From: Betaproteobacteria bacterium SG8_41
GTDB taxonomy: Bacteria > Pseudomonadota > Gammaproteobacteria > Burkholderiales > SG8-41
Reading direction: 5' to 3'
DNA length: 64,000 bases
NCBI GenBank assembly: GCA_001303585.1
Contig: LJTT01000034.1
Span: forward strand, 18,977-82,976
The notes under the pieces were generated by a model. It searched no databases, was not told the DNA's origin, and worked only from the letters and a program-made list of their open reading frames with translations. Positions 1-64,000 of the stretch are shown here, piece by piece. How positions within the stretch are numbered: position 1 is the first letter of the stretch; every line of letters starts with the position of its first letter. Position numbers and translations under genes: made by a program.

Positions 1-192
1 CGGAGCCTCGAGCTCGCGCTTGTCCGACGGCGTGCCTTTTCCGAGCAACAGAAACTTGGCGGGCACCGGATGCTGCACGTTGAGGAGCAGCACCTCGGCT
101 GGCTGCGCGAGTTTCGCCGCCAACTGGATCACTTCCTGGACCGCGACCAGCGCGTGTTCGGAACCGTCGATTGGAACGAGGATTCTCAACAT
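1..192 (-). CDS. Universal stress protein (UspA family), truncated by window edge
   Basis: Reverse strand from ATG at 192 reads MLRILVPIDGSEHALVAVQEVIQLAAKLAQPAEVLLLNVQHPVPAKF, a typical UspA N-terminus. Confidence 0.8.
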   Translation of the reverse strand, partial: MLRILVPIDGSEHALVAVQEVIQLAAKLAQPAEVLLLNVQHPVPAKFLLLGKGTPSDKRELEAP

Positions 193-264
193 GGCTAAGG
201 GTAAAGGCCACTTTGTTGACGCAATTATCATGCGCCCTGTCGGCTGGAGCCGTCTTGATCTTAA

Positions 265-1185
265 TCAAGCCGCGGCGTTCCCGCCTGGCGGGGGCCGCCA
301 CGCGACCAGGGCGACGCCGAAGCAGGTGACGACGATGCCCACGATCGACAGCGCGCTCGGGACTTCCCCGAACATGAGCAGCTCCAGCCCGACGGCAAAA
401 ATTGGCGTCAGATAAACAAGGCTCGTGACGCGGGTTGCCTGGCCCCGCCGCATGAGCGTATGTAGCGCACTGACTGCCAGGATCGAGGCGCCGATCACGA
501 GGAAGGCGACGGAGCCCGCCAGCGCCCACGACCATTTCACGACGAACCCCTCCACCAGCCAGGCCAGCGGTGAGAGCACGGCGATCGTCACGGCGAACTG
601 CACCAAGGCGGCAACGCGCAAATCGACCACGGGACAGAAAACGCGGTGATAGAGCGTTCCCGCCGTGACGCCGGCCAGCGCAACCGTTACCGCCACCAGG
701 CTGCCGATACTCGCCTCGCGCACGTCCACCTTGTGCCAGACGATGAGCGCAACGCCGGCCAGGCCCGCGACAACGCCCCACCACTGGCGCGGGGAGAGGC
801 GCTCGCCCATCCAGCGCGCAGCGATGAGCGCGGTCACGAGGGGCTGCACGGAAAGGATGAGCGCGGTGATTCCGGCGGAAATGCCGAGGTATTGCGTGTA
901 GTGACTGCCGGAGAGATGCACCGCGTGCATGAGCAGGCCCCCGGCGATTACATGCCCCAGCTCCCGCCGCGATGTCGGCCAGCGCGGCTGCGTGATGAGG
1001 ACGATCGGGATGAGACACGCCAGGCCGAACGCGAACCGCAGGGTCAGGAACGTGAAGGGCGCCGCGTGCTGCAGGCCGATCTTGGTCGCAAGAAAACCCG
1101 AGCCCCAGACCGAGACGAAGTACCACGCGAGCAACGTCTCGAACGCGCGGCTTTGCAGGAAGGAGGGCTGCGGCATGGCCCGCAC
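265..1185 (-). CDS. EamA/DMT family transporter
   Basis: 306 aa, about 10 hydrophobic segments; WGSGFLATKIGL N-terminus and two EamA-like repeats. Confidence 0.85.
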   Translation of the reverse strand: MRAMPQPSFLQSRAFETLLAWYFVSVWGSGFLATKIGLQHAAPFTFLTLRFAFGLACLIPIVLITQPRWPTSRRELGHVIAGGLLMHAVHLSGSHYTQYLGISAGITALILSVQPLVTALIAARWMGERLSPRQWWGVVAGLAGVALIVWHKVDVREASIGSLVAVTVALAGVTAGTLYHRVFCPVVDLRVAALVQFAVTIAVLSPLAWLVEGFVVKWSWALAGSVAFLVIGASILAVSALHTLMRRGQATRVTSLVYLTPIFAVGLELLMFGEVPSALSIVGIVVTCFGVALVAWRPPPGGNAAA

Positions 1186-1248
1186 GAAAAAAGGCGAAGG
1201 GCGGGATTGTAACCGACGGTCGGCGACGGCGACCGCCCGCGCGCCTCG

Positions 1249-1929
1249 TCAATACGGTCGCGCGCCGAAGATTACCGGATGGAGGAAGATGAACGCGACA
1301 TAGAGCGCAATGCCGAGCCCGGGCTTTCCCCAGCCGATCTCCCCCGGCCTGAACGCGTTGCGCCCGGCGGCGATCGCGGCAAACGGAACGTGGGAGGTGA
1401 CTCTCGCAAAGCGCTGCCAGGGCTCGCCGAGCGCGCGCGCCTTGCGGCGGTCGCTCAACGCCGTGCCCCCCAGGGCCAGCAGCAGAAACGTCCCGAAAAA
1501 TAACGTCGCGGCGGCATCGCCGCGTGCGAGCAGGTGCGCCGCGGCCCACAGCGCGACGCCCCACATCATCGGATGCCGCGTTACCCGCAGGATGCCGCGG
1601 GCCGGATCACCGGCCTCGAGCAGGCGCTCCTGCCCGACTATCGTGGGGTTGCGCGCGAGCAGACCGCAGACGACCAGGATCAGCGCAAAGGGCATGACGG
1701 CGAGCGGCACGTAGCGCAGACCGGGCGCATGCCAGAGGCCTTCGTAAGGCGCCCGATTGTATGCGAACATCATCCAGCCGAGCGTCGCGAACGCAGCGGC
1801 GCTGTAGAGCGCGAGGTAGGCTCTTTCCCCCGCGGCGCGGACAAGCTCTGCGCGCAGGGGCGTGTTCGATACGACATGCGTCACCAGGAACGCCCCGCAG
1901 GCGAGGGCGAGTTGCGTCAACGGATTCAT
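1249..1929 (-). CDS. NnrU family membrane protein
   Basis: MNPLTQLALACGAFLVTHVVSNTPLR...RVTRHPMMWGVALWAAAHL; start overlaps the stop of the upstream GGDEF gene (ATGA). Confidence 0.8.
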   Translation of the reverse strand: MNPLTQLALACGAFLVTHVVSNTPLRAELVRAAGERAYLALYSAAAFATLGWMMFAYNRAPYEGLWHAPGLRYVPLAVMPFALILVVCGLLARNPTIVGQERLLEAGDPARGILRVTRHPMMWGVALWAAAHLLARGDAAATLFFGTFLLLALGGTALSDRRKARALGEPWQRFARVTSHVPFAAIAAGRNAFRPGEIGWGKPGLGIALYVAFIFLHPVIFGARPY

Positions 1930-3155
1930 CGGCTCACCTGGTTGCGACCTTTCTCCTTCGCCCGATAGAGCGCACGGTCGGCCGCTTGCGTCACTTCCTC
2001 GGGCGTTCCGAGCCGGTCGTTCCGCTCCGCGACACCAATGCTGATCGTCACGGAAACCGAGCGCTTGCCGCGCCAGCCACCGCGTTGCCGCTTGCTGCCC
2101 TTGGCCTTCTTCGGCCGGTCCGAGGCGCGCAGCGCGAGTTGATAGTCTTCCACGTTCTCGCGCAGCGCCTCGAGAAAGGGGATCGTCTCGGCGATGCTCT
2201 TGCCCGGGAACAACACCGTGAACTCCTCGCCGCCGTAGCGAAAGGCCCGGCCGCTGCCGCCCACGCGGGCGATGCGTGCCGCGACCATTTTCAGCACGTG
2301 GTCGCCGAGATCGTGCCCATACGTGTCGTTGAACTTCTTGAAGTGGTCGATGTCGAGCATCGCGATCGTGTACGTGCGCGGCAAGGCCATCAGTTGCTCG
2401 TTGAGCGCACGGCGGCTCGGCAGGCCCGTCAACTCGTCGCGGAACGCCATGCGGAACGTGTCCTGGAGGACGCCGATCGTCACCATCAACTCCGCAGCCA
2501 CGATGAAGACCGAGAAGATCGTCGAGGCGGTGACGACGTGCGCGGCGACGGCGAATGCAACGATCGCTCCCGCAAGGCTCGCGTTGATGGCCGAGCGCGT
2601 CAAAAACGTGGCGGCGATTGCGGCGAGGGCGCCGAGCGCGATGAACAGGATCGCGAGCTGCGGCAAGTGCCCGGCACTGATGGGGACCGGACCCATAAAT
2701 TTGTGGTAAGCCGCATCGACAATGCCTGTGCCGCCGCCGAAGATGATCCACGCAGTAAGCGCGGCCTGTGCCGCGAGCACCCCCAGCCGCGCCGCGCCGT
2801 GGCGGTTCAACGTGCCGCGTTCGGGAAGGAAGGCCAGCAGCCCTAGATTCAGCGGCACGAACAGTCCCAGCGCCAGATAGATCGTTCGAGCGCGCAGGCC
2901 GATCAGGCCATGCTGAAGCCAGAGCTGCTGCGCCACATAGGCGATGAGGAGGACGATGAGGGCCGCGAGCACCCGCCCGCGCTTGAACGTCAAACCCAGA
3001 GCGCCCCCTATCGCGAAGAGCACGTACGGCCCGTAGAGCTCGAGCCCTGCCAGCCAGCGCGGCAGCGCGGCACTGTAGAAGACGAAGAGGAACGCCCCCG
3101 CCAGCACCGCGGCGGGAACTGCGAGGAGTGCGAGACCCCCGAGGAGGGCGGGCAT
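1926..3155 (-). CDS. Membrane-anchored diguanylate cyclase (GGDEF)
   Basis: N-terminal TM segments; DIDHFKKFNDTYGHDLGD...RYGGEEF (GGEEF active site). Confidence 0.9.
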   Translation of the reverse strand: MPALLGGLALLAVPAAVLAGAFLFVFYSAALPRWLAGLELYGPYVLFAIGGALGLTFKRGRVLAALIVLLIAYVAQQLWLQHGLIGLRARTIYLALGLFVPLNLGLLAFLPERGTLNRHGAARLGVLAAQAALTAWIIFGGGTGIVDAAYHKFMGPVPISAGHLPQLAILFIALGALAAIAATFLTRSAINASLAGAIVAFAVAAHVVTASTIFSVFIVAAELMVTIGVLQDTFRMAFRDELTGLPSRRALNEQLMALPRTYTIAMLDIDHFKKFNDTYGHDLGDHVLKMVAARIARVGGSGRAFRYGGEEFTVLFPGKSIAETIPFLEALRENVEDYQLALRASDRPKKAKGSKRQRGGWRGKRSVSVTISIGVAERNDRLGTPEEVTQAADRALYRAKEKGRNQVSR

Positions 3156-3356
3156 TACGGCACCGTGCGCCGCACCGCAGTCGGCCGATCGAGTCCGGGG
3201 CGCATGCGGCGATTATAGCGGGAGCCGCGTTGGGAATGCCGGCAGTTTGATCGACCTGTCGCCGATGTGCGACGATCTTGCCCGCGTGACTTATGTGGGA
3301 ACGCGTTTCAGTATTACGAGTAAATTCCTACGGGTCAGGCAATTGCTAAACAGTCA

Positions 3357-3391
3357 GCGGTAAGCGGTAAGCCATGAGGGGTAAGGGGAAA
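3357..3391 (+). repeat. Degenerate heptamer array (GCGGTAA-like x5), partial inverted copy at 3433-3448
   Basis: GCGGTAA GCGGTAA GCCATGA GGGGTAA GGGGAAA. Confidence 0.6.
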
Positions 3392-3507
3392 AAGTCACGC
3401 TCCCTTACTGTTTTTTTGCACCAGGCAGCTCTTGCCGTTTACCGCTTCCAAGTAACGCGGCGGTATCCGTGAAATGCCTCGAAACGTTCCAAGGCCGGAG
3501 AAATGAT

Positions 3508-4860
3508 ATGCCCAAGTATGACTTCGATCTTTTCACCATCGGCGCAGGTTCCGGCGGCGTGCGGGCCAGCCGCTTCGCCGCCGGATATGGCGCGCGCGTG
3601 GCAGTTGCCGAGGAGCGCTACCTGGGCGGCACTTGCGTCAACGTCGGCTGCATTCCGAAAAAGCTTTTCTCCTACGCGGCGCATTTCCACGAGGACTTCG
3701 AGGACGCGGCGGCGTACGGCTGGCAGCCGATGCAGACTGCGTTCGACTGGGAGGCGCTGATCGCGGCCAAGGACCGCGAGATCCAGCGCCTGAACGGCGT
3801 TTACGAGCGGCTCCTCAAAGGCTCCGGCGTCGAGCTCTTCAATGCACGTGCAAACGTCGTCGATCCCCATACCATCGAGGTCAACGGCAAACGGGTCACC
3901 GCCGGGCATATCCTGGTGGCGACCGGAGGCTGGCCGGTGAAGCCGGACATCTCTGGTGCCGACCTTGCATTCACTTCGAACGAGGCGTTTCACCTGGCCG
4001 AGTTGCCGCGGCGCGTGGCAGTGGTCGGGGGCGGCTATATCGCAGTTGAGTTTGCATCGATCTTCAACGGTCTCGGCGTGGAGACCACGCTCATCTACCG
4101 GCGCAAGCGGCTGTTGCGCTCGTTTGACGCGGATCTCGGCCAGTTCCTGGGCGAGCAAATGGCGGCAAAGGGCATCAAAATCCGTTACGAGTGCAACATT
4201 ACGGCGATCACGCGCAAGGGCTCGCTTCACAGCGCGCTCACCGACGGCACCGTCATCGAGAGCGACGGCGTCATGCTCGCGACCGGCCGCGCGCCTAATA
4301 TCGCGGGACTTGGGCTCGAGGGCGCGGGCGTGGAGCTTGGCGCCAACGGTGCCGTCATCGTCAACGAGCATTACCAGACCAGCGTGCCGTCGATTTATGC
4401 CATCGGTGACGTGACCGACCGCCTGCTGCTCACCCCAGTGGCGCTGGCCGAGGGTATGGTCGTGGCCGACCGTCTCTTCAACAAGGGGCGCCGCCGCATG
4501 AGCTACGAGAACGTCGCCACGGCGATCTTTTCCCATCCCAATGTCGGGACCGTGGGATTGTCAGAGGAGGAGGCGCGCGCGAAAGGGCTCGATATCGTGA
4601 TCTATCGCTCGAACTTTACGCCGCTCAAGCACACGCTTACCGGGCGCCCCGAGAAATCGCTGATGAAACTTGTGGTGGACCGGAAGAGCGACCGGGTTCT
4701 GGGCGTGCACATGGTCGGACCGGAGGCAGGCGAAGTGATGCAAGGCTTTGCGGTCGCGCTCAACTGCGGGGCGACCAAGTCTCAGCTGGACGCCACCATC
4801 GGCATCCATCCCACGCTGGCCGAGGAGTTCGTGACCATGCGCGAACCCGTGGCTGGCTGA
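3508..4860 (+). CDS. gor: Glutathione-disulfide reductase
   Basis: [14 protein letters not shown], redox motif [14 protein letters not shown]-terminal [14 protein letters not shown]; start MPKYDFDLF chosen over upstream ATG at 3469. Confidence 0.88.
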
Positions 4861-4893
4861 GTTCCTTATCCAACTACGGGTTCGTGTTCAACG

Positions 4894-4958
4894 TTCCATG
4901 TTCCAAGTTCCGGGTTCCAAGTTCCGTGTTCAAAGTTCAATGTTGGGAACTTCGTATT
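4894..4958 (+). repeat. Degenerate heptamer array GTTCNNN
   Basis: GTTCCAT GTTCCAA GTTCCGG GTTCCAA GTTCCGT GTTCAAA GTTCAAT GTTGGGA. Confidence 0.8.
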
Positions 4959-4980
4959 CATGGTTCGTCCAATCTTTTTT

Positions 4981-5071
4981 GAAACTTGAAACTTGAAACT
5001 TGAAACTTGAAACTTGAAACTTGAAACTTGAAACTTGAAACTTGAAACTTGAAACTTGAAACTTGAAACTT
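4981..5071 (+). repeat. Perfect tandem array, 13 x GAAACTT
   Basis: Direct reading; array abuts/overlaps pdxH stop codon. Confidence 0.95.
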
Positions 5072-5660
5072 AGCGGCCGCCTCGGGTACGGCGATAGAGA
5101 ATGCGGTCATGCAGCCGGTCCTCGCGTCCCTGCCAGAATTCGATCGCTTCGGGTACGAGCCGGTACCCGCCCCAGTGGGCGGGGCGCGGCACCTGGTCCG
5201 GGTAGCGCCCCGCCAGCTCGCTCATGCGCTGCTCGAGCGCCAGGCGACCGGGCACCGTTTCGCTCTGCGGCGATGCCCACGCCGAGAGTTGGCTTCCGCG
5301 CGGGCGCGTTGCGAAATAATCTTCCGATTCGCGCCGGGCGACCTTGGTCACGCGCCCCTCAATGCGCACCTGGCGCTCGAGGCTGCCCCAATAGAAGAGC
5401 AGCGTGCAGTGCGCGTTGCGGGCGAGCTCCTGCCCCTTGCGGCTGCGATAGTTGGTGAAAAAAACGAAACCCCGCGCATCGAAGCTCTTCAGCAGCACCA
5501 TGCGCGCCGACGGGCGGCCGCTGCGACTTGCGGTGGCAAGCGCGACAGCATGCGGCAATGGTTTTTCGACGGCGAGCGCGCGTTCGTACCACTCTCCGAA
5601 CTGCGCGATCGGGTCGTGCGCGACCTCGGCTTCGCTCAACGATTGAAGTTTGTCCGGCAC
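5070..5660 (-). CDS. pdxH: Pyridoxamine 5'-phosphate oxidase
   Basis: RMVLLKSFDARGFVFFTNYRSRKGQEL, FYWGSLERQVRIEG, C-terminal FWQGREDRLHDRILYRR. Confidence 0.93.
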   Translation of the reverse strand: MPDKLQSLSEAEVAHDPIAQFGEWYERALAVEKPLPHAVALATASRSGRPSARMVLLKSFDARGFVFFTNYRSRKGQELARNAHCTLLFYWGSLERQVRIEGRVTKVARRESEDYFATRPRGSQLSAWASPQSETVPGRLALEQRMSELAGRYPDQVPRPAHWGGYRLVPEAIEFWQGREDRLHDRILYRRTRGGR

Positions 5661-5765
5661 GCCGGCAATTCTACCGCGTCGGCGCGCCGCGCGTCGCCCG
5701 GCGCGAGGGTCAAGTTGGTAGAATCAGCGGTTCGTCAACGCTTACCCAGCACATCAGGAGGTCCC

Positions 5766-6353
5766 GTGCCGCGTCTCGCGCCTTTGCCCCTCGCCCCGGA
5801 ACTGAAGGATCTGGAGGCCAGCTTTGCCCGCTCGCTCGGCTTTTTGCCGAACAGCGCACTCATCATGCAGCGCAAACCAAAGCTGCTGCGGGCGTTCACG
5901 CAGCTCACGGCTGCCGTGTGGGACCCGTCGGGAGAGGTTCCCACGGGGTTCCGGCGGATCGTGGCGCACGTCGCGAGCCGCACGCACGGCTGCCATTACT
6001 GAATGGCGCACACCGCCGGGGCGTCGCTCCGGCATGGCATAGAAGAGAAGAAGCTGGACGCAGTGTGGGAGTATCGTACGAGCCCGCTCTACACCGAGGC
6101 GGAGCGCGCGGCGCTCGACTTCACGATCGCGGCCGCGTCTCAGCCCAACGATGTTACCGACGAGCTGTTCGCCAAGCTGCGGGAGCACTGGAGCGAGAAC
6201 CAGATCGTCGAAATCGTGGGCGTGATCGCCCTGTTTGGTTTCCTGAACCGCTGGAACGATACGATGGCCACGCCGCTCGAGGAAGAGCCAAGAGAGGTCG
6301 GCGAGAAGCACTTGGCGGCTCATGGCTGGAATGTCGGCAGGCATACGGGCTGA
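5766..6353 (+). CDS. AhpD-like/carboxymuconolactone decarboxylase-family putative selenoprotein (in-frame TGA at 6000-6002 read as Sec)
   Basis: SD AGGAGG then GTG start; ...ASRTHGCHY-TGA-MAHTAGASLRHG..., TGA at the second Cys of the CxxC; reading frame continues for 116 more homologous codons. Confidence 0.85.
6015..6033 (+). promoter_or_regulatory. Candidate bacterial SECIS hairpin of first AhpD-like gene
   Basis: GCCGGGGC-GTC-GCTCCGGC, 8-bp stem with one G.U pair, GUC loop, base 12 nt after the TGA. Confidence 0.7.
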
Positions 6354-6400
6354 CTCGTAGACGCACCGTACCCCTTGAACAATCCCTAAAAGGAGACCGA

Positions 6401-6994
6401 ATGCCTCGACTTGCACCGCTGCCAAGAGACACGAACCCGGAACTTGCCGAAGCGTTCCAGGCGTATGTGAAATCGCTCGGCTTCGTGCCGAACAGCGTGC
6501 TGATCATGCAGCGCCGGCCGAAACTGGTGAAGGCACTGGCGCAGCTCGCCTCGGCGATCTGGGATCCGCAAAGCGAGGTGCCGGTCAGCTTCAAGCGCCT
6601 CCTCGCCTACATGGCAAGCAAGACGCACGGCTGCCACTACTGAATGGCGCACACCGCCGGGGCGTCGCTCCGACTTGGCATACCCGCAGACAAGCTCGAT
6701 GCGGTGTGGGAGTTCCGCACGAGCCCCCTCTTCACTGACGCGGAGCGCGTCGCGCTCGAGTTTGCTATCGCGGCCGCCGCGGTTCCGAACGATGTCACCG
6801 ACGAGCTGTTCCAGCAGATGAAGCGGCATTGGTCCGAAGGCCAGATCGTGGAGATCGCGGCCGTCGTATCCCTGTTCGGGTTCATGAACCGCTGGAACGA
6901 CTCCATGGCGACGCCGCTCGAAGAGGAGCCGATCGAAGTCGGCGAGAAACACCTCGCGCAGCACGGGTGGGATGTCGGCAAGCATGCCGGCTGA
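6401..6994 (+). CDS. AhpD-like/carboxymuconolactone decarboxylase-family putative selenoprotein, tandem paralog (in-frame TGA at 6641-6643 read as Sec)
   Basis: SD AAAGGAG then ATG; ...ASKTHGCHY-TGA-MAHTAGASLRLG...; paralogous over full length to 5766-6353. Confidence 0.85.
6656..6674 (+). promoter_or_regulatory. Candidate bacterial SECIS hairpin of second AhpD-like gene
   Basis: CGGGGC-GTC-GCTCCG core stem-loop at the same offset from the TGA as in paralog 1. Confidence 0.68.
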
Positions 6995-6999
6995 GAGCC

Positions 7000-7027
7000 G
7001 TGAATCGTAAACCGCGAATCGTGAATC
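7000..7027 (+). repeat. Heptamer array (GTGAATC family) x4
   Basis: GTGAATC GTAAACC GCGAATC GTGAATC. Confidence 0.85.
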
Positions 7028-7117
7028 GAGACGCCTTCTCCTTGCCATCTTGGTATTGCACTCTCAGCGCATTCTCATTTTTGGAATAATCCTGAGAATC
7101 AGAAGAATCGGGGAGAC

Positions 7118-8230
7118 ATGTACAACATTGCGGTGCTTGCCGGCGACGGGATCGGCGTCGAGGTCATGGCAGCGGCGAAGGAGGCGCTGAACGCCGCATG
7201 CCGGCGCGCAGGCGGCCCGCGCCTCGCGTTCAGCGATTATCCGGCGGGCGCGTTGGCTTACCAGCAGACCGGAACCGCGCTGCCGGACGAAACAATCCGT
7301 GCGTGCGAGCAGGCAGACGCGATCCTGCTCGGCGCGATGGGGCTGCCCCACATCCGCTACAGGGATGGAACCGAGATCTCCCCGCAGCTCGACCTGCGCG
7401 AACATCTCGAGCTCTATGCGGGGGTGCGCCCGATCCAGCCGCTCAAAGGGCTGGCCTCCCGGCTTGCCGATCCGCGCGCGGCGAACATCGATTTCGTGCT
7501 GGTGCGCGAGCAGACCGAGGGGCTGTTCTTCGAGCGCAGGAAAACGCAAATCGAGGACGACGCTGAAGCGCGTGACGCCATGGTGATCACCCGCAAGGGC
7601 AGCGAACGCGTTTTCGACTTTGCGTTCCGTCTGGCGCAACGAAGGAAGGCGCGCGGCCGGCGGGGACGGGTGACCTGTGTGGACAAGGCCAACGTTCTCG
7701 GCTCGATGGCGTTTTTCCGGCGCATATTCGAGGAGCGCGCGAGGCATTTCGAGGACATCACGGCCGACAGCGCGTACGTGGACGCGATGGCGCTCAATCT
7801 CGTCATGAAGCCCTGGGACTACGACGTGCTGGTGACGGAGAACCTGTTCGGCGACATTCTCTCGGACCTGAGCGCGGGGCTCGTCGGCGGCATGGGGATG
7901 GCGCCGTCGGGCGATATCGGGGACAAGCACGCGCTGTTCCAGCCGGCGCATGGCTCGGCGCCGGATATCGCCGGCACCGGGCGCGCCAATCCGACCGCGA
8001 TGTTGTTGTCGGCGGCGATGATGCTGGAATGGCTCGGCGACCGTCACGGCGACGCGGCGGCGCGCAGCGCAGCCGCGTTGCTGCATGGTGCTATCGGGCG
8101 GGCCTTTGCCGAAGGACGGGCGCTGCCCTACGAATTCGGCGGCACCAGCAGCACGGCGGACATTACCCGTGCTGTGATCGCGTCACTTGCAACTGATGAC
8201 GCGACGGCTGCGGGCGCTCGAAAAGGGTGA
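7118..8230 (+). CDS. Isocitrate/isopropylmalate dehydrogenase family protein (3-isopropylmalate dehydrogenase-like)
   Basis: LAGDGIGVEVMAAAKEAL; DKANVLGSMAFFRRIFEE; ENLFGDILSDLSAGLVGGMGMAPS. Confidence 0.9.
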   Translation: MYNIAVLAGDGIGVEVMAAAKEALNAACRRAGGPRLAFSDYPAGALAYQQTGTALPDETIRACEQADAILLGAMGLPHIRYRDGTEISPQLDLREHLELYAGVRPIQPLKGLASRLADPRAANIDFVLVREQTEGLFFERRKTQIEDDAEARDAMVITRKGSERVFDFAFRLAQRRKARGRRGRVTCVDKANVLGSMAFFRRIFEERARHFEDITADSAYVDAMALNLVMKPWDYDVLVTENLFGDILSDLSAGLVGGMGMAPSGDIGDKHALFQPAHGSAPDIAGTGRANPTAMLLSAAMMLEWLGDRHGDAAARSAAALLHGAIGRAFAEGRALPYEFGGTSSTADITRAVIASLATDDATAAGARKG

Positions 8231-8361
8231 TGAGTAATGGTGATGAGGTGATGGTGATGAATGATGGTGATGGAAAAGCATCTTAGGAAAGCCCCGGCAC
8301 GCATTGCCGGCACCTATCACTATTTTTCATCACCCGTTCTCATCACCCGTTCTCATCACCA
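8226..8361. repeat. Inverted pair of GGTGATGA-type arrays at convergent junction
   Basis: Left arm GGTGATGAGTAATGGTGATGAGGTGATGGTGATG, right arm CATCACCCGTTCTCATCACCCGTTCTCATCACC. Confidence 0.85.
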
Positions 8362-8370
8362 GCAAGTCTT

Positions 8371-8964
8371 TCAGCTGATGATCTGCCAGGTGCCGTCCCC
8401 GGTCTGGCAGGCCTGGCCTTTTCCGGTCTCGCTGCGGCCGCCGTGCGTCGTCCTCAGATTGAATTCGCGACACGGGTGTCCGCTGCGCGCAAACCCTCTG
8501 ATCGGTGTGAGGAGATAGGTCGTGCCGGTGTCCGGGTTGGACCACCGGACGCGCCGGTTGTCGCCGGCCAGCTCGAGCGCGTGGCCCATGCAGGCGCGGT
8601 CCGCATTGTCGAGATCACGACCGATCTGGGCGCCGATCACCGCGCCCGCAACCGTGCCGATCACGATCGCGACGTCGCGGCCGCTGCCCTTCCCGATCTG
8701 CGAGCCAACGGCACCGCCCACGACGCCGCCTACCGCGGCACCCACGGCCTCGCGATTGCATTGACCTTGCACGACGCCATAATCCTTGTCCCACCGCCTG
8801 CCGCTGTAACCGGTGTAATACGGGTCGTTTTTCTTGCGCCAGCCGTGCGCGGGCGCCCAGGGCGGCGGATCGCCGTAGACGTTAACGGGCAGCACCACAG
8901 CCAGCGCAGCCGCAGCCAATGTAGCGGCCGCCACAAAACCCTTAACCGATATCGGGGCGCTCAT
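8371..8964 (-). CDS. Glycine-zipper 2TM domain protein (secreted)
   Basis: Signal-like N-terminus; AVGAAVGGVVGGAVGSQIGKGSGRDVAIVIGTVAGAVIGAQIG. Confidence 0.8.
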   Translation of the reverse strand: MSAPISVKGFVAAATLAAAALAVVLPVNVYGDPPPWAPAHGWRKKNDPYYTGYSGRRWDKDYGVVQGQCNREAVGAAVGGVVGGAVGSQIGKGSGRDVAIVIGTVAGAVIGAQIGRDLDNADRACMGHALELAGDNRRVRWSNPDTGTTYLLTPIRGFARSGHPCREFNLRTTHGGRSETGKGQACQTGDGTWQIIS

Positions 8965-9273
8965 GCGTAGCCTCCAAAATGAACTTCGCTAGTGAAATCA
9001 TAAGGCATTGAACCGCCTGTTTTTATCTGCGGGTCGGGAAGCTTTGACTACCCGTGACAAGCGGCACGTTTTCCGTGTTGCGTGAATGCCTCACGGGTTC
9101 ATCCGCCGTGGCATTTGTCTCGCTCCGCGGTATTCTTTATCGGCCGGAGGGAGGCGCGCCGGAGGACAATAACGGACCGGGAAGACGACCAAGAACCGGC
9201 CCCGGTGCAGGCCGCAGATGGAGCGTTTCGCGCGTCGTGGGAACGACCAGAAACGCGAGTGGGGGAGAAGTCG

Positions 9274-9867
9274 ATGAAGGCGAAATGCTCTCTGGGAATG
9301 ATTGCGCGGGACGATCCGGGTGCGCGCCGCGAAACCGGGATTTGGAGAACGGGACGATGCGCTTTGCTTGCCGTGGCCGTCCTGATGCTTGTCATTGTCC
9401 CCGGCGCCCCGCTCCATGCGCAAAGCCGGGCGGATCGTGCGAAGCCGGGGGAGTCCGATGCCCCGAAGGTAGATCCCGTCATGGAGCGCGCGTTCAAGAT
9501 GGCGCGCGCGAGTCTCGACGAGTTCCTCGAGCTCGCGCGGATCCCGCCGCCTCATCTTCGCGGTTTCGCGCTCAAGGTCGGCATCAGCGAGGGGCCGGAC
9601 ATCGTCGAGTACTTCTGGATCAATGACTTTATCCAGAGCGGCGAATTGTTCTCTGGGAAGATAAACAATCGCCCCCTGCTCGTAAAACGCGTGCGCTCCG
9701 GGCAGGTCTACGAGTTCCAGCGAGGGGACATCGTGGACTGGACTTACATCGACATGGAGACGCGCACGGTACACGGCAACTTCACCGCCTGCGCGCTGCT
9801 GGCCCGAAAGCCGGCCGATGTTGCCGCCGAGCTGCGCCGGAAATTCGGGCTGGACTGCAGCATCTGA
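9274..9867 (+). CDS. DUF2314-like domain protein
   Basis: YFWINDFIQSGELFSGKINNRP...GDIVDWTYIDMETRTVHGNFTACALL. Confidence 0.7.
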   Translation: MKAKCSLGMIARDDPGARRETGIWRTGRCALLAVAVLMLVIVPGAPLHAQSRADRAKPGESDAPKVDPVMERAFKMARASLDEFLELARIPPPHLRGFALKVGISEGPDIVEYFWINDFIQSGELFSGKINNRPLLVKRVRSGQVYEFQRGDIVDWTYIDMETRTVHGNFTACALLARKPADVAAELRRKFGLDCSI

Positions 9868-9951
9868 GCGGCTGTCGCAGGAACGGGCGTTCGAACGCGC
9901 CGCGCGCTACGGCCGGAAACCCGTCGTCGTCGCCTGGTCCCCAATGCTCGT

Positions 9952-10134
9952 TTACCTGCCGCCGCGGCTGCGCACGCCGTATTTCGTGCGGTAGTGCTTC
10001 GAAAGCACCTTGCGCGTCTGCGCCGAAAGGCGCGGATTCGCCGCCGGCGCAGGAATCGTCGCTTCTCCGTGCTTCCGGGGTGTCGGTTTATTTCCCGCCT
10101 TGGGTGAGCGTGAGCGCATTGGCGGCGAATCCAC
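9952..10134 (-). CDS. Small basic hypothetical protein (60 aa)
   Basis: Short basic ORF in the gap between 9867 and nrdJ; weak support. Confidence 0.3.
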   Translation of the reverse strand: MDSPPMRSRSPKAGNKPTPRKHGEATIPAPAANPRLSAQTRKVLSKHYRTKYGVRSRGGR

Positions 10135-10137
10135 TGT

Positions 10138-10220
10138 TCAACATTCAAGGTTCAAAGTCGTATTGCAAAACATTGAACCCGGAACATTGAACCCCGAACA
10201 CTGAACCGGGAACGCGGAAC
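10138..10220. repeat. Heptamer arrays (GTTCAAC / AACATTG-AACCCGG) as inverted pair
   Basis: AACATTG AACCCGG AACATTG AACCCCG AACACTG AACCGGG AACGCGG plus left arm GTTCAACATTCAAGGTTCAA. Confidence 0.85.
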
Positions 10221-10230
10221 GGCAGCGGTG

Positions 10231-13083
10231 TCAGCCGCAGGCCCCGATCGCCCCGCACGCCGTGCAGAACTCGCACCCGTCCTTGTGAATGACCGCCGCG
10301 TTGCCGCACTCCTTGCAGCGCTTGCCGTAGAGCACGCGGAAGGTGGGCTGGGCGCGCGCCTCACCGCGATCGTCCTCGGGGATCTCCAGCACGCCCATCT
10401 CGTTCACCGGGTAGCCGCGCTCGTCGAGCACGCCAAGCATCGCATAGCGATGGATGATGAGCCTTGCGACATAGGCGACGGTGCTCGGGAAGTTTTGCTG
10501 CTTCTGCTCTCCCGGGATGCGCGCCATGAAGTCGCCGAGCGGCTCGGAGTAGTTGAGGAGCTTCCTCAGCTTCATGCCGATCCACGCCGGGTCGATCACG
10601 CGCATATCGAGCGATAGCAGCTTGCACACGCCGTCGAGCGCGCGCGGATATTCGCCCGCCATCCACACGGAATAGGGCCGGCGCTGATCGCCCTTCAGCA
10701 TCAGCTCCTTCACGATGAGCACGAAGTCGTCACCCGCGCCGGGGTTGTGCACGTCCACCGTCCACGACATCGTGCCGTCGGTGCCGGTCTTGGGTTCTTT
10801 GCGCGCAAAAAGCGCATCGAGCACCGGTGATTTGCCGTCCTGCTTGGCAAGCGCGCCCAGCTGATCGACGCGGTAGCGCACGATGCGCGCGAATGCGGCC
10901 ACCATGCTCGGCACCGGCCGGACCTCTCCGTCGGGCGGCATCGGACAATCGAACGCATCGTCGCCCGAGGTGCGCGCCAGCATGTCGAGCTTCATGCGCA
11001 GCCACGCCCTGTCCTGCGCGCGCATGTCCATCGAAAGCGTCTTTGCCACCGCCCCCAGGCCGCGCGGCTGCTCGGCGCCGTTGACCCAGACTTCGAAGGG
11101 GTGCGGCTCGCCGTTGTCGACGTGGCCGACGAAGATCGCGAACTCGCCAAAGGGTGACTCCACCATGTAGGTCCACGACAGGTTGCCGCCCGGGAGCTTC
11201 GGCCGTCCCGGCCAGCGCAGGCTGGACAATGCCGGCTGGGGCGCGGCTTCCAGCCGGATACGCCGGTCTGCCGTCATGTCGAGGTCGCTCGGCTGCTCGG
11301 CTTCCGCCGAAGGCCCGAGCGACAGCACCGATCCCAGCACCGCGTTTGGCCGATAGGTGGTGATCCCCTTGAGTCCCGCTTTCCAGGCCTCGAAATACAG
11401 GTCCTTGAACTGGTCGTACGGGTAGTCTTCGGGGACGTTCACCGTCTTGCTGATGGCAGAATCCACGTACGGCGCAACGGCCGCGACCATGTGCATGTGG
11501 TCTAGCGCGGCGATATCCATCGCCGTGACGAACGCCTGGGGAAGCTGCTGCATGTCCCCCCCGAGGTGACGGTAGAGCCGCCAAGCGTGGTCCTCGACAT
11601 CGTAGGTCTTCATCGAGCCGTCGGGCATGCGCTTCTTGCGCTGGTAGGTCCAGGAGTACGGGGGCTCCACGCCGTTCGAGGCGTTGTCCGCGAAAGCGAG
11701 GGAGATCGTGCCCGTGGGGGCGATCGAGAGCAGGTGGCTGTTGCGGATGCCGTGCTTGCGGATCTCGGTCTTCAGCCGCTCGGGCAGCCGCGAGGCGAAA
11801 CGGGGAGCGGCAAGATACTGCTCCGCATCGAGGACCGGAAATGCCCCTTTCTCCCGCGCGAGCTCGATGGAAGCGGCATACGCTTCATCGCGCATCGCCT
11901 CGGCGATCTTCGCCGCCATCCGGCGCGCCTCATCAGTGTCGTAGCGCAGGCCGAGCATGACGAGCGCGTCGCCGAGACCGGTGAAGCCCAGGCCCACGCG
12001 GCGCTTGGCGCGCGCCTCCGCGTGCTGCTGCTCGAGCGGCCAGACCGTCGCTTCGAGCACGTTGTCCAGCATGCGCACCGATGGCCGCACGACCTTGGCG
12101 AACGCGCTGAAATCGAAGCGCGCCTTGGCGCCGAAGGCTTCGCGCACGAAGGGCGTCAGATTGATCGAGCCAAGGCAGCAGCAGCCGTAAGACGGAAGCG
12201 GTTGCTCTCCGCATGGGTTGGTCGACTCGATCGTCTCGCAGTAGGAAAGATTGTTATCGTTGTTCGCGCGGTCTACGAAGAACACCCCCGGCTCCGCGTG
12301 GTCGTAGGTGGACTCCATGATCTGCTGCCACAGCTCGCGCGCCTGGATCTTGCGGTAGACCCAGAGGCCGTCGGCGCGCTGGTAGGGGGTGCCCTCGGCA
12401 TCGGCGCCCGGCGGCGACTTGTGGACGAGCTCCCACTCGGAATCCTCGACGACTGCCCGCATGAAGGGGTCGGTGACCGCGACGCTGACGTTGAAGTTCT
12501 TGAGCTCGCCCTCGTCCTTCGCGTGGATGAAGTCCTCGATGTCGGGGTGGTCGCAGCGCAGAATACCCATCTGCGCGCCGCGCCGCGCGCCGGCCGACTC
12601 GACCGTCTCGCAGCTCTTGTCGAAGACGCGCATGTACGAGACCGGACCGCTCGCGGAGCTGTCGGTGCCGCGCACCTTCGCGCCGCGCGGTCGGATCGAG
12701 GAAAAGTCGTAGCCCACGCCGCCGCCGCGGCGCATGGTCTCCGCCGACTCCATGAGCGCGACATAGATCCCGGGCTTGCCGTCCACGGTTTCCGAGACCG
12801 AATCGCCCACCGGCTGCACGAAGCAGTTGATGAGGGTCGCCGCCAGCTGCGTGCCGGCGGCGGAATTGACGCGGCCGCCAGGGATGAAACCTCTCTCGAG
12901 CGCTTCGTAGAACACCGGTTCCCAATGCGCGGGATCCTTCTCGACGGCCGCGAGCGCGTGGGCTACCCGTCGGCGCACGTCCTCGACGTTGCGTTCCTCT
13001 GCCTTGGCGTATTTTTCGAGCAGCACGTCGAGGGTGACTTGCTGCGGAGGCAATGCAAATTGGGTGTCGTTGAGCTTCATCAT
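10231..13083 (-). CDS. nrdJ: Adenosylcobalamin-dependent (class II) ribonucleoside-diphosphate reductase
   Basis: 950 aa; [39 protein letters not shown]-terminal Cys-rich [24 protein letters not shown]. Confidence 0.93.
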
Positions 13084-13332
13084 CTCCCGCCGATTAAGTT
13101 CGTGTGTAGCCGGGCTCCCGTGCGCACAAAATAGCCCACCCTCCCGACCGGAAGCAGTTTCTCAGGTTTTTCCGGTAGAACTTTGACCAAAATCAAGAAA
13201 CAGATTCAACGAAGGCGGTGCCGTCAGGCAAGAGTACCATGCGCCGCCCCTTCGATGCGAGCGTCATTTGCTCGCCCCCGAAAACGGGGAGAAGCAGAAG
13301 CGAACGGGGGCCGGGAGCCGGCCCCCAGCGGG

Positions 13333-14868
<1,536 letters not shown>

Positions 14869-15105
14869 GATGATCTCCTGAGTATCGACCTGGGAAGGCG
14901 CAAGCCCTCCAAACCGGTTCAGGCAGATGCAATTTCAGGCTGGGTGATTCGACAGTCCAGGATGGACCGTGAAACGACTGAGACGCTAACCGGGTGACGC
15001 GAAACAGAAACCTAGGCGCGAACTATACACGAGTCCAGCCGCCGCGTCCGATTTATCTTCAGGGGCGCCGGCTGGGTCTGTTATCGGTGAGCGGCAAGCG
15101 GCCCG

Positions 15106-15162
15106 TAAATCGTAAATCGTGAATGGGAAACCCAATTATTTAGCCGCAGATAAACGCAGATC
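15106..15162 (+). repeat. GTAAATC heptamers followed by 10-nt GCAGATAAAC repeat
   Basis: CGTAAATCGTAAATCGTGAAT ... TAGCCGCAGATAAACGCAGAT. Confidence 0.75.
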
Positions 15163-15360
15163 TGCAAGACCGTAAAGCCTGGTGATTTCACCGCCGATGA
15201 ACGCCGATTCAACAGCATTTACTTCTGCCTTCTGACTTTGGGAACCGCTGCAGATAATCGCCGATCGCAATCCTGAAACCAGTGACCATTGAACAGCCAG
15301 AAACCTGGTGATGGCAACGGAGGACGGAGATCCCGGCGGTACGTGCTAATTTGTACATAG

Positions 15361-15404
15361 CCATTTCTCATCACTGTTATTCGTCACCATCTCTCATCAC
15401 CATC
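15361..15404. repeat. TCATCACC-type array
   Basis: CATTTCTCATCACTGTTATTCGTCACCATCTCTCATCACCATC. Confidence 0.7.
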
Positions 15405-15467
15405 TTGTTCCTCTGCATTCTCGGCGACTTGGCGGTTCCATGACGACCCGATTCTCTCAGCGAAGCG

Positions 15468-16355
15468 TCAGTTCCTCGTGTCTTCGGGAAGGGGCATGAA
15501 CTCCGTTTCGTCCGGCACCGCCGGGAAGCGCTGCTCGCGCCAGCGCTGCTTGGCTTCCTCCATCAATTCGCGCGAGCTGGCGACGAAGTTCCACCAGATG
15601 TGGCGGTTTCCATCCATGCGGGCGCCGCCGAAGAGCATGAGACGCGCAGGCGAAGCGGCCCTGATCTCGACCGTGCCGCCAGCAGGGAGCGTCGCGACGT
15701 GAAACGGGGCGATGACCGTGCCGTCGATGGTGATGTCGCCCGAGACAACGTAGATGCCGCGCTCTTCGTGCTCCGCCGGCAGGCCTAGCTTGCTGCCTGC
15801 GGCCAGGTCGGCCGCGACATACAGCGTATCGGAGAATACCGGCGTCGGCGCCCGCTCCCCGAAGGCGGTCCCGGCGATCACGCGCATTTCCAGCCCCTTT
15901 TCGGACAGGGTCGGAAGCGTCTTTTTCGGAAGATGGGTGAAAGAGGGCTGGGTCTGCTCGTCTTTGAGCGGCAACGCGACCCACGTCTGGATACCGTGCA
16001 GCGGCGACCCCGCAGCGCGGTTTTCCTGTGGGGAGCGCTCGGAGTGGACGATGCCGCTGCCGGCGGTCATCCAGTTGACGTCGCCCGGGTCGATGCGCTG
16101 CACGGTGCCCAGGCTGTCACGATGCAGGATGGATCCCTCGAAGAGATAGGTCACGGTGGCAAGCCCGATGTGCGGGTGGGGTCGCACATCGATGCCCCGT
16201 CCCGGCGGAAAGCGCGACGGTCCCATGTGGTCGAAGAAGATGAACGATCCGATCATCTTTTGCGCAGGAGCGGGCAGCAGACGCCGAACCTCGAATCCGC
16301 CAAGGTCCTTGGTGTGTGGCTGGAGGATGGCTGGAGCAGCGGGCATTTTCTTCAA
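15468..16355 (-). CDS. Pirin family protein
   Basis: PHPHIGLATVTYLFEGSILHRDSLG...GDVNWMTAGSGIVHSER. Confidence 0.93.
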   Translation of the reverse strand: MKKMPAAPAILQPHTKDLGGFEVRRLLPAPAQKMIGSFIFFDHMGPSRFPPGRGIDVRPHPHIGLATVTYLFEGSILHRDSLGTVQRIDPGDVNWMTAGSGIVHSERSPQENRAAGSPLHGIQTWVALPLKDEQTQPSFTHLPKKTLPTLSEKGLEMRVIAGTAFGERAPTPVFSDTLYVAADLAAGSKLGLPAEHEERGIYVVSGDITIDGTVIAPFHVATLPAGGTVEIRAASPARLMLFGGARMDGNRHIWWNFVASSRELMEEAKQRWREQRFPAVPDETEFMPLPEDTRN

Positions 16356-16365
16356 TCCCTTTGTC

Positions 16366-16411
16366 GTAAGTCGTGTAAGTCGTGTAAGTCGTAAGTCGTA
16401 AATCGTGAATC
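16366..16411 (+). repeat. GTAAGTC/GTGTAAGTC repeat array just downstream of uvrA
   Basis: Mixed 7-/9-nt units ending GTAAATC GTGAATC. Confidence 0.8.
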
Positions 16412-16427
16412 GTCAGGTCTCGATTGG

Positions 16428-19400
16428 TTATCGGCTGGCCACCAGCGCTTCCTCAGGCGCGACCGCGCGGCGCTCGCGCAGAAACTCCTTCAGGATTGCG
16501 GCCGTGTGGGAGCGGCTTGTTTGCCCCGCGAGCGTTTCCGGGGCGCCCTGCGCGACGATTCGGCCGCCGGCTTCGCCGCCTTCCGGACCGAGATCGATGA
16601 CCCAGTCGGCCTCGGCGATGACGTCGAGGTTGTGCTCGATCACCACCACCGAATTGCCCGCGTCAACGAGCCGGTGCAGGACTCGCACGAGTTTTTCCAC
16701 ATCGGCCATGTGCAGGCCGACGGTGGGCTCGTCCAGCACATACAACGTGAGTCGTGAGTCGTGAGTCGTGAGTCGATCGGCGCTTCGCACCTTCGCGAGC
16801 TCGGTCACCAGCTTGATGCGCTGGGCTTCGCCGCCCGAGAGCGTGGGGCTTTGCTGGCCGAGCGTTAGATAGCCGAGGCCGACGTCCTGCAGCAGGGTCA
16901 GCGCGTGGTGGATCGAGGGATGCGCGGCGAAGAACTCGACCGCCTCGTCCACGCTCATCGCAAGCACCTCGCCGATGTTCTTGTCCTTGAATCGCACCGC
17001 GAGCGTCTCGGGATTGAAGCGCGCCCCGCGGCAGGCTTCGCAGGTCACTTTCACATCGGGCAGAAAGCTCATTTCGATGCGTTTGAGGCCCTGTCCTTCG
17101 CACGACTCGCAGCGTCCGCCGGCCGTATTGAACGAGAACCGGCTCGCGGTGTAGCCGCGCATGCGCGCGTCCGGCAACTCGGCGTAGAGCCCACGCACCT
17201 GGTCCCAGAAACCGATATAGGTGGCCGGGCACGAGCGCGGCGTCTTGCCGATCGGCGTCTGGTCGACTTCCAGAACACGACCGACCTGCTCCGCGCCCCT
17301 GATAGAGCGGCAGCCCAGCAGGCCGCGGGATGAAGGATGGGGGATGACGGATGAATCGCCTTTGCGCCTGAGCGCTTTTCCTTTGGCTTTGCGCCGGCCG
17401 CCGGGCCGACGCTCGGCAACAAGGCGCTGGAGATTGGCATGGAGAATATCGCGCGCGAGGGTGGATTTGCCCGAGCCCGAGACGCCGGTGATGGCGGTGA
17501 GGCGCCCGAGCGGCACGCGGACCCGCAGATCCTTGAGATTGTGCAGAACGGCGCCTTCCACGGCGATCGCCGGTGTCGTGGCCGCCACGGGGCGCCGCGC
17601 ATTGATTGGATGGCGCAGCGGCTGCGCGAGAAACCGTCCGGTGACCGAGGCGGGGGCGCCAACCAGATCGTCGGCGCTGCCCGCCGCGACCACCTCGCCG
17701 CCGCGACTGCCAGCGCCGGGCCCCAGATCGATGACATGCCCGGCACGGCGAATCGTCTCCTCGTCGTGCTCGACCACGATGAGCGTGTTGCCTTTGGCTT
17801 CGAGTCGGTCCAGCGTGTCGAGCAGGATGCGGTTATCGCGCGGATGCAACCCGATGGTGGGCTCGTCCAGTATGTAGCACACGCCCCGGAGGTTGGAGCC
17901 AAGCTGCGCGGCGAGCCGGATCCGCTGCGCCTCCCCGCCGGAGAGCGTGGGCGCGGCGCGATCGAGCGCGAGGTAGGAGAGCCCGACCTCCCGCAGAAAA
18001 GCGAGCCGGCTGCGCAGCTCGGCCACGATGTCGCGCGCAATCTCGGCCTCGCGCCCCTCCAGGCGCAGCGACTGGAACAGTGCCTCCACCCCGGAGACCG
18101 GAAGCGCCGCGTAATCGGCGATCGAGCGATCGCGGAAACGAACGGCGAGCGCCGCCGGATTCAGGCGCCTGCCTTCGCAGGCCGGGCAAATGCTCTCGCC
18201 GCCCTCGTACCAGTCGTTCCACCAGATCTCCTCGCCGCTTTGCTCCTCGTCGAAGCCCGGGAGCTTTGCTCCCGTGCCGTAGCAGCTCGGGCACCAGCCG
18301 TGCTTGGAGTTATAGGAGAAGCGCCGGGGATCGAGCTCCGGGAAGCTCGTGCCGCACGAGGGGCAGGCGCGCCTTGCCGAAAACACCGTTTCTGACATGA
18401 CCGCGAGCGCGGGATCGCGTTTTGTCATTGCGCGCTCGAGTGCTTCGAGCGGCGCGAGCACATGGACCACGCCTTTGCCGTGCTCAAGCGCCCTTGCCAG
18501 AGCCTCGCGCAGGGCAAGCTCGTTCTCGGGGGTCGCGCGCACGTCGGCGACGGGCAGCTCGATCGTGTGTTCCTGGAACCGTGACAGCCGCGGCCAGGCG
18601 TCGGTCGCGATGAAGGCGCCGTCGACGCGAAGATGCGTGTGGCCCTTCGCGAGTGCCCATCTGGCGAGGTCGGTGTAGTAGCCCTTGCGATTGACGACCA
18701 GCGGCGCGAGCAGGCCCACGCGCGAACCGCGATGCTCGCGCAGCACGCGGGCCGTGATCGCGTCCAGGCTCTGCGGCTCGATCGGCACCTCGCAATCGGG
18801 GCAATACTGCGTGCCGAGCTTCATGAACAGCAGGCGCAGGAAATGGTGGATTTCGGTGAGGGTGCCGACGGTTGATTTGCGCCCGCCGCGGCTGGTGCGC
18901 TGCTCGATGGCGACGGTAGGCGGAATTCCGTAGATTGCATCCACGTCGGGACGCGCGGCGGGCTCCACGAACTGGCGCGCGTAGGCGTTGAGGGATTCGA
19001 GGTAGCGGCGCTGGCCTTCGGCAAACACGATGTCGAAGGCCAGCGTGGATTTGCCCGAGCCCGAGACGCCGGTCACGACGGTGAAGCGGTTGCGCGGAAT
19101 CGCGACGTCGATGTTCTTGAGGTTGTGCTCTCGAGCGTTGTGGACTTGAATCGAGTGACCGGTGACCTGTGACCCGTCACCGGTGCCGCCTGCGGCGGCG
19201 TGAGGTTCGCTTGCAGTGGCGACCGACAGGGCGGCGGCATAATCCTTCAGCGCCTTGCCGGTATGGGAACGCGGCTCTGCCATGACCTCGGCGGGCGTGC
19301 CGGCGGCGATGATTTCACCGCCGGCGTCTCCGCCTTCGGGCCCGAGGTCGATGATCCAGTCGGCGGCGGCGATGACGTCGAGGTTGTGCTCGATCACGAT

Positions 19401-22148
19401 GAGCGAATGACCTGCGGCAAGCAGCTTGCGAAAGGCGCGCAGCAGCTTCGCGACATCTTCGAAATGAAGGCCGGTGGTAGGCTCGTCGAACAAAAACAGT
19501 GACCCGTGACCCGTGACCCTTGACCCGATGAATCGACGCTGGGCGGCGGCGAGATGGCCGGCGAGCTTGAGGCGCTGGGCCTCGCCGCCGGAGAGCGTGG
19601 GAACGGGCTGGCCGAGCCGGAGGTAGTCAAGGCCGACATCGGCGAGCGGGCGCAGCGTGGCAGCCACCTCGCGGATGTCCGAGAAGAAGGCGAGTGCCTC
19701 GGTCACGGTGAGATCGAGCGCGTCGGCGATGCTCTTGCCCTCGTACGTGACCTCGAGCACCTCGGGTCGGTAGCGCTTGCCATCGCAGTCCGGGCAGCGC
19801 AGATACACGTCGGAGAGAAACTGCATCTCGATGTGCTCGAAACCGTTGCCGCCGCAGGTCGGGCAGCGCCCGTTGCCGGAGTTGAAGCTGAACGTGCCGG
19901 CGGTGTAGCGCCGCTCCCGCGCAAGCGGCAGCTCGGTGTAGCACTTGCGGATCGCGTCGAACGCGCCGACATAGCTCGCCGGATTCGAGCGTGTCGTTCG
20001 CCCGATGGGCGACTGATCGACCATGATGACGTCGCCGATGCGCTCGTGACCCTTGAGCGCGCGATGCTTGCCAGGCGCTTCGGTGGGCCTCCCCTTGGCT
20101 TTAAGGAGCGCCGCGTAGAGGACGTCCTGCACGAGGGTGGATTTGCCCGAGCCCGAGACGCCGGTGACGCAGACGAGGCGCTCGAGCGGAATCGTCACGT
20201 CGAGGTTCTTCAGGTTGTGCTCGGCCGCGCCGACGATCTGGAGCCGCGAACCGATACGGCCCGGCTCGCGCGCGATCGTGTTGGTCTCGACGCGCTTGCG
20301 CCCCGCGAGATAGTCGCCCGTGAGCGACCCCCTTGTCTCGCGCAGCGCCCGTGGCGTGCCGAAGAAGACAGCCTCGCCGCCGCGCTCGCCGGGCCCGGGG
20401 CCGAGGTCGAGAATGCGGTCGGCCGCGAACATGATCTGCGGGTCATGCTCGACCACCAGCAGCGTGTTTCCCGAATCGCGCAGGCGCTGCATCACGCCGA
20501 TGACGCGCCCCATGTCGCGCGGATGCAGTCCGATGGACGGCTCATCCAGCACGAAGAGAGTATTCACGAGGGAGGTGCCGAGTGCGGTCGTGAGGTTGAT
20601 GCGTTGCACCTCGCCGCCGGAGAGCGTGCGCGATTGCCGGTCAAGCGTGAGATAACCGAGCCCCACTTTGACGAGATAACCAAAACGCGCGCGCACCTCG
20701 TCGAGCAGCAGCGCTGTGGCCTCGTCGAGGGGGGCTGGCAGGGTGACGCTGTCGAAGAACGCGCGGCAGCGCTCGATCGGCAGCAGGACGAGATCGTGCA
20801 TGCCAAGCCCTGGCAGGCGCGCGAGCGCGTCCCCGGAAAAACGCACTCCCTTCGGCAAAAAACGCTCGCCTGGCGCAAGCGCCGCGTCGGCGTTCTCTTT
20901 CGTTCCCAGCCGCCACGCCAGCGCCTCGGTCTTCAGCCGGGCGCCGTTGCACGCCTCGCACGGCGTGTAGGCGCGGTAGCGCGACAGGAGCACGCGGATA
21001 TGCATCTTGTAGGCCTTGGTCTCGAGCCACTTGAAGAAGCGGTCGATGCCGTACCACTTGCCGGGCCACGATTTGCGCCAGCTCACCCAGCCCTCATCGC
21101 CTTCGAGGACCCAGCGGCGCTGGCCCCCGGTCAGCTCGCGCCAAGGTGTATCGATCGGTATCCCGCGCTTGCGCGCGTACTGGATGAGATCGTCATGCCA
21201 GCCGCGATACGACTCGGTCTGCCACGGCCGGATGGCGCCGTCGCGCAGCGTTTTTCCCTCGTCCGGGATAACGAGGCCGTAATCGACGCCGATGACGCGC
21301 CCGAAGCCGCGGCAGACCCCGCATGCGCCGACCGGTGAGTTGAAGGAGAACAGGCTGGGTGTCGGATCCTGGTAATGGATGTCGCAGTCGGCGCAGTGCA
21401 GGTCCGTGGAGTAACGCCATGGAGCGTGACCGGTGACCGGTGACCCGTGACCAGAGTTCCCGCCTTCGGCGAGCGGGTAGATGTTGACGCGGCCCTGCCC
21501 GATGCGCAGCGCGGCCTCGAGCGCTTCCACGACACGGGCGCGCTCGGCGGAGCCGAGACGCACGCGGTCCTGCACGACCTCGAGCAGGCCTTTCTGCTCC
21601 GAATGAAGCCGGGTGTAGCCCTGACGCTCGAGAAGCTGTTTTACTTCCGCGACGGAGAAGTTCTTCGGCACGGGCACCGGAAACGTGATGATGACCCTCG
21701 GATCGCTGGCCGCGCGCCCGCGCGCCAGCAGATCGGCGTGGATCGTGTCCGGGGTGTCGCGAGCGACGCGTTGCCCGCAACCGCTGCAATGCAGATGCGC
21801 CGCCCGCGCAAACAGGAGCTTCAAATGGTCGTTCAACTCCGTCATCGTGCCGACCGTGGAGCGCGAGGTGCGCACCGGGTTGGTCTGATCGATGGCGATC
21901 GCGGGGGGAATGCCCTCGACCGCGTCGACCAGCGGCTTGTCCATGCGATCCAGAAACTGCCGCGCATACGGCGAGAACGTCTCGACGTAACGGCGCTGCC
22001 CCTCGGCGTAGAGCGTGTCGAAGACGAGAGAGGACTTGCCCGAGCCCGAGACGCCGGTCACCACGATCAGCTCGTTCGTGGGCAGCTCGAGCGTCAGGTT
22101 CTTCAGGTTGTTCTGGCGTGCGCCAGAGACGCGGATTGTATTGTTCAT
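16428..22148 (-). CDS. uvrA: Double-length (tandem-fused) excinuclease ABC subunit UvrA
   Basis: 1906 aa; four Walker A motifs (TGVSGSGKS) and four Walker B/signature sets (LSGGEAQRI/LDEPTxGLH); two complete UvrA modules. Confidence 0.93.
16747..16774 (+). repeat. 4 x GTGAGTC heptamer array inside uvrA
   Basis: Direct reading; encodes part of [11 protein letters not shown] upstream of LYVLDEPT. Confidence 0.95.
17328..17355 (+). repeat. 4-unit GGATGNN heptamer array inside uvrA
   Basis: GGATGAA GGATGGG GGATGAC GGATGAA; encodes SSVIPHPSS. Confidence 0.9.
19155..19182 (+). repeat. 4-unit GTGACCN heptamer array inside uvrA
   Basis: GTGACCG GTGACCT GTGACCC GTCACCG; encodes [10 protein letters not shown] at the inter-module linker. 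Confidence 0.92.
19499..19526 (+). repeat. 4-unit GTGACCC heptamer array inside uvrA
   Basis: GTGACCC x3 + TTGACCC; encodes GSRVTGHGS before [12 protein letters not shown]. Confidence 0.93.
21426..21453 (+). repeat. 4-unit GTGACCN heptamer array inside uvrA
   Basis: GTGACCG GTGACCG GTGACCC GTGACCA; encodes [11 protein letters not shown]. Confidence 0.93.
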
Positions 22149-22178
22149 CCAAAAGCCCGCAACGACATTGAAGAATAT

Positions 22179-22409
22179 TAGCCGCAGATAAATGCGGATA
22201 AACGCGGATCAGATTTGCAAGAATCAGGAAACTGAAACCCGTTTTGAGAAACGAAAGGAAATCATCAGCCGTGTGGCAAACCAGGTGGTTCAGAAGGGGA
22301 GAGGAATCAGCTTCCATTTATTCCGCGGCTGCAACTCGTCGCGGACAGAGTCGTCGCGTTTATCGCTTAACCGAGGAATCTGCGTGTATCTGCGTTTATC
22401 TGCGGCTAA
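22179..22409. repeat. Inverted pair of 10-nt-period (GCAGATAAAC) repeats between uvrA and pgl
   Basis: Left TTAGCCGCAGATAAATGCGGATAAACGCGGAT, right ATCTGCGTGTATCTGCGTTTATCTGCGGCTAA. Confidence 0.88.
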
Positions 22410-22426
22410 GTGGGGTCCTCCTGGCG

Positions 22427-23164
22427 CTACAGTGGCGCTTCAGTATAGAGCCACAGCGGTTGCTCGCGCGGGCTGATTCGTGCGGCTGGAAAATCGCCTC
22501 GGGCCGCATCGTGGCCGGCTGCGATCGCGTCGACGATGTGCCGCTTGTCCGGACCGGCGGCGAGAAACATCACGTGACGCGCATGATTGAACACCGGCAG
22601 GGTGAGCGTCAAGCGTGCCACAGGGGGCGTGCCGGTGGGCGCCACCGCGGCGACCCAGTGCCCGGAGACATTGAGCTCGGGGCCGCGGGGAAAAAGGGAT
22701 GCCGTATGCCCGTCGGCCCCGACGCCGAGTATCGCGAGGTCGAATTCCGGAAGGGCCGGCGCGCGGTCCGCGGCGCCGAAGAATTCGCGCAGCGCGTGTT
22801 CCCACGCCGCCGCCGCCAGTTTTGCCGCACCGATTTCCGTGGGCGCGCGGTGGACATGACCGGCGGGGATCGGCACCCGCGTGAGCAGCTCGCGCCGCGC
22901 AAGACCGTAGTTGCTGGCGGCGTGGTCCGCCGGTACGCAGCGCTCGTCGCTCCAGAAGAAATGGCTGTCGCGCCATGGCGCGATCTCGGCCCACGGCGCC
23001 TCGCGCAGCGCCCCGAAGAGCAGCGCCGGCGTTCTGCCTCCGGGCAGCACGACGCAGAATCGCCCGCGCGCCTTGACCGCTTCGCACGCCGCTTCGCAAA
23101 AGAGCGCGGCGGCGGCATTGGCAAGCTCATCGGCCGTGCTGCAGCGCTGGACAGTTGCTGTCAT
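22427..23164 (-). CDS. pgl: 6-phosphogluconolactonase
   Basis: VLPGGRTPALLFGALRE, FFWSDERCVPADHAASNYGLARRELL; LGVGADGHTASLFP. Confidence 0.92.
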   Translation of the reverse strand: MTATVQRCSTADELANAAAALFCEAACEAVKARGRFCVVLPGGRTPALLFGALREAPWAEIAPWRDSHFFWSDERCVPADHAASNYGLARRELLTRVPIPAGHVHRAPTEIGAAKLAAAAWEHALREFFGAADRAPALPEFDLAILGVGADGHTASLFPRGPELNVSGHWVAAVAPTGTPPVARLTLTLPVFNHARHVMFLAAGPDKRHIVDAIAAGHDAARGDFPAARISPREQPLWLYTEAPL

Positions 23165-23186
23165 GATCGCGGCCAATGCGAAAAGT

Positions 23187-24764
23187 TCAGGCGCGGCTCC
23201 CCGCCAGCGGCGCGCGCCAGTGCCGGCCATCGGCCGCGAGCAGCGTGTCCGCTGCGGGCGGACCCCAGGACCCCGCGTCGTACGCATCGAGCAGGCAGCG
23301 GTCGCATGCCGCACCACGGTCCCATACCTCGAGCACATTCGTCACCAGCGACCAGGACGCATCGACGCCGTCCGTGCGAACGAACAGCATTTGATCGCCC
23401 AGCATGCAATCGTGGAGCAACCGCTCGTACGCCTCCGGCGGGTCGCCGCCGAAGATGCTTCGGTAGTCGAAGTGCAGCGTGAGCGAGCCGAGATCGGCCT
23501 TGGTGCCCGGGCGCTTCGCATCGATCGTGAGCGAGATGCCCTCCTCAGGCTGGACATTGATCACGAGCGCGTTCATCGCCGCGCCTTCCATTACCGAGGA
23601 GGGGAACATGCGGTGGGGCACGGGCTTGAAGTAGACCGCGATCTCGCTTACGCGGCGCGCGAGGCGCTTGCCCGAGCGCAGGTAGAACGGAACGCCCGAC
23701 CAGCGCCAGTTATCGATCATGAGCTTGGCAGCGACATAAGTCTCGGTCCATGAGTCGGGCGCCACGCCGGGCTCCTGGCGGTAACCCGGCGCCGGTTTGC
23801 CATCGACTCTTCCCGGCCCGTACTGCGCGCGGACAATCAAGCGGTCGAGCTCTTCGGGATCAGTTGGCAGCGGGCGCAGCGAGCGCAGCACCTTCACCTT
23901 TTCATCGCGGTAGCGATTGGCCTCGAATACCGCTGGCGGCTCCATTGCCACGAGCGCCAGCATTTGCAGCATGTGGTTCTGGAACATGTCTCGCAGGCAG
24001 CCGGCCCGCTCGTAATAGGCCGCGCGCTGCTCGACGCCCAGGGCCTCGGCCACGGTAATTTGCACGTGGTCCACATGTTCGTGATTCCAGAGCGGCTCGA
24101 ACAGCCGGTTGGCAAAGCGGAACATGACGATGTTCTGCACCGTGTCTTTCCCGAGATAGTGATCGATGCGGAAGATCTGGTGCTCCCGCAGCACGGCTTT
24201 CAGGCGCCGGTCGAGTTCGCGCGCGGTGGCAAGGTCTCGTCCGAAAGGCTTCTCGACGACCACGCGGTTCCAAGCCTGCCCGGCGTCGTTTTCCGCGGTG
24301 AGCCCGACGGCGGCGAGCCCCTCCACCACGGGCGCGTGCAGCGTGGGCGGCAGCGCGAGGTAGTAAAGATGGCGGCCGCCGGCATCATGTTTCGCGTCAA
24401 GGTCGGCGAGCCGCAGCGCAAGGTCGCGATAAAAGTCCGTCTGGCCGAGCTCGCCCCCGATATAGGTGCAGCGTTCGGCGAACGCCATGCGCGCTGAGTT
24501 GCCGAGGCCAGCCGCCGTAGCGGCTTCGCTGACGCAGTTCTGGAACGTCGAGGCGGCGCCGGGCTCGGTTTCGCGGCTCACGCCCAGCACGTAATAGCGC
24601 TGCGGCAGCAGGCCGCGCGCATATAGTTGCGCGATGCTCGGCAGGAGCTTGCGGCGCGACAGATCACCGAGGGCGCCGAAAACGACGATTCCGCACGGCT
24701 GCGGGCGCTGCTCGTCGAGCCGTATGTTATTCGCGAGGTACGCCGGCGCGTGTTCGTCGGCCAT
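23187..24764 (-). CDS. zwf: Glucose-6-phosphate 1-dehydrogenase
   Basis: [46 protein letters not shown]. Confidence 0.95.
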
Positions 24765-24767
24765 CGA

Positions 24768-25676
24768 TCAGTCCTCGCGCTTGATGGCGTGGCCGCCGAA
24801 CTGGTTGCGCATCGCCGCGAGCAGTTTGTCCGAGAAGGGTGCGTCGGTGCGCGAGCGGAAGCGGTTCTGAAGGGAGAGCGTGATCACCGGAAGCGAGCAG
24901 CCGAGATCGATCGCTTCCTGCACGGTCCAGCGGCCTTCCCCGGAATCGGGCACGTAGGCGGCGATGCCGGATAGCGTGCGGTTCTCCTTGAGTGCGTTGG
25001 CGGTGAGGTCGAGCAGCCACGAGCGCACGACGCTGCCGTGCCGCCACAGTTCTGCGATGGCGGCGAGGTCGAGCGCGAGATCCTCCTTGCGTTGCATCAA
25101 CTCGAAGCCTTCCGCGTAGGCCTGCATCAGCCCGTACTCGATGCCGTTGTGGACCATCTTGACGAAGTGGCCGGCGCCCACCGGGCCGACGTGCGCCCAG
25201 CCGCGGTCCTTTGCCGGCGCCAGTGTCTCCAGCACGGGCTTCAGGCGGGCAACGTCATCCGCTGCGCCACCGGCCATGAGGCAATAGCCCTCGCTCAAGC
25301 CCCAAACGCCGCCGCTGGTGCCGACGTCGATGAAGCGCAGGCCGCTTTCCGCGAGCGCCGCCGCACGGCGCTGGGAGTCGCGGTAATTGCTGTTGCCGCC
25401 GTCGACGACCACGTCGCCGCGCTGCAGTCTCGGCGTGAGCTGTTTGAGTGTTTCCTCAGTGGGCGCGCCATCGGGCACCATGAGCCAGACCACGCGCGGA
25501 GCAGGAAGGGCCGCGGCCAGTTGCTCGAGGCTCTCCACCGCCTCCATGCCCTGGGAGGCCGCGCTTTCGCGCGCCTCCGCATTGAGATCGAAGGCGACGA
25601 CCCGGTGCCCGCCGCGCACGAGCCTCAGCGCCATGTTGGCGCCCATCCTGCCCAGACCGATCATTCCGATGTTCAT
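24768..25676 (-). CDS. gnd: 6-phosphogluconate dehydrogenase (decarboxylating), short form
   Basis: MNIGMIGLGRMGANMALRL; VVDGGNSNYRDSQRR; HFVKMVHNGIEYGLMQAYAEGF. Confidence 0.92.
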   Translation of the reverse strand: MNIGMIGLGRMGANMALRLVRGGHRVVAFDLNAEARESAASQGMEAVESLEQLAAALPAPRVVWLMVPDGAPTEETLKQLTPRLQRGDVVVDGGNSNYRDSQRRAAALAESGLRFIDVGTSGGVWGLSEGYCLMAGGAADDVARLKPVLETLAPAKDRGWAHVGPVGAGHFVKMVHNGIEYGLMQAYAEGFELMQRKEDLALDLAAIAELWRHGSVVRSWLLDLTANALKENRTLSGIAAYVPDSGEGRWTVQEAIDLGCSLPVITLSLQNRFRSRTDAPFSDKLLAAMRNQFGGHAIKRED

Positions 25677-25794
25677 GCTTCTCTCCTCCGCTGACTCCGG
25701 CTGCGCCGGCTCCCGTGCCGCTCTCGCCGATACCCAATAGTAGTAGAGCGCTAAGGCCGCAGCGAGTTCAAGCCGGCGCGCCTGAGGCCAGAAC

Positions 25795-28428
25795 CTAGCG
25801 ATTCAAGCGCCAGTCGTAGGGCGTGTAAACCAGGCGTAGCCGCTCCGCGCGGTCCTCGATGCGCGCGGCTGCTTCTCGATCGTAGAGATATCGCGCCACC
25901 AGCCGCTGGACGGCATCGGGCGCCGCCCCGAAATCCGAACGATACCAGCGGAAAATCTCGCAAACGTGCAACTCCTCGCCGACGAGGCGGGTACTCGCGT
26001 TGATGAAGGTGTGCGCCGCGGCATCGAGCTGTTCCTCCAGGTGCGCGGCATCGTAGGCTTCGATCGGCGGACAGGTGCGGCTTGCGCATACCAGCGCGAA
26101 ATGAATGCGCGGATCGATCTCGCGCACGGCCCAGCGCCGGCGCGGGTCGCTCCCGCGCAGGCGCCGGCGCAGTCGGTAGGGCGGCACGGCATTGGCACGC
26201 AGGATCCCGTGCTCGATATCGGACGCGTTGACGCTCTCGCCGCCCACGCGATAGCGCACGCACTCAAAGAAGAATGGTACTTCGCGCACGGACTCGCGAA
26301 TGCCAAGCTCCACGACGCCGTGAATGACGAGCGTATTGAACACGTTCATCCAGAAAGCGACGCGCTGCGTGTCCGATTCAAGCGCCGCGGGGTCGAACGA
26401 CGCGAGCTGCGCGGCCAGACCGCGGAAGGTGCCGTAGGCGGCGCTGCAGCGGATCCCCGCGTAATCGATTCTGCGCGCGTGTCCATCGTAGAACTGGCCG
26501 CGCACGACATTCATCGCGCGCTTCATCGCCTGCGCCGGGTCGGCAGCGCGTTCGCCCGCGGGCTCCGCGCCCTCATTGAGCACCGAGCGGCCGAGGAGCA
26601 AGGCGAGCTTGCGGCCGGTGCTGATCGGAGGCGGCTCGACCCGGGGCCGGCGCGCCTCGCGATAACGCAGGATCGCAGCCGCGTATCCGATGTGTGAATA
26701 GGCCTGCGGAAAATTGCCGGTGATCTCCTGATAACGCGGCTCGTACTGCTCGCCGAAGAGGCCAAGGTGGTTGGTGTAGCGCCCGATCTCGCGCAGGTAC
26801 TCGTCCACCTCGTCGAGCCGGCCCTGCAGAATCAGGCAGTGCAAATACCAGAAGAGGCAGATCATGAAGCCCTGCTCCTGGCCGTCGAGGCCATCGTCGA
26901 GCTCGTAGCGCAGCATGGCGCGCTCGCGCAACAGCTCGCGCTCGACGACGGCGATGGTGCCTGCGACACGCTCGTCCTCAATCGGAAGGAAGCCGTTTAG
27001 CGGTATGAGGAGCAGCGCGGCGTCGACCGCCTCGGTTTCATAGTGCTGCGTGAAACAGCCGCGCCGATGGTTGAAACCGCGCGCCAGAATCTCGGCGCGA
27101 ATGGCTTCGCGCTCGCCGGTCCAGCGCGCAAAGTCCCCGGGGAATCCATAGTGATCGGCGATCTTGATCGCGCGGTCGAGCGCGACCCAGCACATGAGCT
27201 TGGAGTGCACGTAATGACGCGGGCCGATGCGCGCCTCCCATATCCCGTCATCGGGCTCGCGCCAGATGCGGATCACCTCGTCGACGAGCGGGCGCAGGAG
27301 TGACCAGTGGTCGAAGCGGATCTTTCCTACAAGTCGCGAGAGCGCGAACAAGGCATCGAGCAACTCGCCGTAAATATCGTGCTGGCGCTGATGAACCACG
27401 AACTGGCCAATGCGCACGGGGCGCGAGTTCTTGTAGCCGGCAAGGTGAACAAGCTCCGTTTCGTCACCAGGCGGACACGGCTGCTGCAGCTGGTAGAGGA
27501 TGGAAAGCCGCCCCGGCTCGGTCGCGTGCCGGGCGACCTCCTTTAACCACGCGAGGTAATGCTCGGTCTCCGTGACGTGGCCGAGCTCGTACAGGGCCGC
27601 GAGTGTCATGCTGGTGTCGCGGATCCAGCTCAGCCGGTAGTCCCAATTGCGCTCGCCGCCGATGATGGCGGGCAGCGAGGTCGTGCCGGCGGCGGCGATC
27701 GCGCCGGTGGTCTGGAGTTGCAGCAGTTTCAGCACGAGGGCAGTGCGGTCGAGTTGCTCCTGCCACCAGCCCTCGAGCGGCACGCGTCCCGTTTCGCTCT
27801 GTGATACCCACGCTTCCCAGTAGCGTTGCGTTGCCTCGAGCATGCCCTCGAAGCTGGCCGGATCGCGTGGCAGATCGCATTCGCCGAAGCCGAGCGCGAG
27901 CCAAAGCGTCTCGCCTTGCGCGAGGGTCACACGCGCGCGCTCGCCCTCCCAAGAGAGCGGGCGGCTGGTCACTAGCGTGAGGCGCTCCTGGCCGCCGGTG
28001 AACACCGTGGCGTTACCCATCTCGCTGCGTGCTGGCACGATGCGCGCATAATCGAACCGCGGCGCGCATTCGACCTCGAACGTGATGGAGCCGCGCGTTG
28101 CGCTGGCGCGGCGCATCAGCAGGGAGGCCCCGGGAGGACGCGCGCTGTCCACCGCGAGAAAATCCGTCAGTTCCAGCTCGCTGCCCGCGGCGCGAAAGCG
28201 GGTCTGCAGTATGTTCGTCCGCGGAAGATAGGCTTGCGCGGAATCATACGGCCTGTCCGGGCCGACGCTGTAACGCCCGCCCTTATCGTCGTCGAGGAGT
28301 GAGGCGAAAACCGAAGGCGAATCCATGAACGGCAGGCACATCCAGTCGAGCGCGCCGTCGCTGCCCACCAGCGCGAGCGTGGCGCCGTTGCCGATGACTC
28401 CGTAATCGCCGATCTTCTTGTAAGCCAT
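25795..28428 (-). CDS. GH15 (glucoamylase/trehalase-like) protein fused to C-terminal DUF547-like domain
   Basis: MAYKKIGDYGVIGNGATLALVGSDGALDWMCLPFMDSPSVFASLL; RNWDYRLSWIRDTSMTLAAL; C-terminal RVAFWMNVFNTLVIHGVVE...CASRTCPP. ORF extends to 28551; start at 28428 preferred. Confidence 0.85.
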   Translation of the reverse strand: MAYKKIGDYGVIGNGATLALVGSDGALDWMCLPFMDSPSVFASLLDDDKGGRYSVGPDRPYDSAQAYLPRTNILQTRFRAAGSELELTDFLAVDSARPPGASLLMRRASATRGSITFEVECAPRFDYARIVPARSEMGNATVFTGGQERLTLVTSRPLSWEGERARVTLAQGETLWLALGFGECDLPRDPASFEGMLEATQRYWEAWVSQSETGRVPLEGWWQEQLDRTALVLKLLQLQTTGAIAAAGTTSLPAIIGGERNWDYRLSWIRDTSMTLAALYELGHVTETEHYLAWLKEVARHATEPGRLSILYQLQQPCPPGDETELVHLAGYKNSRPVRIGQFVVHQRQHDIYGELLDALFALSRLVGKIRFDHWSLLRPLVDEVIRIWREPDDGIWEARIGPRHYVHSKLMCWVALDRAIKIADHYGFPGDFARWTGEREAIRAEILARGFNHRRGCFTQHYETEAVDAALLLIPLNGFLPIEDERVAGTIAVVERELLRERAMLRYELDDGLDGQEQGFMICLFWYLHCLILQGRLDEVDEYLREIGRYTNHLGLFGEQYEPRYQEITGNFPQAYSHIGYAAAILRYREARRPRVEPPPISTGRKLALLLGRSVLNEGAEPAGERAADPAQAMKRAMNVVRGQFYDGHARRIDYAGIRCSAAYGTFRGLAAQLASFDPAALESDTQRVAFWMNVFNTLVIHGVVELGIRESVREVPFFFECVRYRVGGESVNASDIEHGILRANAVPPYRLRRRLRGSDPRRRWAVREIDPRIHFALVCASRTCPPIEAYDAAHLEEQLDAAAHTFINASTRLVGEELHVCEIFRWYRSDFGAAPDAVQRLVARYLYDREAAARIEDRAERLRLVYTPYDWRLNR

Positions 28429-28695
28429 CGTCGCATCCCAATTTTCATTTACGGCAAAGCGGGCGTGATGGATGTCACCGCCCGGCGGATTCATTTTCTC
28501 GAAAAATGCAACCAACGGTGCCGGCGCAATGCCTGCCGCAGGCCATGGCAAGGCGCGTCAGGAGCGCGCTCTACGCGGTGGCACGCAGCGCGGCGCCCCA
28601 GTCTCCGGCGAGACCGTCTGAAAGTCCGCAGACAGATATAATATAGGCCTTGGCGCTCGTGTTCCGCGAGCGCGGCTTTCCACGGGAGAGCGATC

Positions 28696-29160
28696 ATGTT
28701 CGCGCGTATCTTGGCATCCGGATGCTTCGTTGCTTTCGCACTGCTCGCGCAGGCGGCTGCGGCGCAAACGGTATATAAATCCACCATGCCCGACGGCCGC
28801 GTGATTTTTGGCGATCGCCCTGAGGCGGGGGCGGCGAAGGTCGAATCATCCGAGCCCGACACGTCCAAGAGGGGCGTACAACTCACCCCGCCCGGCGCCG
28901 GGCGCAAAGTCGAGGAGATGAGGACCAGGCGTGAGAGCGGCGAGGCCAAGGAGGAACAATTGCGCCAGGCCGAGGAGGCCGTGCGCAATGCCGAGGTGGC
29001 GCTCGCGAACGGGAAGGAGCCTCTTCCCGGGGAACGCATCGGCACCGCGGGCGGCGCGAGCCGGCTTAACGATGCTTACTGGGCCCGGCAGAAGAAGCTC
29101 AAGGAGGACCTGGTCAAAGCACGCGACAATCTGAATAGATTGCGCATCGCGGACAAGTAA
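28696..29160 (+). CDS. DUF4124-like domain secreted protein
   Basis: Signal peptide then VYKSTMPDGRVIFGDRPEAGAAKVE. Confidence 0.75.
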   Translation: MFARILASGCFVAFALLAQAAAAQTVYKSTMPDGRVIFGDRPEAGAAKVESSEPDTSKRGVQLTPPGAGRKVEEMRTRRESGEAKEEQLRQAEEAVRNAEVALANGKEPLPGERIGTAGGASRLNDAYWARQKKLKEDLVKARDNLNRLRIADK

Positions 29161-29237
29161 CTTTACGGCCGGGGAATAATCTTGCGTGGGCCGCTTGATC
29201 GAGCGGAAACGGACGGCGAACCCGGGGCAACCTGCAA

Positions 29238-29543
29238 ATGCTGACGTATGAGGATTGCGTGGCCCTGTCGGGCCTGACTGAGGAAGAAATCGCGGCGATC
29301 GCCGAGCACGAGCACATCCCCGAGCTTGCGGCCGCGGAAATGGGCAATTACCTCTGCCGCTCGCCGTCCGGAGAGCTGCGAATCAAGCGCATGATCGTGG
29401 ACGACATCGAGGCCGCCAGCGTCGCCGGCAAGCTGGATCGCGTGGCAGCGCTCAGGCTCGTGCTGCGCCACTTCGTCGAGTGCCATCCGGGCGGCGACGA
29501 GCGGCACCGGCCGCGCGGCGGCGCCGGCGAGCGGCCCCGCTAG
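29238..29543 (+). CDS. Hypothetical protein
   Basis: MLTYEDCVALSGLTEEEIAAIAEHEHIPELAAAEMGNYL; good codon usage. Confidence 0.6.
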   Translation: MLTYEDCVALSGLTEEEIAAIAEHEHIPELAAAEMGNYLCRSPSGELRIKRMIVDDIEAASVAGKLDRVAALRLVLRHFVECHPGGDERHRPRGGAGERPR

Positions 29544-29568
29544 AATTCTGCCGCCGCGTGCGTAGTGA

Positions 29569-30867
29569 TCAGCTGCCCAATGCGCTGAGCGTCTGAAACG
29601 CGAGCATCGCGCTCGTCAGGACAAAACCCGCGACCGGAATCCAGGCAGGGTAGGCGCGAACGCCCGGCGGGGCGGGTTCGCGGCGCTTGACGCGCAGGAG
29701 CGTGATGTGAATGAGCGTGAAGACGATGAGCACTGTGAAGCTGGTCGCCTTGGCCAGTGTCACGAGCGGCAGCCACAGGGCTAGCACCAGAACCGCCACG
29801 GTCACGAGTGCGGTCGCGTAATGCGGGGTGCGCCGCCGCGCGTGAACGCGCCCGAGCCAGCGCGGCAGCCACCCCGCCTCGCTCATGCCGTAGAGGACGC
29901 GCGCGCACTTGATGATCTGCACCAGCGCGCCGTTGACCACCGCGAACAGGCTGATGAGCGCGATCACCACCGGCGCCTGTCCGGTCTCGCGCTCGAATAT
30001 CAGGGCAAGCGGCGCATCGGTAGCGGCCAGCTCGGCTGCCGGCAGCGCGAGCACGGCGGCAGTTGCGATCAGCAGATACAGTGCCGATGCGACGACCATC
30101 GCGAGGAGGATGGCGCGCGGCATGGCGCGCCGGGGATCCCGCACCTCCTCGGCGACATTGACCATGTCCTCGAACCCGATGAACGCATAGAACGCGAGGA
30201 ACGCGGCGGCGGCGATCGCCGCCCACGCCGCTGTTTCGAACGGCGGCAGAAGCTCCGGCAGGCGCGCCGGAAAGGTCGCGAGGCTTTCGGCCGAGACGGC
30301 AAGAATCAGGAAGAGTCCGGCGATCTCGATGAGCGTGATGACGGTGGCGACGATCGCGGATTCCTTTATGCCCCAGGTCGCGAGCGCGCCCAATCCGGCG
30401 ACGATCAGCGTAATGACCACCCAGGGGGGCCACTCGACGAAGATGTCGAGATAGCCGACGAATCCGTTCACCAGCGTTGCGCTGGACACCAGGCCGGAAA
30501 TCACGAGGAGCAGGCCGACCACGAGGGAGAGCGGGCGTAAACCGAAGCCTTCCTGGACGTAAACGGCCTCGCCCGCGCACTTGGGGTAACGCGCGGAAAG
30601 TTCGGCGTACGAGAGTGCCGTCACCGCTGCGACGATCCCGGCGACGAGGAAGGCAACCGGCGCGTAAAGGCCGGCGATTCCGGCGATCTTCCCGACGAGG
30701 ACATAGATGCCGGCGCCCAGAATGGTTCCCAGTCCATAGAACGTGAGAAACGCGACATTGAGGGCGCGCTTGAGCCCGACTTGATCACGCTGGCTCACGG
30801 GGGAAATTCCTGAAAATGGTGACGACCTGTGTTTGAGGGTGAACGGTGAGCAGCGGGCGGTTTCCAA
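29569..30867 (-). CDS. APC family amino acid permease
   Basis: VAFLTFYGLGTILGAGIYVLVGKIAG; about 12 TM segments. Confidence 0.9.
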   Translation of the reverse strand: METARCSPFTLKHRSSPFSGISPVSQRDQVGLKRALNVAFLTFYGLGTILGAGIYVLVGKIAGIAGLYAPVAFLVAGIVAAVTALSYAELSARYPKCAGEAVYVQEGFGLRPLSLVVGLLLVISGLVSSATLVNGFVGYLDIFVEWPPWVVITLIVAGLGALATWGIKESAIVATVITLIEIAGLFLILAVSAESLATFPARLPELLPPFETAAWAAIAAAAFLAFYAFIGFEDMVNVAEEVRDPRRAMPRAILLAMVVASALYLLIATAAVLALPAAELAATDAPLALIFERETGQAPVVIALISLFAVVNGALVQIIKCARVLYGMSEAGWLPRWLGRVHARRRTPHYATALVTVAVLVLALWLPLVTLAKATSFTVLIVFTLIHITLLRVKRREPAPPGVRAYPAWIPVAGFVLTSAMLAFQTLSALGS

Positions 30868-30873
30868 CTAATC

Positions 30874-30997
30874 GTGAATCGTGAATCGTGAATCGTGAAT
30901 CGTGAATCGTGAATCGTGAATCGTGAATCGTGAATCGTGAATCGTGAATCGTGAATCGTGAATTGAATCGTGAATCGTGAATCGTGAATCGTGAATC
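30874..30997 (+). repeat. GTGAATC heptamer array: 12 perfect copies, a degenerate break, then 4 perfect copies
   Basis: Direct reading; break GTGAATTGAATC at 30958-30969. Confidence 0.95.
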
Positions 30998-31059
30998 GTG
31001 AGACCTGAAACATTAAACCTGAAACGCGGGAGACCTTTCATCGCGCGGGGCGCGACTCC

Positions 31060-31965
31060 TCAGCCGGCGCGAACCGTCGTGCCGCATCGGCCATCCAGTA
31101 TTTGCATCGCGTCGTCGAGCCGTCCAATGCCGGCGACACCGCGCGTTGCTTCGACGAAGCGGCACGCTGCCTCAACCTTGGGCCCCATCGTGCCAGCGGC
31201 GAATGGGTGGCGGCGGAGCTCCCGCGGCGTCGTCTCCCGCAGCGCGCGCGCCGCGGGCGTGTTCCACTCGAGATAGACGGCGTCGACGTCGGTGAGCATC
31301 AACAGGGCGTTCGCCTTGATCGCGCGCGCGAGCAGGGCTGCCGCGAGATCCTTGTCGATAACCGCCTCGACGCCCCGAATCCCGCCTCCCTGCGTCACCA
31401 CGACCGGTATCCCGCCGCCGCCGGCACAGATCACGATGACGCCGGCGTCCACGAGGAGGCGGATCGTGGCGAGCTCGAGAACACGCCGCGGCTCGGGCGA
31501 AGGCACGACGCGCCGCCATACATCGCCGTCCGGCGCGATGCTCCAGCCGCGTGCTTGTGCGAGGCGCTTTGCCTGCTCCGCGGTATAGGTGAGGCCGATG
31601 GGCTTGTCCGGCTTGCTGAAGGCCGGGTCGTCAGCGTCGACTTGGATCTGGGTGAGAAGCGTGGCGATGCGCCGGTCGGGCAGGCGTGAGGCAAGCTCCT
31701 GCTCAATCAGGTAGCCGATCATGCCCTCGGTTTCGGCGTCGAGCACATCGAGCGGAAACGGTGGTACACGTGCCGACTCTTCCGCCTGCAGGGCGAGCAG
31801 TCCGACCTGGGGACCGTTGCCGTGGGTGACGACCACGGCGTGAGCGCGCGCGATGCTCGCAACCGCGTCTGCGGCGCTTGCCACATTGCGCCGCTGTGCC
31901 TGGGCGCTAGGCGGCTCCCCCCGCTTCAGCAGCGCGTTGCCTCCGAGCGCGACGACGACTTTCAC
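31060..31965 (-). CDS. arcC: Carbamate kinase
   Basis: MKVVVALGGNALL; THGNGPQVGLLALQ; VICAGGGGIPVV; IDKDLAAALLA. Confidence 0.93.
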   Translation of the reverse strand: MKVVVALGGNALLKRGEPPSAQAQRRNVASAADAVASIARAHAVVVTHGNGPQVGLLALQAEESARVPPFPLDVLDAETEGMIGYLIEQELASRLPDRRIATLLTQIQVDADDPAFSKPDKPIGLTYTAEQAKRLAQARGWSIAPDGDVWRRVVPSPEPRRVLELATIRLLVDAGVIVICAGGGGIPVVVTQGGGIRGVEAVIDKDLAAALLARAIKANALLMLTDVDAVYLEWNTPAARALRETTPRELRRHPFAAGTMGPKVEAACRFVEATRGVAGIGRLDDAMQILDGRCGTTVRAG

Positions 31966-33341
31966 AGCGCGCGCTCCAGCCGCTGCGTAAGGAAGTCATC
32001 CACATACGCCCACAAGCCCGGCGTGCCGGTCTCGGCATATTCATAGCGTGCCCGCACGACCGGCTTCGCGACGCGAAGCAGCGCGGCGAGATCGATGGGT
32101 GTGCCGGCCACCACGACATCGGCCTCGGCCGCGTCGATGGTCTCGCGCAGCGCCGCGACCTGGTCGGGCGAGTACCCCATGGCGGGCAACACGGGACCGA
32201 TGTGCGGATAGGCAGCGTAGACATCGGCTATCAGGGGCGCAGCCCATGGGCGCGGGTCCACGATGTGCGCGGCGCCTGCCTGCCTGGCCGCGATGAAAGC
32301 CGCGCCGTACGGCATGCCGCCGTGAGTGATCGTGGGACCGTCGTCGACCGCGAGAACGGCCTTGCCGCGTACCGCGGCGGGATCCTCCAGCGTGATGGGC
32401 GATGCCCCACGCACGATCGTCGCCAGCGGATTGATGCGCTGCGCGTTCAGGACGACCCGTTCAACATCGTCCGGCATCGCTGCATTCGTTTTGGCGACGA
32501 CGATGATATGGGCCATTCGCAGCACCGCCTCGCCGGGATGGTGCGTCGTCTCGTGTCCGGGGCGCAGCGGGTCGACCAGCACGATATGAAGATCGGGCAG
32601 CAGCATCGGGAAGTCATTGTTGCCGCCATCCCAGATAATGACGTCACACTCGACCTGCGCCTGCGCAATGACTGCGGCGTAATCCACGCCCGCAAATACG
32701 ACGCTGCCGGCGGCGAGATGGGGCTCGTATTCCTCCCGCTCTTCGATCGTGCATGCGGCGAGGTCCAGGTCGGCACGGGAGGCGAACCGCTGAACGCGGG
32801 CGCGTTCAAGATCGCCATACGGCATCGGGTGGCGGAGAACGGCCACTCGTGCGCCGCGGGCGCGCGCGCGGCGCGACAGGTAGCGCACGGTCTGCGTCTT
32901 GCCGCATCCGGTTCGCACGGCGGAGACCGCGATAACGGGGACGCTTGCCTTGAGCATCGTGCGTGCCGGACCCAGCAGCACGAAATCGGCGCCGGCCGCG
33001 AGCGTACGCGACGCAAGATGCATGACGTGAGCGTGCGCAACATCGCTATAGGCGAAAACGACCTCGTTCACGCCCTGCGCGCGCACCAGTCCGTCGAGCT
33101 CGGTTTCGTCGACGATCGGGATGCCGGCCGGATAGTGCGGCCCGCTCAGGGCCGGCGGATAGCGGCGTTGAGCGATCCCCGGGATCTGAGCCGCCGTGAA
33201 GGCAACCACCTCCGCGGCCGGATCGTCGCGGTAGACGACATTGAAGTTGTGAAAGTCGCGTCCTGCGGCGCCGAGTATGACGACGCGGGTGCGACGCGCG
33301 GAATCTGACACCGAGGCACCCGTCACGCTGGTGAGTAACAT
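31962..33341 (-). CDS. Predicted GTPase / cyclic 2,3-diphosphoglycerate synthetase-like (COG2403-type)
   Basis: VVILGAAGRDFHNFNVVYRDDP; SAVRTGCGKTQTVRYLSRR P-loop-like; VIIWDGGNNDFPML; overlaps arcC start by 4 nt. Confidence 0.75.
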   Translation of the reverse strand: MLLTSVTGASVSDSARRTRVVILGAAGRDFHNFNVVYRDDPAAEVVAFTAAQIPGIAQRRYPPALSGPHYPAGIPIVDETELDGLVRAQGVNEVVFAYSDVAHAHVMHLASRTLAAGADFVLLGPARTMLKASVPVIAVSAVRTGCGKTQTVRYLSRRARARGARVAVLRHPMPYGDLERARVQRFASRADLDLAACTIEEREEYEPHLAAGSVVFAGVDYAAVIAQAQVECDVIIWDGGNNDFPMLLPDLHIVLVDPLRPGHETTHHPGEAVLRMAHIIVVAKTNAAMPDDVERVVLNAQRINPLATIVRGASPITLEDPAAVRGKAVLAVDDGPTITHGGMPYGAAFIAARQAGAAHIVDPRPWAAPLIADVYAAYPHIGPVLPAMGYSPDQVAALRETIDAAEADVVVAGTPIDLAALLRVAKPVVRARYEYAETGTPGLWAYVDDFLTQRLERAL

Positions 33342-33487
33342 GATCTCACCACGCGTTGGACCGCTGCGACTTGCGCTGGATCAAGTGGCTGCAAGAGCGG
33401 CGCCGGGTCATCGATCGAAATCGGCTTTGGGCTGTGAAGGTCGCGCAGACACTGGTGTAAGATGGCCGGCGCCAAGGAGGATTGCTC

Positions 33488-34522
33488 ATGAAAGCGATGG
33501 TGCTCAAGTCCAAGAACACGCCGTTCGTGCTCGAGAACGTACCCGACCCGGCGCCGGGCGCGGGTGAGGCGGTTGCGAAGGTGCTGGCCTGCGGCGCCGG
33601 GCTCACGATTCACCACACGCGTGCCGGGCGGGTGCCGATCCAGTATCCGCGCATCATCGGCCACGAGATCACCGGCGAGATCGTGGCGCTGGGACAGGGC
33701 GTGACCGGGCTCAAGGTCGGGGATCCGGTCACCGCCTATTTCTACCTGACGTGCGGCGAGTGTTACTGGTGCCGGATCAACCGCGAGTCGCTATGCGACA
33801 ACTTCGGCGGCTACGTCGGCCGCGATGTGGACGGCGGCTACGCCGAGTACATCAAGCTGCCCGCGAAGAATTTCCTGCGGCTGCCGGAGGGCCTCGACTG
33901 GCGCGGGAAGCCGGCCGAGATCGGCGTGATCTGCGATGCCATTGCGACACCCGTGAAAGTCATCCGGCGCGCACGCGTGATGCCTACCGACACGGTTGCC
34001 GTGTTCGGCGCGGGCGGCGGGCTTGGCGTGCACATGGCGATGGTCGCGCGCTGGGCTCGCGCAAAGGAGGTCATTGCGGTCGACACCATGGCGTCAAAGT
34101 TCGAGACGTGCCTCAAGGCCGGCGCCGACGCGACGGTAGATGCGTCCGAAGGCCGGGTCGTGGAACAGCTCATGGAACTGACGGGCGGCAAAGGCGTCGA
34201 TGTTGCAATTGACTTCGTCTCCAGCAAGTCAACGCTCGAGGCGGGCGCCGGGGCATTGGCAAAGGGCGGTCGCCTCATCACCCTCGGCGGCCACAGCGAG
34301 CCGTTCCAGCTCGACCCGGCGCAACTCCTCCGAAAGGAGATCGAGGTGATGGGCAGCCGCTATGCCACGCGCCAGGAGGTGATCGAGTCGCTCGAGTTGG
34401 TGGCGCGCGGCGAGTTCTTCCCGATCGTGACCGAGAAAGTGCCTCTCGAGCAGGCGGAAGCGATCCACGCGCGCGTCGACAAGAGCCTCGTCACCGGCCG
34501 GGCAGCACTGGTCATGACGTGA
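33488..34522 (+). CDS. Zinc-dependent alcohol dehydrogenase family protein
   Basis: GHEITGEIVALGQGVTGLKVGDPV; CGECYWCRINRESLC; VAVFGAGGGLGVHMAMVA. Confidence 0.9.
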   Translation: MKAMVLKSKNTPFVLENVPDPAPGAGEAVAKVLACGAGLTIHHTRAGRVPIQYPRIIGHEITGEIVALGQGVTGLKVGDPVTAYFYLTCGECYWCRINRESLCDNFGGYVGRDVDGGYAEYIKLPAKNFLRLPEGLDWRGKPAEIGVICDAIATPVKVIRRARVMPTDTVAVFGAGGGLGVHMAMVARWARAKEVIAVDTMASKFETCLKAGADATVDASEGRVVEQLMELTGGKGVDVAIDFVSSKSTLEAGAGALAKGGRLITLGGHSEPFQLDPAQLLRKEIEVMGSRYATRQEVIESLELVARGEFFPIVTEKVPLEQAEAIHARVDKSLVTGRAALVMT

Positions 34523-34552
34523 CGAGCGCCGCATGCGGCGCGTTCCGAGTTC

Positions 34553-34625
34553 AAAGTTTCAGGTCTCAAGTTTAAGGTTCACGTCGTAAATCCGTAACCT
34601 TGAACCTTAAACCTTGAACGTGAAA
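34553..34625. repeat. Inverted heptamer arrays (GTTCAAA.../...TTGAACCTTAAACCTTGAAC) at convergent junction
   Basis: CAAGTTTAAGGTTCA vs TTGAACCTTAAAC; potential hairpin. Confidence 0.8.
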
Positions 34626-34645
34626 CCGCCGCCGCGGCGCGGCGG

Positions 34646-35065
34646 CTAGGAGCCGGCGACGATCGCCAGCTTGTTCTGCACGGACTTGACCCCTGCCACC
34701 CCCGCGGCGATCTGCGCTGCTCGCGCGCGCTGATCGGCAGTCTCTGCGGTTCCGTAGAGCGTGACGGCGCCGTTTTCGGCATTCACATCGATCCGGTGCA
34801 CATTGACGCTGCCCTCCGCCCCGATCGCATCCTTGACCTTTGCGGCGAGCTCCGCATCGGTGTTCACCGCGGCGACCGCAGGTGCTTGTTGCGGTTCGGC
34901 CATCTTCATTTCCGGTTGCTTGGGCTCCGCCTGTGTCACCGGCGGTATCGGTGTCGACGTCGGCTCGGGCGCCGGCTTGTCGCCGCATGCGGCCAGGCCA
35001 AGAACGAGGACGCCGGCCAGCAGGCTCGAGAAACCCCGACCCGGAAATCGTTCGCTTGGCGCCAT
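34646..35065 (-). CDS. BON domain lipoprotein
   Basis: LLAGVLVLGLAACGD lipobox; BON domain AAKVKDAIGAEGSVNVHRIDVNAENGAVTLYGTAET; SD AGGAG before ATG at 35065. Confidence 0.82.
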   Translation of the reverse strand: MAPSERFPGRGFSSLLAGVLVLGLAACGDKPAPEPTSTPIPPVTQAEPKQPEMKMAEPQQAPAVAAVNTDAELAAKVKDAIGAEGSVNVHRIDVNAENGAVTLYGTAETADQRARAAQIAAGVAGVKSVQNKLAIVAGS

Positions 35066-35275
35066 CAAATTCTCCTCTGGAGGGTGAGTTTTCATGCGAC
35101 GAGCGTAAAGGTACTCCAAATAGCACGCCCGCGAAACGTGGTGGACGAGCGTAATCGCGGACGCGTGGTGCGATGCACAGCGGGTGGAACAAACAGCCTG
35201 TCGCAGGCGTTGGTCATGGGTGATAAACTCGCCCGAGTCGCGGGTTGCCACAAAGCGGCCGGAGGAGGCTAACTT

Positions 35276-35797
35276 TTGGATCCCAATGGGAATTCTGCGT
35301 CTGTCCTGCAGCGATTCGTGGCGCCGCGGATCGCTGCGCGCCTCGTCGCGGCGAGCTGCTTGGCGGCGGGCTTTGTGACCGCGGCGGCGGCGGAGAACTG
35401 GGAGGTCAGGCCAGCGCCGCGCGGGGGAGAGAAAACCTGCCTGCTCGTTTCCGCGAAGCAGCCGGTCAGCGACGGCTATCAGATGGTCGAGGCGCAGATC
35501 GTTGTGGACAAGGGCGCCGTCGTCGTCAGCAGCGATTCCGTGCTTGATCCCGGATTTGAGGACATTGGCTTGGCGATCGCCAGGCATCCGTTCATTCCGG
35601 CCGACCAGGTCCGCGACCGGAAACAGGCGGTATTCGAAAAGCAGTACGCCAAGATCGTCCAGCTCTTCAAGGACGGGCGCGACGTTCGCGTGCAGTTGAG
35701 GTTCTGGCCGACCTGGCCTGCAACCGGGGCGCACTCGGTGTCGTTCAGCCTGATGGGTTTCACGAAGGCTTACGGCGAGGCCGTCAAGTGCGAGTAG
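35276..35797 (+). CDS. Hypothetical secreted protein
   Basis: Signal-like N-terminus; no confident family. Confidence 0.65.
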   Translation: MDPNGNSASVLQRFVAPRIAARLVAASCLAAGFVTAAAAENWEVRPAPRGGEKTCLLVSAKQPVSDGYQMVEAQIVVDKGAVVVSSDSVLDPGFEDIGLAIARHPFIPADQVRDRKQAVFEKQYAKIVQLFKDGRDVRVQLRFWPTWPATGAHSVSFSLMGFTKAYGEAVKCE

Positions 35798-35974
35798 GCG
35801 CAAGAGAGAATAGAGCTCAAAAAAACATCAGCTGCAGGGAACTGCAGATGGGCCCAGATGGGAAACCCGCTCAAGCCGGGACATCTCTTTCCGGTGCGTG
35901 CCCATCGGCGCGCAGGGGTAGCTGCAGTCTGGTTTCGTGAGATAGCTTGCAGATAGAAAACGGAGGAGACGGCC

Positions 35975-36847
35975 ATGGGGCTGCGACTGAAGTTCAATCT
36001 GATTCTTTTTCTCGTCTTTGTCATGGGAATCGGCGTGACCGGCTGGATCTCCAACGAGCTATTGCAGCGCAACGCGCGAGACGAAATCGTCCGCAACGCG
36101 GGCTTGATGATGGAAGCCGCGCTGGCGATTCGCGGCTATACCGTATCCCAGATCCGGCCACACCTGGAGATGCAGTTGATGCGCGTCTTCCTGCCGCAGT
36201 CGGTGCCCGCCTACGCCGCAACGGAGACCATCAACGAACTTCGAAAGAAGCATCCGGATTACAGCTACAAGGAGGCAACGCTCAACCCGACCAACCCGCG
36301 CAATCGCGCGACGGACTGGGAATCCGACCTGGTCCAGACTTTCCGCAACAATCCCGACCGCAAGGAGATCATGGGCGAGCGCGACACGCCAACGGGACGC
36401 TCGCTCTACATCGCTCGCCCGATCCAGGTCAAGAATCCGGCCTGTCTCGCGTGCCACAGCGTTCCGAGCGCGGCGCCGAAATCCATGATCAAGCTCTACG
36501 GCGAAGCGAACGGTTTTGGGTGGAAGCACGATGAGATCGTGGGCGCACAGGTCGTATCGGTGCCGATGTCGTTGCCGATCGAGAACGCCAACCGCGCGTT
36601 TCAGACTTTCATGACGCTCCTGGCGGCGGTGTTCGCGGCGGTCTTCATCGTGCTCAACCTGATGCTGAGCTGGATGATCGTGCGGCCGATTCACCGGATG
36701 TCGAGGGCGGCCGACCGTGTCAGCACGGGCGACTTCGAGATCGAGGAATTCTCCGAGCGCGGGAAAGACGAAATCGCCGTGCTCGGCGCCTCCTTCAACC
36801 GCATGCGTCGCAGTTTGCAGAAGGCCATGCAGATGATCGAGAGCTGA
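35975..36847 (+). CDS. DUF3365/Tll0287-like heme-binding periplasmic sensor with HAMP
   Basis: N-terminal TM, ARPIQVKNPACLACHS (CxxCH), second TM, HAMP-like IVRPIHRMSRAADRVSTGDFEIEEFSERGKDEIAVLGASFNRM, no output domain. Confidence 0.8.
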   Translation: MGLRLKFNLILFLVFVMGIGVTGWISNELLQRNARDEIVRNAGLMMEAALAIRGYTVSQIRPHLEMQLMRVFLPQSVPAYAATETINELRKKHPDYSYKEATLNPTNPRNRATDWESDLVQTFRNNPDRKEIMGERDTPTGRSLYIARPIQVKNPACLACHSVPSAAPKSMIKLYGEANGFGWKHDEIVGAQVVSVPMSLPIENANRAFQTFMTLLAAVFAAVFIVLNLMLSWMIVRPIHRMSRAADRVSTGDFEIEEFSERGKDEIAVLGASFNRMRRSLQKAMQMIES

Positions 36848-36854
36848 CGCGGCG

Positions 36855-37952
36855 ATGGAAAGCTCGGTGCCCGGCACTGCGCGGCGAACGCTGATCTGCA
36901 GCGTCGTCTTCGTTGATATCGTTGACTATTCGAAAAAGACCGTTGCGAAGCAGCTCGCAATCAAGAGCTGGTTCAACGAGCTGCTGGGACAGGCGCTGGC
37001 CAGCACGGCGAACGAGGACCGCATCATTCTCGATACCGGCGACGGAGCGGCGATCTGCTTCCCGGGCGACCCCGAGGAGGCGCTGTTCACCGCAAACGGC
37101 CTGCGCGTCTCGCTGATCGAGCGCGACTATCCCGAGCTCTCCTTCCGCATCGGCATCAACCTCGGGCCGGTGAAGGTGGTGAGGGACATCAACGGCCGGC
37201 CCAATATCCTCGGTGACGGGATCAACGTCGCGCAGCGCGTGATGAGCTTTGCCGAGCCCAACCAGATACTGGTCTCGCGCTCCTACTTCGAGGTCGTGTC
37301 GTGCCTGTCGGAGGAGTACCTGCGGCTCTTCCACTACCACGGTATCCGCCAGGACAAGCATGTGCGCTCGCACGAAGTGTATGAAGTATTCATTTCCGCG
37401 CCGGGCCAGCATGACCAGGCCGTGCCGGCGCCCGAGGCCGAGCTGCCGACGGTTGCCCTCGAGGCCGCAGGTGCGCAAAGCCCGGCGACCGAGTTCGAGG
37501 CGTCGCTGCTGGCGGCACTGGCCGCGAGCCTGGCGAAGTATATCGGGCCGATTGCAGCGGTGATCGTGCAGAAGACCGCAAGAAAGAGCGCGACGCACGA
37601 TGAGCTCTTGCGCGCGCTTGCTGACGCGATTCCTGTTCCCGAGCGGCGCGCCGGGTTTCTGAGCGAGGCCGGAGCGGGCGCTGCGCCGGCGAAGCGCGAG
37701 CCGTCCGCCGCCAGCGCTCGGCACGCCGCCCCGCCTGAGGTCGAGCCGGCAGCGGCGGGCGTCAGCCCGCGGGTTGCCGACCGTGCCGAGCGCCTGCTGG
37801 CGCTTCATATCGGGCCGATGGCGAAAATCCTGGTAAAGAAGGCAGCGAAGAACGCGCGCGGAACGGAGGACTTCGTCGCGGCGCTGGCCGAGGCGATCGA
37901 CGGCGACGAAGACCGCGCAGCATTCCTCGCCGCGGCAGAGAAGGAATTTTGA
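36855..37952 (+). CDS. Adenylate/guanylate cyclase catalytic-domain protein with duplicated C-terminal motif
   Basis: VVFVDIVDYSKKTVAKQ, LDTGDGAAICFPGDPEEAL, RIGINLGPVK, GDGINVAQRVMSFAEPNQILVS. Confidence 0.8.
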   Translation: MESSVPGTARRTLICSVVFVDIVDYSKKTVAKQLAIKSWFNELLGQALASTANEDRIILDTGDGAAICFPGDPEEALFTANGLRVSLIERDYPELSFRIGINLGPVKVVRDINGRPNILGDGINVAQRVMSFAEPNQILVSRSYFEVVSCLSEEYLRLFHYHGIRQDKHVRSHEVYEVFISAPGQHDQAVPAPEAELPTVALEAAGAQSPATEFEASLLAALAASLAKYIGPIAAVIVQKTARKSATHDELLRALADAIPVPERRAGFLSEAGAGAAPAKREPSAASARHAAPPEVEPAAAGVSPRVADRAERLLALHIGPMAKILVKKAAKNARGTEDFVAALAEAIDGDEDRAAFLAAAEKEF

Positions 37953-37997
37953 GCCGCCGGGTCGCCTGGAGCGCGACGGACTAGAATAGCGGCGGAA

Positions 37998-38030
37998 TGT
38001 GATGGATGATGGTGATTGGAAATGGTGATG
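37998..38030 (+). repeat. GGTGATG-type array
   Basis: TGTGATGGATGATGGTGATTGGAAATGGTGATG. Confidence 0.6.
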
Positions 38031-38160
38031 TCCGGATCGCGGCGCGTCGCCAGCTCCCAATCCCGTTACCCGTTCCCAGTAATCTCGGCAGTTTCCATTA
38101 GCACGCTTGTCGCCGGTCAGCGTCCATTGGCTGCCGATCACGCCTTTGAGGAATAAAACG

Positions 38161-39171
38161 ATGGCAAAGGAAAAAAAACGGCTCCTCCTTCCCGACGCAA
38201 TGGCGCGTCCAGGGTGGGATTTCGCGAAGGCGCGCGCGGACGTGGAGGCGATCGCCTTTTCCCCGGGCATGCCGACGGCCGATTTCCGGCGGCTGCTGAG
38301 CGATGCGGACGGCGTTGCGCTTACGTTCACGCCCATACAGGCCGGCGACCTCGAGGTGGCGCCGCGGCTGCGCGCGGTCGGCAGGATCGGGGTAGGGTAT
38401 GACGCCGTCGATGTCGAGGCCCTGACCCGCCGCGGGATCCCCCTGATGACCTGCGGCACCGACAATTCGCCCACGGTCGCCGAGTACACCTTGTTCATGA
38501 TGCTCTGGCTCTGCAAACGCGGCGCCCTGCTCGATTCCCTTCCGCGCCAGGGCCGCTGGTCGGAGCGCTACCGCGAGCTTTCCACCGAGCTGCTGGGCAA
38601 GACGCTGCTCATCATCGGCTTCGGCCGCATCGGCACGCGCGTCGCGAAGCGCTGCCTGCCCATGGAGATGATGGTCGAGGTCTACGACCCGTACGTCGCG
38701 GCGGAGACGGTGCGCGCGGCGGGTTGCGAACCGGTGAGCGATCTCGACGCCGCGCTGGCGCGCGCCGATTTCGTCACCCTTCACTGTCCCAAGTCGCCGG
38801 AGACGGTGGGAATGTTCGATGCCGCGCGGCTGGCGCGAATGAAACCGGGGGCGTACCTCATCAACACCGCGCGCGGCGGCCTGGTCGATGAGGCCGCGCT
38901 CTACGCCGCGCTCGCCGCGGGCAAGCTCGGCGGCGCGGGAATCGACGTCTTTTCTCCGGAGCCGCCGCTCACCGACAATCCCCTCTTCACGCTGTCGAAC
39001 GTCATCACGGCGCCGCATATGGCAGGCAACTCGCGCGAGTCACTCGATCGCGCAGCGCTTACGACGACGCGCAACCTGCTGATCGTGCTCGATGGGGGCG
39101 TGCCCGATGCGCAGTTCGTGGTCAATCCCGATGCGCTGCGCCTTCGGCGCAAAAATGGTGATGAAAAATAG
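38161..39171 (+). CDS. D-isomer specific 2-hydroxyacid dehydrogenase (phosphoglycerate dehydrogenase-like)
   Basis: LLIIGFGRIGTRVAKRCLPMEM; LINTARGGLVDEAALYAAL; VITAPHMAGNSRES. Confidence 0.88.
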   Translation: MAKEKKRLLLPDAMARPGWDFAKARADVEAIAFSPGMPTADFRRLLSDADGVALTFTPIQAGDLEVAPRLRAVGRIGVGYDAVDVEALTRRGIPLMTCGTDNSPTVAEYTLFMMLWLCKRGALLDSLPRQGRWSERYRELSTELLGKTLLIIGFGRIGTRVAKRCLPMEMMVEVYDPYVAAETVRAAGCEPVSDLDAALARADFVTLHCPKSPETVGMFDAARLARMKPGAYLINTARGGLVDEAALYAALAAGKLGGAGIDVFSPEPPLTDNPLFTLSNVITAPHMAGNSRESLDRAALTTTRNLLIVLDGGVPDAQFVVNPDALRLRRKNGDEK

Positions 39172-39281
39172 TGATGATTAATGGTGATGAGAAATGGTGA
39201 TACGAGGCTGGTAACCCCACGCGGTTTTCACCTATCACTAGTAATCATCACCATCTTTCATCACCAGTACTCATCACCAGT
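39155..39281. repeat. Inverted pair of GGTGATGA-type arrays at convergent junction
   Basis: ATGGTGATGAAAAATAGTGATGATTAATGGTGATGAG ... ATCATCACCATCTTTCATCACCAGTACTCATCACC; CDS stop TAG lies inside the left arm. Confidence 0.88.
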
Positions 39282-39289
39282 TATTGCAA

Positions 39290-40153
39290 TTAAGCGGCGC
39301 GCCGCAGCGCCTGCAGCTGACGCGCGATGAAAGCCTTGACCATCTCGTGCGCGCGGTCCGTCTGCGGCCCGGGATGCGCGATCCACTCGTGCTCGCAGCC
39401 TTCGAAGACTTCCAGCTCGCACTCGCCGCCGGCCGCGCGGTAAGTCGCCGCGAACTTCTCCTGGATTGGCGGTATGACGTTGTCGTCGATCCCGCCCTGC
39501 ATGATCAGCATCGGCGGCAATGAGACCGCCTCGCGGCGGTCGAGAATCTCCTGGGGATTGCCTTCGTGGACGAGGTCCCAGGGATCGAAGTAGGTCTTGG
39601 ACTTCTGCATCATTTCCGCGCGCTTCATCTTCTCGGCCTGCAGGAATCGGGCGTACGGATCGCTGATGGGCGAGCGCGTCGCAACGTAGGCGAGCGTCGC
39701 GTCGATTTTCGGGGCCTCGGGCAACGGGTGGGCGTTGTAACGCGGGTCGCGCGGGCGCATGGCAAGCAACTGGGCGACATGACCGCCGCTCGAGCTCCCG
39801 AGCACGCCGAGAGGGGAGGGATCGCCGTTCCATTCCTTCGCCTTGGCCTTGAGCCAGCGAACGCCGTAATTCGCGTCCTGGACCGAGGCAGGATACGGCG
39901 CCTCGGGGGCGAGCGTCAGATCGACGGCCACCACGAGAATGCCGCTCTTCGCGACCGCTTCGTCCATCGGCACATTGGCGAGGCGGTCCTTGTTGTTCCA
40001 TGCCCCGCCATGCAGATCGAGCAGCGTCGGGAACGGTCCTGGCCCCTGCGGCTGGTAGATGCGGGCCATCAGGGTCCGTTGGGGCGTGCGCCGGAACTCG
40101 ACGTCCCAGACCTTGATCGGGTGGTTGCTCGCAGGGTTGTAGATCGCGGCCAT
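39290..40153 (-). CDS. Alpha/beta hydrolase (esterase/lipase-like)
   Basis: LLDLHGGAWNNKDRL; LGSSSGGHVAQLLAM (GxSxG); DDNVIPPIQEKFA. Confidence 0.88.
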   Translation of the reverse strand: MAAIYNPASNHPIKVWDVEFRRTPQRTLMARIYQPQGPGPFPTLLDLHGGAWNNKDRLANVPMDEAVAKSGILVVAVDLTLAPEAPYPASVQDANYGVRWLKAKAKEWNGDPSPLGVLGSSSGGHVAQLLAMRPRDPRYNAHPLPEAPKIDATLAYVATRSPISDPYARFLQAEKMKRAEMMQKSKTYFDPWDLVHEGNPQEILDRREAVSLPPMLIMQGGIDDNVIPPIQEKFAATYRAAGGECELEVFEGCEHEWIAHPGPQTDRAHEMVKAFIARQLQALRRAA

Positions 40154-40722
40154 TCTTGTTTCTCCATGGGGTCAATGAGCGGGACGAGGGCGATCATACC
40201 TGTACGCGAAAGCACGGGCGACGACAGCGGCGCCCCCGCGAGCAAGGGCCGGTAGCAAAATGGATTCCCTTCCTGCCCGAGGCTGAGTCGGGGTTTCGAA
40301 GAATGTGCCCGCGCACATTCAAGCCGACGAAGGCCAGCTGCCTGTGAGCGGCTGGACCGGCGGGGCGGCGCGCGGCGACGGGATGGCGGCGGGAGTCACG
40401 CACAGCCGCTTCATTTTGTTACGCGCTCTAAGTCACTCAGTGACCACGAAAATACCAGCGCCGCTCCGGCGCCCCCACGACTGGCCGGAGGCCCGTCCGG
40501 TTCGTTGGCGGGCGCGGTCCCGGCCCGTTTTAAGGCGTCGCTGCTCTCAAGGTTCATGGCGGGAACGGGACAGGCGCCGCGTTCTGTGGCATCTTTGGGG
40601 CGAAACACGCCAATCGTCCGCAACAATTTCAAGAAAGCAACAGAGGATCCGATGCCGAGCAACCGGCCTCGCTTTTTTGGGCCGCGCATTAGCCAATTCA
40701 TTGCTTCATCACTTCAACCGAT

Positions 40723-41868
40723 TTGACCAGGAACGCGAACATGCATACCCACACCGATCCAAACCAGAATTCAAACGTGCCGATGCCCGAGATAGTTTTT
40801 ACCGGTTGCGAGGTGCTAGCCGCTGCGCGTGCAAAGACGCAGGCCCAGGCACGGCCGGCCGCGAAAAAGAAGGCGCGGTCAAAGCCCGCGGGGCGCCGCA
40901 TCGTGAAGGTGGGGGGACGCCGCGTCAAGACGATCGATGTGCATGCTCATTGCGTGATACCGGAGACGCTCGCCCTGTGCGGAAGGAGCCTCGAAGACCA
41001 GCGCGGTCCCGGCATCGACGAGGTCGGGGCGCGGCGCATACGCGAGATGGACGAGCAGGGTATCGACATGGAAGCGCTGAGCATCAATCCGTTCTGGTAC
41101 AGGACGGAGCGCGATCTCGCCGCAGAGGTGGTCAGGATCCAGAACGAGAAACTGGCGGAGTTCTGCGCAACCTACCCCGACCGATTCGTCGCGTTTGCCT
41201 CGGTCGCGCTGCAATATCCGGATCTCGCAGTGCAGCAGCTCGTGGACGGCGTGAAAAGGCTGGGACTGCGCGGTGCGGCAGTCGGCGCCAGCGTCGCGGG
41301 AGAGGAATTTTCCGACCCGAAATTTCACCCGTTCTGGGCGAAGGCGCAAGAGCTTGGTGTGCTGATCTTCATCCATCCGCAAAGCACGCCCGATCTTGCG
41401 AACCGGCTCAGGGGCAACGGCTGGCTCGCCAACACCATCGGCAACCCGCTCGACACCACCATCGCGCTTTCGCATCTGATCTTCGAGGGAACGCTCGACC
41501 GCTTCCCGAAGCTCAAGATCTGCTCGGCGCATGGCGGGGGCTTCCTGCCGTCCTACGCGCCGCGCTCGGATAACTGCCTGCGCGTGGCGCCCGACATGGA
41601 CACGGGCGTCAAGCTGAAGAAGAAGCCGACGGAATACCTGAGAGACATGTATTACGACACGCTGGTTTTCACCTCGGAAGCGCTGCGGCACCTGGCTGCG
41701 GAGGTGGGCTCGAACCGCCTGGTCATCGGCACCGACCACCCGATTCCCTGGCAAAGCAAGTCCGTCGACCACATTCTCAAGGCGCCGGGCTTCAGCGCGA
41801 AGGAGCGCCGGATGATGCTCGGGGAGACGGCGGCGAAGCTGCTCGGCATCGACCCGGTCGTGCGCTGA
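40723..41868 (+). CDS. Amidohydrolase family protein (ACMSD-like)
   Basis: TIDVHAHCVIPETL; ICSAHGGGFLPSYAPR; VIGTDHPIPW. Confidence 0.88.
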   Translation: MTRNANMHTHTDPNQNSNVPMPEIVFTGCEVLAAARAKTQAQARPAAKKKARSKPAGRRIVKVGGRRVKTIDVHAHCVIPETLALCGRSLEDQRGPGIDEVGARRIREMDEQGIDMEALSINPFWYRTERDLAAEVVRIQNEKLAEFCATYPDRFVAFASVALQYPDLAVQQLVDGVKRLGLRGAAVGASVAGEEFSDPKFHPFWAKAQELGVLIFIHPQSTPDLANRLRGNGWLANTIGNPLDTTIALSHLIFEGTLDRFPKLKICSAHGGGFLPSYAPRSDNCLRVAPDMDTGVKLKKKPTEYLRDMYYDTLVFTSEALRHLAAEVGSNRLVIGTDHPIPWQSKSVDHILKAPGFSAKERRMMLGETAAKLLGIDPVVR

Positions 41869-41885
41869 TCGCGCACCCGGGTCGC

Positions 41886-41953
41886 GTTCAACGTTCCAGG
41901 TTTTAGGTTCGACGCCGACTCCTTGAACAGGGAGCCTTGAACCCGGAACGCTG
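41886..41953. repeat. Inverted degenerate heptamer arrays at convergent junction
   Basis: GTTCAACGTTCCAGGTTTTAGGTTC ... CCTTGAACAGGGAGCCTTGAACCCGGAACGC. Confidence 0.7.
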
Positions 41954-41969
41954 AGCGCCGTAGCGGCGC

Positions 41970-42785
41970 TCAGAGCATCGGTCCCGGTTGCCCCAGCGCC
42001 TTCTCTGCGAGCTGCCCGACGACCCAGTTGTAGGCCTCGTCCACGGAATCGGTGTGGTACATCAGCTTCAGGTCCTCGGCATTGATCGTTCCGTGGCGCA
42101 CGAGCGCGTCGAAGTCCACGATCTCCCGCCAATACTGCGTGCCGAAAACGACGATCGGCATGGGCTTGCTCATTTTGCGCGTCTGCACCAGCGTCAGCAG
42201 CTCGAAGAGCTCGTCGAGCGTGCCGAAACCGCCCGGAAACACGATCACCGCCTTGGCGAGATAGGCGAACCAGAACTTGCGCATGAAAAAGTAGTGGAAG
42301 TGGAAAGCGAGCTCTCGCGTCACATACGGGTTGTCGAACTCCTCGGCGGGAATCGAGATCGTCAGGCCCACGTTCATGCCGCGCGCCTCGGCGGCCCCGC
42401 GATTGGCCGCTTCCATGATGCCCGGGCCGCCGCCGGTGCAGACGACGAAGCGCCGTTCATTCGGATCCAGTGCCTTGGACCACTGGGTCAGGCGGAAGGC
42501 AAGCTCGCGCGCGGCCTCGTAGTAGCGTGACATCGAAAGCGCGGTGCGCGCCTTGTCCGGGTCCCCGCCGCTGCCCTCGGCCTTGCGCAGCTCCGCTTCC
42601 GCGTCCTCGCGCGATTTGACTCGCGCTGACCCCATGAACACGACGGTGTCGTCCACCCGGTGATGCTCGAAGCGACTTTTTGGCTCGAGGTACTCGGAAA
42701 GGATGCGCAGGGCGCGCCCTTCCTTGCTGTTCAGAAATCCCTGATTGCGGTAAGCCTTGACAGGGTGGCGATGGCGATCGGTCAT
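41970..42785 (-). CDS. TIGR00730/LOG family Rossmann-fold protein
   Basis: VVFMGSARVKSREDAEAE; VCTGGGPGIMEAANRGAAEARG; VIVFPGGFGTLDELFELLTLVQT (PGGxGTxxE). Confidence 0.93.
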   Translation of the reverse strand: MTDRHRHPVKAYRNQGFLNSKEGRALRILSEYLEPKSRFEHHRVDDTVVFMGSARVKSREDAEAELRKAEGSGGDPDKARTALSMSRYYEAARELAFRLTQWSKALDPNERRFVVCTGGGPGIMEAANRGAAEARGMNVGLTISIPAEEFDNPYVTRELAFHFHYFFMRKFWFAYLAKAVIVFPGGFGTLDELFELLTLVQTRKMSKPMPIVVFGTQYWREIVDFDALVRHGTINAEDLKLMYHTDSVDEAYNWVVGQLAEKALGQPGPML

Positions 42786-43027
42786 GGTCGGTCCTGTGGG
42801 AGCGTATCCAGATACAGAAAGCGAGTTTAACCCCCTGGCGGGCCGCGACGAACCGCGCGAATATGACATGAGGCACAAACCGGGTGCGCGGGCGTCGGGA
42901 GCCTCGCGCGCGACGAGGAAAAGGCGGCGGGGTTAGAATGAAAAGTCCTCGTTGCGCTCCGAGCGCAAAGCCAGGAACCGCGCCGTGGCGCGGTGCGCGG
43001 AAGGCGGGTTAAACCGAGAGGAAAAAA

Positions 43028-44668
43028 ATGACCATTCACGCGTCTCAACTCGTCGGCAAGGCCCTCAGGCGGCAAGGCGTGGACACGATGTTTTTCCTGA
43101 TGGGCGGCCCGATGTTCACGGCCGAGAGTGCCAGCGTTGCCGAGGGCATTCGCGCAATCGATGTCCGTCACGAACAGGCCGCGGCAATGATGGCGCACGC
43201 CTACGCGCGGGTTCTCAACCGGCCTGGCGTCTGCATGGCCGCCTCCGGCCCGGCGGCGCTTAACTTTGGCACCGGGCTCGCCACCTCGCTCATGGACTGC
43301 ACGCCGGTCGTCGCGATCGGCGGGGCCAGCACTTTGCGGGAATTGGGCACCGGTGCATTCCAGGAGTTCGACCAGGTGGCCGCGATGCGCCCGCTGACCA
43401 AGTGGGCGGAACGTGTCTTCGAGGCGCGGCGGATTCCGGAGCTCGTCAACAAGGCGTTCGCGATGGCGGTTTCAGGCAAGCCGGGGCCGGTATACCTCGA
43501 TCTGCCGGCGGACATTCTGCACCAGCAGGTCGAGGAGGACGCGATCGTCTGGCCTGAATACGACCGCGGTGCCCGGCTCGGGGATGCGATCGGCGACCCG
43601 GCCATGGTCGAGCGCGCCATCACGCTGCTGGCTGAAGCGAAGCAGCCGGTATTGCTGTCGGGAAGCGGGGCGAACTGGTCGGATGCGGCCCCCGCGCTGC
43701 GGGCGTTTGTCGACGAGACCGGCATTCCTTTCTACACCACGCCGCAGGGCCGCGGCGCCATCCCCGAGGATCACCAGTACTGTTATCTGACCGCCCGAAA
43801 TCTTGCCTTCAGGGAGGCGGACCTTGTCCTCATCGTCGGGACACGGATCAATTACGTGATCAGCCACGCGCGTGCGCCACGCTTCAGCGAGCATGCGAAG
43901 TTCATACGCATCGACATCGATCCCGCCGAAATCGCGTCAACACCGCGGCTCGATGTCGGTCTCGTGGGCGACGCAAGGCGCATCATGGAGCAGATAAACG
44001 CGGCCAACGACGGCCGTGTCCGTCCCGAATTGTTCGGCGCGTGGCGCCAGCACCTGGCGCAGGCGCACCGGCAGCGGCAGCAGGCGCAGGAGATCGCTTT
44101 GAGCACGGATCAGCTTCCGATCCATCCTCTGCGCCTTTGCAAGGAAATCCGGGACTTCATCGACCGGGAAGCGGTTCTGGTGGTCGACGGGCAGGAGATC
44201 CTGAATTATGGCCGCCAGTCGATTCCTTGCTACATGCCTCGCCATCGAATCAACTCGGGAACCTTCGGCACGATGGGCGTGGGGCTACCCTATGCCATTG
44301 GTGCGCAGGCGGCACGCGCCGACCGGCAGGTCGTTTGCCTTCACGGCGACGGCTCATTCGGCATCAACGCAATGGAGCTCGACACTGCTGTCAGGCACCG
44401 GCTTCCCGTGATTACCGTCATCAGCCTCAACGCGGGCTGGATGTCGGATCCGAAGCGGGCCTGGGTCGGCCGCGATCTCGGTTTCACGCGCTACGACAAG
44501 ATGGCCGAAGCACTGGGGTGCCACGCCGAATACGTCGAGCAACCGCAGGACATCCGCCCTGCGCTGCAGCGGGCGGGCGCGGCGGCCGGAAAAGGTGTCC
44601 CGGCCGTGGTCAACGTGAAGACCGACCCCAACGCCAAGGCGACGACCGGCAGGTTCGTGACCTACTGA
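43028..44668 (+). CDS. Thiamine pyrophosphate-binding enzyme (acetolactate synthase/oxalyl-CoA decarboxylase-like)
   Basis: RHEQAAAMMAHAYARVL; GDGSFGINAMELDTAVRHRLPVITVISLNAGW. Confidence 0.9.
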   Translation: MTIHASQLVGKALRRQGVDTMFFLMGGPMFTAESASVAEGIRAIDVRHEQAAAMMAHAYARVLNRPGVCMAASGPAALNFGTGLATSLMDCTPVVAIGGASTLRELGTGAFQEFDQVAAMRPLTKWAERVFEARRIPELVNKAFAMAVSGKPGPVYLDLPADILHQQVEEDAIVWPEYDRGARLGDAIGDPAMVERAITLLAEAKQPVLLSGSGANWSDAAPALRAFVDETGIPFYTTPQGRGAIPEDHQYCYLTARNLAFREADLVLIVGTRINYVISHARAPRFSEHAKFIRIDIDPAEIASTPRLDVGLVGDARRIMEQINAANDGRVRPELFGAWRQHLAQAHRQRQQAQEIALSTDQLPIHPLRLCKEIRDFIDREAVLVVDGQEILNYGRQSIPCYMPRHRINSGTFGTMGVGLPYAIGAQAARADRQVVCLHGDGSFGINAMELDTAVRHRLPVITVISLNAGWMSDPKRAWVGRDLGFTRYDKMAEALGCHAEYVEQPQDIRPALQRAGAAAGKGVPAVVNVKTDPNAKATTGRFVTY

Positions 44669-44761
44669 GCCCGCCCGGACAGCAGCGGGTACCCGGTTTT
44701 CTGCGGCGGTCGCGGCCCCGCGCTTTCCCCGGGGTCCGTCAAGCGATGCGAGCATTGCGCC

Positions 44762-45940
44762 ATGAACGATGACACGCTAGGGGCCTTCAACGTCGCCGAT
44801 CTGCGCGAGATCGCGCGGCGCCGGCTGCCGAAGGGAATCTTCGAGTTCGTCGATCGCGGCGCCGAGGATGAGGTGTCGCTGCGCAATAATCGCACCGCCT
44901 TCGAAGGCATCCGGCTGAGACCGCGCGTGCTGGCAGATGTTTCGCAGCGCAGCCAGGAAATCACGTTGTTTGGCCATCGTCAGAAGATGCCGATTGCGAT
45001 CGCGCCCACCGGAGCGGCCGGGATCATGTGGCACGAGGGCGAGATCGCTCTGGCTCGCGCCGCCGCGGCCGCTGGCATACCGTTTACTCTGGCGACCGGC
45101 TCGTTGACCGCGATGGAGAGAGTAGTGGCGCGGGCGGGCGGACGGATCTGGTTTCAGCTTTACATGTACGCCGATCGGTCCCTCTCCTACCAGCTCGTCG
45201 AGCGGGCAAAATCCGCCGGTCTGGAAGCGCTGGTGGTCACCGTGGACAGCCCGGTGTTTTCCAACCGCGAATACAACCTCCGCAACGGCTTCACGATCCC
45301 CTTGTCTTACACCCCGCGCAATGTGGCGGACGTGCTGCGGCATCCGCGCTGGCTTGCGGGCGTATGGATGCGCTACCTGCTGACCACCGGCATGCCGCGC
45401 TACGAAAATTATCCTGAGGCGGTCAAAAGCAGCATCAGCGCCCGGCCCATGGGACGGGCGCTGAAGCTCAACGACTCGCTCACGTGGGAGGACGTTCGCG
45501 TGCTGCGCAAGCTGTGGCCGCGCACGCTGATGGTCAAGGGCGTACTGCGCCCCCAGGACGCGGCGCTTGCCGCCGACAGCGGCGCAGATGCGGTCATCGT
45601 TTCCAACCACGGCGGACGTGTCGTCGACGGCGCCGTGGCCCCGATCGAGGTGCTCCCGAAAATCGTGGATGCGGTTGGCAAGCGCATGACCGTCATGGTC
45701 GACAGCGGTTTTCGGCGCGGCACCGACGTCGTCAAGGCGCTCGCGCTCGGCGCCAACGCCGTGCTGATCGGCCGGGCGACGCTGTACGGCACGGCCGCCG
45801 CCGGTGAAGCCGGCGCGGCGCGCGCGATCTCGATTTTCCGCGACGAGATCGACCGCACGCTCGCGTTGCTCGGCTGCGCCGGCATCGCCGCCCTCAACCG
45901 CGAATACCTGGCGCTGCCGCCCGGCGCACCGGGAGCGTGA
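44762..45940 (+). CDS. FMN-dependent alpha-hydroxy acid dehydrogenase
   Basis: IAIAPTGAAGIMWHEGEIALARAAAAAG; VIVSNHGGRVVDGA; DSGFRRGTDVVKALALGANAVLIGR. Confidence 0.92.
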   Translation: MNDDTLGAFNVADLREIARRRLPKGIFEFVDRGAEDEVSLRNNRTAFEGIRLRPRVLADVSQRSQEITLFGHRQKMPIAIAPTGAAGIMWHEGEIALARAAAAAGIPFTLATGSLTAMERVVARAGGRIWFQLYMYADRSLSYQLVERAKSAGLEALVVTVDSPVFSNREYNLRNGFTIPLSYTPRNVADVLRHPRWLAGVWMRYLLTTGMPRYENYPEAVKSSISARPMGRALKLNDSLTWEDVRVLRKLWPRTLMVKGVLRPQDAALAADSGADAVIVSNHGGRVVDGAVAPIEVLPKIVDAVGKRMTVMVDSGFRRGTDVVKALALGANAVLIGRATLYGTAAAGEAGAARAISIFRDEIDRTLALLGCAGIAALNREYLALPPGAPGA

Positions 45941-46000
45941 CCATTGAACCGTGACCGGCCACCCGAAGTCAGAAGGAGAATGGTTTTTTCGTCAGAGACA

Positions 46001-46031
46001 TCGGCGTTTATCTGCGTTTATCTGCGGCTAA
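46001..46031 (+). repeat. 10-nt-period repeat (GCGTTTATCT)
   Basis: TCGGCGTTTATCTGCGTTTATCTGCGGCTAA. Confidence 0.85.
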
Positions 46032-46081
46032 ATTTGTAGATTTTCCGATTCACGTTTCACGATTCGCGATTCACGAACGAC

Positions 46082-47254
46082 ATGTCGTCGCGCTTCATCG
46101 CCCACCTGGACATGGACGCGTTCTACGCGTCGGTCGAGCTGCTCCGCTACCCGGAGCTGCGCGGTCGGCCGCTCGTGATTGGCGGCCGGCGGCGCGGCGC
46201 CGAAGGGGCCGCGATCCGGACGCTGCGCGAGTACAGCGGACGCGGGGTTATCACAACCGCGACCTACGAGGCGCGGAAATTCGGCGTGAACTCGGGCATG
46301 GGCCTGATGAAGGCGGCGAAGCTCGCGCCGGACGCTTTGCTGCTTCCGGCGGACTTCGACGAGTACCGCCGCTATTCGCGTCTGTTCAAGGAGGCGGTGC
46401 GCGCTGTTGCGCCTCACGTCGAAGATCGCGGCATCGACGAGATCTACATCGATCTCACGGCGCTTGTCCTGTCCAGCGCCGCGGAAGGGGCGCCGGATTC
46501 CTGGGCGCGCGCGCGGGTGATCGCCACGGACATCCAGCGCGCCGTGCGCGACGCAACCGGGCTCTCGTGCTCGATCGGCATTACGCCGAACAAGCTCTTG
46601 TCAAAGATTGCCTCCGAGCTCGACAAGCCCGGCGGCCTGACGGTGCTCACCGAAGGCGATGTGCCTGCGCGAATCTGGCCGCTACCGGTGCGTAAGGTGA
46701 ATGGCATCGGCCCCAAGGCGAACGCACGGCTCGAGAGGCTCGGGATCCGGACCATCGGCGAGCTCGCGAAGGCCGACCGGGCGCTCCTGATCGGCCAGTT
46801 CGGGACAAGTTACGGCGCCTGGATGCACGAGGCCGCGCACGGGCGGGACGAGCGCGCGGTTGTCACCCACAGCGAGCCCAAGTCCATCAGCCGCGAAACA
46901 ACATTTGAGGATGACCTGCATCCCGTGCGTGACCGCGAGCGGCTCTCGCGGATCTTCACCGAACTCTGCGTCAGGGTCGCAGATGACCTCAAGCGGAAGG
47001 GCTATCTGGGCAAGACCATCGGTTTGAAGCTACGTTACGACAACTTCAAGACCGTCACCCGCGACCGCACTCTCGATGAGCCGACGGGGGACGCCGCCGC
47101 CATCCGTCGCGCCGCCGGCGAATGCCTGAAACGAGTCGCGCTCGACCGTCGCATCCGGCTGCTCGGCGTGCGCGTGGGCGCGCTAAGCAAGGCGGATGCG
47201 CCCGCATTCTCACGCGCCCGCTCGCCGGCTGCGCCCGCGGCGACGTTGTTCTAA
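46082..47254 (+). CDS. dinB: DNA polymerase IV (Y-family)
   Basis: IAHLDMDAFYASVELLRYPELRGRPLVIGG; IDEIYIDLT; SCSIGITPNKLLSKIASELDKPGGLTVL. Confidence 0.95.
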   Translation: MSSRFIAHLDMDAFYASVELLRYPELRGRPLVIGGRRRGAEGAAIRTLREYSGRGVITTATYEARKFGVNSGMGLMKAAKLAPDALLLPADFDEYRRYSRLFKEAVRAVAPHVEDRGIDEIYIDLTALVLSSAAEGAPDSWARARVIATDIQRAVRDATGLSCSIGITPNKLLSKIASELDKPGGLTVLTEGDVPARIWPLPVRKVNGIGPKANARLERLGIRTIGELAKADRALLIGQFGTSYGAWMHEAAHGRDERAVVTHSEPKSISRETTFEDDLHPVRDRERLSRIFTELCVRVADDLKRKGYLGKTIGLKLRYDNFKTVTRDRTLDEPTGDAAAIRRAAGECLKRVALDRRIRLLGVRVGALSKADAPAFSRARSPAAPAATLF

Positions 47255-47282
47255 AACCTGTCGCGAAAGTCGAAAACTTATT

Positions 47283-47482
47283 GACCGCAGATAAACGCCG
47301 ATGTATTCCGGCAAACAGTAACCTCGAAGACTGGACTGACGCTCAGGTTTCCGTTAACCGCTCAGCAATTGCTGTCGACTGGCTTAGCAGTGTTGATCGG
47401 CGACGGATCAAGCCGAGGCCAGGCGTCAGAAATCGGAAAACGGAAGGATTTCTAATATTTCATCCGCGTTTATCTGCGGTTG
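47283..47482. repeat. Inverted pair of 10-nt-period (GCAGATAAAC) repeats at convergent junction
   Basis: GACCGCAGATAAACGCCGAT ... ATCCGCGTTTATCTGCGGT. Confidence 0.85.
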
Positions 47483-47520
47483 AAATTGTATTTTTTTGTT
47501 CACGAGTCACGCGTTAGTGT

Positions 47521-48365
47521 CTAGCGCGGCAGGCTGGCCTCGCCGAAGAATTCGCCCATCAGGAAATTCTCCAGCGCCTTGTTGTCTTTTGGCCGGGCAG
47601 ACAGCGATCGGTAGCCCAGGCGCTGCGAATCCCAGAGAAAATCTTCCTGCACGTGCTCGCGAATGATCGCGATCATCCGGCGCACCACGGCGATGCGGAT
47701 ATCGCTGTTGTGTTCCAGCCGATGAAGGTGAACTCGGCGTAGTCGTGGCTCATGAGCTGTATCTGGAAGACGCCGCCGCTGCGATCGGGATCGTAGCCGA
47801 AGGTCATTTCTTGCTGCGAGCCGAGATTCTCCGCGAGGATGCGGGCGGCGCGCGTATTTTCGTCCTCGATGCGGGAAACCGGTGGGCGCTCCGGCGGCGC
47901 AGCAGGCGCGAGGGCAGCGCGTGCGCGGCGCTTTGCCTCGACATACGAGGCGAGATCATCGAATGCCGGGCGCGGGGCGGGCGTGGGGTCGGCAACGGGC
48001 GGCGGCTTCGGCGGAGCGGCAACGGGCGGCGCAGGGCGTGGCGCCTTGGGCGCCGCGCGCTTCAGCGCAATGACGGGCGGGGCGGGCGGCGGGGATTGCG
48101 TTACGGTCGGAGGGGGCGGCTTTACCCGCGGCGCCGGGGCGGCGGGCGGAGAGGGCGGAATGATACGAGGCGGGGTCAAATTCACTACCAGCGGTGGGGA
48201 GTGGTCCCGCTGCTCGAGCTCCTCCGGCGATGGAAAGCGTATCTGCGGCAGCCATTCGCTGAAAATCGCGGCATGCAAGAGGGCCGACAGCACGATCGCC
48301 ACCCAGATCGTGGGTTCCATCAGGGCGTCGCGCCGGGTGCGAAAGTCTTCGAGCGAGACCGTCAT
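47521..48365 (-). pseudogene. Proline-rich TonB-like membrane protein, frameshifted near its 3' end
   Basis: MTVSLEDFRTRRDALMEPTIWVAIVLSALLHAAIFSEW...SHDYAEFTFIGWN continues only after a frame change into DIRIAVVRRMIAIIREHVQEDFLWDSQRLG...NFLMGEFFGEASLPR-stop at 47521. Confidence 0.65.
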
Positions 48366-48577
48366 TTGAACGCCGCCGGAAGCCGATCGGGAAGCAAGGA
48401 GGATTGAATGGCGCAGATGCCGGAGAAAAATGGCGAGGGGAACTCCAGGCGATGACCACAAAATCGCGCTTGGCCCGTTTCCTCGCTGGAGGGCAATTTT
48501 ATCGCAGTCCGATTGCCGACATCGATCCGGACGGGTATTCTGGCGCCTCGCTGTAAAACGAAAGAAGGAGATTTCAA

Positions 48578-49039
48578 ATGGACATCAAGGAGGGCGTGGC
48601 AGCGCCCGATTTTTCGCTTGCCGCGCACAATACCGATCAGAAGGTCTCGCTCTCCAGCTTCAAGGGTCGGCCGACCGTGGTCGCGTTTATGCCGTTCGCC
48701 TTTACGCCTGGGTGAACCAATCAGGTCAACGGGTTCCGTGCGAACTACGAAGAATTCAAGAAGCTGAACTGTGAAATCCTCCAGATCAGCGCCGATCCGG
48801 TTGCCAGCCTCAAGGGCTGGGCGGAAAAGCTGGGCGGCGTTCCTTTTCCGCTCCTGTCGGATTACTGGCCGCATGGCGCGGTCGGCAAGGCTTACGGGAT
48901 CTTCAATGAGGAGCGCGGCATGGACAAGCGCGCGGCCTACGTGCTCGACGCCAAAGGGATTGTCCGCTACGCGAAGGTCTACGAACCGGGGACGATACCG
49001 GAGAGCAAGGAGCTGCTCGAGCAGTTGCGCAAACTCTGA
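48578..49039 (+). CDS. Peroxiredoxin (AhpC/TSA family), putative selenoprotein (in-frame TGA at 48713-48715 read as Sec)
   Basis: MDIKEGVAAPDFSLAAHNTDQKVSLSSFKGRPTVVAFMPFAFTPG-TGA-TNQVNGFRANYEEFKKLNCEILQISADP...; TGA at the peroxidatic Cys position (TxxC to TxxU). Confidence 0.87.
48729..48739 (+). promoter_or_regulatory. Candidate bacterial SECIS apical hairpin of peroxiredoxin gene
   Basis: ACGG-GTT-CCGT about 13 nt after the TGA; GUU loop; short perfect stem. Confidence 0.5.
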
Positions 49040-49059
49040 GCTGCTCGCGTTAAACGCCC

Positions 49060-49108
49060 GGGCCGGCAGGCGGGCTCCTCATGGAGTCCGTTGCCGGCCC
49101 GATTCTTT
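49060..49108 (+). terminator. Rho-independent-like terminator after peroxiredoxin gene
   Basis: GGGCCGGCA...TGCCGGCCC 9-bp outer stem with inner CTCC-TCAT-GGAG, followed by ATTCTTTT. Confidence 0.7.
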
Positions 49109-49180
49109 TGCTGTGTAAACGGTGAACGGTTAACGGTGAGTGGTGGCGACACACCGTTGAGGATCGGTGGTGGCGAAAGA

Positions 49181-49270
49181 GGGTGATGATGATTGGTGAT
49201 GTTCAGCGACTCACGCTTTCTTCATCACCATTTCTCATCACCAATTTTCATCACCAGTCATCATCACCTC
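49181..49270. repeat. Inverted pair of GGTGATGA-type arrays
   Basis: GGGTGATGATGATTGGTGATG ... TTCATCACCATTTCTCATCACCAATTTTCATCACCAGTCATCATCACC. Confidence 0.85.
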
Positions 49271-49334
49271 TTTCCCCTGACTGGCATTCCCCGGCGCCTG
49301 CAGCCGGTTAGAAACCCATGGCAATCGCACTGAG

Positions 49335-49374
49335 CTGCCTGGAAAGGGTGCAAAGCATGGTTGCACCCGGGCAG
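49335..49374 (+). ncRNA. Candidate structured 5' leader/ncRNA hairpin upstream of 49476 gene
   Basis: CTGCC-[TGGAAA]-GGGTGCAA-AGCATGG-TTGCACCC-[G]-GGCAG two-tier stem; no U tract. Confidence 0.35.
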
Positions 49375-49475
49375 GTAATTGCATAGGATCGCAGTACCCC
49401 CGCGGGAATGTTTATCACAATGCAAAATCGCGAATCTGTCGCGTTTTTCTGCTCACTCGAAGGAAACGTTTCCAC

Positions 49476-50549
49476 ATGAAAAAGACTTCATACAACATCC
49501 TGATTCTGGGCGCCTCTTACGGTTCGCTGCTCGGTGCAAAGCTGGTGCTGGCCGGGCACAACGTCAAGCTCGTCTGCTTGCCCGCCGAAGTGGAGTTGAT
49601 CAACAAGGAAGGCGCGCGCGTGCGCATGCCGATCAAGGGCCGCGAAGGCCTGGTCGAGATCGATACCCGTAAGGCGCCCGGCAAGATGTCCGCCGACGGT
49701 CCGGGAGCCATCAAGCCGGCCGACTATGATCTCGTCGGGCTCGCCATGCAGGAGCCGCAATACCGCTCATCCGGCGTGCGCGAGCTGCTGGATGCGGTGG
49801 CCAAGGCCAAAGTGCCGTGCATGTCGATCATGAACATGCCGCCGCTGACGTACTTGAAACGCATCACGGGCCTCGACACCAATGCTTTGAGAGGCTGCTA
49901 CACGGACCCGAGCGTCTGGGACAATTTCGATCCCAAGCTGATGACGTTGTGCAGTCCGGACCCGCAGGCGTTCCGTCCGCCGGAGGAAAAGGTCAACGTG
50001 CTGCAGGTCAGGCTTCCGACCAACTTCAAGGCGGCCCGGTTCGATTCCGATGCGCACACGGCCATCCTGAGCCAGCTGGAATCGGATATCGAGGCCATTC
50101 GCTTCGACGCCGACGGCGCAAAGATCGAATTGCCGGTCAAGCTCAAGGTCCACGACTCGATCTTCGTGCCGCTGGCAAAGTGGCCCATGCTGATCGCCGG
50201 CAACTATCGTTGCGTGACGAAAGACGGGCCGCGTTCGATCAAGGATGCCGTGCATACCGACATCGAAGCCTCGCGCTCGGTCTACAACTGGACGGTCAAG
50301 CTGTGCGTGTCGCTGGGCGCCGCAGAGAAGGACCTGGTGCCCTTCGACAAATATGCCGCGGCGGCGCAGTCGCTGGGGAGCCCGTCTTCGGCAGCGCGCG
50401 CGCTCTTCGCCGGCGCGCCCAATATCGAGCGCGTGGATCGCCTCGTGAAGACAATCGCGGCGCAAAAGGGAATGCAGTTGAATGTCGTGGATGAAACTGT
50501 TGCCCTGGTGGACGCGCGGCTGGAGGCGAATCGCAAGGCCGCTGCTTGA
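49476..50549 (+). CDS. Ketopantoate reductase-like (ApbA/PanE) family protein
   Basis: YNILILGASYGSLLGAKLVLAGHNVKLVCLPAEVELINKEGARVRMP. Confidence 0.7.
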   Translation: MKKTSYNILILGASYGSLLGAKLVLAGHNVKLVCLPAEVELINKEGARVRMPIKGREGLVEIDTRKAPGKMSADGPGAIKPADYDLVGLAMQEPQYRSSGVRELLDAVAKAKVPCMSIMNMPPLTYLKRITGLDTNALRGCYTDPSVWDNFDPKLMTLCSPDPQAFRPPEEKVNVLQVRLPTNFKAARFDSDAHTAILSQLESDIEAIRFDADGAKIELPVKLKVHDSIFVPLAKWPMLIAGNYRCVTKDGPRSIKDAVHTDIEASRSVYNWTVKLCVSLGAAEKDLVPFDKYAAAAQSLGSPSSAARALFAGAPNIERVDRLVKTIAAQKGMQLNVVDETVALVDARLEANRKAAA

Positions 50550-50553
50550 TAAA

Positions 50554-50590
50554 GCGTGACCGGTGACCTGTGGCCGGTGACCGGTAAGTC
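50554..50590 (+). repeat. GTGACCG heptamer array
   Basis: GTGACCG GTGACCT GTGGCCG GTGACCG GTAAGTC. Confidence 0.85.
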
Positions 50591-50600
50591 AAGAAAAGCT

Positions 50601-50640
50601 GAAGGGGTCAGAGTCCGGATAACCCGGGTCTGACCCCTTC
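50601..50640. repeat. REP-like imperfect palindrome (GGGGTCAGA...TCTGACCCC)
   Basis: GAAGGGGTCAGAGTCCGGATAACCCGGGTCTGACCCCTTC; 12-bp perfect outer arms. Confidence 0.75.
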
Positions 50641-50729
50641 TCATTTCAATACTGGCGGATTGCCGGGACGGTGTCAGCCGTCCGCGGCGTCTAACGCGTT
50701 CCGCCTTCTGGTTTAACGGTCACTATTTT

Positions 50730-51323
50730 TCAGAGCTCGCGGATTTCCACCTTGCGGAACTTCATGACGCCCTTGCCGTACTGAAGCGCAATCGGCCCTT
50801 TCTTGTATTTCTTGTTGTTGAGTTCGACGGTCTTGACGCCGTTCAAAACCAAGGTAAGGTTCGGGCCGTCGGCCGTGATTTCATAGGTGTTCCATTTGCC
50901 GCCAGCCTTGGGCATGGGGTCTACACCGGCGAACTTCACGATCGCCCCGGTTCCGAAATACGGGTCGCCACGCTGATCGAAGATGTTCGCCTCATAGCAA
51001 CTCGAATCCGAGATCTTTTTTGGGTCCTTGCAGCGCAGGAAAATCCCGCTGTTGGCGTCGTGACTCGCCCAGAACTCGACCCTGAGCTGAAAGTTGCTGT
51101 AGTTCTTCTTCGATACCAGGAAACCGTTGTTCTTGCCGGTTTTCTTGTCGGCGACCACGGATCCACCCTCGAGCCGCCAGTTGGCATCGCCAATCATGTT
51201 CCAGTTGTTCAGGTTTTTGCCGTCGAATAGCGTGACCCAGTCGCCGCCTGACATGGTTGCGCAGCCAAAAACGGTCAACCCGACCACGAGCAACGCCACT
51301 GTAGTGCGAGATAAGCTCTTCAT
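50730..51323 (-). CDS. DUF1080 (3-keto-disaccharide hydrolase-like) lipoprotein
   Basis: GLTVFGCATMSGGDWVTLFDGKNLNNWNMIGDANWRLEGGSVVAD. Confidence 0.88.
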   Translation of the reverse strand: MKSLSRTTVALLVVGLTVFGCATMSGGDWVTLFDGKNLNNWNMIGDANWRLEGGSVVADKKTGKNNGFLVSKKNYSNFQLRVEFWASHDANSGIFLRCKDPKKISDSSCYEANIFDQRGDPYFGTGAIVKFAGVDPMPKAGGKWNTYEITADGPNLTLVLNGVKTVELNNKKYKKGPIALQYGKGVMKFRKVEIREL

Positions 51324-51615
51324 TATGTTCTCCCCGGGAAACGATCTTGATTGAGTGCCTGCGAAAGCGCTTAATGCTTGCCGCTACACAATGTTATCAA
51401 TAAATGCCGCCCATGGTCGTTGTTCTCCGACCGGTTGGCGCCTCCGCGGGCTTTTGCCTCCCCGGGGGGCAGCATAAGGGAGGCGCGGGCGGTGGCCGCG
51501 TCCTTGGGCCGCTCCAGGCACGGGGCCGGTTCGATGCCAAGGGGCTGATTTTTTGATTTTCGTGCCTGGGCGTGTTCCCATCGGGCTTCGGCCAAGAACC
51601 CCCGTATTGCGAACG

Positions 51616-52509
51616 ATGGCAATCGACCCAACGCGAATACCCGTAGCCGTGCGCGCCGCCCTGTGGATGGGGTGCGCGCTCCTTTCCTTTGCGTTGATGG
51701 CCATCTCCGTGCGCGAGCTGCACCATGCGATGGGAAGCTTCGAGATTCTTTTTCTGCGCAGCATTGTCTCTCTCCTGATCATGCTCGCCATATTGCCGCG
51801 ATATGGCGGGCGCGCGCTGATCACGCAACGCTTCGGCCTGCACGTGGTGCGGAACCTGCTTCACTTTGCCGGCCAGTACGCGTGGGTCTTCGCGATTGGC
51901 GCACTGCCGCTCGCGACCGTCTTCGCGATCGAGTTCACCATGCCGGTGTGGACCGCAGTGCTCGCCAGCTTCATTCTCGGGGAACGCCTGAACCGTGGCC
52001 GGCTCGTCATGCTCGCCATGGGCCTCGCCGGGATCATCATTATCCTCAAGCCGGGCTTCCAGCAGGTGCCGCCCGCGGCACTGGTGATGCTCGCCGGATC
52101 GTTTGCCTACGCGTCGACCATGATCGCGACCAAGCGTCTCGCCGGGCACGAGACGGTTTTTGCCGTGCTCTTCTACATGGCGGCAATCCAGGTCCCGCTT
52201 GGCTTCGTTTTTGCGCTCCCCGGATGGATCACGCCGGGGCTCGCTGAGCTGCCCTGGATCATCGCGGTGGGTGCGACCGGTCTCAGCGCCCATATGTGCC
52301 TTACACGCGCGTTTCGCATTGCCGATGCGACGCTCGTCGTGCCGTTCGATTTCATGCGGCTACCGCTGATCGCCGTGGTCGGCATGCTCTTCTATAACGA
52401 GCCGCCCGAGCTGGCCGTGTTCGTGGGAGCGGGGGTGATTTTTGCGGGGACCTACTACAGCATCCGGCGCGAGAGCCGGCAGCCGGCAACCGTAAATCCT
52501 GAAACGTAG
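51616..52509 (+). CDS. EamA/DMT family transporter
   Basis: Two EamA-like repeats; start MAIDPTRIPVAVRAALWMGCALLSFALMAISVRE. Confidence 0.85.
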   Translation: MAIDPTRIPVAVRAALWMGCALLSFALMAISVRELHHAMGSFEILFLRSIVSLLIMLAILPRYGGRALITQRFGLHVVRNLLHFAGQYAWVFAIGALPLATVFAIEFTMPVWTAVLASFILGERLNRGRLVMLAMGLAGIIIILKPGFQQVPPAALVMLAGSFAYASTMIATKRLAGHETVFAVLFYMAAIQVPLGFVFALPGWITPGLAELPWIIAVGATGLSAHMCLTRAFRIADATLVVPFDFMRLPLIAVVGMLFYNEPPELAVFVGAGVIFAGTYYSIRRESRQPATVNPET

Positions 52510-52530
52510 ATCGTGTATGGACATTCAATT

Positions 52531-52648
52531 CGTTGATATTCGTCTTCTTTCAACGGGGTCTGACCTCTTTTAGGGTCTTTGCAAATCGCGGGTAAATACC
52601 CAACCCGTTGATATGCAGCTTCTTTCAATGGGGCTTATCCCCTTTGAC
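52531..52648 (+). repeat. Two imperfect direct copies of CGTTGATATnCnnCTTCTTTCAAnGGGG
   Basis: Copies at about 52531-52571 and 52606-52648. Confidence 0.7.
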
Positions 52649-52755
52649 TTTCTATCCCACCCCCTTGGGGGATCATCGAACGGTCCGGGCGTGGCGCGAA
52701 AGCTTCCATCGCGGCCAGGATATGAGTAGATTTATATTTTGCAGGGAGGAAACCC

Positions 52756-53289
52756 ATGAAGACCAAAATCGCACTTGCTGCATTTGCCGCTGCTGTTCTG
52801 CTTGCTGCCTGCCAGACGACGCCCGACGAACCGTTACGAGCATCAGCGCAGTTGAAGCCGACCAAGGGCAACAAGACCTATGGCGAGGTGACCTTTCAGC
52901 AGGTGGGCGCCGCAGTCCAGATTCAGGCGGTTGTTCAGGGCCTGAAGCCGGGAGCCGAGTACGGCTTCCACATTCACGAGGTCGGTGACTGCGGCGCGGA
53001 CGGCATGAGCGCCAAGGGCCACTTCAATCCTTATGGCGAGCCGCACGGGAAATACGATAGCGCCAACCGTCACGCCGGAGATCTGCCGTCGCTCAACGCG
53101 CCGGCCAAAAATAACAAGAGGGGACGCGCCAGGCTCCTGGTCCAGGTCGACACCATCACTCTGGAGCCGGGGCCGACGAACATCATCGGTCGGGCTGTCA
53201 TCGTTCACGCCCAGCCTGACGATTACAGGACCCAGCCGACCGGCAACGCCGGCGCGCGGCTTGCCTGCGGCGTAATCAAGGCCGATTGA
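52756..53289 (+). CDS. sodC: Cu/Zn superoxide dismutase family protein
   Basis: GFHIHEVGDCGADGMSAKGHFNP; HAGDLPSL; RAVIVHAQPDDYRTQPTGNAGARLACGVI. Confidence 0.92.
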   Translation: MKTKIALAAFAAAVLLAACQTTPDEPLRASAQLKPTKGNKTYGEVTFQQVGAAVQIQAVVQGLKPGAEYGFHIHEVGDCGADGMSAKGHFNPYGEPHGKYDSANRHAGDLPSLNAPAKNNKRGRARLLVQVDTITLEPGPTNIIGRAVIVHAQPDDYRTQPTGNAGARLACGVIKAD

Positions 53290-53310
53290 TCAGCCGGCGG
53301 CTGTCAACAA

Positions 53311-53341
53311 AATAATGGGGGCTTTGCCCCCATTATTTTTT
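53311..53341 (+). terminator. Rho-independent terminator after sodC
   Basis: AATAATGGGGGC-TTT-GCCCCCATTATT followed by T-tract. Confidence 0.9.
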
Positions 53342-53383
53342 GCCAGGAACTCACGCGCGGGAATGCGGCCACCGATTAGATTC

Positions 53384-53453
53384 GTGAATCGTGAATCGTG
53401 AATCGTGAATCGTGAATCGTGAATCGTGAATCGTGAATCGTGAATCGTGAATC
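53384..53453 (+). repeat. Perfect tandem array, 10 x GTGAATC
   Basis: Direct reading. Confidence 0.95.
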
Positions 53454-53524
53454 GACCTGCGTTGAAAGCCGGATGTTTGACATCACCCCCCTGATTCATG
53501 ATTTTCATTCCGTGATCGGCGCCC

Positions 53525-53548
53525 ATCTGCGTATATCTGCGGCTGAAA
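53525..53548 (+). repeat. 10-nt-period repeat (ATCTGCGTATATCTGCGGCTGAAA)
   Basis: Matches the GCGTTTATCTGCGGCTAA family. Confidence 0.75.
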
Positions 53549-53561
53549 TTTTTCTCGCGCT

Positions 53562-54269
53562 CTAGGCGGCCGCGGCTGCGCCTCGAACGCTCTCCGACAC
53601 GAACTTCGCCAGCCAGCGCTTCCGCAGGATCAGGTTTTCCTGCCAGACGGCTTCGATGTTCGGAACAGTAGAGGCCTTTACTGCGGGCGCGGCGAGCAGC
53701 GCATCGCGCCAGGCTGACAGGCGCGGAAAACTCTCGAGGATGCCGAGCGGGCGCAGCCGGTCCATGAACGAATAGCGCTGGAGGAATGGCGCGTAGGCCG
53801 CGTCGACCAGCGACAGCTTCGGCCCATTGAAATACGGACCAGTGCTGCCCTGCCTGGCAAGCGCTTCTTCGAGCTTGCCGAAAGGGCCCGGAATCTTGGC
53901 TGCGCGAGCGGTGAATTCTTCCTCCGAGTCGGCATACATTGTGGTCGACAGCGCGCTGGCAAAGGTCGGCACGAAATCGGTCCAGGCGCGGTTACGCGCC
54001 CGCGCAACCGGGTCTGCCGGGTGCAGGCGCGGCATTGTCGTTTCTTCCAGATATTCGGCGATCGCGTTCGACTCGAAAATCGATTCCTTGCCGTCGATCT
54101 GCAGCACCGGGACCTTCGCGTGCGGAGAAATGGCCAGGAACCATGCCGGCCGGTTGTCCCGGTCGATATAGGCGATGTCGTAAGGGATTTTTTTCTCCTG
54201 CAGCACGATGGCGGCGCGTTGAACCCAGGGGCAGGTCTTGAAGCTGCAGAGCAGAAACTTGGACGGCAT
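53562..54269 (-). CDS. Glutathione S-transferase family protein
   Basis: FLLCSFKTCPWVQRAAIVLQEKKIPYDIAYID; KVPVLQIDGKESIFESNAIAEYL. Confidence 0.92.
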   Translation of the reverse strand: MPSKFLLCSFKTCPWVQRAAIVLQEKKIPYDIAYIDRDNRPAWFLAISPHAKVPVLQIDGKESIFESNAIAEYLEETTMPRLHPADPVARARNRAWTDFVPTFASALSTTMYADSEEEFTARAAKIPGPFGKLEEALARQGSTGPYFNGPKLSLVDAAYAPFLQRYSFMDRLRPLGILESFPRLSAWRDALLAAPAVKASTVPNIEAVWQENLILRKRWLAKFVSESVRGAAAAA

Positions 54270-54286
54270 GATGACTCCCTTTTATC

Positions 54287-54328
54287 GTGAATCGTGAATC
54301 GTGAATCGTGAATCGTGAATCGTGAATC
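54287..54328 (+). repeat. Perfect tandem array, 6 x GTGAATC
   Basis: Direct reading, immediately upstream of the GST gene. Confidence 0.95.
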
Positions 54329-54638
54329 GATCGGGTGCGTCCGGAATTCCGGGCGCCGGCTGTCGGTCGCCGGTGACACCCAATCGTCTTCAGGTATTGC
54401 CCGCGCAAGCCTATGTGCGTGGACAGGCTTCGAAGGAGCGTTATCTTAGCGGAGCGGGGTGTCTTTTTAAAATCTGCGATTCCTGAGGCTATTTACGTGG
54501 CAAACGGGGTCAATTGCACTCCTCGAGGCCGCCCCGGGTAGGGTCCGCGCTGCTGAATAGCCTCTGGCAAGCTGTTTTTTTACCCTCGAATACCCTGAAT
54601 TCTCCCTCGGGGCCAGCCGAATAGGGGGATTCTCGGCT

Positions 54639-56501
54639 TTGGGGTACCCTCGGGCTGCCCCACGGTATATGATTGGCGCCGATAGACGCGGGCTCGAGGA
54701 GCTCGCGCTAGGCGGGAGGACGTCGCGAAGGGGAATGCAAGAAGATCGACAGCGCCGGCTGGGGCGTAACCAAACGAAGCGGGTCGCCGCGATGAGCGAT
54801 CCGCCGTTGTACACCCCCCTCGAGGACGAACGCTTCCGGGCGCTCGTCCAAAACCTCGCTGACATCATTACCATTCACCGCGAGGACGGCACCACTATCT
54901 TCGAGTCTCCGTCCGCCGCGCGGATCCTCGGCTATGGCCCCAACGGCCTGATCAATCGTATCCCCTTCGACGCCATCCACCCTCGCGACCGCCCGGCAGT
55001 GCAGGCGGGCTTCCGGGCGTTGGTGGCGGGGCTGTCGGTAACGGACCCGATCGAGTTCCGCTTCCGTCACGCGGAGGGCCGCTGGATTCATCTCGAGGGC
55101 GTCGGCACCAATCTCCTGCACGAAGCCGGCATCGGTGGCATCGTGCTGACCTCGCGCGACATTACCCAGCGCAAGCTCGCCGAGCAGCGCATCCGGCACG
55201 TCGCGCACCACGATTCGCTCACGGGATTGCCCAACCGCTCACTGCTGCGCGATCGTCTGACCCAGGCCCTCAGCCGCGCGCGCGCGCGCGATGAGCTGGT
55301 CGCCGTGCTCTTCGCCAACCTTGACCGCTTCAAGGCGATCAATGATTCGCTCGGCCACCGCGGCGGCGACGAGCTGTTGAGACAGGTGGCCGAGCGTTTG
55401 CGTGGCTGCGTGCGCGATACCGATACGGTGGCCCGGTTCGGCGGCGACGAGTTCGTGGCCGTGCTGGCGGGCGCCGCAGACCTGCCCGTGGCGGTGGCCG
55501 TGCAAAAGATCCTGCAGGTCTGCGCCGAGCCCTACGACGTCGACGGACAACCGGTCGTCGTCGGGACCAGCATCGGCGTCGCGATGCATCCCGGGGACGG
55601 GCGTGATCCGGATACGCTCCTGCGCAATGCGGACGCGGCGATGTCGGCCGCCAAGTCCGCGGGCCCGGGAACGTTCCGGTTTTTCACCTCCGATCTCAAC
55701 GCGCGCGCTCACGAGAGCCTCCAGATCGAAGCCGGATTGCGCGCGGCAATTCAGAACGGGGGCTTCCAGCTCACCTATCAGCCCAAGGTCGATCTGGCGA
55801 CGCACGCGATCCGCGGCGCGGAGGCGCTCGTGCGCTGGACTCATCGCGGGTTCAACGTGCCGCCGGGCGTGTTCATCCCGATCGCGGAGGAGTCCGGCCT
55901 CATCGTGCAGATCGGCGAACAGGTGCTGGAAAAGGCCTGCCGGCAATGCGCCGAATGGCGCAGGCAGGGCTTCGAGTTTCCGATCGCGGTCAATCTGTCG
56001 CCCCGCCAATTCCGGCAACAGGACCTGCCGGCCACGATTGCCAGGCTGCTGGAGCAGACGGGGCTCCCGCCGCGCTGCCTCGAGCTCGAGATCACCGAGA
56101 GCACGTTCATCGAAGATCCGGACGCGGTGGCGGCAGATATTGCGAACCTGCGCCGGCTCGGCGTGTTGATTTCCATCGACGATTTCGGGACGGGATTCGC
56201 CAGCTTGAACTACATCAGGCGCTTTGCCTTCGACGTGCTGAAAATCGACCGCAGTTTCATCGAGGGCATTCCGCGCGAGCAGGGACACGCTGCAATCGTC
56301 GAAGCCGTGATCATGCTGTCGAATGCCCTCGGCATCGAGGTCGTCGCCGAGGGCGTGGAGACGGCGGAGCAGGTCGCGGTTCTGAGCGCCTACGGCTGCG
56401 GGCTTGCCCAAGGCTACTACTTCAGCCCGCCGGTCACGGCGGAGGAGTTCACGGCGCTCGCGACGCAGCGGCCGTTCGCTTTGCTGCCGGGGTTTGTGTA
56501 A
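54639..56501 (+). CDS. PAS-GGDEF-EAL signalling protein (true start may be 54792)
   Basis: PAS segment, FANLDRFKAINDSLGHRGGDELL, ARFGGDEF, EALVRW, DDFGTGFASLNYIRR, EGVET. Confidence 0.92.
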   Translation: MGYPRAAPRYMIGADRRGLEELALGGRTSRRGMQEDRQRRLGRNQTKRVAAMSDPPLYTPLEDERFRALVQNLADIITIHREDGTTIFESPSAARILGYGPNGLINRIPFDAIHPRDRPAVQAGFRALVAGLSVTDPIEFRFRHAEGRWIHLEGVGTNLLHEAGIGGIVLTSRDITQRKLAEQRIRHVAHHDSLTGLPNRSLLRDRLTQALSRARARDELVAVLFANLDRFKAINDSLGHRGGDELLRQVAERLRGCVRDTDTVARFGGDEFVAVLAGAADLPVAVAVQKILQVCAEPYDVDGQPVVVGTSIGVAMHPGDGRDPDTLLRNADAAMSAAKSAGPGTFRFFTSDLNARAHESLQIEAGLRAAIQNGGFQLTYQPKVDLATHAIRGAEALVRWTHRGFNVPPGVFIPIAEESGLIVQIGEQVLEKACRQCAEWRRQGFEFPIAVNLSPRQFRQQDLPATIARLLEQTGLPPRCLELEITESTFIEDPDAVAADIANLRRLGVLISIDDFGTGFASLNYIRRFAFDVLKIDRSFIEGIPREQGHAAIVEAVIMLSNALGIEVVAEGVETAEQVAVLSAYGCGLAQGYYFSPPVTAEEFTALATQRPFALLPGFV

Positions 56502-56662
56502 GGCCTCGTCTACCACCTGCATCGGGAAAGCCTGACGGGCGACCAGCGACCCGTGACCGGGAAACTCAGCGCCCGCCGCGGTTCCGGTTTACGATTAACG
56601 GGTGGCGGGCGGAAAATAGCGCCGGTCCGATTCTTCAAAAGAGCGAAAGGATCCGCTCAACC

Positions 56663-57316
56663 ATGCCATATATCCTGGGATTTCTTCTTGCTGCTTTCCT
56701 GGCGCTGAGCGCGTCTGCCCAGCCGTCATTCCCGGAGCTCGAGTCACGAGCTGCGGCCCTGGAAGCGCTGGAGGACGACGACGCGCGCTATCGCGCCGCC
56801 GGCGTGCTTTATATCGGGCGCACGGGCCTTGCTGCGGACGGGCCGCTGCTGGTAAAACGCCTGTCCGACGAGCATCCCGTCGTGCGGGCGGTGGCCGAGC
56901 AGAGCGTCTGGCGCGTGTGGAGCCGCTCGGGCGACGCCGAGACCGACCAATTGCTGGCGGCGGGTGTCGAGGAGATGGAAATCGGTCTGTACAACGAGGC
57001 CATCCATACGTTCAGCAACGTCATCAAGCGCAAGCCGGACTTTGCCGAGGGCTGGAACAAGCGCGCAACCGCCCTGTTCCTGGCCGGCGATTTGCGCGCC
57101 TCGCTGGCCGACTGCGATGAGGTGGTGAAGCGCAACCCGCAGCATTTCGGCGCGCTCTCCGGCTACGGGCAGATTTACTTTCGTCTGAAAGAGTACAAAA
57201 AGTCGATCGAGTACTTCCGGCGCGCGCTCGAGGTGAATCCGAACCTGACCGAGCTCGAAACCGTCATACGGCGTCTCGAGAGGCTGATGCGGAGCAAGGG
57301 GCAAAGGGCAGTCTAG
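56663..57316 (+). CDS. Tetratricopeptide-repeat secreted protein
   Basis: Signal peptide; EEMEIGLYNEAIHTFSNVIKRKPDFAEGWNKRATALFLAGDLRASLADCDEVVKRNPQHFGAL. Confidence 0.85.
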   Translation: MPYILGFLLAAFLALSASAQPSFPELESRAAALEALEDDDARYRAAGVLYIGRTGLAADGPLLVKRLSDEHPVVRAVAEQSVWRVWSRSGDAETDQLLAAGVEEMEIGLYNEAIHTFSNVIKRKPDFAEGWNKRATALFLAGDLRASLADCDEVVKRNPQHFGALSGYGQIYFRLKEYKKSIEYFRRALEVNPNLTELETVIRRLERLMRSKGQRAV

Positions 57317-57681
57317 GCGCTCTTCCCGAACGCAGCGCCGAACGGCGGCGGCCCCCTTAACAGAGATTCGCCGCGATGGCAGCCTTGGCAGCGGGGCCGG
57401 TAATAACGCTCGCCGTTTCACACGCACGCTGCAGGAAGAAGCGCCGGGCGATTATCGGAAACGTATCAGGCGCGTCGGAGAGGCTGCTTCAGCTACCGGT
57501 AGAATGCCGCGGCCGGGCGCGCCAAATCCGCCCGGGGCTTCGCGCCGTGCATTTTCGGTTATTATTCAGAAAGTTTCGACGTGACATCCCCAATTGACCC
57601 AACGTCAGCGGCCGGAGATACTTTCCGGGCTGGCGCGGAATGACCGGTTCCTTGTCGCGCCTCGGCATTACATGGTGAAAG

Positions 57682-58317
57682 TTGAAGGACCTCCCTGCTC
57701 AGATCTTGACGGCGACCATTTGGGCCTATTGGCTCGGCGTGGGGGTGATGATCGTTCGCGTCCGGCGCCATGCCCGGAAGTCCCGCACGCTCCGCGTCCT
57801 CGTGCCCGAGGACAGGCTGGAGCGCTACATGTGGGTGATCTGGGTGCCTCTGGTCGCCGCGTGGAACCTGCTTCCCTACCTCGCGCTCTCGCAGACTCAC
57901 CCACTGCTCGCGGTGCCGGATTTTGCGCGCGAGCTCGCGCCGTATGCGGCATTTCGCTGGCTCGCGGCGGTGTGCGCGGTGCTTCTGCTTGCATTGACCG
58001 TGGAATGCTGGGCGCGCATGGGAAGGAATTGGCGCATGGGGGTGAGCCTCGAACAGCATACCGAGCTTGTGACGCAGGGACTCTACCGGAGCATCCGCCA
58101 TCCGATCTATACGCTGAGCATACTGCTCATGTTCTGCTCCGTGGGGATCATTCCGACCCTGCCGATGCTGGTGATCGCGGCCATGCACGTAACGCTGATG
58201 GTCCTGAAGGCGCGGAATGAAGAGCGCCATCTGCGCAGGACGCACGGTGATGCGTACGCAGCGTATGCAGCGAGCACCGGACGCTTTTTTCCACGGTTAA
58301 CTTCGCGCCGGCCGTGA
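57682..58317 (+). CDS. Isoprenylcysteine methyltransferase-like (ICMT/PEMT) membrane protein, TTG start
   Basis: TELVTQGLYRSIRHPIYTLSILLMF; NEERHLRRTHGDAYAAYAASTGRFFP. Confidence 0.85.
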   Translation: MKDLPAQILTATIWAYWLGVGVMIVRVRRHARKSRTLRVLVPEDRLERYMWVIWVPLVAAWNLLPYLALSQTHPLLAVPDFARELAPYAAFRWLAAVCAVLLLALTVECWARMGRNWRMGVSLEQHTELVTQGLYRSIRHPIYTLSILLMFCSVGIIPTLPMLVIAAMHVTLMVLKARNEERHLRRTHGDAYAAYAASTGRFFPRLTSRRP

Positions 58318-59429
58318 CATTTTCGCGGGAGCCCAATTCAGCATCGTCCAAATCGACTCGCCGTGCCCGCCGGCGGGCCGGCCAGGTGCTTGCAGGTCTG
58401 CTGGCGGGCGCGGCGCTTGCGACCGGCGCCTGTGCAGAAGCAGGATCGGCAGCGACGTCGGGCCAGGTCGCGGCGCGGAGCGAGATTACTGCAAACGCAC
58501 ACGCCAGTGCCCGCGACGAGGCACTCGCAGACCGAATCCTCGCCCTCGATCCGGAGCACATAGCCGAGCGCGATGTGCGAGAGGCGCTCGCACGCGGACC
58601 GGCGCCGCGGATCATCAACCTGCACGGCAGCGTCGCGCTCATAACGATGCGGGAGTTCGCGCAGTTCCTGGTCACGATGGGATATCCGGAAGGGCAAGTC
58701 CGGAATCCGAAGGACGGTAGTTTTTCCTATAGCAGCTATGCCGAAAGCGAGCAGCTTGCGGGCATGTTGGCCTGGTATTACGAGCGCGAGGGGATGATGC
58801 CGATGCTCATTGGGCACAGCCAGGGCGGCATGATCGTCATAAAGACCCTGCACGATCTCGCAGATCCCGCTCGCGGTCCGATCCCGGTGTGGGATCCGAT
58901 GAACGAACAGCGCGAAGCGCGCTCGACGATCCGGGATCCGGTGAGCGCGCAGGAGCGGCCGGTGCGCGGACTGAAGGTTCCGTATGCCGCCGCGATTGCC
59001 ACGGGAAAGCTGTTTCGCGTGCTGCTCGGACAGTGGGATATGCTGGAGAAACTGCGCGCAATTCCGGACACCGTCGAGGAGTTCACCGGCTTCTTCATCG
59101 AGTGGGACCTGCTGGCCGGAACTTTCCAGGGCGCCGAACCGTACCGGGCGACCGGCTCCGCGGCGGTGCGTACGGTGACGCTGCCGGCCGATTACAGCCA
59201 CATCGGCCTCCCCTTGACGATGCATCTGGCGACCAACCGCGTCACCCGCGACTGGATTAACGCGTATGTGCCGATCTCAGACCAGCCCGCGGCGCCCACC
59301 GGCCTCGATGCCGACACGACGAACATTCTGCATGCAGCAGAGCTGTGGTACAGCATCAAGAAACACTGGTGCATCCAGGCACAGCGTCTGATCCGGGCCC
59401 GCCGGAGCGGAGGCCGCGGGGGCGTTTGA
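58314..59429 (+). CDS. Putative alpha/beta hydrolase (paralog A)
   Basis: MLIGHSQGGMIVIKTLHDL (GxSxG); overlaps upstream gene by 4 nt; paralogous to 60726-61835. Confidence 0.7.
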   Translation: MTFSREPNSASSKSTRRARRRAGQVLAGLLAGAALATGACAEAGSAATSGQVAARSEITANAHASARDEALADRILALDPEHIAERDVREALARGPAPRIINLHGSVALITMREFAQFLVTMGYPEGQVRNPKDGSFSYSSYAESEQLAGMLAWYYEREGMMPMLIGHSQGGMIVIKTLHDLADPARGPIPVWDPMNEQREARSTIRDPVSAQERPVRGLKVPYAAAIATGKLFRVLLGQWDMLEKLRAIPDTVEEFTGFFIEWDLLAGTFQGAEPYRATGSAAVRTVTLPADYSHIGLPLTMHLATNRVTRDWINAYVPISDQPAAPTGLDADTTNILHAAELWYSIKKHWCIQAQRLIRARRSGGRGGV

Positions 59430-59430
59430 G

Positions 59431-60729
59431 ATGAGTGGCCGACTGAACCTGTTCCAGGCCATGATGGTGCGATGGCGGGCGCTGCACCCGTACAACGCAG
59501 TGCACGTCGTCAGGGTCAATCAGCCGCTGGATCGCGGCCGCCTCGAACGCGAGATCAATGACGAGCTCCGCGAACTCGGACTGACCGGTTTCGTGCTCGA
59601 GCGTGATCGGCAACGGTTTCGTTTTGAGGGTGGCCCGGCGGGTGTCGTGCTGCGAGTCACCGCCTGCGGCGAGTATCCGGAGAATGTGCTCCGGTCGGAG
59701 ATGGAGGCGGAGCTGAATGCATCGTTTGCCGTTGAGGGGCCGATGCACCCATTCCGGTTTTTTGCAGTGGACGGCGGCGGGTCGTTTGATCTCGGCCTCG
59801 CCTATGATCATTTCCTTGCCGGTGGCGACTCGATCGCCGTGGTCCTGGGCAGTATCGTGGATCGCTACCTGGGGGGCGTGACTGCGGACAGGATTGCGCG
59901 GCCGCTCGACGTTTATCCGGAGACCTTTGTGCGCTTGTTCCTGCAGCAGGCGACGACTGTGCTTCGCGGAGTGTTGAGCCTTCCGCGAATCATGTCGAGC
60001 TGCCGCCGCTCGTTTCGACCGCCGGCTGCCGCGGCTGACGACGACGCCAATGGTTTCGTCCATTTTCGTGGGGAGGAGGGAGAGCTTGCCGCGCTCATCC
60101 AAACAGGAAAAGAATGGGGCGTAACGCTCAACGATATCTTCCTGGCCGCAGCGCTCCTCGCGCTGTCGCCGCTTGCGGCCGCGCGGACCAAGGCCCCGCG
60201 GCGGCGGGAACTCGCGGTGGCGAGCGTCGTCAACATCCGTCCGGAGCTGCAGCCCGAGCCGAGACGGACCTTCGGCCAGTGCCTGGCCTCGTTCCGTGTG
60301 TCGCACCTGGTGCCGGAAGGAATCAACCTGCGGAAGCTCGCCCAGGACATTCACGTCGAGACCGATCGCATCAAGCGCAGCAAGCTCTACCTTGTAACGT
60401 TATTGGCTATCGGTCTGGCGGGGTTGTTGTGGCCCCGGCTCTCCGATCGCCAGCGTCGGGGTTTTTTCTTCAAGCACTATCCGGTATGGGCCGGGGTTAC
60501 CATGCTCAATATCAATGCCTACTGGACGAGGCCCGGGATCGCGAACCCTCCAATCGAGTATCTGCGCACAGCCTCGACCGGCCCGCTGTCGCCGATCGTA
60601 TTCGCGTTAACGACGGCGGGCGATGCCCTGCAAGTGGGGATCTCCTATCGGCGGTCCGCGTTCTCGAGGAGGACAATCGAAGATCTCGCTGCCCGATTTC
60701 GCTCAAGCTATAGAGGTGCATTGCAATGA
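59431..60729 (+). CDS. Condensation/wax-ester-synthase-like acyltransferase
   Basis: FDLGLAYDHFLAGGDSIAVVLGSIVDRYL resembles HHxxxDG region of CoA-dependent acyltransferase superfamily; 432 aa. Confidence 0.6.
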   Translation: MSGRLNLFQAMMVRWRALHPYNAVHVVRVNQPLDRGRLEREINDELRELGLTGFVLERDRQRFRFEGGPAGVVLRVTACGEYPENVLRSEMEAELNASFAVEGPMHPFRFFAVDGGGSFDLGLAYDHFLAGGDSIAVVLGSIVDRYLGGVTADRIARPLDVYPETFVRLFLQQATTVLRGVLSLPRIMSSCRRSFRPPAAAADDDANGFVHFRGEEGELAALIQTGKEWGVTLNDIFLAAALLALSPLAAARTKAPRRRELAVASVVNIRPELQPEPRRTFGQCLASFRVSHLVPEGINLRKLAQDIHVETDRIKRSKLYLVTLLAIGLAGLLWPRLSDRQRRGFFFKHYPVWAGVTMLNINAYWTRPGIANPPIEYLRTASTGPLSPIVFALTTAGDALQVGISYRRSAFSRRTIEDLAARFRSSYRGALQ

Positions 60730-61835
60730 TTCGTCGGTTTCACCCTTTCCCCCTGCTCCTGGTCGTCGTCCTGGCGCTCGCCGCGAGCGCCTGTTCCGTC
60801 GCACCGAAGAGCGGTTCTTCCGCCGCGCAGCTCGAGCCGAGGCGGGATGTCCTGTCGTCGGTGAGTCTGGGGCCGGACCTGGAGGAACGGATCCTGGCGC
60901 TCGATCCGGAACGTATCTCGGATACGGACGTGGGCACGATCCTGGGAGCGGCGCCCGCTCCGCAAATCATCGGTTTGCATGGCGGCATCTATCCGGTTTA
61001 CCTGGCGATGTCCACTTTCGCGAGGTTCCTGCGCGACATGGGATATCCGTACGACCGGATCCGGCATCCTGGCGACGGGCGGCTTTCGCACAGTCCCTAC
61101 GAAAACAGCGCGCAGATCGCGGGACTCATCGCGTGGTATTACGAACGTGACGGGCTGCGCCCGATGATTATCGGGCACAGCCAGGGCGGGATGCAGGCGA
61201 TCAAGGTTCTGCACGAGCTCAACGGAGAGTTCTCGGACAGCATACCCGTCTGGAATCCCCTGACTGACGCCGCGGAGGACCGCACGACGATCATCGATCC
61301 ATTCACCCGGCGCGAGCGTCCCGTGATCGGGATTTCCACCTCGTACGTCTCGACGGTGGGGGCGGGCGGGGCGGCTTTCCTGCTCCCGAACCAGTGGATC
61401 ATGGCTGGACGGCTGCGCACGATTCCCAACACCACGCAGGAGTTCACCGGGTTCTTCATCAGCGTGGACCTGTGGGCGTGGAACGCGCCCGGCGCGGCGG
61501 AATCGGATGGGTATCGCCACAACGGGACGGCCAAGGTGCGCAATGTGTCGTTACCCGAAAGCTACAACCACGTCTTTGTGCCGGTGACACGGCATCTCGC
61601 CCGCGATCCGAAAATGCGCGCCTGGATTAACAACTACGCTCCATCCTCGCGGGACATGCCGCCGATCCCCGAGGGCGACAGCGATAATCTGCTGTGGGCC
61701 GCGGACGTGTGGTTCAGTATCAAGAAGCACTGGTGCCTGGAGCTGCAGCGCCTGATCCGCGCGAAGCAGGCGATGGGGCGCGCGCGCCCGGCACCGGACG
61801 CGGAGGAATTGCGACCCGCCTCCAGTGTGATGTGA
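60726..61835 (+). CDS. Putative alpha/beta hydrolase lipoprotein (paralog B)
   Basis: LALAASACSVAP lipobox; MIIGHSQGGMQAIKVLHEL; SIKKHWCLELQRLIRAKQA shared with paralog A; ATGA overlap with upstream gene. Confidence 0.7.
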   Translation: MIRRFHPFPLLLVVVLALAASACSVAPKSGSSAAQLEPRRDVLSSVSLGPDLEERILALDPERISDTDVGTILGAAPAPQIIGLHGGIYPVYLAMSTFARFLRDMGYPYDRIRHPGDGRLSHSPYENSAQIAGLIAWYYERDGLRPMIIGHSQGGMQAIKVLHELNGEFSDSIPVWNPLTDAAEDRTTIIDPFTRRERPVIGISTSYVSTVGAGGAAFLLPNQWIMAGRLRTIPNTTQEFTGFFISVDLWAWNAPGAAESDGYRHNGTAKVRNVSLPESYNHVFVPVTRHLARDPKMRAWINNYAPSSRDMPPIPEGDSDNLLWAADVWFSIKKHWCLELQRLIRAKQAMGRARPAPDAEELRPASSVM

Positions 61836-61951
61836 GAGCCCGGCCAGGGGCCGCGCGCGACAGGCTTTGCCTCCGTACGTTCGATGAAGAACTCAATCGG
61901 GTCTGATGTCGTTCGTGCATGCGCAAACGATGACTCGGAGGGTTTTGGCGT

Positions 61952-62623
61952 ATGGTGTGCCTCATGCAGATACACATCCCGGATCCGGACTACACCACCT
62001 CCGAGCGCGCCCGAGCCAACTTCTGGCTGGCGGCTAGGATCGCATCAGGCTTCGTCGCTCTGCTCTGGGTTGTCCAGTTCCTGAGCTGGGGGCTGGATCT
62101 CGAGTTGGAGGGCTTCGGTGTCCGGCCTCGCCAGTCCGCGGGGCTGCCTGGCATCCTGCTCGCGCCGCTTCTGCACGGCGGATTGTCCCATCTGATTGCC
62201 AACTCCGCGCCGATGCTGGTTCTGGGGACGGCGATGCTCTATCTCTATCCGAATTCAGCGGTAAAGGTGCTGCCGGCGGTTTACCTGGGGCCAGGCGTCG
62301 CCGTATGGCTCTTCGGACAGCCGTTTTCCGTCCACATCGGCGCCAGCGGACTGGTTTACGGGCTCGTCAGTTATATCTTTGCGGCCGGCGTCATCCGGCG
62401 CGACCGGCGCGCGATCGCCGCATCGATGCTGGTCTACTTTCTGTACGGCACGCTGGTCTGGGGCGTGCTGCCGATCAGAGCCGGGGTTTCCTGGGAAACT
62501 CACCTGGCGGCCGCATTGATCGGCCTGGCGATGGCAATTGCATTCCGGCATGTGGACATACCGCCGCGCAAACGCTACGACTGGGAGGATGAAAACGACG
62601 GCTCTGATGAGAGCAACTGCTGA
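61952..62623 (+). CDS. Rhomboid family intramembrane serine protease
   Basis: LLHGGLSHLIANSAPMLVLG; VHIGASGLVYGLVSYIF (GASG); THLAAALIGLAMAIAFRHVD. Confidence 0.85.
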   Translation: MVCLMQIHIPDPDYTTSERARANFWLAARIASGFVALLWVVQFLSWGLDLELEGFGVRPRQSAGLPGILLAPLLHGGLSHLIANSAPMLVLGTAMLYLYPNSAVKVLPAVYLGPGVAVWLFGQPFSVHIGASGLVYGLVSYIFAAGVIRRDRRAIAASMLVYFLYGTLVWGVLPIRAGVSWETHLAAALIGLAMAIAFRHVDIPPRKRYDWEDENDGSDESNC

Positions 62624-62651
62624 GGGAACTTGAGCGCGCGGGCTTGGCAAT

Positions 62652-62730
62652 GCTGGTGATGAATACTAGTGATGATTAATGGTGATGTAGCGCGGAAATC
62701 CTATCACCAGTACTCATCGCCATTTCGCAT
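62652..62730. repeat. Inverted pair of GGTGATGA-type arrays at convergent junction
   Basis: GCTGGTGATGAATACTAGTGATGATTAATGGTGATG ... CTATCACCAGTACTCATCGCCA. Confidence 0.85.
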
Positions 62731-62741
62731 AACAAGGTCCG

Positions 62742-63980
62742 TCAGGGGCGGTGAAGCGTGGGCATCTCGCGCGTGAAAACGCGCCGCCCGCGCTTGAAGC
62801 CCGTCACGGGCGGCGCCACGGTCGCGACGACCTCGGCCGGCGTTTTGGCATTCCACACGACGAAGTCAGCCGGATTGCCGACCGCAATGCCATAGTCGGT
62901 TCGACGGAGGATCCGGGCTGGGCGATCCGTGAGCATCGCGAAACACTCGGACAGGTCCTCGTCCGTCCCGCGCTGCACGACGTTCGCGTAGAGATTCGCG
63001 ATGCGAACCAGCGAGCAGTCGCCGTACGGCGTGAACGGATTCAGCACATTGTTGGTGGCGATGGAGCAGTTCGCGCCCTGCGCTACCAGCGCGTTGGCAT
63101 CCGCAACGCCCCGGATGACGCTGTGCTCGAGATGGCGTCCACTCGTGAAGAGATCGGTTGCCGGCAACACGGACACGGCGACGCCGGAATCGGCGAGCCG
63201 CCGCCCGAGTGCGGCCAGCTCCGCCGGCGGCAGGCACGAATACTTGTTGCCATGGCCGATTGCCACACGCTGGCCCCAGCCGATCTGATCGGTCAAGTCG
63301 CAGACGAGGTGAATTGCCATGTCGTGCGTCGTGTAACCGCCGTCGAGATGGATGTCGACATCGACGTCGAATTCCCTGGCGAGCGCGAAGATGCGCCGGA
63401 TTTGCCCCGGGCCGTCGGCATCGTAGCGCGGCGCGCCGCCGACCACCGGCGCCCCCCGCTTGAGGGCCGCCAGCACATTCGCCTCGGCCCCCGGAACGTT
63501 GGTCCAGCCCTCCTGGAGAAAGACGCACAGTTGCAGGTCGAGCCCCCAGGCGTAGTCCTTTGCCAGGCGCTCGACGGCTTCGTAGCCGCGCAATCCGACA
63601 TTGGGATCGACTTCAACGTGCGTGCGCATATGGCCGACGCCATTTAGCAGGCACTGCTCGAGCGTGCCGCGTGCGCGGGCGTAAACATCCTCGACCGTGA
63701 AGGTGTGCTTGATAGCGGAGGTTCGCGCCATGTGGTCGGTCGCGCGCCGGTCCGGGAGCGGCGCAACGCGGTCGAGAATCCTCGACTTGTCGAGGTGGAA
63801 ATGGCTTTCCACCAGGCCGGGTGAGACGAAATGTCCGTCGGCGTCCACATTTTCGCCGTCGCCGGAGATGCGCGGCGCGATGGCAGCGATGTGTCCGTCC
63901 GCCACCGCGATGTCTGCGGTTCCGCGCGAGGCGTCGCCGCTGCCCAGGCGCGCATTGCGCAGGATAAGATCGAAAGCCAT
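62742..63980 (-). CDS. Amidohydrolase (cytosine deaminase-like)
   Basis: GHFVSPGLVESHFHLDKSRILDR; MRTHVEVDPNVGLRG; IGHGNKYSCLPPAELAALGRRLADSG. Confidence 0.9.
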   Translation of the reverse strand: MAFDLILRNARLGSGDASRGTADIAVADGHIAAIAPRISGDGENVDADGHFVSPGLVESHFHLDKSRILDRVAPLPDRRATDHMARTSAIKHTFTVEDVYARARGTLEQCLLNGVGHMRTHVEVDPNVGLRGYEAVERLAKDYAWGLDLQLCVFLQEGWTNVPGAEANVLAALKRGAPVVGGAPRYDADGPGQIRRIFALAREFDVDVDIHLDGGYTTHDMAIHLVCDLTDQIGWGQRVAIGHGNKYSCLPPAELAALGRRLADSGVAVSVLPATDLFTSGRHLEHSVIRGVADANALVAQGANCSIATNNVLNPFTPYGDCSLVRIANLYANVVQRGTDEDLSECFAMLTDRPARILRRTDYGIAVGNPADFVVWNAKTPAEVVATVAPPVTGFKRGRRVFTREMPTLHRP

Positions 63981-64000
63981 ATCTAGTGCCTCAGCATTTG

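Follow-up and report, generated by a model that had tools for sequence, protein, structure and literature searches.

At positions 57682-61835 of the window (the whole stretch of 64,000 nucleotides analysed here) lie four genes on one strand, separated by junctions of -4, +1 and -4 nt (Table 1). The four open reading frames, their coordinates and their tight junctions were all found as described in a sequence-only reading of this DNA that preceded the present analysis. A scan for promoters and terminators gave matches no commoner than those obtained in shuffled sequence.

Table 1. Genes of the four-gene operon
Gene	Predicted product	Position	Strand	Start codon	Length
Methyltransferase	ICMT/PEMT-type integral-membrane methyltransferase	57682..58317	+	TTG	211 aa
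Hydrolase A	exported alpha/beta-hydrolase-like protein, possible lipoprotein	58314..59429	+	GTG	
Acyltransferase	condensation/PapA (CAT-fold) superfamily, non-canonical active-site motif	59431..60729	+	ATG	
Hydrolase B	lipoprotein alpha/beta hydrolase, paralogue of A	60726..61835	+	ATG	

Proteins encoded by the operon

The methyltransferase resembles the bacterial methyltransferases of the ICMT family, including LmtA of Leptospira, in its membrane topology (approximately four hydrophobic segments in the hydropathy profile), in its RHPxY and NEE motifs (here RHPIY and KARNEERHL, conserved in an alignment of four homologues) and in its matches above the Pfam cut-offs of PF04191 (38.9 bits, cut-off 25) and PF04140 (34 bits, cut-off 24). 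It differs from them in falling below the curated equivalog cut-offs, both of the NCBIfam ICMT model NF040696 (75.4 bits, cut-off 160) and of the LmtA model TIGR04571, its second NCBIfam match (36.9 bits, cut-off 325). Judged by these scores, the protein is outside the curated Protein-S-isoprenylcysteine O-methyltransferase equivalog and within the broader Pfam ICMT and PEMT families.

Hydrolases A and B are ~46% identical overall and share the motif GHSQGGM and similar C-termini (SIKKHWCIQAQRLIRA in A, SIKKHWCLELQRLIRA in B), as had been claimed. By alignment, both carry a GxSxG nucleophile elbow with Asp and His downstream, as alpha/beta hydrolases do; Ser152, Asp248 and His282 (B numbering) are invariant in 9/9 homologues. 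Asp248 is the candidate acid residue of the triad, and Asp191 is likewise invariant. The alpha/beta-hydrolase fold is suggested by these motifs and by one weak Pfam match, that of hydrolase B to PF12697 (Abhydrolase_6, E=9.4e-5, 23.6 bits, just under the cut-off of 26.3). Hydrolase A had no Pfam match, no significant relatives of the hydrolases appeared in the PDB, and the low-confidence hydrolase model of AlphaFold (pLDDT 42) gave no fold match. Hydrolase B has a lipobox (VVVLALAASAC, with the Cys at residue 23) that fits the PROSITE-type lipoprotein pattern and is present in 4/4 B orthologues. The same pattern fits hydrolase A of the window, where the Cys (residue 40) follows a long N-terminus rich in Arg. 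In all, three of the four carriers of the operon show it in A (the window, SJ14 and G1101, absent in G1173), in an atypical position in the window and SJ14. Its N-terminal pattern and the alignment of its homologues suggest that hydrolase A is probably exported as well as B. The sequence-only reading had rightly noted the lipobox of B and had left out A.

The standard active-site motif of the condensation/PapA superfamily is HHxxxDGxS. The acyltransferase of the window has YDHFLAGGDS instead, of which DHFLAGGDS had been pointed out before and is indeed found at residues 126-134. His127, which corresponds to the catalytic second His of the motif, is invariant in 4/4 homologues; in all four the Asp is replaced by Gly or Ala (the position was aligned against HIIADG of the PapA5-type structure 8s6l), and a new pair, Asp-Ser at 133-134, is common to them all. 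The matches of the window protein to PF00668 (E=1.9e-5) and to the PapA5 family PF16911 (PapA_C, E=4.4e-4, 20.2 bits) are below the Pfam cut-offs (the gathering cut-off of the latter is 30); with the window protein's scores being sub-threshold, PF00668 is matched in 4/4 homologues and PapA_C in 3/4. A profile of the four homologues matched 8s6l (E=4.7e-4). A comparison of the predicted structure with PapA and WES folds had also been suggested; in a Foldseek search the best matches were condensation-type enzymes (probability 1.00), obtained with a low-confidence model (AlphaFold models were built on alignments of 2 and 4 sequences, mean pLDDT ~42). By similarity, the protein belongs to the condensation/PapA/WES (CAT-fold) superfamily. 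Having Gly or Ala where this Asp would stand, and a conserved DS two positions further along, it is a natural test of the role of the Asp in a large superfamily.

This superfamily includes the wax ester synthases, and weak similarity to the wax ester synthase/DGAT model TIGR02946 was seen in 3/4 acyltransferase homologues. That the operon serves wax-ester/TAG or PHA metabolism is nevertheless a reading to which we give hardly any credence: the window protein reaches 21.6 bits against a TIGR02946 cut-off of 309.95 and lacks the canonical HHxxxDG, and no PHA synthase, depolymerase or phasin family was matched in the operon. The sequence-only reading, which membership in either pathway would have refuted, holds in this respect.

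Searches for plasmid-borne relatives of the acyltransferase and of hydrolase B found none. The same reading had mentioned the rhomboid protease gene that follows the operon. All five of the genus's good-quality genomes, counting that of the window, have this gene, and a profile search detected the operon hydrolases in none of the nine other congeners. Given this distribution, we have rejected the rhomboid as a partner of the operon and regard it as unrelated.

A dedicated type II FAS as partner of the operon

The four genes occur in identical order in three other genomes of the order Burkholderiales, which argues that the operon is more than a chance arrangement; its genes are co-conserved in 4/4 carriers, in line with the sequence-only reading. 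In these three genomes (SJ14/G1135, G1173 and G1101), which belong to two families, the operon runs straight into seven genes of a dedicated type II FAS: a FabL enoyl reductase, FabG, ACP, a dehydratase (FabA/Z-type), two ketosynthases and an AcpS:LpxL-type acyltransferase fusion. In G1101 hydrolase B even overlaps FabL by 4 nt. The operon is thus not a stand-alone system of four genes, as the sequence-only reading had it, being contiguous with the FAS in three genomes. The genome of the window holds the FAS too, on a separate contig (C130) and unlinked to the operon. Of the 74 genomes of its family, no other was found to carry the FAS and no other the operon; in the order, the FAS appeared in 6/399 sampled genomes and the operon in four of those six. 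The other two (G010 and G271) have the FAS with no operon nearby, and a search for the acyltransferase throughout both genomes did not find it, so the FAS can stand without the operon. No convincing operon remnants were seen beside the FAS in G010, G271 or C130. We consider the linkage of operon and FAS well supported, and the FAS of the window genome looks horizontally acquired.

Contamination was rejected for both halves. Genes of the window have orthologues 63-84% identical in congeners, and C130 carries the only HtpX gene of the genome, 74-89% identical to those of congeners and 57-65% identical to those of families f11 and f39; the GC content and tetranucleotide profile of C130 also match the window genome.

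The FabL gene scores above the cut-off of its curated model NF005975 (353.6 bits, cut-off 328), the best PDB match of the enoyl reductase is FabL (3oic), and such an enzyme implies saturated chains. This bears on the possibility that the FAS makes a conjugated chain, as in aryl polyenes or polyketide pigments, which the operon anchors to the outer membrane. The two ketosynthases, ACP, FabG, dehydratase and LPLAT do resemble the core of an aryl polyene cluster (PMC8253772). The implied saturated chains speak against it, and so does the gene content: the E. coli cluster also encodes an acyl-ACP synthetase, a glycosyltransferase, a LolA-like protein and an RND exporter, for none of which a gene was seen in the 11-gene set of operon and FAS. 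We consider this reading very unlikely.

The fusion gene, a single ORF, matches Lip_A_acyltrans (140.9 bits) and ACPS (34.4 bits). The FAS set has an LpxL-family acyltransferase at its end, as has the cluster acpXL-fabZXL-fabF2XL-fabF1XL-adhlA2XL-lpxXL (PMC11901934), and like that cluster in rhizobia it could supply lipid A with a very-long-chain acyl group, while the operon would give LPS one more ester and cap it with methyl phosphate; LmtA, the runner-up match of the methyltransferase, is the lipid A phosphate methyltransferase of Leptospira. However, the LpxL-like domain falls well short of every lipid A equivalog cut-off and has phosphatidylinositol mannoside acyltransferases among its matches, the LmtA score is a small part of that required, and nothing specific to lipid A lies inside the cluster. 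A lipid A destination thus appears unlikely, if less so than a pigment.

A candidate envelope acyl-lipid pathway

Gene order, co-occurrence, gene families, conserved active-site residues and export signals, all observed directly, are consistent with a pathway of 11 genes for an envelope acyl lipid, in which the operon is the tailoring half and the dedicated FAS the other half. We think this reasonably probable. Counting against it are the two genomes that have the FAS and not the operon nearby, the unlinked position of both halves in the window genome with the apparent horizontal acquisition of its FAS, a cluster in which no exporter gene was seen, the replaced Asp of the acyltransferase and the poor AlphaFold models. 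The pathway is apparently undescribed; a literature search of partial coverage found no published cluster matching the 11 genes. The possibility raised in the sequence-only reading, an undescribed system that modifies envelope lipids or acyl esters, fits this evidence, with the FAS partner having been missed.

The substrates and chemistry we infer are as follows. The AcpS domain would charge the FAS's own ACP, and the cycle of ketosynthases, FabG, dehydratase and FabL would extend and fully reduce a chain, one of probably unusual length or with an unusual starter, which the LpxL-like domain would move onto an acceptor lipid or glycolipid. By means of its catalytic His, the PapA-like enzyme may add a further acyl ester from acyl-ACP or acyl-CoA. 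Hydrolases A and B, as exported, membrane- or lipoprotein-anchored Ser-Asp-His enzymes, might then rearrange or trim the esters, in the manner of mycobacterial Chp2, a membrane-anchored alpha/beta hydrolase that transesterifies the acyltrehaloses made by PapA3 (PMC4183827). The ICMT-like enzyme would methyl-cap a carboxylate or phosphate. We likewise infer what the acceptor is, how long the chain becomes, in which order the steps follow and that A and B transacylate in preference to hydrolysing.

Hydrolysis is at the centre of another reading. A and B would be esterases that act after export on an acyl ester, either a storage lipid or a polyester, and what they release would be recycled or detoxified by the acyltransferase and methyltransferase. 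A pair of GxSxG enzymes that are secreted or are lipoproteins would suit such turnover, no exporter gene is found among the 11, and one genome (G379) has a lone hydrolase homologue with no other operon or FAS genes nearby. But the operon directly adjoins biosynthetic FAS genes in the three genomes named above, which represent two families, and the acyltransferase gene sits between both hydrolase genes in every carrier, so we consider turnover improbable.

Going beyond the biosynthetic pathway favoured here, the 11 genes may make an envelope lipid of a class new to Gram-negative bacteria, a proposal that we put forward tentatively and with some doubt. Its chain would be made by a dedicated type II FAS with FabL, anchored by the AcpS:LpxL fusion and remodelled extracytoplasmically by the four-gene module (a methyltransferase, a CAT-fold acyltransferase working in the absence of the canonical Asp, and two exported transacylases), and the pathway as a whole would move between bacterial families as two separable halves.

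Comparison with known systems

The rhizobial acpXL-lpxXL cluster holds a dedicated ACP, a dehydratase, two FabF-type ketosynthases, a reductase and a terminal LpxL-family acyltransferase in one block (PMC11901934), and equivalents of these adjoin in the six FAS genomes. Here, however, FabL and FabG are found where the rhizobia have an alcohol-dehydrogenase-like gene, AcpS is fused to the acyltransferase, and the module of ICMT-like, hydrolase, acyltransferase and hydrolase genes is added. In rhizobia the cluster yields a very-long-chain hydroxy acid carried by lipid A.

The mycobacterial PapA3/Chp2 (PAT) and PapA/Chp1 (sulfolipid) loci also combine a PapA-type acyltransferase with an anchored alpha/beta hydrolase (PMC4183827). 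Chp1 and Chp2 transesterify acylated glycolipids, and A and B are likened to them by analogy only (PMC4183827). In contrast to the PapA/Chp systems, in which they have no detectable sequence membership, there are two hydrolases here, B being a lipoprotein, and a type II FAS and a methyltransferase stand in place of the type I PKS and the sulfotransferase and MmpL genes.

Aryl polyene (APE) clusters such as that of E. coli CFT073 share a ketosynthase pair, ACP, KR, dehydratase, LPLAT and methyltransferase with the 11 genes (PMC8253772), which differ in having an enoyl reductase and no acyl-ACP synthetase, glycosyltransferase, LolA or exporter. The traits of aryl polyenes (no enoyl reduction, activation of an aromatic starter, an envelope exporter) are accordingly not those of this set. 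Dedicated pathways leading from a FAS to the envelope shape the outer-membrane barrier of rhizobia and, where APE are produced, coat biofilms. The finding matters because, to our knowledge, no lipid pathway combines the parts of these 11 genes; a version with paired hydrolases and a non-canonical acyltransferase would add a lipid type that simple lipidomics could find.

The operon and its distribution

Inspection of the window bore out all that the sequence-only reading had described of the four ORFs, their overlaps and motifs (gene starts are those of the ORF calls). In a Pfam search, gene 1 scored above the cut-off for ICMT/PEMT methyltransferases, genes 3 and 4 gave weak matches, to the condensation/PapA and Abhydrolase_6 families respectively, and gene 2 matched no family; none of the four proteins reached an NCBIfam equivalog cut-off or passed a specific functional model. 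Gene 3, already read as a condensation-like acyltransferase, belongs to the condensation/PapA superfamily, a placement supported by the match of its profile (four homologues) to a PapA5-type structure (E=4.7e-4). The best Foldseek matches of its predicted structure were also condensation-type enzymes, the model itself being of low confidence. When aligned to 8s6l, HxxAGGDS lies opposite HIIADG: the catalytic His is kept in all four homologues, the motif Asp is replaced by Gly or Ala in every one, and an invariant Asp-Ser pair follows two residues beyond the replaced position.

Hydrolases A and B are paralogues (~46% identical), and Ser152, Asp248 and His282 are invariant across nine sequences. 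Hydrolase B has a lipobox in all four copies; in hydrolase A the N-termini resemble signal sequences, and three of the four copies match the lipobox pattern, two of them at atypical positions.

The window lies on contig C14 of a 3.75-Mb draft genome; the carriers are drafts or MAGs. In partial samples of the order and phylum, the acyltransferase had no other occurrence among 300 genomes of the order and a single weak fragment match among 399 across the phylum. The hydrolase profile found no match in 73 other family genomes (nine congeners among them), and in 369 genomes of the class only one generic hydrolase and a lone homologue, in genome G379. Scanning GTDB contigs retrieved one full locus, in the Burkholderiales MAG SJ14, where the neighbourhood is conserved with all four genes in unchanged order. 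Between the two genomes A-A and B-B identities are 61-66% against 47-52% for A-B, so the duplication predates the divergence of the carriers. The homologue in G379 is a stand-alone lipoprotein, 41-46% identical to the operon hydrolases and flanked by enolase-phosphatase-like and flavin monooxygenase-like genes; its surroundings lack an acyltransferase, an ICMT gene and a FAS cluster.

The rhomboid gene following the operon (best models Rhomboid/rhombosortase) was rejected as a linked member, being genus-conserved (72-77% identical) without the operon. The operon is preceded by a PAS-GGDEF-EAL-type protein (identified by eye) and a HEAT/TPR protein with orthologues in congeners that are not adjacent to the rhomboid.

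Linkage to a dedicated FAS set

About 100 nt after the operon, SJ14 carries an SDR, FabG, ACP, a FabA-like dehydratase, two ketosynthases and an AcpS:LpxL-type acyltransferase fusion. Contig C130 of the genome from which the window comes also carries all seven. The SDR is a FabL enoyl reductase (the C130 copy scores 353.6 bits with NF005975, cut-off 328; closest PDB relative 3oic). The ACP retains its Ser, the dehydratase a FabA-type His/Asp pair, and both ketosynthases Cys and two His. Since its Cys is kept, the second ketosynthase is no obvious chain-length factor. Its unusual active-site context, N[AG]C[IV]TNH, and HxNGT where HGTxT is expected are conserved in six genomes. AcpS (phosphopantetheinyl transferase) and the LpxL-type lipid acyltransferase form a single ORF in FAS carriers (Pfam scan in two, alignment in six).

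Searching 399 order genomes with the dehydratase gave six carriers in three families. Three of their neighbourhoods (in G1173, in G1101 and in G1135, apparently the SJ14 contig itself) hold a contiguous 11-gene cluster; those of G010 and G271 hold the FAS set alone, and a whole-genome search of these two for the acyltransferase found none. FabL overlaps the end of hydrolase B by 4 nt in G1101 and lies 47 nt from it in G1173; for some FAS genes the end taken in this comparison is where the match stops, not the stop codon. Of the 74 genomes of the family, the window's is the only one with the operon and the only one with the dehydratase (612 bits; other matches are FabZ-like background, at most 25 bits). 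For two of the four operon carriers, SJ14 and the window's genome, detection did not rely on FAS as bait. Given the contiguous clusters, the G1101 overlap and this sole family carrier of both, operon and FAS set are best read as one pathway.

Coordinates of the features discussed (L017, locus on contig C130; L018, locus in G379)
Feature	Coordinates	Strand	Description or basis
Four-gene operon	window 57682-61835	+	
Upstream proteins	window 54639-57316		PAS-GGDEF-EAL-type protein (by eye) and HEAT/TPR protein
Rhomboid	window 61952-62623		
FAS half	L017:9592-16237	-	seven-gene FAS/LPLAT block
AcpS:LpxL-type fusion ORF	L017:9592-11082	-	Pfam/alignment
AcpS:LpxL-type fusion ORF	L004:16035-17288	+	Pfam/alignment
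Second ketosynthase	L017:10842-12110	-	
Split methyltransferase	L017:9029-9661	-	by eye
Stand-alone hydrolase homologue	L018:8934-9965		

A candidate pathway

Envelope lipid clusters that combine a dedicated type II FAS with an LPLAT are a known kind, to which we assign the 11-gene cluster; its distinctive additions are the four-gene module and the changed motif of the acyltransferase. No cluster of matching make-up was found in the open-access literature. From the observed linkage, families and active-site conservation we infer a pathway, conjectural in its acceptor, its chain length, the sequence of its steps and the proposed transacylation. The ACP, ketosynthases, FabG, dehydratase and FabL would build a reduced chain, which the LpxL-like domain would anchor on a lipid. 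The acyltransferase might add a further acyl ester on the cytoplasmic side, and the ICMT-like methyltransferase might cap an acidic group. Outside, hydrolases A and B could rearrange esters from one lipid molecule to another; the analogy is with mycobacterial Chp2, which makes PAT out of DAT molecules, PapA3 acting earlier, in DAT formation (PMC4183827). The chief rival takes lipid A as the acceptor, to which the likeness to acpXL-lpxXL (PMC11901934) and a weak LmtA match (NCBIfam) point.

Probable separate histories of the two halves

C130 belongs to the window's genome, since it bears the only HtpX gene, which is congener-like (89% identical to congener G347, 74-81% to the seven others having a copy, 57-65% to the carriers of families f11 and f39), and its GC and tetranucleotide pattern agree with the rest. 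The FAS proteins of C130 are 86.4% identical to those of G010 (family f11), against 74.4% between G010 and SJ14, of one genus, and 65.4% for HtpX between the window's genome and G010. The block therefore most likely entered horizontally, from or near f11, in a transfer that was likely recent. The operon lies away from it, beside genes with orthologues in congeners; the two halves are evolutionarily separable, yet tend to end up together. Directly downstream of the FAS block, an ICMT/DUF1295-like membrane methyltransferase is split over two frames (its longer ORF has no Pfam match) and looks like either a pseudogene or an assembly frameshift.
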